Assembly (NCBI GenBank): GCA_017960475.1
Contig: JAGCZH010000023.1
Coordinates: 1 to 64,000, forward strand
Length of the DNA stretch: 64,000 nt
Direction of reading: 5' to 3'
Origin: Bacteroidales bacterium
GTDB lineage: Bacteria > Bacteroidota > Bacteroidia > Bacteroidales > P3
The position numbers and the translations under genes are program-made. Each line of letters opens with the position of its first letter. Positions within the stretch are counted from its first letter, which is position 1. The notes under the pieces are model-generated. The model saw only the letters and a program-made list of their open reading frames with translations, was not told the origin of the DNA and made no database searches. Shown here in pieces: positions 1 to 64,000 of the stretch.

Positions 1-2
1 AG

Positions 3-104
3 CTCGCCGACTACATAGATTATTACAACAACAAACGCATCAAGCTGAAACTAAAAATGAGTCCGGTGCAATACCGAACTCATTTCTATAGACAAATTAA
101 CTGA
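3..104 (+). CDS. IS3-family transposase, C-terminal 33 residues (cut by the window edge)
   Basis: Reading frame 3 gives LADYIDYYNNKRIKLKL and then MSPVQYRT before the stop at 102-104. This is the conserved tail of the rve integrase (DDE) catalytic domain of IS3-family OrfB proteins, where an IxYYNxxRI-K-L motif precedes a (M/L)SPVQYR motif. Only the C-terminus is present, so the acidic triad cannot be inspected. The function, cutting and joining the ends of its own element, is inferred from the family. Confidence 0.85.
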   Translation, partial: LADYIDYYNNKRIKLKLKMSPVQYRTHFYRQIN

Positions 105-115
105 TTTTTTAATCC

Positions 116-139
116 GTCCAACTTTTTGGGGTCACTTCA
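116..139 (+). repeat. right terminal inverted repeat of the IS3-family element
   Basis: A 24-bp segment beginning GTCCAACTTTTTGGGG starts 12 bp after the transposase stop, the usual place for the right inverted repeat. It ends TTCA, matching the common TG...CA ends of IS3-family elements. The exact boundary is inferred because the left repeat is not visible. Confidence 0.7.
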
Positions 140-151
140 TTTTGCATCATA

Positions 152-164
152 AACAAAATTTGTT
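152..164. repeat. 13-bp palindrome AACAAA-A-TTTGTT before the methyltransferase gene
   Basis: Perfect 6-bp arms flank a single A, about 48 bp before the start codon of the methyltransferase. The position would suit a repressor or activator site for the three-gene cassette, but it could also be chance in AT-rich DNA. No Bacteroides-type -7 box is evident between it and the gene. Confidence 0.3.
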
Positions 165-211
165 GTAATGAGCTCAATGAACTGATTATCTAAAATTTAT
201 AATATGGGTGT

Positions 212-829
212 TTGAGTAAAATCTTCAGTAATACACGCAAGCCGGAGGGTTTCTTCGGTCGCATGATGGTGAACGGAATGAATGGCGGCTCGCATGCCCG
301 CATGGCGGAATGGGGCTTGTCGTTTGTAAACATTAATGAGAATGCCAATGTATTAGATGTGGGCTGCGGAGGCGGTGCCAATATCGCACGTCTGCTAGTT
401 CGCTGCCCTAAGGGTAAGGCGACAGGGATTGACTACTCGTCTGTTTCGGTGAAGAAATCACGCAAGGTCAACGCAGCTGCTATTGCTTCTGGTCGTTGCA
501 AAGTGGTGGAGGGAAGTGCATCTGCATTGCCTTTCGAGAAAAACTCCTTTGATCTTGTCACGGCCTTTGAGACTGTATATTTCTGGCCCGATATCGAGGA
601 ATGTTTCCGTGGGGTATACCGCACACTGAAGGCTGGCGGGCACTTCGCTATCGTAAATGAGGATGACGGCCTCACAGGAAAAAACGATAAATGGGAGAAA
701 CTTATCGATGGTATGCATACATATACACCCGATGAACTTAGCGCATTTCTTGCTGCTGCCGGTTTTCACGATGTCAAAGTGCACCTCGAGGATAAGTGTC
801 ATTGGATTACAGTCATAGCAATGAAATAA
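212..829 (+). CDS. class I SAM-dependent methyltransferase
   Basis: This 205-residue protein has the Methyltransf_11/25-type Rossmann fold. Motif I is VLDVGCGGGAN near residues 47-57, an acidic motif II follows (GIDYS), and a motif IV-like FDLVTAFETVYFWPD lies near residue 115; these bind S-adenosylmethionine. The substrate cannot be read from the sequence. The start is a TTG directly after an in-frame stop at 200-202; a later ATG at 263 would remove residues before the fold and is less likely. It is followed after 22 bp by a small membrane protein and then a putative ECF S component, all in one direction, so the three probably form one transcript. The family call is firm, the role unknown. 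Confidence 0.88.
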   Translation: MSKIFSNTRKPEGFFGRMMVNGMNGGSHARMAEWGLSFVNINENANVLDVGCGGGANIARLLVRCPKGKATGIDYSSVSVKKSRKVNAAAIASGRCKVVEGSASALPFEKNSFDLVTAFETVYFWPDIEECFRGVYRTLKAGGHFAIVNEDDGLTGKNDKWEKLIDGMHTYTPDELSAFLAAAGFHDVKVHLEDKCHWITVIAMK

Positions 830-851
830 TCAATGAAAAACAATAACAGTT

Positions 852-1250
852 ATGGAAACAAACATTTCTAAAGTGTCACTTCTTTGGGTAATTATTATGG
901 TCGGCTTTGCAATGCACATGCTGACCGACATGCTTCCGGCTTTCTGGGGAGCAAACATCGCTATGCCCGACGCTACGGGCGAGGCACCCTCAGGCATGAT
1001 GATGTTCATGATCGGCATGGCTTTTTTCGTTCCGATGTGCGGTCTGCTTTGCATGAACTACCGCAAATGCAAGGCTATGCGTGTCGTCAACTTTGTACTG
1101 GCAACTGTGATGATGCTCTTCAACCTCTTCCATGCTACCGAATTGCTGACTGAGTTCAACCCTGTACAACTGCTGATACACCCCGTGATGGCTGCCATTG
1201 GCATCTTCCTGTTCATCTATTCACTGCGTTTAATGAAACAAAAAGAATAA
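852..1250 (+). CDS. small four-helix membrane protein, unknown function
   Basis: The 132-residue product is almost entirely hydrophobic, with about four predicted transmembrane segments (near residues 8-25, 45-68, 78-95 and 105-125) and a Met-rich second helix (SGMMMFMIGM). I do not recognise a family. It lies between the methyltransferase and the putative S component, with 4 bp to the next gene, so translational coupling and a shared role at the inner membrane are likely. It could be an accessory to the transporter, but nothing in the sequence proves this. Confidence 0.75.
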   Translation: METNISKVSLLWVIIMVGFAMHMLTDMLPAFWGANIAMPDATGEAPSGMMMFMIGMAFFVPMCGLLCMNYRKCKAMRVVNFVLATVMMLFNLFHATELLTEFNPVQLLIHPVMAAIGIFLFIYSLRLMKQKE

Positions 1251-1254
1251 TCTT

Positions 1255-1818
1255 ATGAAAACAGCATTTCGAATTATCCTTATGATGGTGGCTTATCTCG
1301 TCACATTCATACTTGGCGCCACAAGTGGAATCATTCATCCTGCATGTTACTCCTATGTTGGAGCGCTGCTGCCGCTACTGACAGCATTCGTTTATCTTTA
1401 CACCTGCACCCTTATTCGTGGTTTCGGGGCTGCAACAGCCCTCAATGGTTTTATCCTCGTCTTGTTCTTGATTGCTGGCGAGGCGGATACGACCTTCATT
1501 ATTGGAGTTGTGATTCTAACAGCAATGGCCGAAATATTAAGAAGAATAAAAGGTTATGACACTTTGAAGGGTGTCCGCTGGAGTTTTATGCCGTTCGCAT
1601 TCTCGTTTTTCGCTTACACCGCCCACTGGTGGACCGACACAGAAGGATCGCTGGCGGCTGCCGTGGAGGAGATGCCGGCCGGCTACGACGAACTGATGAA
1701 GCCTGTCATCGACAACATTCCAGTGATGATTGTCGTTCTGGTCTTGACCATTCCTGTTGCCATCCTTGCCATAAGGCTGGCAGCCCGTGTAATGAAAAAA
1801 CAAACTGGTTTGGATTGA
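1255..1818 (+). CDS. putative MptD/Trep_Strep-type ECF transporter S component
   Basis: This 187-residue protein has about five or six hydrophobic segments. The pattern of a first helix ending in GATSG, a central LRRIKGYDT segment, and an extracytoplasmic stretch with EEMPAGYDELMKPVID before the last helix resembles the MptD (Trep_Strep) family of substrate-binding S components of energy-coupling-factor importers. Such proteins bind a small molecule and need an EcfA/A'/T module, which is not encoded nearby, so a shared module elsewhere would be required. Family assignment is from memory of the pattern and moderate; a generic membrane protein is the alternative. Confidence 0.6.
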   Translation: MKTAFRIILMMVAYLVTFILGATSGIIHPACYSYVGALLPLLTAFVYLYTCTLIRGFGAATALNGFILVLFLIAGEADTTFIIGVVILTAMAEILRRIKGYDTLKGVRWSFMPFAFSFFAYTAHWWTDTEGSLAAAVEEMPAGYDELMKPVIDNIPVMIVVLVLTIPVAILAIRLAARVMKKQTGLD

Positions 1819-1890
1819 AATAGATGATGCTTTTCAGTATTGGGGCATTTGCGCAATAGAGAATGGGTACTGCTATGCTCTGCTTTCGAA

Positions 1891-3066
1891 TCAATCCTTC
1901 CACCAGTGGCTAACCTGCTCGAATAGCAATGGAATAGAGGTATGCCCTTTGTTGTGCTTGCCAATTCTTACCATTACAAGGTTCTTGTAGGGGTTGACGT
2001 AAAGCACCTGTTCGTATATTCCCAACGCATAATACCCTGAGTGTTCAGGACGGATGATATTCTCGTAGTTGATGTTGTACCAATTGAAATGATATCCATG
2101 ATAGCTGGTGTCACATTCTACGGTTTGACGTATCCAGTCTTCGCTCACTATTCGTTTGTCATTCCACATCCCATTATTGAGATAGAGGCGACCAATCTTG
2201 GCAAGATCCTTGATGGTTAGCGTGATGCCACCAAATGTGTGCGCATTGTCGTGCTTCCGGCTGTCGATATTGACCAACGCAGGGTGTTCCATACCGAGTG
2301 GAATCCACACTTTCTCACTGAGATAGTCGGCAAAGCGCTTGCCCGAAGCACGCTCGATGACTATGCCGAGAATCGCTGCGGTCATGCTTTCATAGCGAAA
2401 ATCAGAACCTGGCTCGCAACGGAATGTCAAACCCTGAATCTGTTTCATTATATTGTGTCCGTAATTCAGTCGCGCCATTGCGTTAAGGTATTTTAAACCT
2501 TTCCAGTTGACATCGTAAGTGTCGTCAAAATCCAGTCCGCTCCGCATGTCTAGCAGATGACGGATGGTCAGTTTTTCCCACATCGGGTCTTTCGTCTTCA
2601 ACTCCGGCAGATAGTTGGTGACAGGGTCGTCAATACTATGTATGTACCCATCGTAGACCGCAATGCCACACATTAGTGATGTGATAGATTTGGATACAGA
2701 GAAGACTGTTGCCATGCGTTCGGGAGTGAAATCGCCCCAGTACCTCTCGTAAACTATGCTGTCGTTATGTATGATGAGCAACCCTTGTGTGGTGCTTTCC
2801 TTGTTAAAAGCCTCCAGATAGGTCATATGATCGCAACGGTGTGGCGAATTTGGGAAATGTGTGGAGTCAATCCAGTCGGCTTTCTTTTGTGCCACGGGGA
2901 AATGGAAAGCCACTCCGCCATTGGCGATGGTGTCAACCTCACGTTGCTCGAAACTGAAGATGTCGGGTCCATCCGTGCCATCGGCCATAAGACCTCTTAC
3001 CACTGAGCAGGATGACAAGGCGAGTGTGCAGATAGTGATAGTGACTATTTTGAGTATTGCGTTCAT
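1891..3066 (-). CDS. serine hydrolase lipoprotein, beta-lactamase/PBP class C fold
   Basis: The 391-residue product starts with a lipoprotein signal (MNAILKIV... LSSC, Cys20). The serine beta-lactamase-like domain has an SxxK motif SVSK (Ser123, Lys126), a tyrosine motif YES (Tyr225) and an HTFGG segment (His276) where KTG-type motifs usually fall. Such proteins are esterases, D-amino-acid peptidases or peptidoglycan hydrolases more often than true beta-lactamases. The start at 3066 is chosen because it gives a clean lipobox and is preceded by GGAAGGAA; an in-frame ATG at 3099 adds 11 polar residues. It converges with the S component gene. Likely anchored in the outer or inner membrane facing the periplasm; substrate unknown. 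Confidence 0.88.
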   Translation of the reverse strand: MNAILKIVTITICTLALSSCSVVRGLMADGTDGPDIFSFEQREVDTIANGGVAFHFPVAQKKADWIDSTHFPNSPHRCDHMTYLEAFNKESTTQGLLIIHNDSIVYERYWGDFTPERMATVFSVSKSITSLMCGIAVYDGYIHSIDDPVTNYLPELKTKDPMWEKLTIRHLLDMRSGLDFDDTYDVNWKGLKYLNAMARLNYGHNIMKQIQGLTFRCEPGSDFRYESMTAAILGIVIERASGKRFADYLSEKVWIPLGMEHPALVNIDSRKHDNAHTFGGITLTIKDLAKIGRLYLNNGMWNDKRIVSEDWIRQTVECDTSYHGYHFNWYNINYENIIRPEHSGYYALGIYEQVLYVNPYKNLVMVRIGKHNKGHTSIPLLFEQVSHWWKD

Positions 3067-3192
3067 ATTTGTTCCTTCCGTCATCATTAACGACAACACC
3101 TCGGATATATTGCCATGAAAAACAAGTCGGTTTAATTGGTATTCTCTTTTTTACGGCTGTGATCGCTTACAGTAACCGATAGACTGTGCAAC

Positions 3193-3224
3193 AAAAAAAC
3201 CCACGCGTCAGCGTGGGCTTTTTC
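3193..3224 (-). terminator. rho-independent terminator after the small beta-barrel gene
   Basis: A perfect 7-bp stem (CCCACGC / GCGTGGG, 3200-3206 and 3211-3217) with loop GTCA is flanked by seven A on the left, read as a T-run on the minus strand, and by CTTTTTC on the right. It lies 21-52 bp beyond the stop of the minus-strand gene at 3245-3715 and could act in both directions. Confidence 0.85.
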
Positions 3225-3244
3225 AGTTTATGCTAAAGTTCTGA

Positions 3245-3715
3245 TTAGAAGCAGTAGCGGATACCCAGTGCTATATCACCCCAGTGGAATTGTGTTTCGG
3301 GGATGAGGAAGAAGCATGGACGGATGTCGAGCGAGAGCTGAATAGGAATAGCGCTGAATTTGTACTCGATACCAAGCTGGCCTGCAAGTGCAAGAGCGAT
3401 GTCACTGTCACTATTGTGACCAGCTTCCCAGCTCCAGTAGCAAAGACGGGCGCCGACACCGGCATACCAGCCAAAGCCGCTTCCGATGTCACCAGTCCAC
3501 TGATAGATGCCAGACAGACTGAAGTCGGTGTGATTATCACCGCTACCCCAACCAAGGTCGAGTTCAAGACGATTGCCACCAAGACCGTGCTGCCAAGAGA
3601 GTTCAGCACCATAACCTTGGCCTCCGCCTACGCGAACACCAAGTGCGTTGTCTTGAGCATTAGCTGTTGCTGCCATTGTGAAGACAGCTGCGATAACTAG
3701 GAATAATTTCTTCAT
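3245..3715 (-). CDS. small outer-membrane beta-barrel protein
   Basis: The 156-residue product has a clear signal peptide (MKKLFLVIAAVFTMAATANAQ) followed by alternating short strands rich in Gly, Trp and Tyr, and it ends in Phe (IRYCF), a typical outer-membrane C-terminus. This fits an eight-stranded OmpA/OmpW-like barrel of the Bacteroidota porin_OMP type. It is a single-gene unit with its own promoter-like box about 110 bp upstream and its own terminator. Its role is not deducible. Confidence 0.8.
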   Translation of the reverse strand: MKKLFLVIAAVFTMAATANAQDNALGVRVGGGQGYGAELSWQHGLGGNRLELDLGWGSGDNHTDFSLSGIYQWTGDIGSGFGWYAGVGARLCYWSWEAGHNSDSDIALALAGQLGIEYKFSAIPIQLSLDIRPCFFLIPETQFHWGDIALGIRYCF

Positions 3716-3823
3716 GTTGTTTTATTTTATTGATGGGTTAGTAATTCCATATTTAGAAGTTGCTCGTAGTGCGTAATAATGAAACCGCATTCTGACTTGT
3801 GCGATTTCATCTATTTATAACTG

Positions 3824-3831
3824 CAAAAATA
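3824..3831 (-). promoter_or_regulatory. Bacteroides-type -7 promoter box for the beta-barrel gene
   Basis: On the minus strand this reads TATTTTTG, matching TAnnTTTG. It would start transcription near 3817 and leave an untranslated leader of about 100 nt. Within that leader, at 3781-3809, a nine-base arm GAAACCGCA can pair with TGCGATTTC with one mismatch, so the leader may fold. No good -33 TTTG is seen. Confidence 0.5.
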
Positions 3832-3903
3832 TGAAATTATTTTGTGTTATTAAAAAAATTAACAAAAAAATCTTTCGGCAAAGGTATGCCTTTCTGTAAT
3901 TTG

Positions 3904-5745
3904 TTAATTTACACCCATAATAAGTTTGATTTTGTCAGGCTCTCGTACCTTTTTAAGACGGTTGTTATAGTCCTCTTTTTCAAGAGAACTGGAGAGTTGT
4001 ACGAATTTTTCCTGCATGGAGAGAAAGGCGGACTGCTGTTTTAAATAGCTGTTAAGGTCGGCTTCACTCAAAACGGAGAGCTCCATGTCGTAAGTTTTGG
4101 CGACTCGCTCGTAGGCTTTGTGGATATTGGTGTATTCCTTGAAAGCGTTTTTGAATTGTTTGGTGTTGTTATCGATGATGTTGTTGTTATCGATAATCTG
4201 AATGAATTTGTCTTGGGTAATGATGAAATGGTTGAGGAGTTTGATGAAGTCGTCGCCAGCGCTTTGAGAGTTGAAATGAGGGGTGAAATCAGTGTATTTC
4301 ATCATTTGCTTATAGCCAGCCACAAGTCCACGAGGTGCGTTTTTTGTGTTCAGAATCTGTTGGCTTCGTTTTTCAATGGTAGAGCGAATGCCTATGACAG
4401 ATATGTACACCTGTTGCATTTGCTCAAAGTTGTCAAGAGTTTGTAAATAACGGTCTGCGCTGGCTTGGTTTATGAATTTCGGGATGAAATCAGTTAAGGA
4501 TACCAGCTCTTTGTATGCCGAGACAATGTCGTCGATGTTCTTGGGACAGATGCGTATTATGGAGTCGCCTCGGACAGCTATGGTGTCGACACGTAGTGTG
4601 GCGTATTTGTACAGGTGTTGAATATCTATAATCTCTAGTAGCTTATTGATGAATTTTTCGCTTTCGGCAAGGCTGGCGAAGGCAGGAATTGTGTTCTGTT
4701 CGTTTATATAGTCTTTATAGGAAGCGAAAATATCCTTGTGCTTTTTTGTACATAGCTGTTGAAGTAGTAAAGTGTTGTGCGATATTGTGTCACGAAGGTC
4801 TACGACGTTGAGATAGTTTTGTTGCACCTCCATGATTTCTTTTAGCTGTCCGAGGTAGCTGTTGTACTCCGCAATGGTTTTGAAGTTTATTGGTATGTGT
4901 ATTTTCTTGAATACGCGAAGATAAGATTTGTTGACATCTGTGTGATCTTTACCAGCTCGGAGATGAATGGTGTTTTTGAACGCTTCAATCTGAACTGGTA
5001 GAGAGTTGGGCCCTAGTACACTGTCGATGACGGAGAGTTGGAACTGTTGGAGTTCATCTAGTAGTTTGATGTTGTTGTCTGTGGAGTTGTTGTCTGTGAG
5101 GTCGTAGCGGTTGTATACAGAGAGATATGCGTAGTAGATGTTTTTCAGCTCTTTGACTTTTTCTTTGTCTGATACTCCGCGGGCGTCGCATATGAGGGTG
5201 ATCTCCTTGTGTAGATTTTTGATAGAGTCTTTTACTATCGCCATCATAAGGTCTTTCTCCCGTTGTATGCGAGCTGCTTCGGCTTTTGCCCGTTCTTCGG
5301 CAGCGCGTTTCTCGGCGATGAGACGCTCTTTCTCAAGATTGTCGTAGTGCTCTGATTCAGAGAGAAGGAAAGCGGCTACTTGTTCCATTTGCGCAAGATA
5401 AACGCCAGCGTCGACAAGGCAGTGGGTGGAGTCCATCCAAATAATGTTGCCATCTAGCTTGTAATCAGTCTTGAGACTGTTGACCATGCGGTTTATGCGT
5501 ACACGCTGTTGGCGGCACCACTGGCTCATGATGGGGTATGCGTTTGGTTGCACTTGACGAAGGCTGTCGAGTATTGTTGTCAAAGCATCCTTGGAGTCGA
5601 TGACGCGGGAGTCGACATTATAGTGAGGACATAGGCTACGGGTGTGCAGCATGGTCACGGTAGTGTCGTGAGCGTCTGGCGACTGAGCCCATGTGGCCAT
5701 TGTCGAGACAAAGAGGAGCAGAAGAGAGAACGAGAGTCGTTTCAT
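3904..5745 (-). CDS. exported helical-repeat protein of unknown function
   Basis: The 613-residue protein has a signal peptide (residues 1-20, ending TWA-Q). Residues 135-165 form a charged coiled coil with LEKERLIAEKRAAEERAKAE. From about residue 199 to 590 I count roughly six degenerate copies of a helical unit spaced 60-70 residues: a yKxy-like helix, a loop, a hydrophobic helix such as FINKLLEI or YLQTLDNF, then a QxxYxxVI or QxKFxQII segment. Examples begin near residues 202, 270, 338, 406, 474 and 533. No enzyme motif is visible, so a periplasmic scaffold or adaptor role is a guess. It starts 21 bp after the stop of the PurF-like gene, so the two are probably co-transcribed. I do not recognise the family. 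Confidence 0.8.
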   Translation of the reverse strand: MKRLSFSLLLLFVSTMATWAQSPDAHDTTVTMLHTRSLCPHYNVDSRVIDSKDALTTILDSLRQVQPNAYPIMSQWCRQQRVRINRMVNSLKTDYKLDGNIIWMDSTHCLVDAGVYLAQMEQVAAFLLSESEHYDNLEKERLIAEKRAAEERAKAEAARIQREKDLMMAIVKDSIKNLHKEITLICDARGVSDKEKVKELKNIYYAYLSVYNRYDLTDNNSTDNNIKLLDELQQFQLSVIDSVLGPNSLPVQIEAFKNTIHLRAGKDHTDVNKSYLRVFKKIHIPINFKTIAEYNSYLGQLKEIMEVQQNYLNVVDLRDTISHNTLLLQQLCTKKHKDIFASYKDYINEQNTIPAFASLAESEKFINKLLEIIDIQHLYKYATLRVDTIAVRGDSIIRICPKNIDDIVSAYKELVSLTDFIPKFINQASADRYLQTLDNFEQMQQVYISVIGIRSTIEKRSQQILNTKNAPRGLVAGYKQMMKYTDFTPHFNSQSAGDDFIKLLNHFIITQDKFIQIIDNNNIIDNNTKQFKNAFKEYTNIHKAYERVAKTYDMELSVLSEADLNSYLKQQSAFLSMQEKFVQLSSSLEKEDYNNRLKKVREPDKIKLIMGVN

Positions 5746-5766
5746 CGTCGATGATGGATGAAGAAA

Positions 5767-7212
5767 CTATTGCAGTTGCATTGTCAATTGGTTGAGATCG
5801 GTTTCGCCGATATCGTAGCTGGAACCATCGAAGCAGTGTGTGCAGATTTTCTCTTTGGGAAGTCCTATTGCGTTGCAGACGATGTCGAGACTGTTGAATT
5901 TGAGAGTGTCGACGCCTACATGCTGGCGGATTTTCTCGACCATGGCGGCATATTGCGTGGAGGTTTCGTCGCGATATGCCTCGAGATTACGTATCTGACC
6001 GCCTTCGAGCTCCTCGATGCAGCGACGGGCAATGAGTTCCATGTCGGTCTTGGATGCCGAGAAGTTGAGGAAGTTGCATCCGTGGATGAGGGGAGGACAG
6101 CTTATGCGGATGTGGATGTGTTTGACGCCTGCGTTGTAGAGCATTTTGACTTGGTCACGAAGTTGGGTGCCACGGACAATAGAGTCGTCGCAGAACACAA
6201 CATCTTTGCCTTCAAGTACTTTGCGGCTGGGTATCAGTTTCATTTTTGCCACGAGGTTGCGCGATTCCTGGTTGACAGGCATGAAGCTGCGCGACCATGT
6301 CGGGGTGTATTTAAGCACGCCGCGTTTGTAGGGAATGCCTTTGCCAGCGGCATAACCCAAAGCCATACCTATACCAGAGTCAGGAATGGCGGAGACAAAG
6401 TCGGCGTCGATATCGTCGTTTTTGCCCATCATGAGTCCCAGTTGGTAACGTACTTCTTCCGCATTGACGTCTTCGTATTGGGCGACGGGATAGCCATAGT
6501 AAATCCATAGGAATGAGCATATCTGCATTTTGCCCGAGGGCGCAATAATTTGCTCTAGGCCGTCATGTGAGATGAAGATGGCTTCGCCAGGCTCGACATA
6601 GCGAATTGTCTGGAAACCGAGATTGATGTATGAATGGCTTTCGGAAGCCACGGCGTAGTCGGCGCCGCGGCGGCCGATGACCAGAGGTGTGCGGCCCAGG
6701 TAGTCGCGTGCGGCTATGATTCCTTTTTCAGTTAGTATGAGCATAGAGACGCTGCCTTTGACATGACGGTAAACGTTGTTGATGCCGTCGGCGAAGTCTT
6801 TGCCCTGAGTTATGAGAAGAGCGATTAGCTCGGTGGGGTTGGTGCCACCCATGCTTAGTTCGGTGAACTGTTGCCTCTGTGCAAGGCAGTAGTTCTCAAG
6901 TTCAGCCATGTTGTTGATTTTGCTTACTGTGCAAACGGCGAAACGACCGAGGTGTGAGTTGACCACAATGGGCTGTGGATCGGTGTCGCTTATAACGCCA
7001 ATGCCCATATCGCCAAGCATTTCATGGATGTCAGAACTGAACTTTGTGCGAAAGTAAGAGTTTTGAATGTTGTGGATGTTGAGGTGGATTACGCCGTTGT
7101 CGATGGTGCTGAGACCAGCGCGACGTGTGCCAAGATGTGAATTGTAATCGGTGCCGTAGAAAAGGTCGGTGGCACAAGGATTTTTAGTTACAACTCCGAA
7201 GAGACCGCTCAT
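5767..7212 (-). CDS. amidophosphoribosyltransferase-like protein lacking the glutaminase cysteine
   Basis: This 481-residue protein has the PurF layout: an N-terminal Ntn/class II glutamine amidotransferase-like domain (1-230) and a C-terminal phosphoribosyltransferase domain with the PRPP loop CDDSIVRGT (341-349) and IPDSG (276-280). Authentic PurF has Cys as residue 2 (MCGI). Here the start is MSGLFG, so the nucleophile is Ser, and glutamine hydrolysis is unlikely unless ammonia is used or Cys13 serves. As I recall, related Bacteroidota paralogues also lack this Cys (MGG start), suggesting a conserved branch. A C-terminal CTHCFDG motif could bind metal. A regulatory or ammonia-dependent role is inference; a true purF is expected elsewhere. 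Confidence 0.85.
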   Translation of the reverse strand: MSGLFGVVTKNPCATDLFYGTDYNSHLGTRRAGLSTIDNGVIHLNIHNIQNSYFRTKFSSDIHEMLGDMGIGVISDTDPQPIVVNSHLGRFAVCTVSKINNMAELENYCLAQRQQFTELSMGGTNPTELIALLITQGKDFADGINNVYRHVKGSVSMLILTEKGIIAARDYLGRTPLVIGRRGADYAVASESHSYINLGFQTIRYVEPGEAIFISHDGLEQIIAPSGKMQICSFLWIYYGYPVAQYEDVNAEEVRYQLGLMMGKNDDIDADFVSAIPDSGIGMALGYAAGKGIPYKRGVLKYTPTWSRSFMPVNQESRNLVAKMKLIPSRKVLEGKDVVFCDDSIVRGTQLRDQVKMLYNAGVKHIHIRISCPPLIHGCNFLNFSASKTDMELIARRCIEELEGGQIRNLEAYRDETSTQYAAMVEKIRQHVGVDTLKFNSLDIVCNAIGLPKEKICTHCFDGSSYDIGETDLNQLTMQLQ

Positions 7213-7264
7213 AATTGATTGTTTTAAAAGATGATAAAAATATATTTGAATTTAATTAAAAGTG

Positions 7265-7272
7265 CAAATTTA
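7265..7272 (-). promoter_or_regulatory. Bacteroides-type -7 promoter box for the PurF-like gene
   Basis: The minus strand reads TAAATTTG followed by C, matching TAnnTTTG. Predicted transcription start is near 7258, giving a leader of about 45 nt. The same box, GCAAATTTAC on the plus strand, stands before the glycosyltransferase (18306) and ispD (47823). No clear -33 TTTG is found. Confidence 0.6.
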
Positions 7273-7385
7273 CATTTTTTTTGGCAGATATGAGCTCTTG
7301 TAATATTTTTTTTATTGTTTAAAATAATGTATTGTAAATATGTGTGTTGTGCTTTTCTGCTATTTTTGTCGAGCAATTTATATTT

Positions 7386-8672
7386 TTATTCAAACACTTC
7401 ATCCGACGCTATGAAGTGGTTTAAGAGGAATTCTGTTGTGGTGTTGACTAACTGTTTGGACTGGGGTGTAAAGGGTTGCCGGACTCGTATGTAGTTGTCG
7501 GTGAAACCGTAAATCATGTTTTCTTTGACAGTGCTTTCCCAAAGGACACGACGGCTGCGTCCTTGTTGGCTCTTGTAGAACTGTTGTTTTTTCAGGTCTG
7601 ATATAGCTTGAAGTTGACGGCTGTGTTCGCGACGTTGATGGACGGCAATACGTCCGTCAAGTTTCAGTACGGCTGTGTTTGGCCGTTCGCTGAACGTAAA
7701 GACATGGAGATATGAGATAGGCAGGCTTTCGACAAATTGTTTCACTTTTTCGAACTCATCCTCTGTCTCACCGTTAAAACCAGCCATGATGTCAGCGGCG
7801 ATACAGGCATCGGGCATGACATGTTTGATTTTTTCCAGTAAACGATGGTAAAAGTCGGTGTTGTAGCGGCGGTGCATAAGGGATAGTATTTTGTCGCTGC
7901 CGGCTTGCAGAGGAATATGAAAATGAGGTAGAAAGGCGCGCGATGAGGCTACAAAGTCGACAATGTCGTTGGTGAGAAGATTCGGTTCGATACTGGATAT
8001 GCGGTAGCGTTCTATCTCCTCAATTTTGTCGAGTTGTTGGGTAAGCTGAAGGAGTGTCTCGCCGTTGTTAATGCCGAAGGTGCCGGTGTTGACGCCGGTA
8101 AGAACGACTTCTTTGGCTCCGGATGCCGCTATTTTGCGAGCCATGGCCACGGTTTCATCTATAGTGGCGCTGCGCGACCTGCCACGAGCGAAGGGAATGG
8201 CGCAATAGGTGCAGAAATAGTCGCAGCCATCCTGTATCTTGAAGAAGGTGCGTGTACGGTCGGCATGTGAAAAAGCAAGATGGAACTCGGGATTGGTGCT
8301 GGGGAGCTCGGAATTGCTGACATTATGGCGGTCAGCGATAAAACGCTCTACATATTCTAGCAGATGGTGCTTCTGTCCGTTGCCTAGGATGATATCGACA
8401 CCTTGTATACCAGCTATTTCAGTAGGGGCGTTTTGTGCAAAGCATCCTATCACGGCGACTATGGCGTCTGGATTGGCGGAAGTGGCTTGGCGTATGGCGT
8501 TACGACATTTTTTCTCTGCTATGGCTGTGACGGTGCAGGTGTTGATGACATATAGGTCGGCGGTATCGTTAAAGTCAACCTGTTGCCAGCCTGCATTGAT
8601 GAAGCGGCTGATGATGTCGGAGGTTTCGGCGAAGTTTAGTTTGCAGCCAAGAGTGTGAGCGGCGATGGTCAT
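7386..8672 (-). CDS. mtaB: tRNA t6A37 methylthiotransferase MtaB
   Basis: This 428-residue radical SAM enzyme converts N6-threonylcarbamoyladenosine at tRNA position 37 to its 2-methylthio form. The N-terminal UPF0004 domain has the three auxiliary-cluster cysteines (Cys10 in LGCKLN, Cys46 in NTCTVT, Cys77 in GCFAQ). The radical SAM cluster is CDYFCTYC (Cys150, 154, 157). The length, the TLGCKLNFAE start and the GCDYFCTYCAIPFARG context fit MtaB rather than MiaB or RimO. The C-terminal TRAM region follows HRREHSRQLQ. It is a solitary minus-strand gene. Confident family call. Confidence 0.93.
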   Translation of the reverse strand: MTIAAHTLGCKLNFAETSDIISRFINAGWQQVDFNDTADLYVINTCTVTAIAEKKCRNAIRQATSANPDAIVAVIGCFAQNAPTEIAGIQGVDIILGNGQKHHLLEYVERFIADRHNVSNSELPSTNPEFHLAFSHADRTRTFFKIQDGCDYFCTYCAIPFARGRSRSATIDETVAMARKIAASGAKEVVLTGVNTGTFGINNGETLLQLTQQLDKIEEIERYRISSIEPNLLTNDIVDFVASSRAFLPHFHIPLQAGSDKILSLMHRRYNTDFYHRLLEKIKHVMPDACIAADIMAGFNGETEDEFEKVKQFVESLPISYLHVFTFSERPNTAVLKLDGRIAVHQRREHSRQLQAISDLKKQQFYKSQQGRSRRVLWESTVKENMIYGFTDNYIRVRQPFTPQSKQLVNTTTEFLLNHFIASDEVFE

Positions 8673-8980
8673 TGGAGCAGAGAAGGGCGGAATATCGTAT
8701 TATTTTTGGGGCTGAAATAGGGAAAATAAAATGTGTAAATGCTGGTTTTTACTGATAGTTTGATGATTTGTCGGCTCTTTTTTTTGAAAAATATTGTGTT
8801 GATATACTTGCTATTGTGGGAAGTGGTGATGAGAAATGTGAGAAAAAATTTGTCGGATTGTGGAAAAAGCTTATTTTTGCAAACGAAATCACTAGAGATT
8901 TCTAACGTTTTGAAGAAATTTTTGGATTTTGTAATAGTGTTTAATGTGATCCTGGACGATGTGGTATCGTCCAGGTTTTT
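8673..8980. other. 308-bp gap between mtaB and the MORN-repeat gene
   Basis: AT-rich, with no credible protein gene. The plus strand holds a complete Bacteroides-type promoter (8849-8879) followed by a strong terminator (8951-8982), suggesting a small RNA. The plus-strand reading frame that crosses this region runs far into the antisense of the next gene and has no coding character. Confidence 0.7.
8849..8879 (+). promoter_or_regulatory. complete Bacteroides-type promoter on the strand opposite to the neighbouring genes
   Basis: TTTG at 8849-8852 is followed after exactly 19 bp by TATTTTTG at 8872-8879, matching the -33 TTTG / -7 TAnnTTTG consensus with ideal spacing. This is the only promoter in the window in which I found both elements. 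Transcription would start near 8886, and no plus-strand gene follows. Confidence 0.65.
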
Positions 8981-8982
8981 TT
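8886..8982 (+). ncRNA. candidate intergenic small RNA (about 97 nt)
   Basis: The predicted transcript starts about 7 nt after the promoter at 8849-8879 and ends at the U-tract of the stem-loop at 8951-8982. It lies between two minus-strand genes and points the other way. The first ~60 nt are AU-rich and fairly unstructured, which could serve as a seed region; the 3' end is a 10-bp GC-containing hairpin with seven U. No open reading frame of useful length lies inside. The end overlaps the stop codon of the MORN-repeat gene on the other strand by two bases. The RNA is inferred from promoter plus terminator only; its function is unknown. Confidence 0.5.
8951..8982 (+). terminator. strong plus-strand rho-independent terminator
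   Basis: A perfect 10-bp stem (CCTGGACGAT / ATCGTCCAGG) with loop GTGGT is followed by seven T (8976-8982). The T-run is present only on the plus strand, so the hairpin ends a plus-strand transcript rather than the adjacent minus-strand gene, whose 3' flank would lack a U-tract. Confidence 0.85.
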
Positions 8983-9997
8983 ATTCATCCAAAGCGTCAG
9001 GACGTTTTAGGGATTTTATGAGCTTTACGCATTCCTCGTCGGGGAAAACAGTGAAGGGCGCCTTTGGCGATAGCTCCAAAATGTCGCGACCCTCGGCGTC
9101 TTTAGCTATACCTACCACGCTGTTTCTGTTTGCTATGATACGGTAACGGCGGTCAACAATGACAAAGTTGTCACTGCCGACACGCTCGTTGATGATGTCA
9201 GGACTGTCGCTGCAGGTTAGTTTTGTGCCGTCGGAGAGGTAAACATTGGTGCCCAGCGACCCTTTAGGCATGAAGTAGGCTATCTCGAATACCGACACCC
9301 AGCGTTCGGCGGGTGCATGAATAAGTATCTTGCGTTCGGCGAGGAAGTCGTTGTTCCATGTCTCGTCGATGGTACATTTGCCGGCTTCGAAGATTCTGTT
9401 GCGGCCATGTCGGGCGCCATTGTTGTAGAATCCTTCGCGGACCATGCTGCCGTCTTCTCCATATTCCACCAAACGGCCATTCAGGCCTCCATCAATATAG
9501 TTGCCGGTTATCCAACCTTTGTCGCCAATGCGTTTCCACCAGCGTCCGTGGCGATGGTTGTCTTTCCAGCCCGACACTTCGGCGGTGTCGCCTTTTGAAT
9601 TGAAAATGACTTGTTGGCCTTGTTTGATTCCCATGCGATAAGAGATGATTTTTAGCATCTTGCCATCCTCGTTATAGAAATGCCAAACGCTGTCGCGATT
9701 CTTCTGGTCGTAGTATCCGTCGGCTAGCAAGTGGCCTTTTTGATCATAGGCTTCGTGGCGGCAGTAGCGACCAGGGACGGTGAAAGTGTTGCGTATCTTA
9801 AGTGTCCCGTCGGGGTAGTAGTAGTTGAAAACGCCAACCTCTTTGCCGTCCTGGAATGTGCCTTCGAAAATGCGGCTTCCATCTTTGTCGGTCTTAATCC
9901 ATTTGCCCTGACGTCGGCCTTGTTTGTCTATTTTGTTTTGGGCGTTGCATGCAAAACCCACAAGTAAGAGTGATAGGATGATTAATTTGTATTTCAT
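8981..9997 (-). CDS. exported MORN-repeat (YwqK-like) protein
   Basis: The 338-residue product begins with a signal peptide (MKYKLIILSLLLVGFACNAQ). Residues 25-210 contain about seven MORN_2 type repeats of the form G-x(3)-Y-DG or DGKxxGVFxYYYPDGT, for example DGKEVGVFNYYYPDG and GGLNGRLVEYGEDGS. The C-terminal 110 residues form a separate unnamed domain. MORN_2 proteins are common, exported and mostly uncharacterised; many databases name them antitoxin YwqK, which should not be taken as a toxin-antitoxin function. The next minus-strand gene upstream (10058-10549) is 60 bp away and may share the transcript. Confidence 0.82.
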   Translation of the reverse strand: MKYKLIILSLLLVGFACNAQNKIDKQGRRQGKWIKTDKDGSRIFEGTFQDGKEVGVFNYYYPDGTLKIRNTFTVPGRYCRHEAYDQKGHLLADGYYDQKNRDSVWHFYNEDGKMLKIISYRMGIKQGQQVIFNSKGDTAEVSGWKDNHRHGRWWKRIGDKGWITGNYIDGGLNGRLVEYGEDGSMVREGFYNNGARHGRNRIFEAGKCTIDETWNNDFLAERKILIHAPAERWVSVFEIAYFMPKGSLGTNVYLSDGTKLTCSDSPDIINERVGSDNFVIVDRRYRIIANRNSVVGIAKDAEGRDILELSPKAPFTVFPDEECVKLIKSLKRPDALDE

Positions 9998-10057
9998 GAG
10001 ATGTTTTTTTGTTGACTAGAGATAAGGTTATTATTGTCAAGTGTGTTTTTGTTTGTG

Positions 10058-10549
10058 TTATTCTCGGGACTGCAGACGGATATGGTTCATTACACGTTGT
10101 GTGGCGCTGTCTTGCATATTGTCGGGCAGGAGTGATTTGTGTTTGCTTCTGGGCTTTTCTTCGTTTACGACAGAGGCAGTCTCTTGCGTTTCTGATGGCT
10201 GCCATTCCTCGTCGCCGCTTTTGCGGGGTCGGGATGCCGGTTTCACATAAACCCGTTCTTTGACGGCATTGAAACGCACGGTATACTCGCTGTGTTTGGC
10301 ATCGGGTTTTATAGTTAGTGTGGAAGCGATTTCGTATGGGTCGTCGATGACAACTCTTATGTGGTATTCTTTTGATTCAAGCCCTTTGACGGTTACCATA
10401 CCCCTCGATTTCTGGTTTTGCAGCACGCCATTGACGTAAAGATAGAATTTGGCGTCGGTGACAGAGGTAAAAGTGAGGGATAACTCTTGGGCTTTGAGTG
10501 ATGCCGACAAAAAAATCGATACTATGATAAGCAGTATACGGAGACGCAT
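10058..10549 (-). CDS. small exported protein with a PEGA-like N-terminal domain
   Basis: From the ATG at 10549 the product has 163 residues with signal peptide MRLRILLIIVSIFLSASLKA-Q. Residues 20-95 form a strand-rich domain (FYLYVNGVLQNQ... VKGLESKEYHIRVVIDD) resembling the domain preceding DUF4476 in other Bacteroidota proteins or a PEGA-like beta fold. The C-terminal 65 residues are polar, charged and likely disordered. An in-frame ATG at 10567 would add six residues. No enzyme motif is visible. It is divergent to the TonB receptor gene across a 217-bp gap. Confidence 0.72.
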   Translation of the reverse strand: MRLRILLIIVSIFLSASLKAQELSLTFTSVTDAKFYLYVNGVLQNQKSRGMVTVKGLESKEYHIRVVIDDPYEIASTLTIKPDAKHSEYTVRFNAVKERVYVKPASRPRKSGDEEWQPSETQETASVVNEEKPRSKHKSLLPDNMQDSATQRVMNHIRLQSRE

Positions 10550-10664
10550 GGGCGCTTTATTTATCATTCAGGTCTTGTGAGAGTCAGAATTGTTGAGTAA
10601 AGTTTAAGATGTCTTGCGGATTATCAGATGGGTGCATTACCCGCATCGTTATAACATGTTTATT

Positions 10665-10686
10665 CAACCATTACTAGCAATGGTTG
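10665..10686. repeat. inverted repeat CAACCATT / AATGGTTG in a divergent promoter region
   Basis: Perfect 8-bp arms flank the 6-base spacer ACTAGC, between the divergent genes at 10549 and 10767. A second, imperfect inverted repeat (GATGGGT / ACCCGCATC) lies just left at about 10627-10647. These could be operator sites or RNA hairpins in a leader of the TonB receptor gene. No direct evidence of binding. Confidence 0.4.
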
Positions 10687-10766
10687 GATTTGTTGTTTTT
10701 AACGCAGTATTGTTTTTTTTATTGTATGCTATTACAATAAAGATTTGATATGGTCGTTAAAGACGA

Positions 10767-13334
10767 GTGAAATTAAAGAACGCTAACATACGTCCACTCA
10801 TTTTTATCCTTGCTGTAATGTCAACGATAAGCGTGGCGGCCCAAGGGGTGGCTAGCTTTCGTGGTCGTGTGTTGTCGTCTGACGGCAAGCCTTTGGTTGG
10901 AGCCCATGTTGCGGCAGTGAGCCTGCAGCCAGTCAGAGGTGCGGTGTGTGATGTTAACGGGCAATTCAAAATGGAACTGCCCGCCGACAGCAATATCAGA
11001 ATTGAGGTGAGTTATGTGGGTTTCACCACTATTGACACTGTTCTGCGGCAGAAACCTGGAACAACGGCCAATATCACTTTCCGTCTGAAAGAAACCGCAC
11101 GACAACTGGGACCGGTGCAAGTAACCGAGGAAAAGTCAAGGGTTACAACATTCACCGCCATTGATGTTGAGCGTCTGGAACGATATGTGGGCCCTCAGTC
11201 GGGTGTCGAGTCGTTGCTGAAAACACTTCCAGACGTGAATTCAAACAATGAAATGTCGACTCAATATTCCGTGCGTGGAGGCTCCTTCGACGAGAATCTT
11301 GTTTATATCAATCATGTTGAGGTATACAGACCTCTTCTTGTGCGCAACGGGCAGCAGGAAGGCACATCATTGATAAACCCTGATATGGTGGATCATATCC
11401 TTTTCTCGCCAGGAGGCTTCGATGCCACATATGGCGACCGCATGGCTTCTGTACTCGACCTTACCTATTCCAACCCTCTGGCTTATGGCGACTCGAATGC
11501 GGCTTTTGTCCACGATGTCAAAGGCAAAGTGTCGGCGTCGTTTCTGGGCGCCTCTTTGTCATTGAAGGGATTGGCAGGTGAGAGGTTCTCATACTCATTG
11601 GGGCTCCGTCAGCATTCTAACAGGTATGTCTTCAACTCTCTGGATACCAAGGGTAATTACACGACATCTTACAGTGACCTGCAGTCGCTTTTGTCGTACA
11701 AGGTAAGCGAGAAACTCGATCTGCAGTTGCTTATGATGGTCTCTCGCAACATCTACGGCTTGATACCTGAGTCGCAGACAACAACCTTCGGAGGTTTCAA
11801 TGAAGCTATGCAGTTTGAGGTCTACTATGAAGGCGAGGAGAGTGACAGCTACACTACAACATTGGCGGCATTGTCGGCCGACTACCACCCCAGAGATGAT
11901 TTCAGACTTAGGTGGACATGCTCCTTCCAAGGCAATCGCGAAAACGAGAGATACGACATTCTTAGCCAGTATATGCTTTACGAGCTGAATGTGGGCAATT
12001 ATGATGAAAACGGGGAGACGGAACGTTTCGACCGAGGGATAGGCTCTTTTTTGGAACACGCCCGCAATAGCTTGCAAACTAATGTTTTTGCCGCTGAGAT
12101 GCAAGGTACCAACTATGCTGCCCTTGGCAACTGGAACTGGGGCTTGAAAGTGCAGCATGAGCAGTTCCGCGACCGCATGAAGGAATGGAAGCTCGTCGAC
12201 TCGTCGGGTTTTGCTCTGCCCACGGTGCTGCCATTGCCTGGCAACGACAGCAATATGCCTTTGTCACCGATACTTCAGCTCTATTGCAGGGCCAATCATG
12301 CAGTGTCGTCGTCACGTCTCACTGCGTTTTTGCAGCGCAACATTGACTTTTATAACGACAGGGGTGATCTCTTTTCTTTTGTCGCCGGCGTAAGGGCTCA
12401 TTGGTATGACGTCTATTTCGGAGGAGACACTCTGTCGGGCAATGTGTCTAACTATGCTTCCGTGGCTAACACAAACAACGACGCCGATCATAACATTCAT
12501 TTTTTCGTCTCGCCGCGACTGAGTTTCAACTACAAACCTCAGTGGAAACGGAATATACTTTTCCGCTTGGCTGCCGGCATTTACAATCAGGCGCCGCTGT
12601 ACAGGGAATTTCGCTACGACAACGGCGAACTCAACCACAACGCTCTCCCGCAACGTTCCTATCAGGCTATGGGCACCGTGGATTGGAATTTCAATATCGG
12701 CAATAGTCCATTCAAATTCACTGCCGACATATACTATAAATATTTGACCGACCTCATAGCCTATCGTATTGATAACCTAAGGGTTCGGTACGATGCTGAG
12801 AACAATGCCGTGGGATATGCCGCAGGTTTGTCGTTGCGGCTTAGTGGCGAGGTGGTGGAAGGCCTAGAGTCGTGGGCATCGTTGTCGCTGATGAAGACCG
12901 AACAGGATATAGAGGGTGACGACTTTGGATGGATAGCTCGTCCCGCCGACCAACGTATAAGTTTCAAGCTTTTCTTCCAAGACTATGTGCCGTCTATACC
13001 GTTCTGGCGAATGTCGCTGAGTTTGATAGCTGGTAGCGGTATGTCGTTTACCTATCCCACACAGCGTGATTTTTCTCAGTCGCACTACTACCCCGCCTAC
13101 TTTCGTGTGGATTGGGGCAACACTCTGCAGCTTTCTCATTTCCCAAAGTTGCGCGACAGCTGGCTGATGCGCCATATCGACGACATTCTGCTTTCTGTGG
13201 AGGTGTTCAACCTCTTTGACTACAAGAATGTGGTGGCCTATACTTGGGTTTCCGACTATGCCAACCAGTATTATCCAGTGCCTAACTACCTTACCGCACG
13301 GCAACTGAATTTTAAGATAACAGTGACATTCTGA
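10767..13334 (+). CDS. TonB-dependent outer-membrane receptor
   Basis: This 855-residue protein has a signal peptide (ending VAAQ, about residue 26), a carboxypeptidase-regulatory-like beta domain (30-110; GRVLSSDGKPLVGAHV, SYVGF), a plug domain (115-225; VESLLKTLPDV, QYSVRGGSFDENLVYI, GGFDATYGDR) and a C-terminal 22-strand barrel ending LNFKITVTF with terminal Phe. It imports an unknown ligand using TonB energy. It is shorter than SusC-type receptors and has no SusD partner, so siderophore, metal or small-molecule uptake is more likely than glycans. The start is GTG; the next ATG lies inside the signal peptide. An M16 homologue follows after about 70 bp. Confidence 0.92.
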   Translation: MKLKNANIRPLIFILAVMSTISVAAQGVASFRGRVLSSDGKPLVGAHVAAVSLQPVRGAVCDVNGQFKMELPADSNIRIEVSYVGFTTIDTVLRQKPGTTANITFRLKETARQLGPVQVTEEKSRVTTFTAIDVERLERYVGPQSGVESLLKTLPDVNSNNEMSTQYSVRGGSFDENLVYINHVEVYRPLLVRNGQQEGTSLINPDMVDHILFSPGGFDATYGDRMASVLDLTYSNPLAYGDSNAAFVHDVKGKVSASFLGASLSLKGLAGERFSYSLGLRQHSNRYVFNSLDTKGNYTTSYSDLQSLLSYKVSEKLDLQLLMMVSRNIYGLIPESQTTTFGGFNEAMQFEVYYEGEESDSYTTTLAALSADYHPRDDFRLRWTCSFQGNRENERYDILSQYMLYELNVGNYDENGETERFDRGIGSFLEHARNSLQTNVFAAEMQGTNYAALGNWNWGLKVQHEQFRDRMKEWKLVDSSGFALPTVLPLPGNDSNMPLSPILQLYCRANHAVSSSRLTAFLQRNIDFYNDRGDLFSFVAGVRAHWYDVYFGGDTLSGNVSNYASVANTNNDADHNIHFFVSPRLSFNYKPQWKRNILFRLAAGIYNQAPLYREFRYDNGELNHNALPQRSYQAMGTVDWNFNIGNSPFKFTADIYYKYLTDLIAYRIDNLRVRYDAENNAVGYAAGLSLRLSGEVVEGLESWASLSLMKTEQDIEGDDFGWIARPADQRISFKLFFQDYVPSIPFWRMSLSLIAGSGMSFTYPTQRDFSQSHYYPAYFRVDWGNTLQLSHFPKLRDSWLMRHIDDILLSVEVFNLFDYKNVVAYTWVSDYANQYYPVPNYLTARQLNFKITVTF

Positions 13335-13406
13335 GTTAGGCGGAAATGATGTCATTGTAATAAAAAGCGAATTATCGATTCTTAGCTACAACAATCCATA
13401 TTGAGC

Positions 13407-14693
13407 ATGATGAAAGACACCCTTAATCCTAACGATATAGACAGAAGTGGGTTGGAACCACAGAAATATATGATGGCCAATGGCCAGCCTCTCTATTTTT
13501 TTCCTGACAGAGGTACTGAGTTGGTGAAACTCGATTTTATTTTCAGAGCAGGTACCGTGTTTCAAGAAAAAAAGATGCAGTCGGCGGCGGCAGTCCAACT
13601 GCTGACGGAGGGTACCAAGAGGCATACGGCACAGCAAATAGCAGAGTTTATGGATTACCGTGGGATTGTAGTGGAAAAGGGAAACGATACCGTATCTGCC
13701 ACAATGACAGTCTATACCCTGTCGCGCTATCTTGACGAATTGTTGCCTATGCTGTATGAGATTATCACTGAACCTGCATACGATAAGAGGGAATTCTCGG
13801 TTTATATTGGCAAAAGGAAACAGGAATTGCTGACGCACATGCAGCAAACCTCATTTGTGGCTCGCAACAGTTTTTACGCTTCGCTCTATGGCGACAAACA
13901 TCCTCTTGGCACTTTCGCGACTCCTGATGATTTGGATATGCTTGATGTGGCCGATGTGGCTGCTTTCCACAATCGTTATCATTCCTTGGAGAGTATGACC
14001 GTCGTGGTGGCTGGTAATGTCGTCGACAAGGATTTGAAAAATATCGAGAACATCTTCGCTCAACAAAAATATGTTGCTCCAGTCGACATAGTGCTTCCTG
14101 AACCTATGGGGGCACGAGGGGTGCGAGTCGACGAGTTTTTGCCCAACGCTGTTCAAACCTCGCTGCGTATCGGCCGTTTGCTGCCTTATAGTTGGCACGA
14201 TGTGGAGTATTCTCAGTTTATGGTGCTAAACACATTGCTGGGAGGCTATTTCGGCTCTCGTTTGATGAGTTCGATAAGAGAGGATAAGGGCTATACTTAC
14301 GGCATATATTCACAGACTCATCTGTTTAAGGGCAGTGTCGCCTTTTTCATTGTCTCCGATGTCGGCGCCGATGTGGCGGAGATGGCGTTGAGAGATATCC
14401 GTGTGGAGCTCGACAAATTGTGCAACGAGCAAGTGTCGACCGATGAGCTTGATTTGGTTCGCAACTGTATGATGGGCGATTTTATGCGCAGCATTGATGG
14501 TATTTTCGAGCGCAGTGAGCGTTTTTGCCAGATGTTGACAAATGGAATAACGGAGCGTTTCACTGACAACTATTTTGATGTCTTGACCCCCGATACTCCG
14601 CAAGCCATCACGCCGGAAAAGATCCAGTCGCTCGCCGCCGCAATCCTGGCTCCGGAAGAGCTGACGGTGGTGACGGTGGGAAGAAACCGTTGA
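13407..14693 (+). CDS. M16 (insulinase-like) family protein without the zinc motif
   Basis: From the ATG at 13407 (a TTG six bases earlier is possible) the protein has 428 residues with two M16 half-domains. In active M16 enzymes HxxEH follows the first strands; here the equivalent region reads QEKKMQSAAAVQLLTEGT, with no His or Glu pair, so zinc cannot bind. The C-terminal domain keeps the family R/Y signature (SSIREDKGYTYGIYS, about 290-304). No signal peptide is seen. Inactive M16 subunits usually pair with an active one, which is not in this window. It may be co-transcribed with the TonB receptor. It meets the heptose operon tail-to-tail with a 5-bp gap. Confidence 0.85.
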   Translation: MMKDTLNPNDIDRSGLEPQKYMMANGQPLYFFPDRGTELVKLDFIFRAGTVFQEKKMQSAAAVQLLTEGTKRHTAQQIAEFMDYRGIVVEKGNDTVSATMTVYTLSRYLDELLPMLYEIITEPAYDKREFSVYIGKRKQELLTHMQQTSFVARNSFYASLYGDKHPLGTFATPDDLDMLDVADVAAFHNRYHSLESMTVVVAGNVVDKDLKNIENIFAQQKYVAPVDIVLPEPMGARGVRVDEFLPNAVQTSLRIGRLLPYSWHDVEYSQFMVLNTLLGGYFGSRLMSSIREDKGYTYGIYSQTHLFKGSVAFFIVSDVGADVAEMALRDIRVELDKLCNEQVSTDELDLVRNCMMGDFMRSIDGIFERSERFCQMLTNGITERFTDNYFDVLTPDTPQAITPEKIQSLAAAILAPEELTVVTVGRNR

Positions 14694-14698
14694 CGCTT

Positions 14699-15385
14699 TT
14701 AGGCGTTCAGGATTTTCATGTAGTCTTCGGGTATGCCGATGTCGAGGAAATAAGCGCCTGAGGTGTAGGCGTAGAAATCCTCTTTGTTGAATTGGCCCTG
14801 CAGTATCTCTTTTTCAAATGAGAAGTTCTCTCCTAGAGGGTGCTCCTCGAGCAGACTCCGGTTAAGCATGTATATGCCGCCGTTGATGGTCCCGGCACCT
14901 CCCGAGCTGTTTTTCTCTGTGAAACGGCATATGCGGTCGCAGCAGTCGGTGGTTACCGAGCCGTAACGAGCGGTGTCCTCGACCATACGCAGCACCACAG
15001 CGAGTCGTGTGGGGTGACTGTGGTAGAAATTGACGAGATCGTCATAGTTGATACGGAATAGAGTGTCACCGTTAAGTACAATGACCTCTTTTTCACGGCA
15101 TAGCTCAATGGCGTTGCGCATGCCTCCGCCGGTGCCCAGAGGCTCGTTCTCGACGGCGTAGGAAAGCTGGATGCCTTTGTAGCGGTTGCCAAAATGACGC
15201 TCGATGGTCTCGTGCATGTAACCAGTGGAGAGCACTATATGAGAGAAATTGTATGCCGAGAGCTCGTCCAGAATCAGCTCAAGGAAAGGACGTCCGCCTT
15301 TTACAGGTGCCATGGGCTTGGGAACATCGCTTACGACGCTGCGCAGACGTGTGCCAAAACCTCCGGCCAGGATTATTGCCTCCAT
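14699..15385 (-). CDS. hddC: D-glycero-alpha-D-manno-heptose 1-phosphate guanylyltransferase
   Basis: This 228-residue nucleotidyltransferase should make GDP-D-glycero-alpha-D-manno-heptose from GTP and the sugar 1-phosphate. The N-terminus has the NTP_transferase signature LAGGFGTRLR with PKPMAPV, followed by LGTGGGMRNA and LNGDTLF for nucleotide and metal binding. The start at 15385 is chosen because MEAIILAGG begins the fold; a longer frame to 15448 overlaps gmhA. It lies 10 bp after gmhA. Specificity for heptose rather than glucose or mannose is inferred from the hddA-gmhA neighbours. Confidence 0.88.
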   Translation of the reverse strand: MEAIILAGGFGTRLRSVVSDVPKPMAPVKGGRPFLELILDELSAYNFSHIVLSTGYMHETIERHFGNRYKGIQLSYAVENEPLGTGGGMRNAIELCREKEVIVLNGDTLFRINYDDLVNFYHSHPTRLAVVLRMVEDTARYGSVTTDCCDRICRFTEKNSSGGAGTINGGIYMLNRSLLEEHPLGENFSFEKEILQGQFNKEDFYAYTSGAYFLDIGIPEDYMKILNA

Positions 15386-15395
15386 AAATAGCTTG

Positions 15396-15974
15396 TTATT
15401 GTTTGGGGAACATGGCCGATTCGACAAGCTCGCATATGATGTGGCCAATCATGATGTGGCTCTCCTGAATGCGAGGTGTGTCGCTGCTGGGAACGTTGAG
15501 GAGAAGGTCGGAGTGCTCTTTCATTTTGCCTCCCGAGGCTCCGGTGAAGGAGATGGTTGTGACGCCAATTTGCTTGCATACATCATAGGCCTCGAGGATG
15601 TTCTTGGAGTTGCCCGAGGTGCTGATGCCTACCAGAACGTCACCGGCATGTGCGGTTCCTCGCAGTAGTCTTGAAAAGATGAACTCATAGCCATAGTCGT
15701 TTCCAACGGCGGTGAGGTATGATGTGTTGCAATGGAGCGCTTCGGCGTTCAGCGGGGGACGGTCGTAATAAAATCGACCGCTAAGCTCTGCCGCGAGGTG
15801 CTGAGCGTCGGCGGCACTGCCGCCATTGCCACAGAAATGGATTTTTCCGCCATTGCGGAGTGAGCGTATAATGATGTCGGCGGCGTCTTGTATGCGCTGC
15901 AAGAAGGCGGTGTCGGAGAGGATTGCCTGTTTGGCGGCGATACTTTCGCTTATGGATTGTTCAATACGAGTCAT
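15396..15974 (-). CDS. gmhA: phosphoheptose (sedoheptulose 7-phosphate) isomerase
   Basis: This 192-residue SIS-domain protein isomerises sedoheptulose 7-phosphate to D-glycero-D-manno-heptose 7-phosphate in the cytoplasm. The GmhA signature CGNGGSAADAQHLAAEL (about 48-64) carries the catalytic Glu and phosphate-binding Ser residues; GISTSGNSKN (about 116-125) is the SIS phosphate loop. A His near residue 173 (ESHIMIGHIIC) fits the second catalytic site. Length matches GmhA. It sits between hddA (upstream, 72 bp) and hddC (downstream, 10 bp). Confidence 0.93.
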   Translation of the reverse strand: MTRIEQSISESIAAKQAILSDTAFLQRIQDAADIIIRSLRNGGKIHFCGNGGSAADAQHLAAELSGRFYYDRPPLNAEALHCNTSYLTAVGNDYGYEFIFSRLLRGTAHAGDVLVGISTSGNSKNILEAYDVCKQIGVTTISFTGASGGKMKEHSDLLLNVPSSDTPRIQESHIMIGHIICELVESAMFPKQ

Positions 15975-16046
15975 GATGTGATTGGAATTATTTTGATGAG
16001 GGTTTTACAGCATGAAACAGAGGTTAGAGCCTTTCAAGAGGTTCTT

Positions 16047-17072
16047 CTACCAGTCACAGGTCCATGTTTTGAGTCCTTCGTTGGTGAATTCGTAACGGTG
16101 TACGACACCGCCGAATTGCATCAATGCGTCGGCGACACTGTGGCGAGTCAGTCGGGGACAGTAGAAGAACATGAATCCGCCTCCTCCTGCGCCGCTTATC
16201 TTGCCTCCTGAGGCTCCGCCTTGGCGAGCAGCCTCATAGATGGCGTCGATACGGGGGTTGCTTATGCTTTTTGCCATCTGCTTCTTGTACTGCCATCCGA
16301 AGTCGAGAATATCACCAATGCTGTCGATATCTCCTTTGAGAAGAACTTCTTTCATTTGTACAGCCTGCTCTTTGAGTTTGTGCATGGACTCTATACTGTC
16401 GGATTTATTCGCCTTCACATTCTGTTGTTGCTCCTTGATGATGTCGGCGCTTACATGGCTGGTGTCAGTGTAGTATAAAAGCAGGTTGTGGCATAGTTCG
16501 TCTTGATTGCGTTGTCGTATGCGTAGTGGATTGACGATGACGTTGTCGCCAACAAACTCCATAAAGTTGAATCCGCCGAAAGTGGCAGCATATTGATCCT
16601 GTTTGCCTCCAGCGAGGCCGAGGTCTATGCGTTCTATCTCGTATGCCAATCGGGCTATGTCGTATTCGCCGAGGGGCAACTTGAGCCATTCCACGTATGC
16701 GCCAAGGATGCTGACCACTAGGGTGGAGGAGGTGCCCATGCCGCTGCCGGCGGGGACATCGACAAAGGAGGCTATCCTAAGTGAGAGTGGTTTGTGGGTG
16801 AACTGTCGTACTATGCGGTTATAGACACCCTTGTGGAGGATAAAATAACCATCGGTGTCCACTTCCATGGCGTTGGAGTACTCCTCACGGAGATGTTTGT
16901 CGGGTGCCAGGAAGACGACTTTGCCGTCATCGGTGGGCTCAATGGTGGTGTAGGCGAACATGTCTACAGTTGCGTTAAGAATAGCTCCTCCATATATGTC
17001 GGAATAAGGAGAGACGTCAGTGCCGCCTCCTGCCAAACCTAAACGTAGTGGTGCCTTGCTGCGTATTATCAT
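16047..17072 (-). CDS. hddA: D-glycero-alpha-D-manno-heptose 7-phosphate 1-kinase (GHMP kinase)
   Basis: This 341-residue GHMP kinase should phosphorylate heptose 7-phosphate at C1, giving the 1,7-bisphosphate. It starts MIIRSKAPLRLGLAGGGTD, typical of HddA and fucokinase-like GHMP enzymes. The ATP loop is VPAGSGMGTSSTLVV (about 107-121), and the GHMP C-terminal motif GGKISGAGGGGFMFFY lies near residue 287. Together with gmhA and hddC it supplies three of the four steps to GDP-heptose; the GmhB phosphatase is not in the cluster. Confidence 0.9.
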   Translation of the reverse strand: MIIRSKAPLRLGLAGGGTDVSPYSDIYGGAILNATVDMFAYTTIEPTDDGKVVFLAPDKHLREEYSNAMEVDTDGYFILHKGVYNRIVRQFTHKPLSLRIASFVDVPAGSGMGTSSTLVVSILGAYVEWLKLPLGEYDIARLAYEIERIDLGLAGGKQDQYAATFGGFNFMEFVGDNVIVNPLRIRQRNQDELCHNLLLYYTDTSHVSADIIKEQQQNVKANKSDSIESMHKLKEQAVQMKEVLLKGDIDSIGDILDFGWQYKKQMAKSISNPRIDAIYEAARQGGASGGKISGAGGGGFMFFYCPRLTRHSVADALMQFGGVVHRYEFTNEGLKTWTCDW

Positions 17073-17151
17073 AATATAGGTGTTGTGATTGTTTTGATTT
17101 GTTTATGGTTCTTGATGGGTGATTATAATGTTGGAACAGAAGGGTAGGGCG

Positions 17152-18270
17152 CTAAAGGCTGTCTATTGCGGAAGTCATGTTTTGCCACGAGTATTTTTTC
17201 TTTTCCTCTTTGACAGCCTCGGCGAATGTCGCTTCGTGGTTGCCTTGGAAGTATTCTGCCAGTGCTTTGGCTATCTGGTTCGCATCGGGCTCAACAACGT
17301 ATCCAATCTTGCCGTCGGGGACTATCTCGGCCAATCCGCCCACATTGGTGACGAGCATTGGCTTTTCAAAATGGAACGCTATCTGTGTGACGCCGCTTTG
17401 AGTGGCGCTTTTATAGGGCTGTGCGACAATGTCGCAAGCACGGAAATAGCGGTTCACCTGACTGTCAGGGATGAAGTCGGTGAAGAGCAACACACTGTCT
17501 TTAATGCCTAACCGCTCAATCTGTTCCATGTATGGTTTGGAATCGCCATAGAATTCACCAGCGACAATAAGCTTGATTCCCGCTGCTTTTATTTCTGGCT
17601 TAGCCATCGCCTCAAGTAGCAGGTCGAGACCTTTGTAGCTGCGTATAAAGCCGAAAAACAATACATAACGGTTGTCGGGGTCGAGGTTGAGAAGTTGACG
17701 GGCGTTGTCCTTTGTTATCAGGTCTCCATAGTGGTCGTAGAGTGGGTGGGGACAGAATAACCGAGGTTTCTTGTTGTCGAATATTGAGAGGTCATTGAGC
17801 ACCGAACGAGACATGGCCACGAAGGCGTCGGTAGATTTTACGAAATAACGTGAGAATATTTTGTCACCTGGGCGGTGCTCGTGGGGTATAATGTTGTCGA
17901 GGATGGAGACTATGCGAGTGTGGTGATTTCGGCGCACACGTCGTTCAATGGTTCCGAGACAGGGTGCCATGAAGGGCAGCCAGTATTTGGTTATTAGCAG
18001 GTCGGGACGTTTTTTTGCGATTTCGCGTCCCACAGAAATCCAGTTGAAAGGGTTTATGGAGTTTATGCGACGATGTATGATGAGCTCTTTTGGTGCTGGT
18101 TCGTCGCTGTATTGAGTCTTACCCGGAAATAGAAAAGAGGGGTACTGGAGAGTGAAAGTGTATATTTCCACCTGGTCTCCACGTTGTAGGTATTCGTATG
18201 CCAGCCTCTCGTTGAAGGCACTGAGTCCGCCACGATATGGATATGCTGTTCCTACTATAATGATTTTCAT
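17152..18270 (-). CDS. glycosyltransferase family 4 protein
   Basis: The 372-residue protein has the GT-B fold of GT4 enzymes: an N-terminal acceptor domain opening MKIIIVGTAYPYRGGLSAFNERLA, and a C-terminal donor domain with VLFFGFIRSYKGLDLLLEAM (phosphate-loop Arg/Lys) and an EX7E-like region SGVTQIAFHFEKPMLVTNVGGLAE. It transfers an activated sugar, probably the GDP-heptose made by the downstream genes, to a surface glycan; that pairing is inferred from the operon. It is the first gene of the cluster, with a promoter box 36 bp upstream. Donor and acceptor are not readable from the sequence. Confidence 0.87.
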   Translation of the reverse strand: MKIIIVGTAYPYRGGLSAFNERLAYEYLQRGDQVEIYTFTLQYPSFLFPGKTQYSDEPAPKELIIHRRINSINPFNWISVGREIAKKRPDLLITKYWLPFMAPCLGTIERRVRRNHHTRIVSILDNIIPHEHRPGDKIFSRYFVKSTDAFVAMSRSVLNDLSIFDNKKPRLFCPHPLYDHYGDLITKDNARQLLNLDPDNRYVLFFGFIRSYKGLDLLLEAMAKPEIKAAGIKLIVAGEFYGDSKPYMEQIERLGIKDSVLLFTDFIPDSQVNRYFRACDIVAQPYKSATQSGVTQIAFHFEKPMLVTNVGGLAEIVPDGKIGYVVEPDANQIAKALAEYFQGNHEATFAEAVKEEKKKYSWQNMTSAIDSL

Positions 18271-18305
18271 TGACTAATGTTTGAAATGAAAAATGTTTGG
18301 AATTG

Positions 18306-18313
18306 CAAATTTA
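18306..18313 (-). promoter_or_regulatory. Bacteroides-type -7 promoter box for the heptose/glycosyltransferase operon
   Basis: Minus-strand TAAATTTG followed by C matches TAnnTTTG. Transcription would begin near 18299, leaving a leader of about 29 nt before the glycosyltransferase ATG. The box is identical to those at 7265 and 47823. Confidence 0.6.
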
Positions 18314-18410
18314 CATAAAAAATGTTGTTTATTATAATAATTTTCTTTTTTTTCTGTTTAGAAGTAGACTATTGAAACTACGAATCGGAATCTTTTATCA
18401 GATATTCCGC

Positions 18411-18504
18411 ATAACCTTTTACCCTCCCCTTTAACCTCTAAAACCTCTAAAACCCTTAAAACCCTTTTAACCTTTCCAACTTTTTAACCTTTAAAACCCT
18501 TAAT
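18411..18504 (+). repeat. pyrimidine-rich AACC/TTTTAACC tract upstream of htrA
   Basis: About 94 bp made almost only of variations on AACCTCTAAA, AACCCTTAAA and AACCTTTCC run straight into the htrA start codon. Similar tracts occur at about 24172-24239, 26923-26957, 31275-31380, 35219-35256 and 36424-36459. It contains no ribosome binding site of Shine-Dalgarno type; Bacteroidota often initiate without one and favour A/T-rich leaders. Confidence 0.6.
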
Positions 18505-19644
18505 ATGAAAAGACATTTGTTTTTGGTTATTGCTGTGATTGCTGGCATGATGCTTCCAGCGGGCTGTACGGCACAGACAAAAGAGAAAAAAGCTACTGTA
18601 AAAAAAGTGTTCGAAGGCGCTCCTAGGCCTCAGTTGACTACCCAGACAGACTTCAGCGATGTGGCGGCTCTTACTATTGACGCCGTGGTGCACATCAAGA
18701 CTGAGATGACCAAGCTGACACCGCTGTATCAGTCTTTCTTCGGTATGATTATCGACCGTGGTGTGCGAAAACAGACTTACAACGCCTATGGCTCTGGCGT
18801 AATCATTAGCGATGACGGATATATTGTTACCAACAACCACGTTGTGCAGGATGCCGAAAAAGTTGTGGTTACTCTCAACGACAAACGCGAGATTCCGGCA
18901 CGCATTATCGGTTTAGACCCGGCCACCGATCTGGCAGTGATCAAGATTGAGGCCAGTGGCTTGCAGTCGATACCTTTCGGCAATAGCGACTCGGCGCGCA
19001 TAGGTGAGCCTGTGCTCGCAATAGGCAACCCATTCAATCTGACCTCTACTGTCACCGCAGGAATTATATCGGCCAAGGCCAGATATATGAATATTATTAA
19101 CAACCCAGGTGTGGAGAGTACCATTGAGTCCTTTATTCAAACCGACGCAGCTGTGAACAGCGGCAATTCCGGTGGCGCTTTGGTTAATGGCCGCGCCGAA
19201 CTTATAGGTATCAATACTGCCATTGCCAGCGGCAACGGCTACTATACGGGCTATTCGTTCGCTATACCGAGCAATATCGCCCGCAAGGTGACAGGCGATT
19301 TGAGACAATATGGCATCGTTCAACGTGGATATCTTGGAGTCAATGTGGTTGAGGTTACAAGCGATGTTGCCAAACAACTTAATCTTAGCGAGCCGAAGGG
19401 AATATATATTGCTCGTGTTATACCCGACTGTGCTGCCGAGAAGGCTGGCATGAAAAAAGGCGACATACTGCTCAATGTCAATGGGATGGAGGTGAACTCG
19501 TATGCTTCAATGATGGAAGAGGTGGCTCTTTTCAATCCTGGCGACCAGGTCGATGTGACTTTCCTTCGCGATGGTGTGGAACATACGGTGAAATTGACTT
19601 TGCTTAACTCTAAAGGCAATACTCAGATAATCAAAAATTTGTAG
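18505..19644 (+). CDS. HtrA/Deg-family serine protease, lipoprotein form with one PDZ domain
   Basis: This 379-residue protein has a trypsin-like domain with the catalytic triad His112 (NNHVV), Asp142 (ATDLAVI) and Ser222 (NSGNSGGAL), and one PDZ domain (about 270-370; YLGVNVVEV, IPDCAAEKAGMKKGDILLNVNG). The N-terminus ends in a lipobox, LPAGC (Cys21), so it is probably a membrane-anchored periplasmic protease, DegS-like in layout (one PDZ) but anchored by lipid. It would degrade or sense misfolded envelope proteins. The MATE gene begins 4 bp after its stop. Symbol withheld because DegP, DegQ and DegS types cannot be separated here. Confidence 0.92.
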   Translation: MKRHLFLVIAVIAGMMLPAGCTAQTKEKKATVKKVFEGAPRPQLTTQTDFSDVAALTIDAVVHIKTEMTKLTPLYQSFFGMIIDRGVRKQTYNAYGSGVIISDDGYIVTNNHVVQDAEKVVVTLNDKREIPARIIGLDPATDLAVIKIEASGLQSIPFGNSDSARIGEPVLAIGNPFNLTSTVTAGIISAKARYMNIINNPGVESTIESFIQTDAAVNSGNSGGALVNGRAELIGINTAIASGNGYYTGYSFAIPSNIARKVTGDLRQYGIVQRGYLGVNVVEVTSDVAKQLNLSEPKGIYIARVIPDCAAEKAGMKKGDILLNVNGMEVNSYASMMEEVALFNPGDQVDVTFLRDGVEHTVKLTLLNSKGNTQIIKNL

Positions 19645-19648
19645 TCGT

Positions 19649-21037
19649 TTGCACGACCTTGATTCGAAATACCGTGAGATGACAGAGACACCAGTGCCAA
19701 GACTGGTGTTGCGTTTGGCGTTGCCAAGTATGGTGAGCATGGTGGTTACGGCTCTGTACAATGTTGTCGACGCCGCCTTCATAGGTCATCTTTCAACCGA
19801 AGCCACAGCGGGTATAGGCATAGCTTTTGCATATATGACCTTTATCCAGGCTGTTGGTTTCTTCTTTGGACATGGTTCTGGTAATTATATCTCCCGCGCC
19901 CTTGGCTCTTTACGGCGTGACGACGCTGGCACAATGGCTGCTGTGGGTTTCTTTACCCCTTTGTTGGTGGGCATTGCGGCGGCTCTTATAGGATTGCCTT
20001 TGTTGCCGGAACTTGTCAGGTTGCTCGGCGCTCCGACCAATGTTGTGCCTTATGCGTGCGATTATCTGAGATACATCCTTTTGGCGTCGCCATTCATGAT
20101 GTCGGCGCTGACATTGAACAACCAGCTGCGTTTGCAGGGTAACGCCAGATTCGGCATGATTGGTATTGTGAGCGGTGCTGTGTTGAACATGGTTCTCGAC
20201 CCATTGCTGATATTCCTTTTGGATATGGGTGTTACAGGTGCTTCGTTGGCTACAGCCATAAGCCAGTTTTTTGCTTGGTGCCTGCTGCTGATTGGAACAA
20301 CACGAGGGGAGTCTGTGCACATCAAGGTGCGCAATTTCAAGCCGTCGTGGTATTTCTATAAAGAGATTGTCGCTGGTGGCTTGCCGTCGTTGTGCCGCCA
20401 GACCTTCAACTGTGCCTCTGTGGTAATGCTCAACTATGCCGCCACCAGCTATGCCCCTGTGGGTCAGGAGGATTCCTCTGTGGCGGCATTTGCTGTTGTG
20501 TCGAGAACAACGATGTTTGCCTTCTCGTTGATATTGGGCTTCGTTCAGGGCTTCCAGCCTGTTTGTGGCTTCAATTACGGTGCCCACAAATATGGACGAG
20601 TGAGACAATCATATTTGTTTGCCTTTACAGTGTCTACATTAATGCTCGTTGTTCTTTCGTCGGTGGGATTTATCTTTGCCCCTCAGGTTATATCTATATT
20701 CCGTGACGAGGATCCTGTAATGTTGCTTATTGGCACGCAGGCTTTGAGATGGCAGTGTGCTGTGTTCCCACTTGTCACTTTGTGCACAGCTACTAATATG
20801 CTGTTCCAGAACATCAGAATGCCTATTCGTTCAACTCTGCTCTCCATTGGGCGTCAGGGCCTTTTCTTTATTCCTGCCATTCTGATACTGCCACGTTTCT
20901 TTGGCTTGAATGGGGTTGTGGCGACTCAGGCTGTCGCCGACGTGTGCACATTTCTGCTTTCTATTCCTTTCGCTGTCTGGATTTCCCGGCAGTTGAGAGA
21001 GAAAGAATCGGCGATCCAGAAAAGTGAGGTTGTCTAG
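19649..21037 (+). CDS. MATE-family multidrug/cation antiporter
   Basis: This 462-residue integral membrane protein has about 12 helices in two MatE halves. Family features include YREMTETPV before helix 1, then LALPSMVSMVVTALYNVVDAAFIGHL, and a LRLQGNARFGMIGI segment in the first half. It exports drugs or metabolites in exchange for Na+ or H+; the substrate is unknown. The start is TTG, 4 bp after htrA; an ATG at 19679 would lose the conserved YREM segment. It is translationally coupled to htrA and followed after 38 bp by a DMT transporter. Confidence 0.9.
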   Translation: MHDLDSKYREMTETPVPRLVLRLALPSMVSMVVTALYNVVDAAFIGHLSTEATAGIGIAFAYMTFIQAVGFFFGHGSGNYISRALGSLRRDDAGTMAAVGFFTPLLVGIAAALIGLPLLPELVRLLGAPTNVVPYACDYLRYILLASPFMMSALTLNNQLRLQGNARFGMIGIVSGAVLNMVLDPLLIFLLDMGVTGASLATAISQFFAWCLLLIGTTRGESVHIKVRNFKPSWYFYKEIVAGGLPSLCRQTFNCASVVMLNYAATSYAPVGQEDSSVAAFAVVSRTTMFAFSLILGFVQGFQPVCGFNYGAHKYGRVRQSYLFAFTVSTLMLVVLSSVGFIFAPQVISIFRDEDPVMLLIGTQALRWQCAVFPLVTLCTATNMLFQNIRMPIRSTLLSIGRQGLFFIPAILILPRFFGLNGVVATQAVADVCTFLLSIPFAVWISRQLREKESAIQKSEVV

Positions 21038-21075
21038 CTTGTTTAACAATTAATTACCCATCAAGTCTTTCTACG

Positions 21076-22089
21076 ATGTTTTTTGGTGAGATACTTTCTT
21101 TGTTTGTGGCTTTGTCGTTCACGGTCACGGCACTTTTCGCCGAAGTGGGCTCTAAGCGTATGGGCTCGTTGCCTTTCAATGCGGTGAGGATGACGATGTC
21201 GCTTATTTTCTTGGCTCTTACTCTTTGGCTCTGTACGGGCATGCCTGTGCCACGTTATGCCGATGGCTCAACATGGCTGTGGCTGCTTTTGTCAGGGCTG
21301 GTTGGCTATGTTATAGGTGACTATTGCCTGATGAAGGGGTATATCATAATAGGTTCTCGTTTCGGACAGTTGTTTATGACTTTGTCGGCACCAACGGCGG
21401 CGATATTAGGGCGTTTCTTCATAGGTGAGCATATAAGGCCTTTAGCTATTGTGGGTATGTTTGTGACATTGACAGGCATAGCTGTGTCAATATTGTCGAA
21501 AGGTGACAAAAAGGATGAGGATGTGTCGGATGATAGCGCATCGCCAGCAAGGCGGCTTCGTCTTTCGTTGCCGTTAAATGGCTTAGTGTTTGCCGTTATG
21601 GCTGGAATATGCCAAGGTGCTGGATTGGTGTTGAGCAAGATAGGTTTGGAAAGCTATGATTCCTCGCTTGCGGCGCTTGGGTTGGATGAGTCGATGATAC
21701 CTGATGATGCCTTGCTGCCTGTTCCGTTGCGGGTGAGTGTCCCGTTCGCTTCAACCATGATTCGAGGCATTATGGGTCTCGCGGGGTTTTTATTTGCCCT
21801 GCTGTGTTTTTCAAAAAATGGCACTAAACAGTTGCGAAACGCAGTGTGCGACGGAAAGGCTATGAGAAGCGCTTTTTTCTCAATGTTGTTTGGCCCTTTT
21901 ATAGGGGTGGGTTTGTCGTTGATGGCAACACAATATACAGCAACAGGAATTGCACAAACCATCTTTGCGTTGACACCTGTTCTGATAATACTGCCGTCAG
22001 TGTTGGTCTTTCATCAGAAGGTGACGTTGCGTGAGGTTATAGGCGCTGTTGTTAGTGTTGTGGGAGTTAGCCTTTTCTTTGTCGGATAG
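21076..22089 (+). CDS. DMT-superfamily (EamA) transporter
   Basis: The 337-residue protein has ten predicted membrane helices in two EamA repeats; the first contains GDYCLMKGYIIIGSRFGQLFMTLSAPTAAI as a hallmark, the second YTATGIAQTIFALTPVLIILP. Between them is a charged cytoplasmic loop (KGDKKDEDVSDD, about residues 140-152). Such carriers export amino acids, nucleosides or other small metabolites; the substrate cannot be told. Last gene of the htrA-MATE-DMT run; it converges with aguA with a 20-bp gap. Confidence 0.88.
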   Translation: MFFGEILSLFVALSFTVTALFAEVGSKRMGSLPFNAVRMTMSLIFLALTLWLCTGMPVPRYADGSTWLWLLLSGLVGYVIGDYCLMKGYIIIGSRFGQLFMTLSAPTAAILGRFFIGEHIRPLAIVGMFVTLTGIAVSILSKGDKKDEDVSDDSASPARRLRLSLPLNGLVFAVMAGICQGAGLVLSKIGLESYDSSLAALGLDESMIPDDALLPVPLRVSVPFASTMIRGIMGLAGFLFALLCFSKNGTKQLRNAVCDGKAMRSAFFSMLFGPFIGVGLSLMATQYTATGIAQTIFALTPVLIILPSVLVFHQKVTLREVIGAVVSVVGVSLFFVG

Positions 22090-22109
22090 GAATCACTAAA
22101 TGTTGATTT

Positions 22110-23153
22110 CTACATTGGCATTTGCTGGCTGAGGCAGTGGAAACTGCCAAGACCCCAGATGATGTCGGTGCTGTCAATACCGACAATCTCACGCGTTGGG
22201 AAGCATTCCTCGAGTATATATGCGGCTTCGGTATCATTGTCGCACTTGTATGTTGGGAATATTACTAAGCCGTTGCAGATGTAGAAGTTGGCGTATGATG
22301 CCGGCAGTCGTTGTCCTTCCCATTCCACAATCTCTGGCATAGGAAGTTCCACTATAGTCGGCTGTTTGCCATTGGCAAGGCGGCATTTGCTGAGGATCTT
22401 GAGGTTGGCCTGCAGAGGTGCATAGTTCTCGTCGTTCTTGTTGTGCTCTACGGCGGTGATAATAACGTCTTCGTCGACAAAGCGGCTGAGGTCGTCGACA
22501 TGACCGTCGGTGTCGTCGCCGATAATGCCTTCGCCAAGCCATATGATGTTCTCCACTCCATAGTAAGCCCTCAAATGCTCTTCTATCTGCTGTTGGCTTA
22601 GGTTGGGGTTGCGGTTGGGATTGAGCAAGCATGATGTTGTTGTCAGCAGGTCGCCTTTGCCGTTTACATCAATGGAGCCTCCTTCCATAACTATATCCGG
22701 TTGGAACATGGTCATACCAAGGTGTTCGGCGATTCGTGCCGGTATTTGTGTGTCGAGGTCCCAGGGGTATTTGCCGCCCCAGGCATTGTGGTTCCAGTCG
22801 ACTATAGCTCTGAGCCCGGGCACTTTGTGGTTGAGAAGAAAGGCAGGACCATGGTCTCTGCACCATGCGTCGTTGGTAGGAAAGCGGTGGAACTCAATGT
22901 TTACCATGAATGCACCGGCTTCTTTAAGAGCGTTGCGCACTCTCTGTTCCATCACATCGTCCTGCACATTGATGTGGACGGTCTCAACTTCGGTCAGGGT
23001 CTTTATGAATAGGTGGTATGAGGGGAAAATGGTCTCTATTTTTCCTGGCCATGAGTCTTCGTTATGGGGATAGCTGAGCCAAGTGGCTTCATGTTTTTCC
23101 CATTCGGCGGGCATGTAAAAACCACGTTCTTTTGGTGTTGGGGATAGGATCAT
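22110..23153 (-). CDS. aguA: agmatine deiminase family protein
   Basis: The 347-residue product belongs to the PAD_porph family. It starts FYMPAEWEKHEATWLSYPHN and has NDAWCRDHGPAF with the Asp/His substrate site and the C-terminal nucleophile motif WGLGSFHCLSQQMP (Cys near 341). It converts agmatine to N-carbamoylputrescine plus ammonia. The N-carbamoylputrescine amidase gene lies directly upstream in the same direction, supporting agmatine over peptidyl-arginine as substrate; there is no signal peptide. An internal start at Met14 is possible. Confidence 0.9.
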   Translation of the reverse strand: MILSPTPKERGFYMPAEWEKHEATWLSYPHNEDSWPGKIETIFPSYHLFIKTLTEVETVHINVQDDVMEQRVRNALKEAGAFMVNIEFHRFPTNDAWCRDHGPAFLLNHKVPGLRAIVDWNHNAWGGKYPWDLDTQIPARIAEHLGMTMFQPDIVMEGGSIDVNGKGDLLTTTSCLLNPNRNPNLSQQQIEEHLRAYYGVENIIWLGEGIIGDDTDGHVDDLSRFVDEDVIITAVEHNKNDENYAPLQANLKILSKCRLANGKQPTIVELPMPEIVEWEGQRLPASYANFYICNGLVIFPTYKCDNDTEAAYILEECFPTREIVGIDSTDIIWGLGSFHCLSQQMPM

Positions 23154-23156
23154 TAG

Positions 23157-23193
23157 AATTGAAAGTTGAAAATTGAAAGTTGAAAAATGAAAG
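23157..23193 (-). repeat. TTTTCAATTTTCAACTTTCAA-type repeat between aguB and aguA
   Basis: On the minus strand the segment reads as alternating CTTTCA, TTTTTCAA, CTTTCAA and TTTTCAA units. The same family occurs at 29659-29688. It lies between the aguB stop and the aguA start. Its role is unknown; it may be a low-complexity intergenic element. Confidence 0.6.
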
Positions 23194-23207
23194 TCGTTTG
23201 TCTTGGA

Positions 23208-24095
23208 TTATAGGTCTTCGTCGATGTATCGTTTCAGTATTGGGGAGTAGCTGTCTATACGTCGGTCGCGTAGGTATGGCCAGTGTCGGCGGTAACGGTC
23301 GCTGTCACAGAGGTCTAGCTCTTGGATGTGTGTGCATTCCTCAAGATGTGGCGCTTGCCACAGCACACGTCCGAAAGCATTGGTGACAAACGAACCGCCC
23401 CAGAACTGCATTTCGCCCTCTCGGCCGGTGCGGTTGACGCTGACAACGGGAACACCATTGGCTACAGCATGGCTGCGTTGGATAGTTTGCCAAGCCTGGT
23501 ATTGTTCGTCGTTGGTGTCGGGGTCTTGATCCATAGCCCAGCCAATGGCAGTGGGGTAGAATAGTATTTCGGCGCCCATGAGAGCGGTGATGCGCGATGC
23601 TTCGGGATACCATTGGTCCCAGCAGATTAGTACGCCAATGCGGGCATAGCGAGTGTTGAAGACACGATATCCGAGGTCCCCAGGGGTAAAATAGAATTTC
23701 TCGTAGTATCCTGGGTCATCGGGGATATGCATTTTGCGGTATTTACCTAGGTATGTGCCGTCGGCGTCGATTACCGCGGTGGTGTTGTGGTAGAGTCCTT
23801 CGGCTCGTTTTTCAAACATAGAGCAGACAATGACGACGCCGAGCTCCTTTGCCAGCGCCATGAAACGCTGTGTTGTGGGGCCGTCGGGAATAGGTTCGGC
23901 ATAGCGGAAATTATGGTAGTCTTCGGTGTCGCAGAAATAAAGTGAGGCGAAGAGCTCCTGAAGACATATTATTTGTGCTCCGTCGGCGGCAAGTTGCCGC
24001 ACACGCTCAATATAGCGGGCTATGTTTTGCTCTTTGTCAGGTCCGCAACTCATCTGTGCTAGACCCACTTTGACTTTACGTGATTCTGTTGACAT
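23208..24095 (-). CDS. aguB: N-carbamoylputrescine amidase (nitrilase superfamily)
   Basis: This 295-residue carbon-nitrogen hydrolase has the Glu-Lys-Cys triad: Glu in CLQELFAS (about 47), Lys in KYRKMHIPD (about 120) and Cys in LICWDQWYPE (about 157). The WDQWYPEASR context is typical of AguB enzymes. It releases ammonia and CO2 from N-carbamoylputrescine to give putrescine in the cytoplasm. Immediately downstream is aguA, so the pair covers agmatine to putrescine; no arginine decarboxylase is encoded in the window. Confidence 0.92.
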   Translation of the reverse strand: MSTESRKVKVGLAQMSCGPDKEQNIARYIERVRQLAADGAQIICLQELFASLYFCDTEDYHNFRYAEPIPDGPTTQRFMALAKELGVVIVCSMFEKRAEGLYHNTTAVIDADGTYLGKYRKMHIPDDPGYYEKFYFTPGDLGYRVFNTRYARIGVLICWDQWYPEASRITALMGAEILFYPTAIGWAMDQDPDTNDEQYQAWQTIQRSHAVANGVPVVSVNRTGREGEMQFWGGSFVTNAFGRVLWQAPHLEECTHIQELDLCDSDRYRRHWPYLRDRRIDSYSPILKRYIDEDL

Positions 24096-24167
24096 GGGTT
24101 ATTTGTGTATTTTTGGTCTCTTTTCGATTTATATAGTAATGATGAAATTATTGTTTTATTTTAACCT

Positions 24168-24239
24168 TTTTATCCTTTTATCCTTTTAAACCTTTTAAAC
24201 TTTTTAAACCTTTTAAACCTTTCCAACCTTTTTATCCTT
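24168..24239 (+). repeat. TTTTAAACC / TTTTATCC repeat tract between the FGE-like gene and aguB
   Basis: A 70-bp plus-strand run of CCTTTTAAA, CCTTTTATC and ACCTTTCCA units. It lies 3' of the FGE-like gene and 5' of aguB, both on the minus strand, so here it is in the opposite orientation to the tract before htrA. This argues that the tract is not simply a translation leader. Confidence 0.6.
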
Positions 24240-24244
24240 TGTGG

Positions 24245-24979
24245 TTAGTGTGGGACACACTCTCCGTATATGTCGAACCATAAAGCTTTTTGCTGAACAA
24301 TTCTGAATCCCTGTGCTTTTGGGGGAGGCGTGGGAAAACTATGGTCGAATGACGTGTTTTTTTTCTTTTTTGAAGGGAATTTATCAAGGTAACTGCCGCC
24401 CATAAACAGAATGCTGTCGCCCTCGGTGACCATCTCTGCAACGTTGCCGTCCATATCGTAAAGCATTGTCTCATTGGGTATGAGAAGCGATGTCCTGTGT
24501 GGTTTGCCCTTGCTGTTGTCATGTGTCCATGCCACAAGATTGTGGTGGTTGCTGCCGGAATATATGTAGTGCTCCGTGGCGGCTCCGCCACGGCATGCGG
24601 TGAGCCATTCCTTCTTGGTGGGGAGGCGCCATTTGTGTCCTGTCGATATGTTGACTTGATGGCAGAATTCCTCGACCTCATCTTTGCTGATACCTGTCAC
24701 TGGCATCGAATCGCCCACCACCTCGGAAGGGTTTGATCTCATATACCATTCCCAAAGGTCTTGTGTGATTTCTTCGCAGGTTATCCAGAAACCATCCATC
24801 TGCACAATGTATCCATACTCTTCGCTCATCTCCGAGGCCAAAGTGTCGCCATAGCAAATCCATTTCACAGGATGATTCTGCTTGTTAGACTCAAGGATAC
24901 TGCCCGGCTGTGGAACAGCATTGACCTGAGCCGATGTCGAAGAGGCAATGATTATAAATATAATGAGGGTCAGGATCAT
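24245..24979 (-). CDS. exported formylglycine-generating-enzyme-fold protein, probably non-catalytic
   Basis: This 244-residue protein has a signal peptide (ILTLIIFIIIASSTSAQ). Residues 45-225 match the FGE-sulfatase/SUMF1 fold: ITQDLWEWYMRSNPSE, PVTGISKDEVEEFCHQVN, WRLPTKKEWLTACRGG, LYDMDGNVAEM, GGSYLD and GFRIV. The cysteine pair used by true formylglycine-generating enzymes near the C-terminal GFR motif is missing (GFRIVQQ), so sulfatase activation is unlikely. In Bacteroidota such domains often serve in envelope lipoproteins of unclear role. It lies upstream of aguB across a repeat tract; functional linkage is not implied. Confidence 0.82.
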   Translation of the reverse strand: MILTLIIFIIIASSTSAQVNAVPQPGSILESNKQNHPVKWICYGDTLASEMSEEYGYIVQMDGFWITCEEITQDLWEWYMRSNPSEVVGDSMPVTGISKDEVEEFCHQVNISTGHKWRLPTKKEWLTACRGGAATEHYIYSGSNHHNLVAWTHDNSKGKPHRTSLLIPNETMLYDMDGNVAEMVTEGDSILFMGGSYLDKFPSKKKKNTSFDHSFPTPPPKAQGFRIVQQKALWFDIYGECVPH

Positions 24980-25049
24980 TCAATAGTGCTTGTTGGAAGG
25001 ATTCTAGAGTTGATTGCGAAGCCTTTTTCTAGCGGAGATTACAAACTCT

Positions 25050-26846
25050 CTATTCTGTTATAAGCATGAATTCCACACGGGCTTGAAGTCCACGGGTTTC
25101 AAGTATGCGGTTGAGAGCCTCTGTGGCTGCGTTGCCGCCAATCCAGACGCGGTCGCCGGCTTGGGGTGCAAGTGTCTGGATTTTGGCGGTTCCCGACGAA
25201 TGGTCTTTGTATTTTGATAGCTCCTCCATTATGCTTTCGTCAGCGGGGTAGTCGACGACAGTGTATTTTTTCACACCGGCGCTGTCTGCGGCTATGCTTA
25301 TGGCGTCGTCAAGGCCGCCAAGAGCGTCGACAAGACCCAGTTTGAGGGCGTCACGTCCTGTCCATACTCGTCCACGGGCTATGCTATCGACATAGTCGTA
25401 TTGGAGCCCGCGCCCTTTGGCAACACGACTGACAAAGACGGTGTAGAACTCCTCGACATTGCGTTGCATGAGCTCGAGCACTTTGGGCGACATGGGTCTC
25501 ATAATGCTCATGCCGGCGGCGTTGGTGTTAGTAAGTACGGTATCGGTGGTTATGCCCAGGAATCGCTTCAGCGTGCCGCCAACTTCAGGAATAGAGGCGA
25601 AGACTCCAATGCTGCCGGTGATTGTGGTGGGCTGGGCAACGATATAGTTTGCGTTGCAAGATATCTCATAACCTGCCGAGGCGGCGACATCGCCCATCGA
25701 CACCACCACAGGCTTTTTGGCTTTGGCTCTAATGACGGCATTGGTCATGATCTCTGATGCTGTGACTTGTCCGCCAGGGGAGTTCACTCTGAGGACAATG
25801 GCTTTGATGTCGTCGTCTTTGGCGGCGTTGTCGAGAGCTTTCGTTATCTTGTCGGAATAAACAGCGGTTTTGATGCCGTCGCCCTCCACGACATCGCCTT
25901 CAGCGTATATTACGGCGATTTTGTCTTTCGATATTGTTGTCGGTTTTATTGTTTTGCGGTAATCTGATAGGTCTATGCTTTTTTTGCATCCATAGTCTTT
26001 CTCCAAGGTCTTCACCACTTCGTTCTCAAAACAGAGTCTGTCGATGAGTTTCTGTTTTACGGCGTCCTCGGGCAGGCATGCGGAGAGGTCGTTGGCCATG
26101 ATGTTCAGTTCCTCTGTACTTATGTCTCGCGCCTCTGCAATCTGCTCAATGACATATTGCCAAATGCTGTTGATGTATTGTCGTATTTGTACCTTGTTGG
26201 CGTCACTCATGTGATTCATGGTGTACATCTCGCCGGCACTCTTGTAGCTGTTGCTCTTGGGACGTACAAGTGTCATCTTTACAGCTAGCTTGTCAAGCAT
26301 CTCCTTGAAGAAAAGTCCTTCGGCGCCTATGCCTTGGAAGTAAAGAACCCCCGATGGATTCATAAATACGCTGTCGGCGACAGAGGCAAGGAAGTACGAC
26401 TGCTGACTGTAGTTGTCGGCATAGGCGAACACGGGTTTGCCACTTTCACTGAAATCCTCAAGCGCTTGGCGCAATTCCTCGCTGCGCCCCCATGAATGTG
26501 GGTATGTGCTGCCAAAATACAGATATATTCCATTTATTTTTTCGTCGTTGGCGGCAGCGTTGATGCTACGCAGCATGTCGTTGAAACCTACACTGTTACT
26601 TTTGTTTATCCAACTGTTTAATTCGCTAGGCGAACGCTCCTCCAAGGCACAGGTGAGGTCTATCTTGAGAAATGTTCCCTTGGCGACGACAGGGGTATCC
26701 TCTTTGGTCAGTGAGCCTATTATGCCGAAAAACATCAGTAGCTTGAATATCCCGATGCATACCATCACAATAAGGGTTCCTACTGCCGATGCCAGCATGA
26801 TTTTGCCAAACGATGGCTTGTTTTGGGTAGCGTTGTTGTCTGCCAT
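25050..26846 (-). CDS. sppA: signal peptide peptidase SppA, 67-kDa type
   Basis: The 598-residue protein has one N-terminal membrane helix (about 18-45) and two S49 domains. The predicted dyad is Lys202 in SYKSAGE and Ser390 in GDVAASAGY, spaced like Lys209/Ser409 of E. coli SppA. NSPGGQVTASE (about 355-365) forms the oxyanion region. It degrades cleaved signal peptides at the inner membrane as a periplasm-facing tetramer. Monocistronic on the minus strand, divergent from the S41 protease gene across 320 bp. Confidence 0.94.
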   Translation of the reverse strand: MADNNATQNKPSFGKIMLASAVGTLIVMVCIGIFKLLMFFGIIGSLTKEDTPVVAKGTFLKIDLTCALEERSPSELNSWINKSNSVGFNDMLRSINAAANDEKINGIYLYFGSTYPHSWGRSEELRQALEDFSESGKPVFAYADNYSQQSYFLASVADSVFMNPSGVLYFQGIGAEGLFFKEMLDKLAVKMTLVRPKSNSYKSAGEMYTMNHMSDANKVQIRQYINSIWQYVIEQIAEARDISTEELNIMANDLSACLPEDAVKQKLIDRLCFENEVVKTLEKDYGCKKSIDLSDYRKTIKPTTISKDKIAVIYAEGDVVEGDGIKTAVYSDKITKALDNAAKDDDIKAIVLRVNSPGGQVTASEIMTNAVIRAKAKKPVVVSMGDVAASAGYEISCNANYIVAQPTTITGSIGVFASIPEVGGTLKRFLGITTDTVLTNTNAAGMSIMRPMSPKVLELMQRNVEEFYTVFVSRVAKGRGLQYDYVDSIARGRVWTGRDALKLGLVDALGGLDDAISIAADSAGVKKYTVVDYPADESIMEELSKYKDHSSGTAKIQTLAPQAGDRVWIGGNAATEALNRILETRGLQARVEFMLITE

Positions 26847-26950
26847 ATATTATGAATTTGAAATTAATCTTACTTTATTTATTTGGTAACACTGAAAAGT
26901 AACGAAACGATGTTGATGTCTTTCCATCCTTTTCTAACCTTTCCAACCTT

Positions 26951-26965
26951 TTAACCTAAGGTTAA
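26951..26965. repeat. 15-bp palindrome TTAACCT-A-AGGTTAA
   Basis: Perfect 7-bp arms around a central A at the end of the AACC tract in the sppA/S41 divergent region, about 105 bp from the sppA start. It may be an operator or may result from the repeat tract meeting its own complement. Confidence 0.4.
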
Positions 26966-27119
26966 CGTGTAATGTTCGATAATATTTTACTTCCTATAAA
27001 ATAAAATGTCATAATAAACGTTAGAAAAGGGTTCTTATTATAATGGTGTTTTGACTCAGTGAAACCATGTACAAATCAGAATTCCAGTATAATAATGACG
27101 TTATTACGATCCGTTTTAT

Positions 27120-27127
27120 TATTTTTG
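27120..27127 (+). promoter_or_regulatory. Bacteroides-type -7 promoter box for the S41 protease gene
   Basis: TATTTTTG matches TAnnTTTG; transcription would start near 27134, leaving a leader of about 33 nt. No convincing -33 TTTG is present. Confidence 0.5.
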
Positions 27128-27166
27128 TTGTAGCTAGTTAAACCGTCTTTTTAATCCATTCTTCAA

Positions 27167-28906
27167 ATGTCAAAGACTTCAGTTAAAATAACCCTGTTGC
27201 TATCGCTCTTAAGTGTCAATATTCCAATAATCAGCGCCCAGAATGCCGACTCGTCACACTTCCGGAGGATTAATCAGGTCGACGAGTATATCGAAAAATA
27301 TTATGTTGAGCAGCCTAACTATCAAAAAATCACTGAAAAGGCCGTCTCGTCCATGCTCGCCGAACTTGACCCACATAGTCTTTATATCCCAGCCAAAGAC
27401 GTGCAGCGTACCAATGAAGGGCTCCAGGCCAATTTTGAGGGTGTCGGCATCTCTTTCCAGATTGTCGACGACACAATCTCTGTGACCGATGTTATCGTCG
27501 GCGGTCCCTCCGAACATGTGGGCTTGATGATTGGTGACAAATTGCTAAAGGTCGACGACACTGTCGCCACCTTCAAAGGTGTCAACAACAATTTCGTTTT
27601 CCGCCATTTGCGTGGCAAAAAGGGCACCGTCGTGAATCTTACCGTTAAACGACAGGGCATTGACAAGCCTTTGGAGTTCAGGATTGTGCGCGACAAAGTG
27701 CCTATCTATTCCATCGACACCTACTTTATGGTTGAGGATGAGGTGGGTTACATCCGTTTGGCCCGTTTTGCCCGCACCTCGCACCAAGAGCTCCGCGAAG
27801 CCATCCGTAAGCTGAAAAAAGAAGGCATGAAGAGACTCATTTTCGATCTCCGCGGTAACGGTGGCGGTTATCTCGATATAGCTTTCGCTGTCGCCAACGA
27901 GTTCCTTGATGCCAGAAAACTGATTGTCTATACCGAAGGTGAGAAATCCCCCCGACAGAACCTCGTTTCCCGCCGTGGCGGAAGTTATACTTCAGGTCCG
28001 CTGGTGATCCTTATAGACGAATATTCAGCCTCCGCTTCCGAAATCGTTTCCGGAGCTGTTCAGGATTGGGACAGGGGTACACTTGTCGGTCGTCGTACCT
28101 TTGGCAAGGGATTGGTGCAGAGAATGTTCGAAATATACGACGGTGCCCAAATCCGTCTTACAACCGCACGCTACTACACTCCTTCGGGACGTTGCATACA
28201 GAAGCCCTACGACAAAGGTACCGACGCATACAATCATGAACTTCAGAACCGCTACGATATGGGAGAGCTTCGTTCTGCCGACTCGGTCTCCTATCCTGAC
28301 TCCCTCAAATTTTACACCTCCACCGGCCGTGTTGTCTATGGCGGAGGTGGCATTATGCCCGATGTCTTTGTCCCTATCGATACCGTTCGCCTCTCCGACT
28401 ATTTCCTCTCTCTGCGCTCTGCTGGAGCTTTCAACACCTTTGCGCTCTCTTGGGCCGACAACCACCGAAACGATAGCCTCTACTCCGATTTCGACGCCTT
28501 TATGCGTAACTACGACTCTCTTGCCGTCGCCAAGGCTTTCGACGAATATGCCGCAACCAAAAAAGTGTCCCGCTCCGAAGTCAAAGGTGAATGGGTGGCC
28601 TCGTGGATGAACGACCAGGCCCGCGCCCTCGTGAAAGACAGCCTGAACGCCATCCATGCCGATAGCTATGAGAATTATCTTTCTCGGCTGTTGGCCGACG
28701 AGCAGTTCCTGCAAAAACTTAGAGATAAAGCCAAAAGCGAGGATAAACGTAGCGAAATCATCAACCGTCATAGCGACATTTACCTCGGATACATGATTAA
28801 GTCCTTGATTGCCCGCAACCTCTACGGTATTGAGTACTATTATCGCGTCATGCGCGATTACGACGAAGGTCTCAAACAAGCCATCAAGACAGTCAAAGAA
28901 ATGTGA
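27167..28906 (+). CDS. S41 C-terminal processing protease
   Basis: This 579-residue protein has a signal peptide (ending IISAQ, residue 25), an N-terminal helical segment with LAELDPHSLYIP, a PDZ domain (about 85-170; GVGISF, GPSEHVGLMIGDKLLKVDD), and the S41 catalytic core with RGNGGGYLD (229-237), nucleophile Ser289 in YSASASEI and Lys314 in FGKGLVQ, spaced 25 as in E. coli Prc. It trims or degrades envelope proteins in the periplasm. Residues 400-579 form a helical C-terminal extension seen in Bacteroidota relatives. A small anchored protein follows after 73 bp. Confidence 0.93.
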   Translation: MSKTSVKITLLLSLLSVNIPIISAQNADSSHFRRINQVDEYIEKYYVEQPNYQKITEKAVSSMLAELDPHSLYIPAKDVQRTNEGLQANFEGVGISFQIVDDTISVTDVIVGGPSEHVGLMIGDKLLKVDDTVATFKGVNNNFVFRHLRGKKGTVVNLTVKRQGIDKPLEFRIVRDKVPIYSIDTYFMVEDEVGYIRLARFARTSHQELREAIRKLKKEGMKRLIFDLRGNGGGYLDIAFAVANEFLDARKLIVYTEGEKSPRQNLVSRRGGSYTSGPLVILIDEYSASASEIVSGAVQDWDRGTLVGRRTFGKGLVQRMFEIYDGAQIRLTTARYYTPSGRCIQKPYDKGTDAYNHELQNRYDMGELRSADSVSYPDSLKFYTSTGRVVYGGGGIMPDVFVPIDTVRLSDYFLSLRSAGAFNTFALSWADNHRNDSLYSDFDAFMRNYDSLAVAKAFDEYAATKKVSRSEVKGEWVASWMNDQARALVKDSLNAIHADSYENYLSRLLADEQFLQKLRDKAKSEDKRSEIINRHSDIYLGYMIKSLIARNLYGIEYYYRVMRDYDEGLKQAIKTVKEM

Positions 28907-28979
28907 ACCTCTCTCTGTTCAGACAATTTTTAGAATACCACAAGCATACTTTTGAATATCTTTTAACCTGATCATAAGC

Positions 28980-29615
28980 TTGAAAAACATCAACCTACCT
29001 ATCGTTCTTACCGTGGCGGCTCTCTCGTCGCTGTCTATGGTGCTCTTTTTTGTCGACCGACAAAAATACGTCGATGTCGCACCTGTCGTTCAGCCTGTCG
29101 AAACCGACTCCACCGATATGATTGATGAAATTGATTATTACAATCAGGTCGCCGACGAGTTTATCGCCACCCTACCTCTTGACAAGAGGGTTATAGCTCG
29201 TCTTGTCGACGATCTCAATCATCATGTGATGTATTACGAGTCGGCTCTTCGCCCATCTTGCTATCTCTATGATTTGGAGAGTATGACAACTTCAGTTGTC
29301 TTTGGTGGTGGCAACGGTTTTTATATCGACACCAGATTGTTGATTGTAGGCACAGTGACCGAATGCCGCAGGATAGGAGAGTGGGCTGTTTTTATCTGCA
29401 CCAATGACGCACCCGAGGCTACTCTGATGAATGCCGCTATAGCCTTCCGTTTGAATGTTTATAGCCACGAGATGGTTTATATTGGCGAAGGGTCGTCGAT
29501 AAAGTTCATTTCCGACGAACAGTTGGATGTCGAAGAGGCTCATGTCGAGTATGTTAGTTTCTTTACTGGCGAGGCAAACTTCTCATATTCTCATAAGCAA
29601 ATCGACATCTTTTAA
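28980..29615 (+). CDS. membrane-anchored protein of unknown function
   Basis: The 211-residue product starts with TTG (reading MKNINLPIV), has one N-terminal hydrophobic helix (about residues 5-24) and then a soluble, acidic domain likely in the periplasm. No cysteines suited to lipidation and no enzyme motifs are seen. I do not recognise a family. It follows the S41 protease in the same direction with a short AACC-like leader (ATCTTTTAACC), so it could share its transcript. Next comes a 378-bp gap. Confidence 0.7.
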   Translation: MKNINLPIVLTVAALSSLSMVLFFVDRQKYVDVAPVVQPVETDSTDMIDEIDYYNQVADEFIATLPLDKRVIARLVDDLNHHVMYYESALRPSCYLYDLESMTTSVVFGGGNGFYIDTRLLIVGTVTECRRIGEWAVFICTNDAPEATLMNAAIAFRLNVYSHEMVYIGEGSSIKFISDEQLDVEEAHVEYVSFFTGEANFSYSHKQIDIF

Positions 29616-29658
29616 TCAACTCTCGACGGCTAACTTTTGAAATTTGAATTTTGTTTTT

Positions 29659-29688
29659 TTTTCAATTTTCAACTTTCAATTTTCAATC
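29659..29688 (+). repeat. TTTTCAATTTTCAACTTTCAA repeat
   Basis: Four units (TTCAA-TTTTCAA-CTTTCAA-TTTTCAA) just after the stop of the anchored hypothetical. Same family as 23157-23193, there in the opposite orientation relative to the plus strand. Confidence 0.65.
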
Positions 29689-29697
29689 TCCCCTCAT

Positions 29698-29730
29698 AGC
29701 GGACTCATAGCGGACTCATAGCGGACTCAT
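29698..29730 (+). repeat. three exact tandem copies of AGCGGACTCAT
   Basis: Three perfect 11-bp units at 29698-29708, 29709-29719 and 29720-29730, preceded by a partial CTCAT. A second locus with 1.6 copies stands at 47879-47896. The unit is far more GC-rich than its surroundings, unlike the AT-rich low-complexity repeats nearby, so it is not explained by base composition. Confidence 0.85.
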
Positions 29731-29907
29731 GGCCGATAAATTTTGTTTTTTCGCCATTGTCATATTGATGAGAATTCTGGTAAATGCACATGTTTTTTTT
29801 GCATATCGTTTGACGCTGGCAGTATTCACACTTATTGACTTATTACCGGAAGTCAGCGGAATGAAAGTTTTTTTTCCTTCTCCAGCGCATATTTCAATAT
29901 AATTTTG

Positions 29908-29915
29908 TATATTTG
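29908..29915 (+). promoter_or_regulatory. Bacteroides-type -7 promoter box for arginine deiminase
   Basis: TATATTTG followed by C matches TAnnTTTG. Predicted start near 29922 leaves an AT-rich leader of about 70 nt before the arcA ATG. No clear -33 TTTG. Confidence 0.5.
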
Positions 29916-29993
29916 CATTTTTAGAATGTTTTGCTATTGCAAATATCTTTTTGAATTGCAATAATAAAGCGTTTTTTTGATATTATTATATTT

Positions 29994-31253
29994 ATGTTAT
30001 TATCTGAAAACAATAATAAAAGAACATCAATCAGTGTAAGCTCGGAGATAGGCAAGTTGAATGCTGTATTGCTTCACAAGCCAGGTGTAGAGATTGAGCG
30101 AATGACACCATCCAATGCCGCCGAGGCATTGTATAGCGATATTTTGAACAAGAATATTGTCGACGAGGAATACCGCAACTTCTGCGGCGTTTTTGAGAAA
30201 TGCTGCCAGGTATATTATGTCGGCGACCTTATTCAGTCTTTGCTTGAAGATGACGACCTATGCAAATCATTGGTCACTCAGAGCTGTTTCGCCGAAGGCG
30301 CCGAATACCTTGTCGATGAGCTTATGACATTGGATACTAAAACTATCGCCACTGCCCTTATCGAGGGCTTTCCTTACAGAAAAGGCAAAGATCCTGTGCG
30401 CTTTGAGTCCCGCCGCTATGTTTTGCGTCCCCTCTACAATCTGTTTTTCACTCGCGATGCGTCATCGTCAGTCTTCGATAGGGTCCTTATCAACTCTATG
30501 TCGTTTGATGTCCGCAAACGTGAGAATTTGATTTACAAGGCTATATTTAAATATTACTTCAAATGTGGTGTCATCAATGCCCAAGAGTGGAACCAGGCAG
30601 CGCGCACCGAAGGCGGCGACGTTCAGATTGGTCGCAGCGACCTGCTCTGCATTGGCGAAGGCATACGCACCAACGCCAAGGGTATTCAGTTTCTGGCTGA
30701 GGAGTTCAAAAACCGACCGAAATTCAATATTATTGTTCAGCAGCTGCCCCATACACCGGAGTCTTTCATTCATCTTGACATGGTCTACACCTTCCTTGAG
30801 CGTGACCGCTGCATGATGTACGAGCCTATGTTGCGTAAAAGCAACGAGTTCGCGGGTAAAGCCACCACATGGATTGAGATTGACAACGGCAAGATAAAGT
30901 GTCACGACTGCAAGGATATGCTTGTGGCTTTGAAACATGTGGGTATCGATATGGAGCCCGTCTTTTGCGGTGGAGATGACTTGTGGATGCAGCAGCGTGA
31001 ACAATGGCATAGTGGCGCCAACTTCTTCGCCCTCGCCCCTGGTAAAGTCATTGGCTATCGTCGCAACAGTCACACCATCGATGCTCTTGATAAGGCTGGC
31101 TTCAGTGTCCTTCGCGCCGAGGATGTGGTCTCTGGATCGGTCTCCATCGATGACTATAATCGTTGTGTGGTGACCTTCGCCGCCAGCGAGTTGCCTCGTG
31201 CCGGCGGTGGTGCCCGCTGCATGACAATGCCTATTAATAGATGTGAGCTGTAA
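29994..31253 (+). CDS. arcA: arginine deiminase
   Basis: The 419-residue enzyme hydrolyses L-arginine to citrulline and ammonia. Family motifs: KLNAVLLHKPGVEIERMTP near the start, NLFFTRDAS (about 148-156) with substrate Asp, EGGDV (about 208-212), FIHLDMVYTF (His/Asp of the catalytic centre), and the nucleophile loop LPRAGGGARCMTMPI with Cys409. Length is typical of bacterial ArcA. No ornithine carbamoyltransferase, carbamate kinase or arginine/ornithine antiporter is next to it, so energy yield from a full ADI pathway cannot be assumed; nitrogen release or acid resistance is possible. Monocistronic. Confidence 0.93.
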   Translation: MLLSENNNKRTSISVSSEIGKLNAVLLHKPGVEIERMTPSNAAEALYSDILNKNIVDEEYRNFCGVFEKCCQVYYVGDLIQSLLEDDDLCKSLVTQSCFAEGAEYLVDELMTLDTKTIATALIEGFPYRKGKDPVRFESRRYVLRPLYNLFFTRDASSSVFDRVLINSMSFDVRKRENLIYKAIFKYYFKCGVINAQEWNQAARTEGGDVQIGRSDLLCIGEGIRTNAKGIQFLAEEFKNRPKFNIIVQQLPHTPESFIHLDMVYTFLERDRCMMYEPMLRKSNEFAGKATTWIEIDNGKIKCHDCKDMLVALKHVGIDMEPVFCGGDDLWMQQREQWHSGANFFALAPGKVIGYRRNSHTIDALDKAGFSVLRAEDVVSGSVSIDDYNRCVVTFAASELPRAGGGARCMTMPINRCEL

Positions 31254-31274
31254 ACACTTCTTATATCAACTCCC

Positions 31275-31380
31275 ATTAATCTTTAAACGATAAACCCTTA
31301 ACCACTAAATATTGAAACGTAAGTTCTTAACCCAATAACTTTCAAACGTAAAACGTTAAACTCTAAAACTTTTTAACCAT
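31275..31380 (+). repeat. AAC-rich leader tract before the GT117 gene
   Basis: Alternating units like CTTTAAACG, CCCTTAACC, CTTTCAAACG and CTCTAAAAC fill the space between arcA and the GT117 start codon. Looser than the tract before htrA but of the same base pattern. No -7 box is found, so the promoter is not evident. Confidence 0.45.
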
Positions 31381-31385
31381 ATCTT

Positions 31386-34300
31386 ATGGACAAGACATTG
31401 AAACAGTATCATTTGGTGAATAACGTCATTGGCTGGTTGATAGGTATCATAGCCTGTGCCGTTTACATCATGACTGCCGAGGCGACAGCCTCGTGGTGGG
31501 ACTGCGGCGAATACATCGCCACTGCATATAAAGTTCAAGTGGGACACCCTCCTGGAGCCCCCACTTTCCAAATCCTTGGTCGCCTCTTCTCGCTCTTTAC
31601 CGACCCCTATCATGCCGCTTTTGCCGTAAACGTTATGTCGGCGATATCAAGTGGTTTGGGTATCATGTTCCTCTATTGGACCATCACTCTCCTCGGCAAA
31701 AAGCTTCTGAAACCAGAGGAATTGGCGCTGAACAATACCAAGGTTTGGGCAGTCTTCGCCTCCGGCATAGTTGGCGCATTGGCATATACCTTCACCGACA
31801 CCTACTGGTTCTCGGCTGTCGAGGGCGAGGTTTACGCTATGTCCTCTTTCTTTACCGCCGTGGTGTTCTGGGCTATCCTGAAATGGGAGGAACAGTCGGA
31901 TGACAAACACTCTCTGCGTTGGTTGATACTGATTTCTTTCCTCGTTGGCATCGCCATCGGTGTCCACCTGTTGAACTTGCTGACCATTCCAGCGATCGTA
32001 TATGTTGTTTACTTCAAGAAATACCCCAAGACTACTTTGAAAGGATTTCTCGTTAGCGGTGGTATCTCTTTGGTTCTTCTCGCCGTGATCCTTTGGGGCG
32101 TTATCCCAGGCATCGTTAACCTCTCGTGCGATTTTGACGTCTTCTTCGTCAACAAGTTGCACATGGGCTTCAATACTGGTACAGTTGTGTTCTTCCTCAT
32201 CATCGCTTGCTTTGTGGCCTGGGGTATCTGGAACAACTCCCATTTCAACCGTCCCAGCAAGGCTGTCAATATCACCATCTTGGTCGTGATGTTCGCGCTT
32301 TTGTTTTTTGCCAAAATCGGTGCTGGCACATTCTCTTTCGGCTATTTTATTGTCCTCTTGTTGATTGCCGCCGCCGCATATTATATCATTAACGGCAAGA
32401 ACCGTGTGGTCACTAATGCAGCCATACTCAGTTTCCTCATGCTGGTTGTGGGCTATTCCACATTCTTCATTCTCGTCATTCGCGCCAACACCAATACCCC
32501 GCTTAACGAGAATGCTCCTAAAGACGCTGTCGCCATGCGTGCCTATCTTGGTCGCGAGCAATATGGTCAGACCCCTTTGCTCACCGGTCCCTATTATACC
32601 GCTGGCAACCCCAATGGATCTGAGAAGGATTATGCCAAATATATCCGTACTCAGGACGAGGAAGGCCGCGATTTCTATAAAGTGGTGGCCTATGCACAGA
32701 ATTATACCTATGATGAGAATCATACCGGTGTCTTCCCACGCATGTACAGCCCCGACAACGGTCGTTTGCACCCCCTCTATTATCGCTATTGGGCCGGCGA
32801 TCCTCCTGTTGGCAGCAAACCTACTTTCGCACAGAATATCGCCTTCTTCCATCGCTACCAAATGGGGTGGATGTATTGGCGCTACTTCATGTGGAACTTT
32901 TCTGGACGTCAGAACGATGTTCAAGGCCATCATTTCGACGACAATGAGGGTATGCAGGGCGTACATTTCCCAACAATCAACTACACCGACGGCAACTGGA
33001 TATCAGGCATTAAATATGTTGACGAAAAACGTCTAGGCCCGCAAGACAATCTGCCTGACGCTATGGCCAACAACAAAGCCCGCAATCGCTACTATATGCT
33101 GCCTCTGTTGCTTGGCGCGCTCGGACTTTTCTTCCATTGTGTCAAGAATCGCAAGGATGCCTTCGTCACCTTCATTATGTTCTTCATGACGGGTCTTGCT
33201 ATCGCCATTTACCTGAACATGCCTCCTCGCCAGCCTCGTGAGCGTGACTATGCTTTCGTTGGCTCTTTCTATTTCTTCAGTGTTTGGATCGGTTTGGGCG
33301 TCTTCGCTCTATACGAATGGCTCACTTCCAAGTTCGAAAAGAAAGAGCGCAACTATATTCTCGCCATTTCAGCGGTATGCATATTGCTTGGTGCCTTCGG
33401 TGGCGCTTGGTTCGTGTTGGGTATGGCTGGTGTCGTCGGTTTGATTGTATGCTTCGTCCGTATACCCGACAAATTAGCTCTGCCTATAGCTTTCGTGCTC
33501 TCTATGTCGGTGCCGATACTGTTGGCGGCGGAGAACTGGGACGACCACGACCGCTCCGAGAAAACCGCGGCCCGTGACTTCGCCAAAAACTATCTCGGCC
33601 TCGTCGACAAGAACGGCATTGTTATCACATTCGGCGACAACGACACATTCCCCTTGTGGTATATCCAAGAAGTCGAAGGTTGGCGCACCGACGTGCGTAT
33701 CCTCAACTACACTCTCTCTGGTATGCACTGGTATGTCGATCAACTCTATAATAAACTCTATGAGTCTGATCCACTTCCGTTCACTCTGCCTAGGGAAATG
33801 TATGGCATGGGCCACGAACTATTCTACTATCAGGACGGTCCTCGCATGGAGGTTACCGATGCACTCAAGATGGTGGCTGACAATCAAGACCAATTTGTCA
33901 CCTCTCAAAATGGTGAGACGGCTACATTGTTACCTACTAATAAGTTCAAAATCACTCTCGACAAGCCTAAGTTGGTTGCTAATGGTATCATTTCGCAACA
34001 ATTGGCCGACAGCATCCCTGATGCCATCTTCTTTGACTTGACAATCCGTGATAAAAGAGGCAGGTACTTGGTACGCAATGAGATGATGATGCTCGATATC
34101 ATTGGAACCAACCGCTTTGAGCGTCCTATGAGTATTATGAGCCCTTCCTATATTCGTGATGTCTTCCCTGTCGTTGACACTTACAGCATTGATGACGGAA
34201 TGCTCTCTCTCCTCGTGCCTTATCCCGTCTATTCCGGCGGCTCATATACCGACCGCACCAAGGATTATTTCCTCAAGGGTATTCGCAACGATGACGGAAG

Positions 34301-34874
34301 CTACACTCCTCTCGAGTGGGGCAATCTGAACAGGGATATCTATGTCGACCCCGTCAGCGACAATATGGGTAAGGTGCAACGTCAATCCTTTGTCCTCCTC
34401 TCCAACCAGCTCGTCAGCAATGGCGACACTGCTTCTGCCAAGGAGGCTCTCAGCATTGCCGAGAAGTTCTTCCCACGCTCTAATTTCCCAGCCGACGGCA
34501 TCTTTTATATGATTGCCTACGCCTACGCTCATGTCGGCGATCAGGTTAATGCATACGAGTCTATGTGCGCTCTCTTCGAGAACAGCATTCAGTACATCAA
34601 CTATCTGAAGAGTTTCCCGATGGATAAAGCCGCCGACGTCAAACGTCAACTGATACAACACTACAAAATGATCTACAACATTGCTGCTTTGCGTCGCCAC
34701 GAAGGCGTCAATCCTTTCAATAACCGTCGTGAGGACATCATGACCGAAGAGGGTGAGAAAACCTTTATCGCAGTCGATGCCAAGAACGCTGATCGTCTCA
34801 AGGCTATCGACGATTTCCTTGCCAGCAGTACATTCCAGAACGACATCGCCGCCTACTTCGGTGGTGGTAGGTAA
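31386..34874 (+). CDS. DUF2723 / GT117-family membrane glycosyltransferase
   Basis: The 1162-residue protein has an N-terminal membrane half with about ten helices (residues 12-360), a second membrane cluster (about 575-725), and a soluble C-terminal region including tetratricopeptide-like helices after residue 1000. The DUF2723 signature EATASWWDCGEYIATAYKVQ then VGHPPGAP lies at residues 27-58, with the acidic residues expected of GT-C transferases; DDHDRSEKTAARDFAKNYL (about 720) begins the external part. GT117 is related to O-mannosyltransferase-like proteins including TMEM260, so sugar transfer from a lipid carrier to exported proteins is likely but unproved. A small basic protein gene follows. 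Confidence 0.9.
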   Translation: MDKTLKQYHLVNNVIGWLIGIIACAVYIMTAEATASWWDCGEYIATAYKVQVGHPPGAPTFQILGRLFSLFTDPYHAAFAVNVMSAISSGLGIMFLYWTITLLGKKLLKPEELALNNTKVWAVFASGIVGALAYTFTDTYWFSAVEGEVYAMSSFFTAVVFWAILKWEEQSDDKHSLRWLILISFLVGIAIGVHLLNLLTIPAIVYVVYFKKYPKTTLKGFLVSGGISLVLLAVILWGVIPGIVNLSCDFDVFFVNKLHMGFNTGTVVFFLIIACFVAWGIWNNSHFNRPSKAVNITILVVMFALLFFAKIGAGTFSFGYFIVLLLIAAAAYYIINGKNRVVTNAAILSFLMLVVGYSTFFILVIRANTNTPLNENAPKDAVAMRAYLGREQYGQTPLLTGPYYTAGNPNGSEKDYAKYIRTQDEEGRDFYKVVAYAQNYTYDENHTGVFPRMYSPDNGRLHPLYYRYWAGDPPVGSKPTFAQNIAFFHRYQMGWMYWRYFMWNFSGRQNDVQGHHFDDNEGMQGVHFPTINYTDGNWISGIKYVDEKRLGPQDNLPDAMANNKARNRYYMLPLLLGALGLFFHCVKNRKDAFVTFIMFFMTGLAIAIYLNMPPRQPRERDYAFVGSFYFFSVWIGLGVFALYEWLTSKFEKKERNYILAISAVCILLGAFGGAWFVLGMAGVVGLIVCFVRIPDKLALPIAFVLSMSVPILLAAENWDDHDRSEKTAARDFAKNYLGLVDKNGIVITFGDNDTFPLWYIQEVEGWRTDVRILNYTLSGMHWYVDQLYNKLYESDPLPFTLPREMYGMGHELFYYQDGPRMEVTDALKMVADNQDQFVTSQNGETATLLPTNKFKITLDKPKLVANGIISQQLADSIPDAIFFDLTIRDKRGRYLVRNEMMMLDIIGTNRFERPMSIMSPSYIRDVFPVVDTYSIDDGMLSLLVPYPVYSGGSYTDRTKDYFLKGIRNDDGSYTPLEWGNLNRDIYVDPVSDNMGKVQRQSFVLLSNQLVSNGDTASAKEALSIAEKFFPRSNFPADGIFYMIAYAYAHVGDQVNAYESMCALFENSIQYINYLKSFPMDKAADVKRQLIQHYKMIYNIAALRRHEGVNPFNNRREDIMTEEGEKTFIAVDAKNADRLKAIDDFLASSTFQNDIAAYFGGGR

Positions 34875-34963
34875 TAGCAACTTGCAGTTATAGCAATCTG
34901 GTGGTTATTCTCCATCTGATTGCTATAACCGCAAAGTCTTTTGATGTATAATTATTATCTGTC

Positions 34964-35209
34964 TTGAAAAACAAAAAAAACACTAAGAAGAAAATTATTG
35001 TAAGTTTGTCATTGCGTGACTTCAATAAACTTACAGCCTTGGCCAAGAAAGAAAACGCCACTCGTCCTGTTATGGCTCGTAGATTGCTCGGCGCCAAGAT
35101 GGCGGAAATCTCAGTGGAGAAAACACCTAAACAATCTCCCAACCAGCTTGGTCTCTTCGACTCGCTTCAATACGATATCTTTAATGGCACATCAAAAGCA
35201 AGTGAATAG
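34964..35209 (+). CDS. small basic protein, ribbon-helix-helix-like
   Basis: The 81-residue product opens with a lysine-rich stretch (MKNKKNTKKK), then KIIVSLSLRDFNKLTALAKK, a strand-helix pattern like the start of ribbon-helix-helix DNA-binding proteins, followed by a second helix (RPVMARRLLGAKMAEI) and a polar tail ending NQLGLFDSLQYDIF. The start is TTG in the context CTTGAAAAACA, shared with two other genes here. It lies 48 bp before atpB in the same direction. DNA binding is an inference; I do not recognise a named family. Confidence 0.65.
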   Translation: MKNKKNTKKKIIVSLSLRDFNKLTALAKKENATRPVMARRLLGAKMAEISVEKTPKQSPNQLGLFDSLQYDIFNGTSKASE

Positions 35210-35257
35210 AACTACTATAATCTTTATACTCTAAACCCTTAAACTATACTAAATACA

Positions 35258-36415
35258 ATGAGGAAGTTCAGAATATTTCCCGTCTTATTAGCCCTCTTGG
35301 CATTGACTCTGGCAAGCTGCTCCAAAGCAGAGAAAGAGGAGGTGGACTCTGGCTCAATTATCATTGGTCACGTTACCGACTCTCACTCCTGGCACATTTG
35401 TGACTTCAAAACCAAAGAAGGCAAAGAGAAGTCCGTGGCTGTCAATCTGCCTGTCATTCTCCTCGATGACGGCCATCTTGAGGTCTTCTCGTCAAAACGC
35501 TTCCATCATGGCCACGCTGTCTATCAGGGCAAGAATCATCTCTACGCCCTCGTCGGCGGTGGCTTGGTGAAAGAGGAGATTGTCTGCGTGGAAAAAGCCA
35601 ACCCCGAACAGGCTCGGGTTGGTGATGAACCTATAGAGGTAGGAGAGGAGTTGTATGTCACGGTCAAGGATGCCGATGGCAATGTGGTTAAGCCTCTCGA
35701 CTTCTCCATCACCAAGACGGCAGCGGCCATTATCATCGCTGTTACTCTTCTTATTGTCATCGTTTTGGCTTCGGCTAAACAGTACAAAGTGCGCGACGGG
35801 AAAGCTCCTCATGGTATGCAGTCGCTGATAGAGATTCTGGTGTTGCATGTGAAAGACGACATTGTCGAGCCTATCCTTGGCCACAACACTCGTCGTTTCC
35901 TCCCTTATCTGCTCACTCTTTTCTTCTTTATTATCTTCTGCAACATATTGGGCCTTATTCCGATATTCCCTGCTGGAGCCAATATCACTGGCAACATCGC
36001 TGTGACCGCCATCTTGGCGCTGATTACTTTCTTTATCACCAACTTCAACGGCAACAAACACTATTGGAAAGATGTTTTCTGGACTCCTGGTGTGCCGTCA
36101 TGGCTGAAGATTTTCCCATTGATGCCTATAGTTGAGTTGGTGGGAGTCTTCACAAAGCCTATAGTCCTCATGATTCGACTTTTTGCCAACATGACTGCCG
36201 GTCATATCGTCATCCTCGGCTTTGTCGTCATTATCTTTATCCTCTCCAACAGCCTCGGTATGGCTGTCGGCGGCGCAGTTTCTGTGGTGTCGGTGATTTT
36301 CGCTGTCTTCATCAGCCTTCTTGAATGCTTGGTGGCATATATCCAGGCATTTGTTTTCACCATGCTTTCGGCTCTATATATCAGTATGGCAGTGGAGACT
36401 CCCGAGGAGGCATAA
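35258..36415 (+). CDS. atpB: F0F1 ATP synthase subunit a
   Basis: The 385-residue protein forms the proton half-channel of F0. Its C-terminal 230 residues carry the family helices and the essential arginine in MIRLFANMTAGH (Arg307), matching Arg210 of E. coli. The first 150 residues are an exported extension with a lipoprotein-like signal (LTLASC, Cys21) and HVTDSHSWHICDF, typical of Bacteroidota AtpB. The odd point is context: genes for subunits c, b, delta, alpha, gamma, beta and epsilon are absent; pgk follows after 45 bp. The protein appears intact, so the remaining subunits should lie elsewhere on the chromosome. Confidence 0.93.
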   Translation: MRKFRIFPVLLALLALTLASCSKAEKEEVDSGSIIIGHVTDSHSWHICDFKTKEGKEKSVAVNLPVILLDDGHLEVFSSKRFHHGHAVYQGKNHLYALVGGGLVKEEIVCVEKANPEQARVGDEPIEVGEELYVTVKDADGNVVKPLDFSITKTAAAIIIAVTLLIVIVLASAKQYKVRDGKAPHGMQSLIEILVLHVKDDIVEPILGHNTRRFLPYLLTLFFFIIFCNILGLIPIFPAGANITGNIAVTAILALITFFITNFNGNKHYWKDVFWTPGVPSWLKIFPLMPIVELVGVFTKPIVLMIRLFANMTAGHIVILGFVVIIFILSNSLGMAVGGAVSVVSVIFAVFISLLECLVAYIQAFVFTMLSALYISMAVETPEEA

Positions 36416-36460
36416 TGGCTTTTCAACCCTTATTTTGTTTAACCCCCTAAACCCTAATAC

Positions 36461-37657
36461 ATGAAATCTATCAACGACATCAACTTCAAAGGCCGCAAGG
36501 TCCTGCTCCGCGTCGACTTTAATGTCCCCGTGGACGACAATAAAAACATCACCGACGACACTCGTATGCGCGAGTCTATGCCCACCATCAACAAACTTCT
36601 TGCCGACGGTGCCGCCATCATCATTATGGCCCATTTCGGCCGTCCTAAGAAGGGCGGTTTTGAGCCTGAGCTCACTTTGGCTCCTGTCGCTAAACACCTC
36701 GAGGAACTTACAGGTCGCACCGTGAAATTCACCCAGGCTCTTCTGGGTAGTGGTGAGCCCGAAGCCATGGCTGCCTCATTGAAAGACGGTGAAATCATGC
36801 TGCTTGAGAACATCCGCTTCTATCCCGGCGAGACTAAGGGCGACGAGGCTTTGGCCGAACAGCTCTCCAAACTGGGCGATTGCTACATCAACGACGCTTT
36901 CGGCGCCGCTCACCGCGAGCACAGCTCTACTGCTGTAATAGCCAAGTTCTTCCCCAACGACAAATACTTCGGATTCCTCATGGAGAACGAGGTCCGCAAT
37001 CTGGAGAAGCTCATGCAGAATCCACCGCGCCCCTTCACCGCTATCATCGGCGGCAGCAAGGTGAGCAGCAAGATCGGCATTCTGGAGAATCTTCTTGACA
37101 AGGTCGACAATATGATTATCATCGGCGGCATGCGTTACACCTTCACCAAGGCACTCGGTGGCAAAATCGGCAACAGCATTTGCGAGGACGACAAACTCGA
37201 CTTGGCTCGCGAGCTTATGCGCCGTATGGATGAAAAGGGTGTGAAGTACTATCTGCCTGTCGACAGTGTCATAGGTGACAAATTCGGCAACGACGCCAAC
37301 ACGCAGATTGTGCCCAGTGGCGAGGTTCCCGATGGCTGGGAGAGCATGGATTGCGGTCCCGAGAGCTGCAAGGCTATCCGCGACATTATCATGGCTTCCA
37401 AGACTATCCTCTGGAACGGTCCTGCAGGTGTCTTCGAACTAGAGACTTTCGCTAAAGGCACCAACCACATCGCTCAGAGTGTCGCCGACGCATGCAAGCA
37501 AGGTTGCTTCGCCGCTGTGGGTGGTGGCGACAGCGTGGCTGCCGTCAAGCAGATGCACCTCGCTGACCAGATGAGCTATGTCTCCACTGGCGGTGGCGCC
37601 ATGCTCGAATACCTCGAAGGCAAAGTCCTCCCCGGCATCAAAGCTATTAAAGAATAA
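36461..37657 (+). CDS. pgk: phosphoglycerate kinase
   Basis: The 398-residue enzyme transfers phosphate from 1,3-bisphosphoglycerate to ADP in glycolysis. Motifs: KVLLRVDFNVP (about 13-23), the substrate-binding HFGRPK, LLENIRFYPGETK, GGSKVSSKI and, at the C-terminus, WNGPAGVFE and GGGDSVAAV with nucleotide-binding residues. Length is standard. It is transcribed after atpB with an AAC-rich 45-bp spacer and is followed by a strong terminator at 37675-37712. Confidence 0.96.
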   Translation: MKSINDINFKGRKVLLRVDFNVPVDDNKNITDDTRMRESMPTINKLLADGAAIIIMAHFGRPKKGGFEPELTLAPVAKHLEELTGRTVKFTQALLGSGEPEAMAASLKDGEIMLLENIRFYPGETKGDEALAEQLSKLGDCYINDAFGAAHREHSSTAVIAKFFPNDKYFGFLMENEVRNLEKLMQNPPRPFTAIIGGSKVSSKIGILENLLDKVDNMIIIGGMRYTFTKALGGKIGNSICEDDKLDLARELMRRMDEKGVKYYLPVDSVIGDKFGNDANTQIVPSGEVPDGWESMDCGPESCKAIRDIIMASKTILWNGPAGVFELETFAKGTNHIAQSVADACKQGCFAAVGGGDSVAAVKQMHLADQMSYVSTGGGAMLEYLEGKVLPGIKAIKE

Positions 37658-37674
37658 TCACTTATTTATATCAG

Positions 37675-37712
37675 GGTTCTTAAGGTTAACAAAGACCTTA
37701 AGAACCTTTTTT
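37675..37712 (+). terminator. rho-independent terminator after pgk, ending 2 bp before the ygiQ start
   Basis: A perfect 12-bp stem (GGTTCTTAAGGT / ACCTTAAGAACC, 37675-37686 and 37695-37706) with an 8-base loop is followed by six T (37707-37712). The next gene's ATG is at 37715, so this hairpin fills the whole space before it. Confidence 0.88.
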
Positions 37713-37714
37713 CT

Positions 37715-39499
37715 ATGAGCCACTTTTTGCCTATAACATTGGAAGAGATGAAGCGGCTCGGTTGGGAGCAGGCCGACGTTATCCTAGTAACTGGCGACGC
37801 CTATATAGACCATCCTGCCTTTGGTACCGCTGTTATTGGCCGTACCCTTGAGGCTGCGGGCTTCCGTGTGGCAGTGATCCCCCAACCAAACTGGCGCGAC
37901 GACTTGCGCGATTTTCGCAAGTTTGGTGTCCCACGTCTTTTCTTTGGCGTCACAAGTGGTGCTATGGACAGCATGGTAAACCACTATACCGCCGCGCGCC
38001 GTCTACGCCATGACGACGCATATACTCCTGGCGGTCAGGCTGGTTTCCGCCCTGATAGGGCTACTTACGTCTACTCTCGTATTCTTAAACAGATTTACCC
38101 CGATGTGCCGGTAATCATCGCTGGCATCGAGGCAAGTATGCGTCGTCTGGCTCACTACGACTACTGGGATGACAAACTGTACCCCTCCATTCTCGCCGAC
38201 ACACCCGCCGATTTGATGAACTACGGTATGGGTGAGAAAACGACCCTCAAAATCGCCAAGCTGCTTAATGAGGGGAAAGGCATAAAAGCCTGTTTCAATC
38301 TGCCTCAAGTAGCGTATACTAGCAGGACTTGTCCCACAAGCGATACTGGCGAGGTGATAGAGCTGCATTCCTATGAGGAATGCCTTAAAAGCAAGCGTTG
38401 TGAGGCCGAAAACTACCATATCATCGAACTAGAGAGCAACAAGATAAAATCCGCCACTCTCGTCCAGCGTCATGGTGACAGCTATGTTGTTGTAAATCCG
38501 CCAGAGCCACCTATGACCACAGAGGAAATCGATGCCTCTTTCGATTTACCGTACCTTAGACAGCCTCATCCCAAGTATAAGAAGAGAGGAGCCATTCCAG
38601 CCTTCGAAATGATTAAAAACTCCGTTAACATTCACCGTGGCTGTTTCGGCGGCTGTTCGTTCTGCACTATCAGCGCTCATCAAGGCAAACAGATTGCCAG
38701 CCGTAGCGAACGCTCTATCCTTGCCGAAATACACCAGATGACGAAACAGGAGGGCTTCAATGGCGTTATTACGGACCTTGGGGGTCCTTCGGCAAATATG
38801 TACCGCATGACTGGCAAGAATAGGGAGCTGTGTCTCAAATGCGGCCGTTTCAGCTGCATTCAACCATCTATTTGCCGCAACCTTGAATGTGACCATAAAC
38901 CTATTATGGAACTTTATAGAAAGGTCAATGGTTTGCCGGAAATAAAACATGTTTATATCGGTAGTGGCATTCGTTGTGACCTTTTCACAAATGAAAACCA
39001 CGGCTGGGAATATTTTGCCGATGTGGTTAGAAATCATGTCAGCGGACGACTAAAAGTGGCTCCTGAACATACTTCCGACAAGGTTTTGAAGTTGATGCGA
39101 AAACCTGCTTTCGACCTATTCATCAAGACAAAAAATGAATTTGACCGTATTTGTAAACAAGCTGGCTTGCGCTATCAGTTAATTCCTTATTTTATCAGCT
39201 CACATCCTGGCTGCCGCCTTAAAGATATGGCCGATTTGGCTTTGAAGATGCAGCAGATGGGCTATCGTCTAGAGCAAATACAGGATTTCACACCTACACC
39301 GATGACACTCTCCACCGAGATGTATTATACAGGTATCAATCCGGCTACTATGGAACCTGTGTATGTGGCGCGGCACCCCAACGAGAAACGCGAACAAAAT
39401 CAAATGTTTTTCTTCTATAAGCGTGAAATGCAGCCATCAATAAGAGCTGCGTTGAAAAAAGCACATCTAGATAGTTACATCAAAAGTTTAAAATTATAA
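37715..39499 (+). CDS. YgiQ-family radical SAM protein
   Basis: The 594-residue protein has an N-terminal UPF0313 domain (FLPITLEEM, VTGDAYIDHPAFG, PQPNWRD), the radical SAM cluster CFGGCSFC (Cys310, 314, 317) and a C-terminal region with ISSHPGCRLKDM. YgiQ proteins are conserved but their reaction is not established. The start codon is fixed by family alignment of the first residues, yet it lies only 2 bp after a terminator U-tract, leaving no usual leader. It is followed by mgtC with 5 bp and then the T9SS protein, so the three are likely coupled. Confidence 0.93.
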   Translation: MSHFLPITLEEMKRLGWEQADVILVTGDAYIDHPAFGTAVIGRTLEAAGFRVAVIPQPNWRDDLRDFRKFGVPRLFFGVTSGAMDSMVNHYTAARRLRHDDAYTPGGQAGFRPDRATYVYSRILKQIYPDVPVIIAGIEASMRRLAHYDYWDDKLYPSILADTPADLMNYGMGEKTTLKIAKLLNEGKGIKACFNLPQVAYTSRTCPTSDTGEVIELHSYEECLKSKRCEAENYHIIELESNKIKSATLVQRHGDSYVVVNPPEPPMTTEEIDASFDLPYLRQPHPKYKKRGAIPAFEMIKNSVNIHRGCFGGCSFCTISAHQGKQIASRSERSILAEIHQMTKQEGFNGVITDLGGPSANMYRMTGKNRELCLKCGRFSCIQPSICRNLECDHKPIMELYRKVNGLPEIKHVYIGSGIRCDLFTNENHGWEYFADVVRNHVSGRLKVAPEHTSDKVLKLMRKPAFDLFIKTKNEFDRICKQAGLRYQLIPYFISSHPGCRLKDMADLALKMQQMGYRLEQIQDFTPTPMTLSTEMYYTGINPATMEPVYVARHPNEKREQNQMFFFYKREMQPSIRAALKKAHLDSYIKSLKL

Positions 39500-39504
39500 T
39501 AATC

Positions 39505-39996
39505 ATGAATTTGTCAATATTTGCCATGCGCCTTGTCGCCGCTTTGATATGTGGTATTCTTATTGGTCTTGAGCGTCAGTTGCGCCAGCGTAGCGCAGGT
39601 CTGACTACCAACTCGTTGGTGTCGGTTGGAGCATGCATTTTCATCCTAATCTCTGAGACTGTCATAGCTAATGCTGTCGCCGATGGAGGTCTTGTTAATA
39701 ACGACAACCTACGTGTTTTGGCGCAGATTGTTACCGGTATCGGTTTTTTGGGTGCCGGTGTTATTTTGCGCGACGGCTTTACCATTCACGGTCTTAATTC
39801 GGCTGCTACTTTGTGGTGCTCGGCAGCTGTGGGTTCGCTCTGCGGTTATGGTCTCTGGCTTGAGGCGGTCATTGCGGTGAGCGTTATTCTTTTTATCAAT
39901 TGGATATTGAAATTTATAGAGCATTATCTTGAGAACCACCAGAAGGACAATCCCTATGCCGATCCTTACGAAAAAAAAGAGAAAGATAAAGAATGA
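39505..39996 (+). CDS. MgtC/SapB-family membrane protein
   Basis: The 163-residue product has four or five membrane helices and the MgtC core GILIGLERQLRQRSAGLTTNSLVSVGA (residues 17-43), IGFLGAGVI and the LNSAATLWCSAAVG segment. The tail is short and charged (ENHQKDNPYADPYEKKEKDKE). MgtC proteins affect Mg2+ homeostasis and the ATP synthase in pathogens, but this short form lacks the C-terminal ACT-like domain. The stop overlaps the next ATG by 4 bp. Confidence 0.9.
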   Translation: MNLSIFAMRLVAALICGILIGLERQLRQRSAGLTTNSLVSVGACIFILISETVIANAVADGGLVNNDNLRVLAQIVTGIGFLGAGVILRDGFTIHGLNSAATLWCSAAVGSLCGYGLWLEAVIAVSVILFINWILKFIEHYLENHQKDNPYADPYEKKEKDKE

Positions 39997-42900
39997 TACA
40001 TTGTGAAAGTCGCATCACATATAAGTATTATTACAAGGCGGGACTAAATAAAGGCAGAGTATCATTGCATTTCTTTTGTCGGCTTTTAGTCTTGTTGTTG
40101 CTGTCACATATCGGCTCAACAGGATTGAAATGTCAAACCATTATTCTTCCGGCACATGGGTCAGGGGATACCGTTATGAGTTATGCCGAGGTGTACGACG
40201 ATGGAGGTCCGTGGGGGACCTATTCGTCGTCGTGCAATGCAACATATACATTCCATACCACAAATGTTATGGGTCGTTACCGTATAGAGGTTCAGAGTCA
40301 ATTAGTGCACCCTTTGGGTAATGCCCAATTGACGATTGCCAATAACGTGGGCGGCTCTGTAATATGTACGTACCCTTCGGGGAGTGGAGGCGTTTACTAC
40401 AGCACGGGCAATACTGTGACAATCTCATTCACGGCAGACGATGATTTCCCGACAGATGGGTTCAAGGTTATACTATGTGAATTTGTGCAGTATGATCCTT
40501 TGCAGCTCCATACCGACTATTCCGACAGCTCAACGGTGGAGATTACTTGGCAGGAATCGGATACCAATGTCGTTTGGGTGCTTGATTATGCTTTTGACAC
40601 CAGTGGCGCCAATACTGCTACATTCTTTGACACTTCGACAAATTACATTACGGTTTACCTCAACGCACCCTATTTCTTCCTGGATAGCGTTCCTGAGGGT
40701 TGGAGTGTGCTATACCGGCTCTTATCGCAAGGTGCGTCAGGGTGCTACAAAAATAACAATGGCACAATCGCACCGCCTAGTGAACCGCACGTCTGCCCAT
40801 GTATAAGGCCCTTGTCGGTCTCTTATGTGGCGTTGCCCGACAGCATACGTATAACATGGGAAACCGACACTATAGTGGATTTTTGGTATGTATTAATAGC
40901 TGGCATTGGTGTTGACACCATAGTGGCAGGCCATATTATGGAGATAACGGTGCCATACGATTTCAGTATCTGTAATGGCGATGTGGTGATAGTTGTCGGT
41001 AATTGTGATAATGCGTCATGTAACAGCAATTGGGTTGGCATTCCGCAAGGAGGGTGTCAACGAACGGTAGGCACAATACATATGACGGATAGAACCGTCA
41101 ACAGTATATCGCTGTCTTGGAGCGATACCGACAACGATTCTGATCTTTATGTGTTGACTGTCAAGAGTTATGGTGTTGTGTATCCTCAGGAACAGGTTCT
41201 CGACACGCTGCCACATGGTGTAACCACATACACCGTCACCAACCTGTCACCCTATACACTCTACGAGTTTACCATATATTTGTTATGCGGTGGCACCACC
41301 ACTGGTTGTAGGATTTCGCGGAATTATTTTAGGACGGACGTTGAGGGTTGTATTAATTACGTTGATTTCAGTGATATGTCGTCTATCCACATGACCAGTG
41401 GAACATACCAGAACCCTATGCAGTATGTCGTTCTCGGTGACGAGCGCCATGTGCCCATTGTCGATACAACGATGTATGACATTAATACGCTCTACGCCTT
41501 GCATTGCGTACCTCCAGGTGGAAATATGTCGTTCCGGTTGGGTAACGACAACGTCGGCGCAGAAGGAGAGACAGTGACTTTCGACTATCTTGTCGACACC
41601 CTCGATAAGGATATGCTTGTAGTCAATTATGCCGTAGTGCTCCAAAACCCCAACCACAACAGCTCTAATCAGCCGCATTTCACTCTTGAGATTCTTGACA
41701 TTAACGGCAACCTTCTTGACAGCAATTGCTTCCATGCCGACTTTTATGCCGCCGGCGATTTGGGATGGAACAGCGTGGCTGGCAGCAATGTGATATGGAA
41801 GGATTGGACAACGATAGGTCTTGACATCTCTCCCTATCATAATCAGAACATCAAGATACGTTTTACAACCAAGGATTGTGCCGACGGCGGTCATTTCGGC
41901 TATGCCTATTTCACCGTAGACTGCGACAGCCGTCGTATTGCGCTTGTCAACCTCTGCGACAATAACGATTCTGTCCGCCTCCGTGCTCCTGTGGGATTTG
42001 AATATCAATGGACAAAAGGCGATGATACTACTGTTGTGTCTACCGAAAACGAGATTGTTGTCCCTGCCGACACCTCTCTGTATCGTTGCAAAGCCACATT
42101 CTTTGGCAGAGGAGACTGCGGTTTCACCGTCACGGCTTATGCCGCGATGCCATATCCTAAAGCGGATATGAGATTTCGCATAGATACTTGTGAGCAAAGG
42201 CTGATTCTTTATAATGACAGTCGTGTCGATATCGATACCAATTTCAGCAAATATGTTAGGCAGTATATAGATAGTGTGTGGTGGATTGTTGACGGCGTTG
42301 TCATGCATGGCGACAGTCTCTCGTTGACAATCGACACTAACCGCCTGTATAGCGTCTCATTATTTTGTCATCTTAGTGGATCGACATGTGTCGACAGTAT
42401 CCATGAGGATGTTTATTTGAACATTTACCATCGACACGAGATAGCAGCGCCTGATATGTGCTGCTATGGCGATCAGGTGACCTTTCAAGCCAATCTTTAC
42501 CCACCCGAAGAGTATCTCTTGCTTTGGAGCGACAGCAGCACGGGCTCCTCCACAACTATCACTGTGCTCTCTGACACCATATTGTCTCTCACGGCGGTAT
42601 ATCACGGATGTTCATACCATATTGATCATCATATCTCCGTAATGCCACATTACGACGATACTTTGTCTCTCACCATCTGCCAGGGCAATTGCGACACACT
42701 TGGTTTCTCGTTCTCATCGTTGACGACATCAGGCATTTACACCAATCGGCTGCATAGCCAATATGGGTGCGACTCGCTTATGACTATGGTGCTTACCGTG
42801 AATCCCTCTTATTACGACACTATTCTGGTGGCTACATGCGATGAGTCTTACCATGACGAGCTCTTCTCGGTCGACACAACGGGATTTTATAGTGTTTCCT

Positions 42901-43391
42901 ATCTCACAACAGAGGGTTGTGACAGCATTTATGCGCTTATATTCAAACGCAATGAGATTTATTCCGATACTATTGAGAAAGAAATAATACAGGGCGACAT
43001 GTGTCAATATTTGGATTTTAATGAGGACCAGACAGGTGTTTATCAGCATGTATCCATTGACCGGAATGGTTGCGACAGCACATACACTCTTGTATTGAAT
43101 GTTGTCGCGTTGCGTTTCCCCAATGTTGTCACTCCCAATGGCGACGGAGTGAATGATGTTTGGGGTGTTGTGGGACTCTCTGAGGCGTATGATTTCTCGT
43201 ATGCGTCATATTGGATTTTCGATAGGTGGGGGCGTAAGATTTTCGAAGCCGAGAATATGCGAAAAATCTATATAAAATGGAATCCCGACAAGACGGAGAC
43301 TCCCGACGGCACCTATTTCTTTCTTTTCAAGGCTTTTCACAACTCGGGTCGTTTTGTTGAGCATAGAGGTGTCATCGAGGTTGTCCGATGA
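39993..43391 (+). CDS. large secreted T9SS type B cargo protein with FnIII domain
   Basis: The 1132-residue protein has a signal-like hydrophobic stretch at about 25-45 after an unusually long polar start. Residues about 355-440 form a fibronectin type III domain (TVNSISLSWSDTDNDSDLYV ... LSPYTLYEFTIYLLC), residues 550-640 a jelly-roll-like domain, and residues about 885-1040 three repeats with a GCDS core. The C-terminus (about 1045-1132; FPNVVTPNGDGVND, IFDRWGRKIFE, PDGTYFFLF) is the gliding-motility-associated CHU_C domain that directs type IX secretion and surface attachment. The start at ATG 39993 overlaps mgtC (ATGA). Adhesin or surface-layer role inferred. Confidence 0.88.
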   Translation: MIHCESRITYKYYYKAGLNKGRVSLHFFCRLLVLLLLSHIGSTGLKCQTIILPAHGSGDTVMSYAEVYDDGGPWGTYSSSCNATYTFHTTNVMGRYRIEVQSQLVHPLGNAQLTIANNVGGSVICTYPSGSGGVYYSTGNTVTISFTADDDFPTDGFKVILCEFVQYDPLQLHTDYSDSSTVEITWQESDTNVVWVLDYAFDTSGANTATFFDTSTNYITVYLNAPYFFLDSVPEGWSVLYRLLSQGASGCYKNNNGTIAPPSEPHVCPCIRPLSVSYVALPDSIRITWETDTIVDFWYVLIAGIGVDTIVAGHIMEITVPYDFSICNGDVVIVVGNCDNASCNSNWVGIPQGGCQRTVGTIHMTDRTVNSISLSWSDTDNDSDLYVLTVKSYGVVYPQEQVLDTLPHGVTTYTVTNLSPYTLYEFTIYLLCGGTTTGCRISRNYFRTDVEGCINYVDFSDMSSIHMTSGTYQNPMQYVVLGDERHVPIVDTTMYDINTLYALHCVPPGGNMSFRLGNDNVGAEGETVTFDYLVDTLDKDMLVVNYAVVLQNPNHNSSNQPHFTLEILDINGNLLDSNCFHADFYAAGDLGWNSVAGSNVIWKDWTTIGLDISPYHNQNIKIRFTTKDCADGGHFGYAYFTVDCDSRRIALVNLCDNNDSVRLRAPVGFEYQWTKGDDTTVVSTENEIVVPADTSLYRCKATFFGRGDCGFTVTAYAAMPYPKADMRFRIDTCEQRLILYNDSRVDIDTNFSKYVRQYIDSVWWIVDGVVMHGDSLSLTIDTNRLYSVSLFCHLSGSTCVDSIHEDVYLNIYHRHEIAAPDMCCYGDQVTFQANLYPPEEYLLLWSDSSTGSSTTITVLSDTILSLTAVYHGCSYHIDHHISVMPHYDDTLSLTICQGNCDTLGFSFSSLTTSGIYTNRLHSQYGCDSLMTMVLTVNPSYYDTILVATCDESYHDELFSVDTTGFYSVSYLTTEGCDSIYALIFKRNEIYSDTIEKEIIQGDMCQYLDFNEDQTGVYQHVSIDRNGCDSTYTLVLNVVALRFPNVVTPNGDGVNDVWGVVGLSEAYDFSYASYWIFDRWGRKIFEAENMRKIYIKWNPDKTETPDGTYFFLFKAFHNSGRFVEHRGVIEVVR
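42655..43110 (+). repeat. three tandem ~50-residue protein repeats with a GCDS core
   Basis: Within the T9SS cargo gene, three consecutive segments share the plan: DT(I/L)xxxI, a Cys in the first third (GNCD, ATCD, GDMC), T-G-(I/F/V)-Y near the middle and GCDS followed by a hydrophobic strand (MTMVLTV, YALIF, YTLVLNV). They precede the sorting domain and probably form beta-sandwich spacer units stabilised by disulfides. Confidence 0.7.
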
Positions 43392-43427
43392 AGGATTCTA
43401 AAGTTTTCTAATCAGTGGTGACATAAA

Positions 43428-43462
43428 CAAAAGACGACCAAAATTGCTTTGGCCGTCTTTTG
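43428..43462. terminator. bidirectional rho-independent terminator between the T9SS gene and hutH
   Basis: A 15-bp stem with one A-C mismatch (arms CAAAAGACGACCAAA and TTTGGCCGTCTTTTG) and loop ATTGC lies between two converging genes. A/T-rich ends give a U-run in both directions. Confidence 0.85.
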
Positions 43463-43483
43463 TATTTGGGAGCGAAAAAGGGA

Positions 43484-44986
43484 TTATTCGCTTATTGTCA
43501 TTTCCTGAAGGAAGTGGACACTGTTGTGAATGTGTTTGTACATGATTTCGTCAATGTCGACAAAGTTGACGCACTTGCGGAAGTCGGCGAAGAGTTTTTC
43601 GATGAAAGGACTGCTCTTCAGACCTTCCTGATGACGGAACTCGAGGGCTTGAGAGGCGTTGAATAGCTCTATGGCGAGTACTCGCTCCACATTCTCCATG
43701 ACACGATAGCACTTTGTGGCCGCGTTGCCGCCCATGCTGACAAGGTCCTCTTGGTTCTGACTGCTGGGGATGCTGTCAATGCTGCAGGGTGTGCAAAGTT
43801 GTTTGGTTTGGCTGACGATGGCGGCGGCGGTGTATTGCGGAATCATGAAACCGCTGTTGAGACCTGGTTTGGCGACGAGGAAGCTTGGCAGACCGCGTTT
43901 GGCATCGATAAGCTGATATGTGCGGCGTTCGCTGATGGCACCAAGTTCAGCCACGGCTATGGCTAGGAAATCCAGCACCATTGCAAGAGGCTCGCCGTGG
44001 AAATGGCCGCCACTAATAACCATGTCTTCGTCGGGGAGAACAATGGGGTTGTCGGTTGTGGAGTTGATTTCAGTCTCCACAACGCTGGTGACGTAGGCAA
44101 TAGTGTCTTTGGCGGCACCGTGAACCTGAGGAGCGCAGCGGAAACTGTAAGGATCTTGGACGTGCTCTTTGTGGCGGCGAATGATGTCGCTGCCTTCTGT
44201 GTAGCGGCGTACGGCCTCTGCGGTTTGGAGTTGTCCTTTGTGAGGACGTACCATGTGGAGGCTCTCGTAGAATGGCTCAATACGGCCGTCGAATGCGTCG
44301 AGGCTGAGGCTGAGAATCATGTCGGCCTGTTTGCTGAGACGCTGGGCTTTGAGAAGACTCCATACAGCATAACTGCTCATAAACTGAGTGCCGTTGAGCA
44401 GAGCCAGGCCTTCCTTGCTTTGCAACACTATTGGTTGCCATCCTTTGGCGGCATAGACCTCGCTGGCTTCGCAGCGACGTCCCTTCCAGTACACCTCGCC
44501 CATCCCAAGTATAGCGGGGAGCATGAGGTTGGCAAGAGGGCAGAGGTCGCCGCTGGCACCGAGACTTCCTTGCTGGTACACTACTGGCAGTATGTCGTCA
44601 TTGAAGCAGTCGATAAGACGTTGAACGGTCTGAAGCTGAGCGCCACTGTAACCGAAGCAGAAGTTCTGTGCTTTGAGAAGGAGCATTAGGCGGACAACCT
44701 CTTGAGGCACCTCGTCGCCTACGCCGCAGGCATGGCTCATGACGAGATTCTTCTGAAGTTGGCTAAGCTGTTCCTTGCTGATACTGATGTTGCAGAGGCT
44801 ACCGAAACCTGTTGTTACGCCATAGATGGGCTCTTTCTGGGTCTCCATCTTCTGGTTGAGGTAATTGCGGCATTTCTCTATGCGGCGTTTTGCCTCGTCG
44901 CTAAGCTGGAGGGTCATGTGACCGTCTATTATTTCCTTGACGCGGGCAAGCGTCAGCTTTTCGTCGGGATTGAGGTTGAATATCAT
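43484..44986 (-). CDS. hutH: histidine ammonia-lyase
   Basis: The 500-residue enzyme removes ammonia from L-histidine to give urocanate. The MIO prosthetic group is formed from Ala-Ser-Gly 144-146 in GSLGASGDLCPLA; Tyr55 in YGVTTGFGS is the catalytic base region, and NSTTDNPIV and RTYQLIDAKRGLP mark the tetramer and active-site segments. Length is standard. hutU, hutI and hutG or ftcD are not adjacent, so either the pathway is scattered or only urocanate is made. A tyrosine or aromatic lyase is unlikely given overall HutH spacing, but specificity is inferred. Confidence 0.93.
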   Translation of the reverse strand: MIFNLNPDEKLTLARVKEIIDGHMTLQLSDEAKRRIEKCRNYLNQKMETQKEPIYGVTTGFGSLCNISISKEQLSQLQKNLVMSHACGVGDEVPQEVVRLMLLLKAQNFCFGYSGAQLQTVQRLIDCFNDDILPVVYQQGSLGASGDLCPLANLMLPAILGMGEVYWKGRRCEASEVYAAKGWQPIVLQSKEGLALLNGTQFMSSYAVWSLLKAQRLSKQADMILSLSLDAFDGRIEPFYESLHMVRPHKGQLQTAEAVRRYTEGSDIIRRHKEHVQDPYSFRCAPQVHGAAKDTIAYVTSVVETEINSTTDNPIVLPDEDMVISGGHFHGEPLAMVLDFLAIAVAELGAISERRTYQLIDAKRGLPSFLVAKPGLNSGFMIPQYTAAAIVSQTKQLCTPCSIDSIPSSQNQEDLVSMGGNAATKCYRVMENVERVLAIELFNASQALEFRHQEGLKSSPFIEKLFADFRKCVNFVDIDEIMYKHIHNSVHFLQEMTISE

Positions 44987-45051
44987 GAGATTGTTGTGGT
45001 TTTGTTTATAGGGGAGTGTTGTTCTTTAGGTTAATGCCAGGTTTGCGATAG

Positions 45052-45891
45052 TTATGCTATGGTGGCTTTTGCGCGGTCGGCGATATCGTCGTCGACAAGA
45101 ATGCGGCCGCAGTGCTCGCAGACGATCACCTTTTTGTGCATCTTGATTTCGGTTTGGCGCTGAGGAGGAATCTTGCTGAAGCATCCTCCGCAGGCATCAC
45201 GGTCGATGGTGACGACGGCGAGGCCGTTGCGGGCTGCTTTGCGTATACGTTTGTATGCTGTAAGGTAGCGGGGCTCGATAAATTGTTCCTGCTCCTCCGA
45301 CTTTGCGCGAAGACGCTGTTCGTCTTTCTCGGTCTCTTTCGTGATGTCCTCAAGCTCGTCTTTTTTTACTTGAAGGTCTTTGTGACGGTTTTCAAGCAGA
45401 AGCTCCGCCGCGGCTATGTGCTGCTGAACCTCCTTGATGTGGGCGTTGGCTTCTTTAAGATGGCGCTCGCAGAGCTGAATCTGTAGCTCTTTGTATTCTA
45501 TTTCTTTGTTGATGGCTTCGAATTCACGGTTGTTGCGCACGTTGTCCTGCTGCTTCTGGTATTTCTTGATCATCTCGCCATGCTCAGCGATCTCGTTTTT
45601 CTCGTTGGCGATTCTTTGGTTGGTTTCAGCGATGTCGTTGTTGAAGTTTTGAATGCGGGTTTCAAGACCGGCGATTTCGTCTTCGAGGTCTTGGATGGCT
45701 TGAGGCAGTTCTCCGCGAATAATCTTGATCTTGTCGATCTCGGAATCTACAGTTTGGAGGGTGTAGAGGGCTACGAGTCTTTTTTCGACGGCGATGTCGA
45801 CATCGAGTTGACGGGCAATGTTTTCATTCTGCTGGTTTATTGCAGCGGACTCTTGTGTGGTTTCTTTTTTTGTTGTGACTTTTTTTGCCAT
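45052..45891 (-). CDS. coiled-coil protein with C-terminal C4 zinc ribbon (DUF164 family)
   Basis: The 279-residue protein has a long antiparallel coiled coil (about 35-205) and a C4 zinc ribbon: CGGC (about 235-238) and CEHCGRILVDDD (about 259-262). This is the plan of the zf-RING_7/DUF164 family (CdsZ, HP0958-like), proposed to bind RNA, flagellar or secretion factors; in non-flagellated Bacteroidota the partner is unknown. Third gene of the ispD-nif3-zinc-ribbon operon, 70 bp downstream of the Nif3-like gene; the Nif3/zinc-ribbon pairing is common in this phylum. Confidence 0.9.
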   Translation of the reverse strand: MAKKVTTKKETTQESAAINQQNENIARQLDVDIAVEKRLVALYTLQTVDSEIDKIKIIRGELPQAIQDLEDEIAGLETRIQNFNNDIAETNQRIANEKNEIAEHGEMIKKYQKQQDNVRNNREFEAINKEIEYKELQIQLCERHLKEANAHIKEVQQHIAAAELLLENRHKDLQVKKDELEDITKETEKDEQRLRAKSEEQEQFIEPRYLTAYKRIRKAARNGLAVVTIDRDACGGCFSKIPPQRQTEIKMHKKVIVCEHCGRILVDDDIADRAKATIA

Positions 45892-45961
45892 TGTATGATT
45901 ATTTTTATTTTTTGCTTGTGGTTATGCGACAGCTTTTTTAATATATCTTTTTATTTATTAG

Positions 45962-47083
45962 TTACATATAACTAATAAAGCTGTTGTTTTGGCTTGAAAT
46001 TTGGCAGACAAAATTACAAAATTTTTCTGAAATGGTGCGATATATTATTTCTTTTGCAAATTGTTCGCTTTCAAAATGACCTATGTCGGCGAGGATAATG
46101 TCGTTTGCCGCGGCTTGGAAATCGTGGTATTTTAGGTCGGAAGTCAGCAGAATGTCGGCGTGTCTCGCTTTGGCGTCGTTGAGAAGAAATGCGCCGGCAC
46201 CTCCGCAGATGGCAATTTTTTTCACAGGTCGTGATATGTCCGATGACGATTCTCTGGAGGTTCGTATGAATGGCAGATCCAATCTCTTCTTGACCATATC
46301 ATAAAAATCGGCAAGAGTCATGGCTTGTTGCAGAAAACCCACAATGCCAGCTCCAACGGTTGGCATTGGGTTGGTGAGAGCAAAGCAGTCTATGGCAGGC
46401 TCCTCGTACGGGTGGGCATCACGCAGTAGTCGCAACAGTTGTCGCTCTATTCGTTTTTCGTAAATAACCTCGATTCTTGTCTCCTTTTCGTGGTGTAGCT
46501 GTCCTATTTCGCCGCAGAAAGGATTGCTCCCGTTGCCTGGGCGGAAAGTTCCCTCGCCATCGCTGTTGAAGCTGCAACAGTCGTATGTCGATTGGCTACC
46601 GGAGGCGATATGCCCGGCACCTGCGGCAAACAGTGCCGACCTCACCTCGTCAGCGTGCGATACGGGTACGTATGTCACCAGTTTGCGCAAAACACCCTCC
46701 ATTGGACGCAGTATCTGGCATTGGTGCAGACCTATCTTTTCGGCGAGAATGCCGTTGACACCATAGAGCAGGTTGTCAAGGTTGGTGTGGGCGGCATAAA
46801 CCGCAATGCTGTTCTTTATAAGTTTTGTTAGTAATTTTCCTGTTTGGCTCGATGTCGTTACCCGCTTCATTCCGCCAAAAATCACGGGATGGTGGCTGAC
46901 AATGACATTGAGACCTTTTGCTATGGCTTCATCGACAACGGCATCGGTGACATCCAGAGCGATAAGGACACCTTTGATTTCGGCATCGCCGTCGCCGACG
47001 AGGAATCCGGCGTTGTCGTAATTCTCTTGGTATTCAGGAAGAAAAGTGGCGTCAAGATAGTCGAATAATTCTTTTGTTTTCAT
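45962..47083 (-). CDS. Nif3-like dinuclear metal centre protein
   Basis: The 373-residue protein has the NIF3 fold interrupted by a PII-like insert (about 130-230; KLVTYVPVSHADEVRSALFAAGAGHI). Metal ligands are visible in VSHHPVIFGG (about 63-72), AHTNLDN (about 100-106) and, near the C-terminus, ADIGHFESE (His/Glu). The insert-containing form resembles the YqfO type once called GTP cyclohydrolase type 2. It forms toroidal hexamers with two metals per subunit; the biological substrate is uncertain. Its ATG overlaps the ispD stop (ATGA). Confidence 0.92.
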   Translation of the reverse strand: MKTKELFDYLDATFLPEYQENYDNAGFLVGDGDAEIKGVLIALDVTDAVVDEAIAKGLNVIVSHHPVIFGGMKRVTTSSQTGKLLTKLIKNSIAVYAAHTNLDNLLYGVNGILAEKIGLHQCQILRPMEGVLRKLVTYVPVSHADEVRSALFAAGAGHIASGSQSTYDCCSFNSDGEGTFRPGNGSNPFCGEIGQLHHEKETRIEVIYEKRIERQLLRLLRDAHPYEEPAIDCFALTNPMPTVGAGIVGFLQQAMTLADFYDMVKKRLDLPFIRTSRESSSDISRPVKKIAICGGAGAFLLNDAKARHADILLTSDLKYHDFQAAANDIILADIGHFESEQFAKEIIYRTISEKFCNFVCQISSQNNSFISYM

Positions 47084-47781
47084 TGCTCCGGATTTATCTG
47101 TTTCTTGGTGTCGTTTTTGTAAGTGATTTTTACGTTGTCGGGCGAGCCTTTCACTATGTGTATTTTTATCTCAGGCATATAGCGGGCAACGACCCCACAG
47201 TCGTCGGTGGCCGCCAACTGAGGGTCTTGTAGCGCGCGTTGGTATGCGTCGCGCAATATGTCGAACCGGAATGCCTGTGGAGTTTGTGCCTGCCACATTT
47301 GGCTGCGTTCTGGAATACGCATTATTGTGGAGTTGAACACATTGACCTGCCAGATTGTGTCTGTCGAAGGTATACCAACTGCCGCTGCGCCATACTGGCT
47401 GCAAGCTTCCACTGTTTCAGTAATGGTTTCTTGCGACACAAATGGACGAGCGGCGTCGTGAAGAAGCATGCTGAAATTGTCGTCGACAGTATCGATATAG
47501 CATTCTATTGCCGCCAGTGTTGATAGGTATCTTTCGCTGCCTCCGGCAACGATTCTCTTTACTTTCCGCCACCCGTTTTTGTTTGCTATCTCCTTGGTTT
47601 TCTCAATCCAATCCGGATGAGATACTATGCATATTTCGTCGATTTTCTCATTTCTTTCAAAGGCGTACACAGAATGTTCCAAGATGGTTCTACCATCGTC
47701 GAGTGTTAAAAACTGTTTTGGGATTTCAGCATTCATCCTGCTCCCTGTGCCACCTGCAAGAATAACGGCAACTGTTTGCAT
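47080..47781 (-). CDS. ispD: 2-C-methyl-D-erythritol 4-phosphate cytidylyltransferase
   Basis: The 233-residue enzyme couples CTP with methylerythritol 4-phosphate in the non-mevalonate isoprenoid pathway. The signature LAGGTGSRM (7-15) with PKQFL binds CTP; LLHDAARPFVS and DDCGVVARY are IspD hallmarks. The start at 47781 (MQTVAVILAGG) is supported by a promoter box at 47823-47830, which would place the transcript start near 47816; the longer frame to 47898 would start upstream of that promoter and through a repeat. First gene of the operon with nif3-like and the zinc-ribbon gene. Confidence 0.93.
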   Translation of the reverse strand: MQTVAVILAGGTGSRMNAEIPKQFLTLDDGRTILEHSVYAFERNEKIDEICIVSHPDWIEKTKEIANKNGWRKVKRIVAGGSERYLSTLAAIECYIDTVDDNFSMLLHDAARPFVSQETITETVEACSQYGAAAVGIPSTDTIWQVNVFNSTIMRIPERSQMWQAQTPQAFRFDILRDAYQRALQDPQLAATDDCGVVARYMPEIKIHIVKGSPDNVKITYKNDTKKQINPEQ

Positions 47782-47822
47782 ATCAATATATAGAATTGTT
47801 ATTGATGTATTGTTATCAAATG

Positions 47823-47830
47823 CAAATTTA
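47823..47830 (-). promoter_or_regulatory. Bacteroides-type -7 promoter box for ispD
   Basis: Minus-strand TAAATTTG followed by C; predicted transcript start near 47816 and a leader of about 35 nt. It decides the ispD start codon in favour of 47781. No -33 TTTG at the proper distance. Confidence 0.6.
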
Positions 47831-47878
47831 CGAAAAAACATCGATACTTTAAATAAGTGGTAAGAAAGAGACTCTCTT

Positions 47879-47896
47879 AGCGGACTCATAGCGGAC
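47879..47896 (+). repeat. second locus of the AGCGGACTCAT tandem repeat (1.6 copies)
   Basis: One exact 11-bp unit (47879-47889) followed by AGCGGAC (47890-47896). It is in the same orientation as the three copies at 29698-29730. Confidence 0.8.
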
Positions 47897-48070
47897 ATTT
47901 TGAGTGCTGAAAGTCGCCTTGATATGACTTCGTATGCGAAGTGATTTTCGTTTGTTCCCGTTCTTTTTGTGATGAAAGCAACAGCGGGCTTCAGCGTGCC
48001 ATTTGGTGAGGTGTGAGCGGAAATCGAACATATCTCGCATTTTCATTCCACAGAATTCCGTTTTTTTTAT

Positions 48071-48078
48071 TATCTTTG
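48071..48078 (+). promoter_or_regulatory. Bacteroides-type -7 promoter box for the AsmA-like gene
   Basis: TATCTTTG followed by C is an ideal TAnnTTTG element; the predicted start near 48085 leaves about 19 nt before the ATG. No good -33 element is visible. Confidence 0.6.
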
Positions 48079-48103
48079 CTTTTTCAAATAAAATAATAGA
48101 ATA

Positions 48104-50359
48104 ATGAAAAAGTGGTTGAAAATCACGCTTATAATAGTTGCTTCGCTTCTTGGTCTTCTCTTTTTGGCGCTGCTTTTGGTGTCTCCTATCGCCAAAGGTT
48201 ATGTAAATAAACATGGCAAAGAACTTATAGGACGAGAAATACATGTTGAAAAACTACGTGCCAATGCATTGGCCGGACGTGTGCGTATCTACGACATGAC
48301 AGTGTACGAGGATGACGATACTACGGCATTCTTTTCTTTTGACACACTCGATGTCTCTGTTAAACTTCGTAAGCTTCTGCGAAGCGAGCTATATGTGCGT
48401 CATATTACATTGTCAGGGCCTCGTGTCAAGGTGATTCAGAACAAAGACCGTTTCAATTTCAGCTCCATAATAGACCATTTCTCATCTGACGAAGAGGAGC
48501 CAGACACAGACACGACGTCTAGCGATTGGAAATTCGGGTTCTACAACATCAGGCTTAGCGACGGAGAGGTATATTACGCCGACGCGGGATTGGGAAGCGA
48601 ATGGGATTTGAAAAATTTGAATGTCAAGATTCCCGGTGTCTATTTCGATGGCGCAGAGAATACCGATGCCGGATTGGCGCTTCAGCTTGCCGATGGCGGT
48701 GTGTTGCGCACCGAGGCGTCGATGAATATGGACAACAATGATTTCAAAGTCAATCTGCAACTTGAGAAATTTGCCATCTCCAATGCCAAGGCCTACCTTG
48801 CCGATGTCATGAGTGTTGGTAAGATGGAGGGCCTTCTCGATGCCGATATTAAAGTCGACGGCAATCTTAGCGATATTATGAAGATGATTATCAGAGGCAA
48901 ACTTACGCTCAGCGGCGTCGAAATCTGTGACAAACAGAATGAGTCTGTGGCCTCCTTCAATAAGCTCGCCATTGTGCTCAACAAGATCAGCCTTGCCGAA
49001 AACCTTTACGACATCAAGTCAGTGGCCCTTAATGGATTATCGTCTCATTTTGACATCTACAGCGACGGCAACAATTTCTCCCGACTATTCGCCTCCTCAT
49101 CGTCCTCCGAGAACGACGATGAGCCTGAAGCGGTGGAGGTCACTGAAAACGCCAATCCTGTTGAATCCAAACCTTTCAAACTTAATGTGGGCAGCTTCGC
49201 TGTCAACGATGCTGAATTCACTTTTAACGACAACACGTTGCCGGATCATTTCTCTTTTCCAGTGAAGAAAATCAATATCGCCGCCGAGAATATATCTTCG
49301 AGTGGTGACAACAATGCCCGCGTCATCGCCCAGCTGCCCCATGGCGGCACTATGATGGTGCGTTGGCATGGCAATATCGACAATTGGAAACAAAACCAAA
49401 ATCTGATGTTGAACATCAGAAATTTGCAGCTTAAAGACCTGTCGCCTTATTCTGTCGCCTATCTGGGGGCTCCATTCACCGACGGCACATTCTCCTTCAC
49501 CAGCGACAATAGAATCCTTTACAGTCAGCTTGAGGGAAACAACAAGATAGACCTCTTCAACCCCGAGGTTGGCGAGAAACGCAAGGATGTTGATGCGGAA
49601 GTCAACATACCCCTCAAGGCGGCCATCTATGTCTTGAAAGACAAGGACGGCAAAGTTGAGCTCGATATCCCTGTCAAAGGCAATATTGATTCGCCTGAGT
49701 TCTCGTACATGAAGATGGTTTGGAAGACTCTTGGCAACCTTCTTGTCAAAGTGGCCACATCTCCTTTCCGCGCCGTTGCCAAAGCGTTGGGTCAGACCGG
49801 TGAGCTAGACTTCATTGCCTACAATCCCCTTGATGTTCATTTCTCTTCCGAGCAGTACAGTGTTCTCAACAAGATTGTGGATGTGCTCAAGTACGACACC
49901 AGCATAACCATCACTCTTGTGCCGCAAATCAATATGCAGCAGTCCTGCAAGCAGCAAAGCCTTTACCTCCTCAAGGAGGAGTACTATATGACAAAGCATC
50001 CCGACAAAGCGAAGTCTGCGATCTTCCCGCAGGTTTATCTCTACGACGAGGTTGGCAGGATATCGGTTAAAGACACTGGCTTTGTCGCTTTCCTTCAGCG
50101 CAAGGGTATCTCTTCTCGCAAACCGAGTGACAAGGATGTGCAACGGCTGGCCGAAAAACTCTATTCCCGCGATGCGGCCCAGTCAAGCCTCGAGATCTTG
50201 GCAGGATACCGCAACGATTTTATTAAAAAATTCTTCTCTGATCAGGGTATAATAGAAAAGCAACTCGTAATAGGCCCCATTGACAACACCAGCGACAGGT
50301 CGGGCTATGTCATCAATTCGGAAATGACAAATGAGGACATGGGCGATGGTGTCGAGTGA
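48104..50359 (+). CDS. AsmA-like/DUF748 envelope protein
   Basis: The 751-residue protein has an N-terminal signal anchor (about residues 4-27) and then a long strand-rich region with AsmA/DUF748 features: YVNKHGKELIGREIHVEKLR, the SVKLRKLLRSELYVRHITLSGP segment (split over residues 84-108) and DISPYSVAYLG-like LKDLSPYSVAYLGAP. The C-terminal part (about 560-720) has an OmpA-like helix-strand plan (LDVHFSSEQYSVLNKIVDVL). AsmA-type proteins form hydrophobic grooves that carry phospholipids between membranes; that role is inferred from the family. The TerB-DnaJ gene follows after 67 bp. Confidence 0.88.
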   Translation: MKKWLKITLIIVASLLGLLFLALLLVSPIAKGYVNKHGKELIGREIHVEKLRANALAGRVRIYDMTVYEDDDTTAFFSFDTLDVSVKLRKLLRSELYVRHITLSGPRVKVIQNKDRFNFSSIIDHFSSDEEEPDTDTTSSDWKFGFYNIRLSDGEVYYADAGLGSEWDLKNLNVKIPGVYFDGAENTDAGLALQLADGGVLRTEASMNMDNNDFKVNLQLEKFAISNAKAYLADVMSVGKMEGLLDADIKVDGNLSDIMKMIIRGKLTLSGVEICDKQNESVASFNKLAIVLNKISLAENLYDIKSVALNGLSSHFDIYSDGNNFSRLFASSSSSENDDEPEAVEVTENANPVESKPFKLNVGSFAVNDAEFTFNDNTLPDHFSFPVKKINIAAENISSSGDNNARVIAQLPHGGTMMVRWHGNIDNWKQNQNLMLNIRNLQLKDLSPYSVAYLGAPFTDGTFSFTSDNRILYSQLEGNNKIDLFNPEVGEKRKDVDAEVNIPLKAAIYVLKDKDGKVELDIPVKGNIDSPEFSYMKMVWKTLGNLLVKVATSPFRAVAKALGQTGELDFIAYNPLDVHFSSEQYSVLNKIVDVLKYDTSITITLVPQINMQQSCKQQSLYLLKEEYYMTKHPDKAKSAIFPQVYLYDEVGRISVKDTGFVAFLQRKGISSRKPSDKDVQRLAEKLYSRDAAQSSLEILAGYRNDFIKKFFSDQGIIEKQLVIGPIDNTSDRSGYVINSEMTNEDMGDGVE

Positions 50360-50426
50360 ACAGTGTCGTAAAAGGATAAAGTGAATGCTATATTATATCT
50401 GCAACTTTTCAAAACATTCTAAGTAA

Positions 50427-51284
50427 ATGGGAATTGGTAAATGGATATTGACAGGTCTTGGATGGACTATGATGGGCCCTGTGGGAGCCATTATAGGCTA
50501 TATTGTGGGTAAAAAGCTTGAGAACAAATCGGATGACAGGGACGATCAACGAATAGGAGGCGGATACTCCAACTCATCATCCACAAACCAGAAACGATCG
50601 TATCAACGCTATCAAAACACAGGCAATGACGCAGACCTTTCGGCTGCATTGCTGGTACTCATTGCCGACGTGATGAACGCCGACAATGTTGTGAAGAAAT
50701 CTGAACTTGACATTGTGAAACGCTTCCTCCTGAGCAACTATGGCGAGGAGAAGGGTAAGGAACTGCTATTGCGTCTGCGTGACCTCAAGGACAAAAAGAT
50801 ACCGACTCAAGACGTCTGCCGTCAAATCAAGATCAACACCGACTACACGACACGCTATCACATGCTCGACTTCCTTTTCAGTATCGCTGGCAGTGACGGC
50901 GATGTGTCAAGTCCCGAGCTCCTTCTGCTGCACTCAATCTCAAATGGTCTGGGCATTAGAATGAGTGACTATCTCTCAATCTCTTCCCGCCATACCACAT
51001 CAAGTTATCGTCATTCCGACAGTTCCTCTCGAGGCGGCTCCTATAGAAGCAGCTCATCCCGTGGAAATACCACATCTTCGGGCAAAGACCCATACTCGGT
51101 TCTGGGTATCAATAGCAGCGCCACCGACGACGAGGTGAAGAAAGCATATCGTCGCATGGCTATGAAATATCATCCCGACAAAGTGGAGGGGTTGGGTGAT
51201 GAGGTGAAACGCAACGCCGAAGCCCAGTTCCGCGAAATCAATGAGGCGTATGAAACCATCAAGCAGGCAAGGGGAATGAAGTGA
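50427..51284 (+). CDS. TerB-DnaJ (DjlA-like) co-chaperone
   Basis: The 285-residue protein has a glycine-rich N-terminal segment that could insert in the membrane (about 3-26), a TerB-like helical domain (about 68-175; LIADVMNADNVVKKSELDIV), a low-complexity Ser/Arg/Gly linker (about 185-220) and a C-terminal J domain (about 222-283) with the HPD tripeptide in KYHPDK. The layout matches DjlA, which stimulates the DnaK ATPase at the inner membrane. The J domain is at the C-terminus, as in DjlA. Confidence 0.9.
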   Translation: MGIGKWILTGLGWTMMGPVGAIIGYIVGKKLENKSDDRDDQRIGGGYSNSSSTNQKRSYQRYQNTGNDADLSAALLVLIADVMNADNVVKKSELDIVKRFLLSNYGEEKGKELLLRLRDLKDKKIPTQDVCRQIKINTDYTTRYHMLDFLFSIAGSDGDVSSPELLLLHSISNGLGIRMSDYLSISSRHTTSSYRHSDSSSRGGSYRSSSSRGNTTSSGKDPYSVLGINSSATDDEVKKAYRRMAMKYHPDKVEGLGDEVKRNAEAQFREINEAYETIKQARGMK

Positions 51285-51367
51285 CGAGGCAATGATGTGA
51301 TTATGCACTCAAGGTGAATTCCTGGTATAACTAACAACATCATATTACTAAAAAAAACTTTTTTGCT

Positions 51368-52606
51368 TTGGAAATAATGTCTCCCGTTGGCTCTTACGAG
51401 TCGTTAGCCGCTGCCATTCAGGCTGGTGCCGACGCCGTTTATTTTGGTGTGGGCAATCTCAATATGCGCTCTCGTTCTGCCAACAATTTCACCCTCGACG
51501 ACCTCGAAAAGATTTGCTCTATCGCCCACAGCCATTCTGTGCGCACATATCTGACGGTAAATACAATCATCTACAACAATGAAATAGACGAAATGCATCG
51601 TCTCGTCGACGCCGCCAAGCGTGTCGGTGTCAGCGCTATCATCGCCAGCGACATGGCCGTTATCACCTATGCGAACCAAATCGGCGTAGAGGTGCACATC
51701 TCTACCCAGTGCAACATCAGCAACATCGAGGCTGTCCGCTACTATTCCCGCTTTGCCGATGTCATGGTTACTGCCCGAGAGCTGCCTTTGCGCCAAGTGG
51801 CGGAGATAACAAAGTTTATCAGTGACAACGATATACGTGGTCCTAAGGGAGAGCTCGTTCAGATAGAGATTTTCGCACATGGCGCTCTCTGCATGTCGGT
51901 GAGTGGCAAATGCTATCTCAGTCTCGACAACTACAACTACAGCGCCAATCGCGGAGCCTGCCTTCAGCTCTGCCGCCGTGAGTATTTGGTCAAAGACTTG
52001 GAGTCGGACTTGGAGTTGGTCGTCGACAACAAATATATCATGTCGCCCAAGGATTTGTGCACCATCGATTTCCTGGACAAAATAGTACATGCAGGTGTCA
52101 AGGTGTTGAAAATCGAGGGCCGTGGCCGTAGCGCCGACTATGTGAAGACTGTTACAGAATGCTATAAGGAAGCTGTCGCCGCCATAGACGATGGCACCTA
52201 CTCTCAAGAGCGTATCGCCGAATGGAAGAAGCGGTTATCCACAGTCTTCAACCGTGGTTTTTGGGACGGCTACTATATGGGTCGTAAGATGGGTGAGTGG
52301 ACGGAACGTTATGGCAGTCAGGCGACAGAGAACAAGGTGTACCTCGGTTTGGTTCGCAACTTCTTTGGCCGCATCAGTGTCGCAGAGGCTCAAATGCAAA
52401 CCGACCAGACTCTTCACCCCGGTGACGAAATCATGGTTATTGGCGAAACCACAGGCGTCTACCGCGCCACTGTGACAGAACTGCGTCTCGACAGAGACCC
52501 AGTGCCTGAGGTGAAACAGGGCGACCGTTTCAGTTTCGCAACAACCGAGACACTGCATCGTGGTGACAAACTATACCGTATAGACCAAATAGTCGATGAG
52601 TTTTAA
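51368..52606 (+). CDS. U32-family peptidase / tRNA hydroxylation-type protein
   Basis: The 412-residue protein has the U32 signature: EIMSPVGSYESLAAAIQAGA at the start, ISTQCNISN, and EIFAHGALCMSVSGKCYLS followed by RGACLQLCRREY with the Cys residues that hold an iron-sulfur cluster. Members of this group (TrhP/RlhA-like, YegQ) act in prephenate-dependent hydroxylation of tRNA or rRNA rather than proteolysis; Bacteroidota often carry several. Start is TTG at 51368, because LEIMSPVGSY aligns with the family N-terminus and the upstream codons are A/T-run. Confidence 0.88.
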   Translation: MEIMSPVGSYESLAAAIQAGADAVYFGVGNLNMRSRSANNFTLDDLEKICSIAHSHSVRTYLTVNTIIYNNEIDEMHRLVDAAKRVGVSAIIASDMAVITYANQIGVEVHISTQCNISNIEAVRYYSRFADVMVTARELPLRQVAEITKFISDNDIRGPKGELVQIEIFAHGALCMSVSGKCYLSLDNYNYSANRGACLQLCRREYLVKDLESDLELVVDNKYIMSPKDLCTIDFLDKIVHAGVKVLKIEGRGRSADYVKTVTECYKEAVAAIDDGTYSQERIAEWKKRLSTVFNRGFWDGYYMGRKMGEWTERYGSQATENKVYLGLVRNFFGRISVAEAQMQTDQTLHPGDEIMVIGETTGVYRATVTELRLDRDPVPEVKQGDRFSFATTETLHRGDKLYRIDQIVDEF

Positions 52607-52628
52607 CGTTTGGTGAAAAAAAACAGAA

Positions 52629-54011
52629 ATGGCAAAGACAAAATCATATTTCTTCTGCTCAGAGTGTGGTTACCAAAGCAGCTCGTGGCTTGGCAAATGT
52701 CCCGAGTGCGGCAAATGGAACACCTTTACCGAGGAGGTGGTGCAAGCGACAAAATCGCCATCAGTGGCTTCCAAGTCGAGAATGGGTGTAGTAGCTACAA
52801 AACCGAAGCTGATACATGAGGTTTCTACCAACGAGACGGTGCGTATTCCTACAGGATGTTCCGAATTTGACAGAGTCCTTGGTGGAGGTATAGTTCCTGG
52901 CTCGCTGCTTTTACTTGGCGGAGAACCCGGCATTGGCAAGTCAACGTTGCTCCTGCAGACAGCCCTTGCCATACCCGACAAGCGCATACTCTATGTCAGT
53001 GGCGAGGAGAGTGAGCAGCAAATCAAGATGCGTGCCGACCGCATTATGCAGTCGGGTGAAGGTCATAAAGGCGAATGTTTTGTTGTTTCGGAGACGGTGA
53101 CACAGCGCATTTTCGAGCATGTTGACGAAGTACATCCCGATTTGCTCATTGTAGACTCAATACAGACCGTCTGCACCGAGAGTATCGACTCGTCGGCAGG
53201 CAGCATATCCCAGATTCGGGAGTGTACCGCCGAGTTTCAGCGTTATGCCAAAGAGAGCGCCGTGCCTGTTCTCTTGGTGGGGCACATCACCAAGGACGGC
53301 AATCTGGCCGGCCCCAAGGTTATGGAGCATATTGTCGACTGCGTGCTCCAGTTCGAGGGCGACCGAAACTATGGCTACCGCTTGTTGCGCTCGCTAAAGA
53401 ACCGTTTTGGATCTACGGCGGAGATGGGCATTTTCGAGATGCAGGGCGACGGACTAAGGCAGGTCTCGAATCCTTCTGAATTTCTGCTCTCGCAACGCGA
53501 CGAGAACTTGAGCGGATGCTCAGTCGCTGCCACCCTCGAAGGCGCCCGTCCCATGTTTATTGAGGTGCAGTCGCTGGTATCTTCGGCTGTCTACGGCACT
53601 CCCCAGCGCAACGCCAACGGCTTCGATTTCCGACGTTTGTCCATGCTTCTCGCTGTTCTTGAGAAACGCTGCGGTTTCAAACTTGCTGCCAAGGATGTCT
53701 TCCTAAACATTGCTGGCGGTATACGTGTCAACGACCCCGCCATCGACCTTGCTGTGGCTTGCTCTATACTCTCTTCCAATGTCGATATACCGATCTCTCC
53801 GCGCTATTGTTTCGCCGCTGAGATGGGGCTTAGCGGCGAGGTGCGTCCTGTAAGCCGTGTCGAGCATCGCATCGCCGAAGCCGACAGGCTTGGCTTTGAA
53901 AAGATTTTTGTGTCGAAATACAACACTAAAGGCGTTGTAAAGAAACGCTTTGGTATTGATATTGTGGAGGTCTCTGTCATAGAGGAGGCGTTCCGCACTC
54001 TTTTCGCCTGA
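52629..54011 (+). CDS. radA: DNA repair protein RadA
   Basis: The 460-residue protein has an N-terminal zinc finger (Cys10, Cys13, Cys24, Cys27), a RecA-like ATPase with Walker A GGEPGIGKST (about 97-106), the RadA-specific KNRFG motif (about 257-261) and a C-terminal Lon-protease-like domain (about 300-460; RVNDPAIDLAVA). It acts as a hexameric branch-migration helicase in recombination. 22 bp after the U32 gene, so likely co-transcribed. Confidence 0.95.
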   Translation: MAKTKSYFFCSECGYQSSSWLGKCPECGKWNTFTEEVVQATKSPSVASKSRMGVVATKPKLIHEVSTNETVRIPTGCSEFDRVLGGGIVPGSLLLLGGEPGIGKSTLLLQTALAIPDKRILYVSGEESEQQIKMRADRIMQSGEGHKGECFVVSETVTQRIFEHVDEVHPDLLIVDSIQTVCTESIDSSAGSISQIRECTAEFQRYAKESAVPVLLVGHITKDGNLAGPKVMEHIVDCVLQFEGDRNYGYRLLRSLKNRFGSTAEMGIFEMQGDGLRQVSNPSEFLLSQRDENLSGCSVAATLEGARPMFIEVQSLVSSAVYGTPQRNANGFDFRRLSMLLAVLEKRCGFKLAAKDVFLNIAGGIRVNDPAIDLAVACSILSSNVDIPISPRYCFAAEMGLSGEVRPVSRVEHRIAEADRLGFEKIFVSKYNTKGVVKKRFGIDIVEVSVIEEAFRTLFA

Positions 54012-54074
54012 TTTTTTATTCTAAGCCAAAAATAAAATAGGTTGTTGTGCGTTAAAGATATAAAACAGAGTAAT

Positions 54075-54791
54075 ATGAATATTAAACGACAGATAATAAT
54101 CTTGTTGATGGTTGTCACGCCTATGTTGATGGTGCAAGCCCAGCAGGACTCTATTGTTTCTATGTCGCCGGACCTCTCGTCATCCTTGATACCCTCTGAG
54201 CGTCCAATACACCAACTCGACAATTCATCCAAACTTATCGATACCACTCGCAAATGGGATTTCCGTCTCGCCATGGGAGGCGGCATCGCTGGCAACAAGT
54301 ATAATAGTGCCACCTATTCAGGCATAACACCTACTCTGATATACCGTCCCAGCGACAAATGGACTTTCAAGGCTACAGCCTCAATGATGCACTCCTATTC
54401 GTTGGCTCCCAACGGCTATGTCGTGGGCGGGCGCAATGTACACAGTCTGGCTCCCTATCGTCAGCCCGACGCTACGGCTGGTGCTGTGGGGGTGTCGGCC
54501 ACATTCAAAGCCAATGACAGACTATGGATTGCAGCCTCGTTACTGCACATGGGCGGCAACTTGGCGACGGCAAGCATTGTCAACCCTTGGCTCCCCGACA
54601 TGCCAGTCACTATCGATGCCACAGCTATCTCAGCCTCTATGCGCTATCGTATCGGCAAGGATAATTATTTGGATATCCACATGACCTTTGTTGACGACCG
54701 CGCGGGTACGTTGAGTCCACTCCTTTTCACCTCTCCGCTCTACGGCCCATGTAACTATCATTCCACCTCTTTCGGAGGCTATTTCTTTTAG
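54075..54791 (+). CDS. exported protein, probable small beta-barrel, unknown function
   Basis: The 238-residue product (start at the ATG 54075, giving signal peptide MNIKRQIIILLMVVTPMLMV-QAQ) has a polar linker to residue 60 and then alternating strands (FRLAMGGGIAGNKYN, TPTLIYRPSDKWTFKATASM, VGVSATFKANDRLWIAASLL), ending in aromatic GGYFF. This is the pattern of Bacteroidota outer-membrane barrels. No family is recognised. The longer frame starting at 54042 adds 11 residues that break the signal peptide. It may be the last gene of the U32-radA run. Confidence 0.75.
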   Translation: MNIKRQIIILLMVVTPMLMVQAQQDSIVSMSPDLSSSLIPSERPIHQLDNSSKLIDTTRKWDFRLAMGGGIAGNKYNSATYSGITPTLIYRPSDKWTFKATASMMHSYSLAPNGYVVGGRNVHSLAPYRQPDATAGAVGVSATFKANDRLWIAASLLHMGGNLATASIVNPWLPDMPVTIDATAISASMRYRIGKDNYLDIHMTFVDDRAGTLSPLLFTSPLYGPCNYHSTSFGGYFF

Positions 54792-54816
54792 TGTTTAAAT
54801 CATAAACTGATATCTC

Positions 54817-56256
54817 TTGAAAAACATAGACAGACGTGATTTTATTAAGGTTGCAGGGGCTGGGGCTTTGGCTACGGCTGCTGTGGCGGCAGGATGCTCG
54901 CCCAGTCGCGAGACGAAAGCAGAGGGCGTTAGCCTTGGCGAAGTGCCTGAGGGTAAAATGACTATGTGTGAGAATCTCCATGGCGACAAAGTCTCTCTGC
55001 TAGGCTATGGTTGTATGCGTTTCCCCACAATTGAGGGCGAAAGTGGTCGCGAGCAGGATCTGCCTCTCGACCAGGAGGCAGTAAACCAACTTGTCGACTA
55101 TGCCATTGCCCATGGTGTCAATCTCTACGACACTGCCCCGCCATATTGCAAGGGGCGTTCTGAACATGCTGTCGGCATTGCTCTAAGTCGTCACAAACGT
55201 GAAGAGTTCTTCGTTTCTACCAAACTCTCGAATTTCTCTCCAAGTACATGGAGTAGGGAAGAGAGTATCAAGATGTACCACAACTCGATGAAGGAGTTGC
55301 AGGTGGATTATCTCGATTACTATATGCTTCACAGCATAGGTGGCGCACGTCGTGACGCCGCCGGCAATGAGCTTGATTCGATGGAGACACTACGCCGTCG
55401 TTTTTTCGACAATGGTATGCTCGATTACCTCTGTGAGGAACGCGAGAAAGGAAATATTCATAACCTTGGATTCTCCTACCATGGCGACATCAAGGTGTTT
55501 GACTATCTGCTATCGCTCCAGGACGAAGGTAAATACCATTGGGATCATGTCCTCATCCAGCACAACTATGTTGATTGGAACCATTCCAAGCTTATCAACG
55601 AGAGCAACACAAACTCGAGCTATCTATATGCTGAGCTAGAGAAACGCAACATTCCCGTTTTCGTCATGGAACCTCTTCTTGGCGGTCAGCTGGCTAACCT
55701 GAACGACCATGCCGTTGAAATGCTCAAGCAGCGTGACCCTCAAGCCTCTGTTGCTTCTTGGGCTTTCCGATTTGCCGGCAATCAGCCGCGTATACTCACT
55801 GTGTTGAGTGGCATGACCTACATGGAGCATCTGCAAGACAACATACGCACCTATTCTCCTCATAAACCTTTGGCGGAGGATGAATTGAAAATGCTTGAGG
55901 AAATAGCCGATGTTTTCGCCAATTTCAAAACTGTTCCTTGTACAGGCTGCAAATACTGTATGCCTTGCCCTTATGGTATAGATATTCCGGCTATTTTTAC
56001 CCATTATAACAAGTGTCTTAACGAGGGTAACGTGCTCAATGACATCGGTACCGACAGCGAAGAAAAACGAGCCTTCCGCAAGGCACGGCGCGCTTTTCTT
56101 GTCGACTATGACCGTACCGTGCCATCTGTGCGTCAAGCCGACCACTGCATCGGTTGTGGACACTGTGTGAGCGAATGTCCTCAGAATATCAATATTCCCG
56201 AGCAGATGCAGCGCATCAATGATTATGTTGAGACATTGAAACAGAGCAGGGTTTGA
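54817..56256 (+). CDS. aldo/keto reductase with Tat-like signal and ferredoxin tail
   Basis: The 479-residue protein begins with a twin-arginine-like motif (DRRDFIKVAG, Arg6-Arg7) and a hydrophobic stretch ending in a lipobox-like AVAAGC (Cys27), so it may be exported folded and lipidated. The AKR barrel has the tetrad Asp105, Tyr110, Lys136 and His172. The C-terminus holds two cysteine sets, CTGCKYCMPCP (about 375) and CIGCGHCVSEC (444-454), for one or two iron-sulfur clusters. Such AKR-ferredoxin proteins are common in Bacteroidota; substrate and electron partner are unknown. Start is TTG. Its 3' end overlaps the opposite gene by 41 bp. Confidence 0.88.
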   Translation: MKNIDRRDFIKVAGAGALATAAVAAGCSPSRETKAEGVSLGEVPEGKMTMCENLHGDKVSLLGYGCMRFPTIEGESGREQDLPLDQEAVNQLVDYAIAHGVNLYDTAPPYCKGRSEHAVGIALSRHKREEFFVSTKLSNFSPSTWSREESIKMYHNSMKELQVDYLDYYMLHSIGGARRDAAGNELDSMETLRRRFFDNGMLDYLCEEREKGNIHNLGFSYHGDIKVFDYLLSLQDEGKYHWDHVLIQHNYVDWNHSKLINESNTNSSYLYAELEKRNIPVFVMEPLLGGQLANLNDHAVEMLKQRDPQASVASWAFRFAGNQPRILTVLSGMTYMEHLQDNIRTYSPHKPLAEDELKMLEEIADVFANFKTVPCTGCKYCMPCPYGIDIPAIFTHYNKCLNEGNVLNDIGTDSEEKRAFRKARRAFLVDYDRTVPSVRQADHCIGCGHCVSECPQNINIPEQMQRINDYVETLKQSRV

Positions 56257-57223
56257 GAGTCTTGCCTCTTCTGTCTATAGTGGGTTCTTTATAGGTGAAT
56301 GTCAGAGAGTATTGGCGTCGGGCTATGCCTGCGAAGATGCCTATCTGGCTGCTCAGGTTGCTGTATATGTGTGCCGGCTCGGCAAAATAGCTTGCCGCTC
56401 CTTGTGAATTCAATACATCTTTTGTATAGCGGAAGGCTTCTGGTGACAGGCTTTCAACAACCAGTGTGTATTCGCGTAGCAGGGGGTGCTCGGCGGTGTC
56501 TTTGAGTATCATGATGGATAGTAGTATCTCATCGCTTACTCCTTCAATTTTTTTGTCGGAAAACAATAGATTTGTATAGTAGTCCATAAGTCCCTCGGCA
56601 CAGTTTACCTCTGGGTCGGTTATCTCTTTGTTGATGCAGTTGAAGTAAGCGTGTATAACGGTATCTATGGTATCCCATACTTTCTCCCACTCATTCCATC
56701 TGCTGCCGCTGTCGCGCTCCAAGACGTAGATGTAGTAGTAGTTCTCGCCTATGGGATCAGTGAGGGTGAAACTGATCTCGGCGGTGTTGAAAGGGAGAAG
56801 TGTGTCAAGCTCGGCGAGTGGCATAGTCATATCAGGCAGGGCAGGTACTCGTGTGCCTCCTGTTATTGTGGGGTGGCCAGGCACATCGACATGCAGTGTC
56901 AGTGTGTCGCCGGCTGTGGCGCTGTAGCCAAAAAAATAATTGGCGCCGTCGCGGGAGGTGAAAGAAGTGGAGGTTCCGTTGATGTCAAGGGTGACTGTGG
57001 CGTTGTCGACAGGAGTGAAAGGTTGGTTGTCAAGAAAAAAACGACTATAAGTGATGTTGGCAAAAAAGATGCTGTCGGTGCATGGCAGCGCATTGACGAC
57101 AACGTCTCGTTCAATGTCCTCAACGTCGAATTCTACAACCTTCTCGCACGACTGCGTTACTGCCAGTGTAAGGAATGTCAGTGATAATAATAAAATGCGG
57201 CTCAATATTTTTTGTGTTCTCAT
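56216..57223 (-). CDS. DUF4249 lipoprotein, partner of the TonB receptor
   Basis: The 335-residue product is a lipoprotein (signal to Cys26 in VTQSC) with an N-terminal beta domain (VVEFDVEDIERDVVVNALP, DNATVTLDINGTSTSF) and an Ig-like plan typical of DUF4249. Members sit next to SusC-like or TonB receptors and probably bind ligand at the outer membrane surface. It follows its receptor gene after 23 bp on the minus strand. The 3' end overlaps the aldo/keto reductase gene tail-to-tail by 41 bp; both frames look intact. Confidence 0.88.
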   Translation of the reverse strand: MRTQKILSRILLLSLTFLTLAVTQSCEKVVEFDVEDIERDVVVNALPCTDSIFFANITYSRFFLDNQPFTPVDNATVTLDINGTSTSFTSRDGANYFFGYSATAGDTLTLHVDVPGHPTITGGTRVPALPDMTMPLAELDTLLPFNTAEISFTLTDPIGENYYYIYVLERDSGSRWNEWEKVWDTIDTVIHAYFNCINKEITDPEVNCAEGLMDYYTNLLFSDKKIEGVSDEILLSIMILKDTAEHPLLREYTLVVESLSPEAFRYTKDVLNSQGAASYFAEPAHIYSNLSSQIGIFAGIARRQYSLTFTYKEPTIDRRGKTLKPCSVSMSQHNH

Positions 57224-57246
57224 TTTGCTTTCGGCTTGTTTTGTCG

Positions 57247-59676
57247 TCAGAATTTTAGTGTGTAAGCCACTGATGGGAGGATTGGGAATATTGATAGTTG
57301 GACAAGGGCACCGTTGTAGTTTTGGTAGCGGTGCTCATGACTTTCGTAAATCATGTAAGGATTCTTGCGGTTGTAGAGATTGTATACGCTGACGCTGATG
57401 GTGCGAGAGCAATTCTTGAAGCTGCGGTGGAAATTGGCTCCGATATCCATGCGGTGATAATCAGGCATTCTGAAATTGTTGCGTTTGCCAGGGTTGGAGA
57501 GGTATCCTGTCCAACTGTTAGGATCCACATTGGCATAGTCGTTGGCGGTTTCTTGTGCCTGAGCGTATTCCTGCATACTAAGAGTGGCGGCGTTGCCAGA
57601 GCTGAACACCCATGTTGCGCTAAAGTCTATTTTGTCGTTGAGTTTGTAGCTGAGCACTATGCTCAGGTCGTGTCGGCGGTCGTATTTGGCAGGGAAGGCT
57701 TCTCCGTTGTTTAGTTCTTGTCCAGGACGGTCAAACAAGCGCATGGTTTTGCTCCATGTGTAACCTATCCAACCTGTGAGATTGCCAAAGTTGCGTTGCA
57801 GCAACAACTCTATGCCGTATGCCCAACCGTCGCCGATAACCACCTTTTCCTCCCAGCTTTCGTCGCTTCCAAAGAAAGAGGCTCCGTCTTTGTATTCCAG
57901 CAGGTTGTGCATTTTTTTGTAATAGCCTTCCACAGAGAGGTCTCCGATGCCACCCATCTCGTAGAAGAGTCCTGCTGCTACTTGGTGGGAATACATGGGA
58001 GCGATGTTCTCGGTGACAGGAACCCATAGGTCGGTAGGCATGCTGACACTGGTCGTCGAAAGGAGGTGCATAAACTGTGTCATATAGGCGTAGCCGGTTT
58101 TTAATGACAGCCCTTCGCCAAGCATAATGCGCCCTGACAGACGAGGTTGAAGGGTGGGGTAGAACTTGTCGTGAACGGCAAAGCCGCTAAGGTTCAATCC
58201 GTAATTGATTTTAACTGCATCGTTGATGCTCCAGTCGTCTTCGGCATAGAGCGACATCTCCTCGGCAAGGATTTTGCTGTGGTTCACGGTGGTGTCGAGA
58301 ATGAAGGAACTATTCATCACTTCGGCGCTATAGGCGTCGAGGTGCATATCGGCCACTTCAGGTTGGAATATATGGTGTGTCGCCGAGGCACCGAACTTCA
58401 CAATGTGATTAGGGTCGGGGGTGTATTCCAAATCGGTGCGGAGGCTGACATCATTGATTTTCGAAACATAGTTCATTTTGAACTCGGAGGATTGGCTGTC
58501 AGTCTCTTCCGTGGCTAAAGTTGTGGTTTCATAGTTAACCCCGATGGTATTGTTGTAACGGGTGTAGGCGCCGGTGACATTCATGAATAATTTCGGTGTC
58601 AGCTCATAGTTCCAACGTGCCGACGCTACAATGTTGCCCCATTTGGTGTCGAAGTTCAGGTATTGTTCCTGTACATCGGTGGCCAAGGTGCGAATGCGTG
58701 TGTAAATCACATCCGACCCCATATAGTAGCTTGCAAAGAGACGGCTGCGGTCGTTGAAACGATGGGTGAGTTTGCCGTTCAAGTCGTAGAAATAGTATCC
58801 TGCCCTAAGTTTGTAGTCATTATTGTCGGCGAGTTTTTTCACCAATGGTTGTAGCAGGAAATCGGCGTATGTGCGGCGCGCTGACAGGCAGAATGTGGTG
58901 CGTTCGGTGCGTATAGGCCCTTCGAGGTTGAACTTTGCCGATATAAAACCGATAGAGGCGTTGCCGTGCAGATGTTTGTCATTGCCGTTGTTGGTGGTGA
59001 CGTCGAGCACGCTGCTTAGTCTGCCGCTAAAATGGGCGGGAAAACTGCCTTTGTAGAGTGTTACGTTTTTTACTGCGTCGGTGTTGAAAGCGGAGAAGAA
59101 TCCACCCATGTGGCTGACATTGTAAATGGGCACACCGTCGAGGAGGAAGAGGTTCTCGTCGGGGCCGCCACCGCGAACATAGAAGCCGCTGTTGCCCTCC
59201 GACCCGCTTTGGACACCAGGCAGCAACTGAAGAGCTTTTACGATATCGGCTTCGCCAAAGAGAACGGGCACGGCTTTGAGTCTTTCGATAGGTATCTGTA
59301 CGGCACTTATCTGCGACGATTTCGCATTGTCAATTCGTTCGCCACGTACCACAACAGTCTTCAGCTCAATGCTGGAAATGAGTTTGTAATTGAGTTTTAT
59401 GTTGCTTTTCAGGAGTATCGCATCGGTAACGGTTTTGTAGCCCATGTAGGATATCCTCAGTGTGACACTGTCGCTTTTCAATGTCAGAGAATAACGCCCT
59501 TGCGCATTGGTCAGTACGCCTTTTCCGCTCCGCATATCCATCACAGCGGCCCCGATAAGGGTCTCGCCGCTTGACGAGTCGGTGACAATGCCGCTGATAG
59601 TGTGGCTTTGCCCTCTTGTCATGCCGCAAATCAGAACAAAAATAAAGAACAGAGCTATTGTTTTTGCTTTTACCAT
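57247..59676 (-). CDS. TonB-dependent receptor with carboxypeptidase-regulatory-like domain
   Basis: The 809-residue protein has a signal peptide (ending CGMTRGQS, about residue 25), a carboxypeptidase-regulatory-like domain (28-110; GIVTDSSSGETLIGAAV, SYMGYKTV), a plug (115-230; EADIVKALQLLPGVQSG, GFYVRGGGPDENLFLLDGVP) and a barrel ending VAYTLKF. The -GVQSGSEGNSGFYVRGGGPDENL- segment (split: plug loop and TonB-contact strand) marks the DUF4249-associated receptor class. It probably forms a lid-and-barrel importer with the DUF4249 lipoprotein. Ligand unknown. Confidence 0.92.
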   Translation of the reverse strand: MVKAKTIALFFIFVLICGMTRGQSHTISGIVTDSSSGETLIGAAVMDMRSGKGVLTNAQGRYSLTLKSDSVTLRISYMGYKTVTDAILLKSNIKLNYKLISSIELKTVVVRGERIDNAKSSQISAVQIPIERLKAVPVLFGEADIVKALQLLPGVQSGSEGNSGFYVRGGGPDENLFLLDGVPIYNVSHMGGFFSAFNTDAVKNVTLYKGSFPAHFSGRLSSVLDVTTNNGNDKHLHGNASIGFISAKFNLEGPIRTERTTFCLSARRTYADFLLQPLVKKLADNNDYKLRAGYYFYDLNGKLTHRFNDRSRLFASYYMGSDVIYTRIRTLATDVQEQYLNFDTKWGNIVASARWNYELTPKLFMNVTGAYTRYNNTIGVNYETTTLATEETDSQSSEFKMNYVSKINDVSLRTDLEYTPDPNHIVKFGASATHHIFQPEVADMHLDAYSAEVMNSSFILDTTVNHSKILAEEMSLYAEDDWSINDAVKINYGLNLSGFAVHDKFYPTLQPRLSGRIMLGEGLSLKTGYAYMTQFMHLLSTTSVSMPTDLWVPVTENIAPMYSHQVAAGLFYEMGGIGDLSVEGYYKKMHNLLEYKDGASFFGSDESWEEKVVIGDGWAYGIELLLQRNFGNLTGWIGYTWSKTMRLFDRPGQELNNGEAFPAKYDRRHDLSIVLSYKLNDKIDFSATWVFSSGNAATLSMQEYAQAQETANDYANVDPNSWTGYLSNPGKRNNFRMPDYHRMDIGANFHRSFKNCSRTISVSVYNLYNRKNPYMIYESHEHRYQNYNGALVQLSIFPILPSVAYTLKF

Positions 59677-59828
59677 TATAAGCGGTTCTTTGTAAGAAGG
59701 TGGTTTACAGTGGTTATGGAGGAATGCTTCCTTTCTAGGTTGAATGCCACAACTAACTCCTGTAGCATATAGATGCTTGCATGGGCATTGGGTAAATATT
59801 ATGTGATTGCCTCATAGAGGACCTGTTG

Positions 59829-61418
59829 TCACAAACTCTTACTGCACTCCTCCACAAAACTCAAGAACAGAGGATGCGGATTGAGAACAGTGCTGGAGTA
59901 TTCGGGGTGGAACTGAGTGCCGACAAACCAACGGTGAGTGGGAATCTCTACAACCTCAACAAGATTGCTCTCAGGGTTTACGCCGACACATTGCATACCA
60001 TTCTTCTCATATTCCTCCTTGTAGTTGTTGTTGAATTCGTAACGGTGGCGGTGGCGTTCGCTGATTTTAAGAGTGCCATAAATACCTGCCACACGACTGC
60101 CTTCGCGGAGCTCGCAACTGTAAGCGCCAAGACGCATAGTGCCGCCCATATTGGTCACCGACTTCTGCTCTTCCATAAGGTCAATGACATTGTGTTTTGT
60201 GTCCGCATCCATCTCGCTTGAGTTGGCATCTTTGTAGCCCAATACGTTACGGGCAAATTCAATTACCATCATCTGCATTCCCAAACAAACGCCGAATGTC
60301 GGGATGTTGTTTTTGCGGGCATACTCGACAGCCACTATTTTCCCCTCAATGCCACGCTGTCCGAATCCGGGACAGACCATAATACCTGCAACGCCGGACA
60401 GTTTCTCGGCAACATTCTCCTTTGAGAGGTTCTCACTGTTGATGAAGTCGATTCTGACCTTCACATGATTGTATATTCCAGCGAGCGACAGACTTTCGCG
60501 AATGCTTTTGTAAGCATCCTGAAGGTCATATTTGCCAACCAGCCCCACATGGACCTCCTTGGTGGCGGTACGCTGAAGTTCGAGGAAACGGTGCCATCCC
60601 TCCATCTCGGGTGTCTCGCCGACAGGAACTCCAAATTTTCGCAACAATGCGGCATCAAGTCCTTGACGTTGCATGTTAACGGGAACCTCATAGATGCTCG
60701 GCATATCTTCGCTCTGAACGACACACTCGAGATCGACATTGCAGAACGATGCCACTTTCTGACGTATACCGTCGGAAAGGTGCTTCTCGGTGCGAAGCAC
60801 AAGCACATCAGGCTGGATACCGGCTCCTTGCATCTCCTTCACAGAGTGTTGTGTAGGTTTGGTCTTGAGTTCGTCAGCGGCTTTGAGATAGGGCACATAA
60901 GTCAGATGCACGCTGACGGCGCGGTTGCCAAGTTCCCATTTAAGCTGACGGATAGCCTCCAGGAAAGGAGCTGACTCAATATCACCTATCGTGCCGCCGA
61001 TTTCAGATATGACAAAGTCCACAACATCATCGTTATGCATAATACGTCGCTTTATCTCATCGGTGATATGAGGCACAACCTGTATTGTCTTGCCCAAATA
61101 GTCACCTCGGCGTTCCTTGTCTATCACAGCCTTGTATATTTTACCGGTGGTGACAGAATTGGCGCTGGTGGTGCGTATGCCTGTGAAACGCTCGTAATGG
61201 CCAAGATCGAGATCGGTCTCCATGCCGTCAACAGTCACATAGCATTCGCCATGCTCATAAGGGTTTAGCGTCCCTGGGTCAATATTAATGTAGGGATCGA
61301 ATTTCTGTATTGTGATTGTGTAGCCGCGGGCTTGAAGCAGCTTGCCGATACTGGCTGAAATAATGCCCTTTCCGAGGGAGGAAACAACGCCTCCAGTCAC
61401 AAATATATACCGTGTCAT
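59829..61418 (-). CDS. pyrG: CTP synthase
   Basis: The 529-residue enzyme makes CTP from UTP, ATP and glutamine. The synthetase domain (1-265) has TGGVVSSLGKGI at residues 8-19 and KFDPYINIDPGTLNP near 39; the glutamine amidotransferase domain (about 290-529) has the nucleophile Cys378 in GVCLGMQ and the His504/Glu506 pair in HPEYSS. Length and order are standard. It lies downstream of the TonB/DUF4249 pair on the same strand but is separated from it by 152 bp upstream of that receptor's start, so pyrG is transcribed first. Confidence 0.96.
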   Translation of the reverse strand: MTRYIFVTGGVVSSLGKGIISASIGKLLQARGYTITIQKFDPYINIDPGTLNPYEHGECYVTVDGMETDLDLGHYERFTGIRTTSANSVTTGKIYKAVIDKERRGDYLGKTIQVVPHITDEIKRRIMHNDDVVDFVISEIGGTIGDIESAPFLEAIRQLKWELGNRAVSVHLTYVPYLKAADELKTKPTQHSVKEMQGAGIQPDVLVLRTEKHLSDGIRQKVASFCNVDLECVVQSEDMPSIYEVPVNMQRQGLDAALLRKFGVPVGETPEMEGWHRFLELQRTATKEVHVGLVGKYDLQDAYKSIRESLSLAGIYNHVKVRIDFINSENLSKENVAEKLSGVAGIMVCPGFGQRGIEGKIVAVEYARKNNIPTFGVCLGMQMMVIEFARNVLGYKDANSSEMDADTKHNVIDLMEEQKSVTNMGGTMRLGAYSCELREGSRVAGIYGTLKISERHRHRYEFNNNYKEEYEKNGMQCVGVNPESNLVEVVEIPTHRWFVGTQFHPEYSSTVLNPHPLFLSFVEECSKSL

Positions 61419-61533
61419 ATCTTGTTTATAGTATTAAGAATCAAACAAGTGTTGCTATAATAAAAATGGCTTTAAAAAATTAAATAACGTAATATAATCA
61501 AACAAAGTATGTACTATCGGGAAAAAAATAATA

Positions 61534-61541
61534 ACTTTGCT
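61534..61541 (+). promoter_or_regulatory. Bacteroides-type -7 promoter box for glnN
   Basis: TAACTTTG followed by C matches TAnnTTTG; the start near 61548 leaves an untranslated leader of about 112 nt. In it, TGTAGTC (61556-61562) can pair with GACTACA (61575-61581), a possible hairpin. Confidence 0.6.
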
Positions 61542-61659
61542 CTTTCATGCGGTTATGTAGTCATACTGTTATGAGACTACAAAATCGCTATAAATAAATC
61601 AGTTATACTAGTTATAATGTCTTTTTTTATTTATTCACTTTTCAATTTTTAATAAACAT

Positions 61660-63852
61660 ATGGATAGTAGTTTGCGTTTCCAGGTGGTTGAAGAAGCTTT
61701 CAAGAAGACACCACTTCAGGTAGAGATGCCTAAGGAGCGTCCATCCGAGTACTTTGGCAAATATGTGTTCACCAAGCAGAAAATGAGGAAATATCTGTCG
61801 GTGGAGGTCTATGACAAACTAATAGATGTTATTGACAAGGGAGCGCGTCTTGACCGCAGAATTGCCGACGACGTGGCTGCCGGTATGAAACAATGGGCCA
61901 TGGAGATGGGTGCAACCCATTACACCCATTGGTTCCAACCACTGACAGAAGGAACCGCGGAGAAACATGACGCCTTCGTGGAACACGACGGCAAGGGAGG
62001 TATGATGGAGGTTTTCACAGGGAAACTGCTTGTTCAGCAGGAACCTGACGCATCAAGTTTCCCTAACGGCGGTATCCGTAACACCTTCGAGGCGCGCGGA
62101 TATTCCGCATGGGACCCGACTAGTCCTGTTTTCATTATTGACGACACTCTCTGTATCCCGACAATATTCATTGCCTACACTGGTGAGGCCCTCGATTACA
62201 AAGCCCCGTTGTTGAGGGCCTTGCATGCCGTGGATGTTGCCGCAACCGATGTTTGCAGACTTTTCCACGACAATGTCACCAAAGTGCATGTGAACCTGGG
62301 CTGGGAACAAGAGTATTTCCTCGTAGACGAGGGGCTCTATTCAGCGCGTCCGGATCTGGTTCTTACTGGCAGGACACTCATGGGGCACGAGAGTGCCAAA
62401 AACCAGCAAATGGACGACCATTATTTTGGTACTATTCCAGACAGGGTACAGGCCTTTATGAAAGACTTGGAAGTTCAGGCTCTCCAACTGGCTATTCCTT
62501 GCAAAACACGCCATAACGAAGTGGCGCCCAATCAATTCGAATTGGCACCCATATATGAGGAGTGCAACCTGTCGGTTGACCACAATATGGTGCTGATGTC
62601 ACTGATGAAGAAGATTGCCCGCAAGCATGGCTTCCGATGTCTGCTTCACGAAAAACCATTTGACGGTATCAACGGAAGCGGGAAACATCAGAACTGGAGT
62701 CTTACAACCAATACAGGCATCTTACTCCATGCGCCAGGAAAGACACCTGAAGACAATTTGCGCTTTGTGGTCTTCATTGTTGAAACCCTTATGGCTGTAT
62801 ACCGCCATAACGGTCTGATGAAAGCCAGCATAATGAGTGCCACCAACGCTCATCGCCTTGGAGGTAACGAGGCGCCTCCAGCAATCATCAGCAGTTTCTT
62901 GGGCTCGCAACTCACCGAGCTGCTCAACCATATCGAAGAGTCTGACAAAAACGAACTCTTCACTCTTAAGGGGAAGAAGGGGATGCAATTAGACATCCCA
63001 CAGATTCCCGAACTGGTGGTAGACAATACCGACAGAAACCGGACCAGCCCCTTTGCTTTCACCGGCAACCGCTTCGAATTCCGTGCCCCTGGCACAGCCG
63101 CGAACTGCGCATGTGCAATGATTGTACTCAACACGGCAATGGCAGAGGCACTGCAGAGTTTCAGGCAGCGAGTCGACATGCGCATGTCTAAAGGTGAGAA
63201 CAAGGTGAGCGCCATTCTCGAAGTGTTGAAAGAAGATATCAAAATCTGCAAGCCGGTGCGTTTCGATGGCAACGGCTATTCGGAAGCCTGGGTTGAAGAG
63301 GCTGCACGGCGTGGATTAGACGTCGAAAACTCCTGTCCTGTTATTTTCGAGCACTATCTGGATGAATCATCTGTCAAGATGTTCGAGACAACACAGGTGA
63401 TGACGAGAAAAGAGTTAGAAGCCCGCAACGAGGTAAAATGGGAGATGTATGTAAAGACTGTTCAGATAGAGGCCCGAGTTATGGGCGACTTATCGATGAA
63501 CCACATCATTCCTGTGGCAACCCACTATCAGAGCAAGCTTATCAGGAACGTTCAGGGTATGAAGAATGTTTTTCCAAGTGAGAAGGCGGAAAAACTGTCT
63601 GCCCGCAACTTGAAACTCATAGAGGAGATAGCCGAGCGCACGGAACGCATAGAGCAGTTGGTCGAGGAACTGACAGATGCCCGTCGCGTGGCAAACAGGG
63701 TTGAGAACATTCATCAGCGCGCCATCGACTACCACGACACCGTATGTCCAAAAATGGATGCCATCAGGTATGAAATCGACCATCTTGAGATGATTGTGGA
63801 GGACGGACTATGGACACTGCCAAAGTACAGAGAACTGTTGTTTATACGATAA
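61660..63852 (+). CDS. glnN: glutamine synthetase type III
   Basis: The 730-residue protein is of the large GSIII class found in Bacteroidota, forming dodecamers that make glutamine from glutamate and ammonia with ATP. Hallmarks: THYTHWFQPLT and AEKHDAF (about 83-108), the metal and glutamate site VNLGWEQEYFLVD (about 210-222), NQFELAPIYEE, NGSGKHQNWS (about 344-353) and GSIII-specific LGGNEAPPA. No GlnR-type or adenylylation site is expected in this class. It has its own promoter box and a long leader; regulation by nitrogen status is likely but no site is proved. Confidence 0.95.
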   Translation: MDSSLRFQVVEEAFKKTPLQVEMPKERPSEYFGKYVFTKQKMRKYLSVEVYDKLIDVIDKGARLDRRIADDVAAGMKQWAMEMGATHYTHWFQPLTEGTAEKHDAFVEHDGKGGMMEVFTGKLLVQQEPDASSFPNGGIRNTFEARGYSAWDPTSPVFIIDDTLCIPTIFIAYTGEALDYKAPLLRALHAVDVAATDVCRLFHDNVTKVHVNLGWEQEYFLVDEGLYSARPDLVLTGRTLMGHESAKNQQMDDHYFGTIPDRVQAFMKDLEVQALQLAIPCKTRHNEVAPNQFELAPIYEECNLSVDHNMVLMSLMKKIARKHGFRCLLHEKPFDGINGSGKHQNWSLTTNTGILLHAPGKTPEDNLRFVVFIVETLMAVYRHNGLMKASIMSATNAHRLGGNEAPPAIISSFLGSQLTELLNHIEESDKNELFTLKGKKGMQLDIPQIPELVVDNTDRNRTSPFAFTGNRFEFRAPGTAANCACAMIVLNTAMAEALQSFRQRVDMRMSKGENKVSAILEVLKEDIKICKPVRFDGNGYSEAWVEEAARRGLDVENSCPVIFEHYLDESSVKMFETTQVMTRKELEARNEVKWEMYVKTVQIEARVMGDLSMNHIIPVATHYQSKLIRNVQGMKNVFPSEKAEKLSARNLKLIEEIAERTERIEQLVEELTDARRVANRVENIHQRAIDYHDTVCPKMDAIRYEIDHLEMIVEDGLWTLPKYRELLFIR

Positions 63853-63936
63853 AGGCGGGTTTACACTGTCAACCTATCAATAAGAGTATAGAGAAAGACG
63901 TAAGTGTAGTGATTTCAGTTAAAGGAAGGAATCGAG

Positions 63937-64000
63937 ATGTTTGATCAATCAAAGGAAATGCTGGTGAGAAAATTAATTATCATTGCTTTAATACCTTTTA
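63937..64000 (+). CDS. start of an exported or membrane protein, cut by the window edge
   Basis: An ATG at 63937 opens a frame to the window end reading MFDQSKEMLVRKLIIIALIPF, a basic n-region followed by a hydrophobic stretch like a signal peptide. AAAGGAAGG lies 7-15 bp upstream as a possible ribosome site. A second in-frame ATG at 63958 (MLVRKLIII) would give an even more typical signal. Too short to assign a family. Confidence 0.5.
   Translation, partial: MFDQSKEMLVRKLIIIALIPF

Follow-up and report, generated by a model that had tools for sequence, protein, structure and literature searches.

The 64,000-nucleotide stretch of DNA analyzed here (hereafter, the window) contains a gap free of genes at positions 8673-8980, flanked by mtaB on one side and by a gene for a MORN-repeat-variant protein on the other (Table 1). 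The match of the latter protein to the MORN_2 model is weak (28.1 bits, slightly below the cut-off of 29.6). Both genes lie on the minus strand, and read in that direction the order is stop codon of the MORN gene, gap, start of mtaB. The initial annotation, which had proposed a small RNA (sRNA) in this gap, was right in describing the gap as empty and the putative RNA as being encoded opposite to both neighbors. It was mistaken, however, in regarding the gap as the region downstream of mtaB; the gap is located upstream (5′) of it.

Table 1. Features of the mtaB-MORN intergenic region and its flanking genes (positions within the window).
Feature	Position	Strand	Remarks
mtaB, tRNA methylthiotransferase	7386..8672	-	TIGR01579, 392.9 bits (cut-off 357.05); flanks the sRNA, divergent
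-33 element TTTG, Bacteroidota-type promoter	8849..8852	+	TTTG/TTG 18-22 nt from the -7 box in 51/65 homologues
-7 element TATTTTTG, consensus TAnnTTTG	8872..8879	+	found 39-93 nt before the core in 65/65 distinct homologues
Putative small RNA, ~97 nt	8886..8982	+	5′ end predicted from the promoter, ~3 nt uncertainty
5′ hairpin, 12-bp stem	8892..8925	+	from the predicted fold; sequence varies among subclades
Core TTTTGTAATAGTGTTTAATG, proposed seed	8927..8946	+	nearly invariant; single-stranded (conservation, unpaired in the fold)
Intrinsic terminator, 10-bp stem + T7	8951..8982	+	stem kept, sequence replaced between species
MORN-repeat-variant protein gene	8981..9997	-	convergent with the sRNA; neighbor of the sRNA in relatives too

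Promoter, fold, and terminator of the putative RNA

Within the promoter, 19 nt separate the TTTG from the -7 element. The terminator hairpin, CCTGGACGAT-GTGGT-ATCGTCCAGG, occupies positions 8951-8975 with a perfect 10-bp stem, and is followed by seven T (8976-8982), which are found on the plus strand only. Thus, promoter, hairpin, and T-run are all present as initially described, including the strand specificity of the T-run. The promoter pair is the sole exact match in the 64-kb window, but as 0.93 such matches are expected in shuffled sequence, it is not significant when taken alone. The terminator, on the other hand, is not a chance occurrence (0 in 100 shuffles). The initial annotation had also considered this the only place in the window framed in such a way, which is correct with regard to the promoter pair but not with regard to the terminator: a second strong terminator-like hairpin, composed of a perfect 12-bp stem, an 8-nt loop, and six T, is present at 37675-37712 on the plus strand.

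The predicted RNA (8886-8982) folds with -26.5 kcal/mol (z = -4.15 compared with shuffled sequences). In this fold, the stretch between the 5′ hairpin and the terminator (8926-8950), which contains the core, is open, and the probability of being unpaired ranges between 0.8 and 0.97 for positions 8930-8946. Across all homologues, openness of the core is 0.61 vs 0.43 for the 5′ region. In other subclades, the 5′ hairpin is replaced by one with the stem TTAGGT/ACCTAA, or by AAGGT/ACCTT. The latter may be part of an H-type pseudoknot upstream of the core, in which the loop CCAGAAT pairs with ATTTTGG (L018-L031, L045, L060, L090, L124, and others). In one subclade, this possible pseudoknot ends at the core, and compensating versions exist, for example, TTCCCGGT/ATCGGGAA; such changes were noted by eye in L045, L090, and L060. 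In the wider clade to which the window belongs (L005-L015), a segment immediately preceding the core (TTTCGTAATAATTTGGA) is similar to the core (TTTTGTAATAGT), which looks like a partial duplication of the seed; this segment has been lost from the copy in the window.

Conservation and probable loss within the genus

Used as a query, the stretch with these elements matched 75 of 120 genus genomes, some of them at the promoter only. When the 23-nt core was searched for allowing up to two mismatches, it was found in 65 of the 120 genomes, all belonging to this one genus, and in none of 11 other genera of the family; one further genome (G102) contains the core with four mismatches, which brings the total to 66 of 120. 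None of the control sequences for this search matched in more than one genome. In every locus checked, the core is situated between mtaB and the MORN gene; it is identical (GGATTTTGTAATAGTGTTTAATG) across the first 30 syntenic loci, and 14 columns of the core alignment are invariant among 42 non-redundant sequences. In 65 distinct homologues, 96-149 nt in length, the elements follow one another in unchanged order, that is, promoter, a spacer of variable length (Table 1), core, and terminator. The downstream hairpin with its T-run was present in all homologues except those cut by a contig end, and always on the strand of the core. Between species, the sequence of the terminator is wholly exchanged, with stem pairing and plus-strand T-run being retained. 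RNAalifold did not yield a consensus pair from the mixed alignment, which is due to the differing registers of the terminators. A coding function of the core (frame ..DFVIVFN..) was rejected because the third (wobble) codon positions do not vary. Where present, the sRNA gene occurs just once per genome; what looked like a duplicate in G116 turned out to be one locus split over two contigs.

The retention of promoter, core, and terminator in relatives, along with the flanking genes, is the very comparison by which the initial annotation had proposed to put its small-RNA claim to the test, and the claim withstood it. Neither the conserved core nor a trans target, the two central points of the present analysis, figured in that annotation. 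Conservation is the decisive evidence for the predicted sRNA gene; the promoter match alone would be no better than chance.

Outside the genus, an order-wide search with a sequence-only model returned just noise (~17-21 bits), and a search of a plasmid collection gave no match. Scanning 84,980 prokaryote genomes for the exact 20-mer yielded 66 hits, all but three of which are homologues of this genus. These homologues come from Bacteroidales assemblies of rumen, hindgut, or faecal origin, one of which is titled Candidatus Colimorpha pelethequi. The hits in Saprospiraceae, Winogradskyella, and L180 lacked promoter and terminator and were rejected as homologues. Six exact 20-mer hits in viral contigs were taken as chance (L190 and L191 being without visible promoter or terminator).

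In genomes without the core, mtaB and the MORN gene are mostly near-adjacent, usually 3-90 bp apart (L064-L088), so the sRNA gene appears to separate two genes that might otherwise form a single operon. When presence of the sRNA was mapped onto the mtaB tree, ~15 changes were required, at least five of them on well-supported branches. The sRNA is probably an old gene that was present in the ancestor of most of the genus and disappeared repeatedly thereafter.

Complementarity to the translation start of an unlinked gene

The best predicted target is a gene on another contig of the window's genome (G000 contig C33, start 46707), which encodes a four-helix-bundle protein of 155 aa (PF05635 and TIGR02436, both above cut-off). 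Its neighbors, named from reading their sequence, are presumably pyrD and kdsA. The leader of this gene (L003 / L302, G000 contig C33 46680-46711) was first met as a weak opposite-strand DNA match to the sRNA. Translation starts were sampled from ~1.08 Mb (44%) of G000 and from ~30% of a second genome, G095. When the 20-nt core was paired with 48-nt leaders, the four-helix-bundle gene ranked first among 838 in G000, and its orthologue in G095, a locus put into that sample by hand, ranked first among 686. Among 195 orthologue pairs, the combined p for this gene was 2.5e-5; that of the runner-up was 0.0084, which corresponds to chance level. With a longer bait comprising the core region, the leader was again at the top, now of 785 translation starts, with -26.7 kcal/mol. 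The predicted duplex in G000, formed by 5′-CAUUAAAACCUAUUACAAAAUACAAAAAUGG-3′ with 5′-AAAUUUUUGGAUUUUGUAAUAGUGUUUAAUG-3′, involves ~30 nt of the message up to the AUG and has two small interruptions.

Of 119 genomes of the genus, 113 contain the four-helix-bundle gene, irrespective of whether the sRNA is present or not, and the leader of this gene could be read in 109 of them. Typical target sites are CATTAAATACTATTACAAATGG (G072), CATTAAACATTATTACAAATTATTATGG (G039), AAATACTATTACATTATGG (G095), and AAACACTATCACATCATGG (G010). In genomes containing the sRNA (n = 63), the mean pairing energy was -12.20 kcal/mol, compared with -6.17 ± 0.72 for 400 dinucleotide-shuffled cores, none of which was as good. 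In contrast, in genomes lacking the sRNA (n = 20, absence checked) it was -7.50, compared with -6.26 ± 0.56 for shuffled cores. The difference between the two groups (-4.70) was reached by none of the 400 shuffles. Pairing beyond the 1% tail of translation starts of the window's genome was found in 46 of 63 genomes with the sRNA vs 4 of 20 without it. To these numbers can be added a comparison of 14 path-disjoint (i.e., phylogenetically independent) pairs on the best tree, of which 11 had the stronger site in the member containing the sRNA (p = 0.003 by Wilcoxon test, p = 0.057 by sign test on these pairs); restricted to well-supported branches, the comparison comprises five pairs, which are too few for significance. 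Together, these data show that the predicted complementarity to the translation start is conserved and depends on the presence of the sRNA.

The correlation is not strict in either direction. A strong site is absent in ~17 of the 63 genomes containing the sRNA, and one was kept without the sRNA in G014, G115, G100, and G040. Two of these, G014 and G100, have close relatives that contain the sRNA (0.30 and 0.27 changes per column, respectively), which is why retention of the site in these two, not in G115 and G040, fits a recent loss of the sRNA. Once the sRNA has been lost, the target site probably tends to decay.

Proposed mechanism and relation to known systems

The locus is thus likely to specify a trans-encoded sRNA of ~97 nt that represses translation of the four-helix-bundle protein by pairing before its start codon. 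Judging from the conserved sequence elements, the RNA would be transcribed from its own sigma-ABfr-type promoter and would end at the intrinsic terminator. Its single-stranded 20-nt core would pair in the cell over the 20-odd nt before the start codon of the target, thereby blocking ribosome binding and repressing translation. As the pairing occupies the last ~20 nt before the AUG, blocked ribosome binding is the natural reading of the position of the site.

Among the alternatives, the one that fares best, if still clearly less probable, is a trans-acting sRNA with its main job elsewhere, either governing a regulon through short, imperfect sites or being bound by a protein at the core, the four-helix-bundle gene being one target of many. 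The core is nearly invariant, whereas the four-helix-bundle site tolerates changes; because a lone target of such tolerance would not require this degree of conservation, other targets may exist. The sampled translation starts cover less than half of the genome, and the 20 best of them pair somewhat more strongly with the core than with shuffled baits (-20.8 vs -18.95 ± 0.64). However, no second gene is prominent among the 195 orthologue pairs, the sampled translation starts show no enrichment of perfect 8-10-mers to the core, and exact 15-mer anti-core sites outside the sRNA occur at chance level in the genomes of the genus (4 genomes vs 2 control matches).

An activating role of the sRNA, in which it would, for instance, protect the leader of its target or open an inhibitory structure, seems improbable. 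Some target leaders (G095, G098, and G109) do contain a hairpin just upstream of the site, but the position of the pairing, which even reaches the AUG in the window's genome, is one that in GibS results in repression (PMC7366714). Cis-antisense regulation of the MORN mRNA through overlapping 3′ ends, for which the initial annotation had seen room, is very unlikely: the T-run does overlap the MORN stop codon by 2 bp in the window, but of 61 homologous loci, only 10 have a terminator extending to that codon, the distance between terminator and MORN gene exceeds 20 bp in 23 of the 61 (up to 280 bp), and the MORN gene does not include the conserved core. Equally hard to credit is the absence of any RNA gene, that is, a chance promoter combined with the terminator of a neighbor, or a site acting at the DNA level, for instance in binding or recombination: about one promoter pair is indeed to be expected by chance in the window, but the strand-consistent order of promoter, core, and T-run in 65 homologues despite varying spacing, the exchange of terminator sequence with the stem being kept, the plus-strand position of the T-run, with both genes on the minus strand, and the complementarity to a distant leader all argue against it.

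Repression by pairing before the start codon has a precedent in GibS of Bacteroides thetaiotaomicron, which base-pairs with unlinked mRNAs in the region of their start codons and for which the block of ribosome binding was shown (PMC7366714). Like GibS, the putative sRNA is intergenic, has a Bacteroidota promoter of its own and a terminator, is largely single-stranded with a long conserved seed, exhibits conserved complementarity to the start codon region of an unlinked gene, and belongs to a host without Hfq (PMC7366714). Unlike GibS, to which it has neither a sequence match nor an Rfam hit, it possesses another seed and another target; moreover, its seed adjoins the terminator, whereas that of GibS is located at the 5′ end, and its distribution is different, being restricted to one genus. 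The best reading is, therefore, that the RNA would work like GibS in mechanism without being homologous to it. FopS likewise has a conserved single-stranded motif with an intrinsic terminator after it, but it forms a family of 14 copies to which the RRM protein RbpB binds (PMC11697453), in contrast to the one copy per genome observed here. RteR (Rfam RF04181), a Bacteroides sRNA of similar size, was the best Rfam hit; its score is not significant (23.8 bits vs a gathering score of 72), the alignment is poor, and it was not hit in five homologous loci searched. No Rfam 15 family reached its gathering score and none of the weak hits was FopS or GibS; those to rteR, BTnc201, BTnc060, and microRNAs were judged to be chance. 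Several weak hits to animal microRNAs on both strands of L006 (2700-2802) probably stem from a low-complexity, self-complementary repeat.

Hfq (PF17209) was not found in 13 genomes, including that of the window, while 5 control genomes were positive; likewise, no RRM protein (PF00076) was found in 9 genomes of the genus, again with positive controls. Given these results, extended pairing in which no known chaperone takes part, as has been considered for GibS (PMC7366714), would fit. The fold family of the target includes Avd, an accessory protein of diversity-generating retroelements (PMC10053308), the link being through PHROG 3206. As this leaves room for a protein binding its own controlling RNA, the four-helix-bundle protein could conceivably be both repressed by and bound to the sRNA, which would create a feedback loop; we regard this as a long shot.

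No occurrence of the core sequence was found in the open literature searched. Judged by its sequence features, the predicted sRNA is previously undescribed and belongs to a known class, that of trans-encoded Bacteroidota sRNAs acting on translation starts, its predicted target being unusually well supported. Targets with evolutionary support are available for few sRNAs of Bacteroidota, and for almost none outside Bacteroides. The present case would provide an exact sRNA-target pair, predicted across dozens of uncultured species from rumen and hindgut, in which natural losses of the sRNA serve as controls. It would also exemplify regulation by an sRNA in a genus in which Hfq is missing and no RRM protein was detected, and would give an initial clue to the regulation of a four-helix-bundle protein that is very common and of unknown function.
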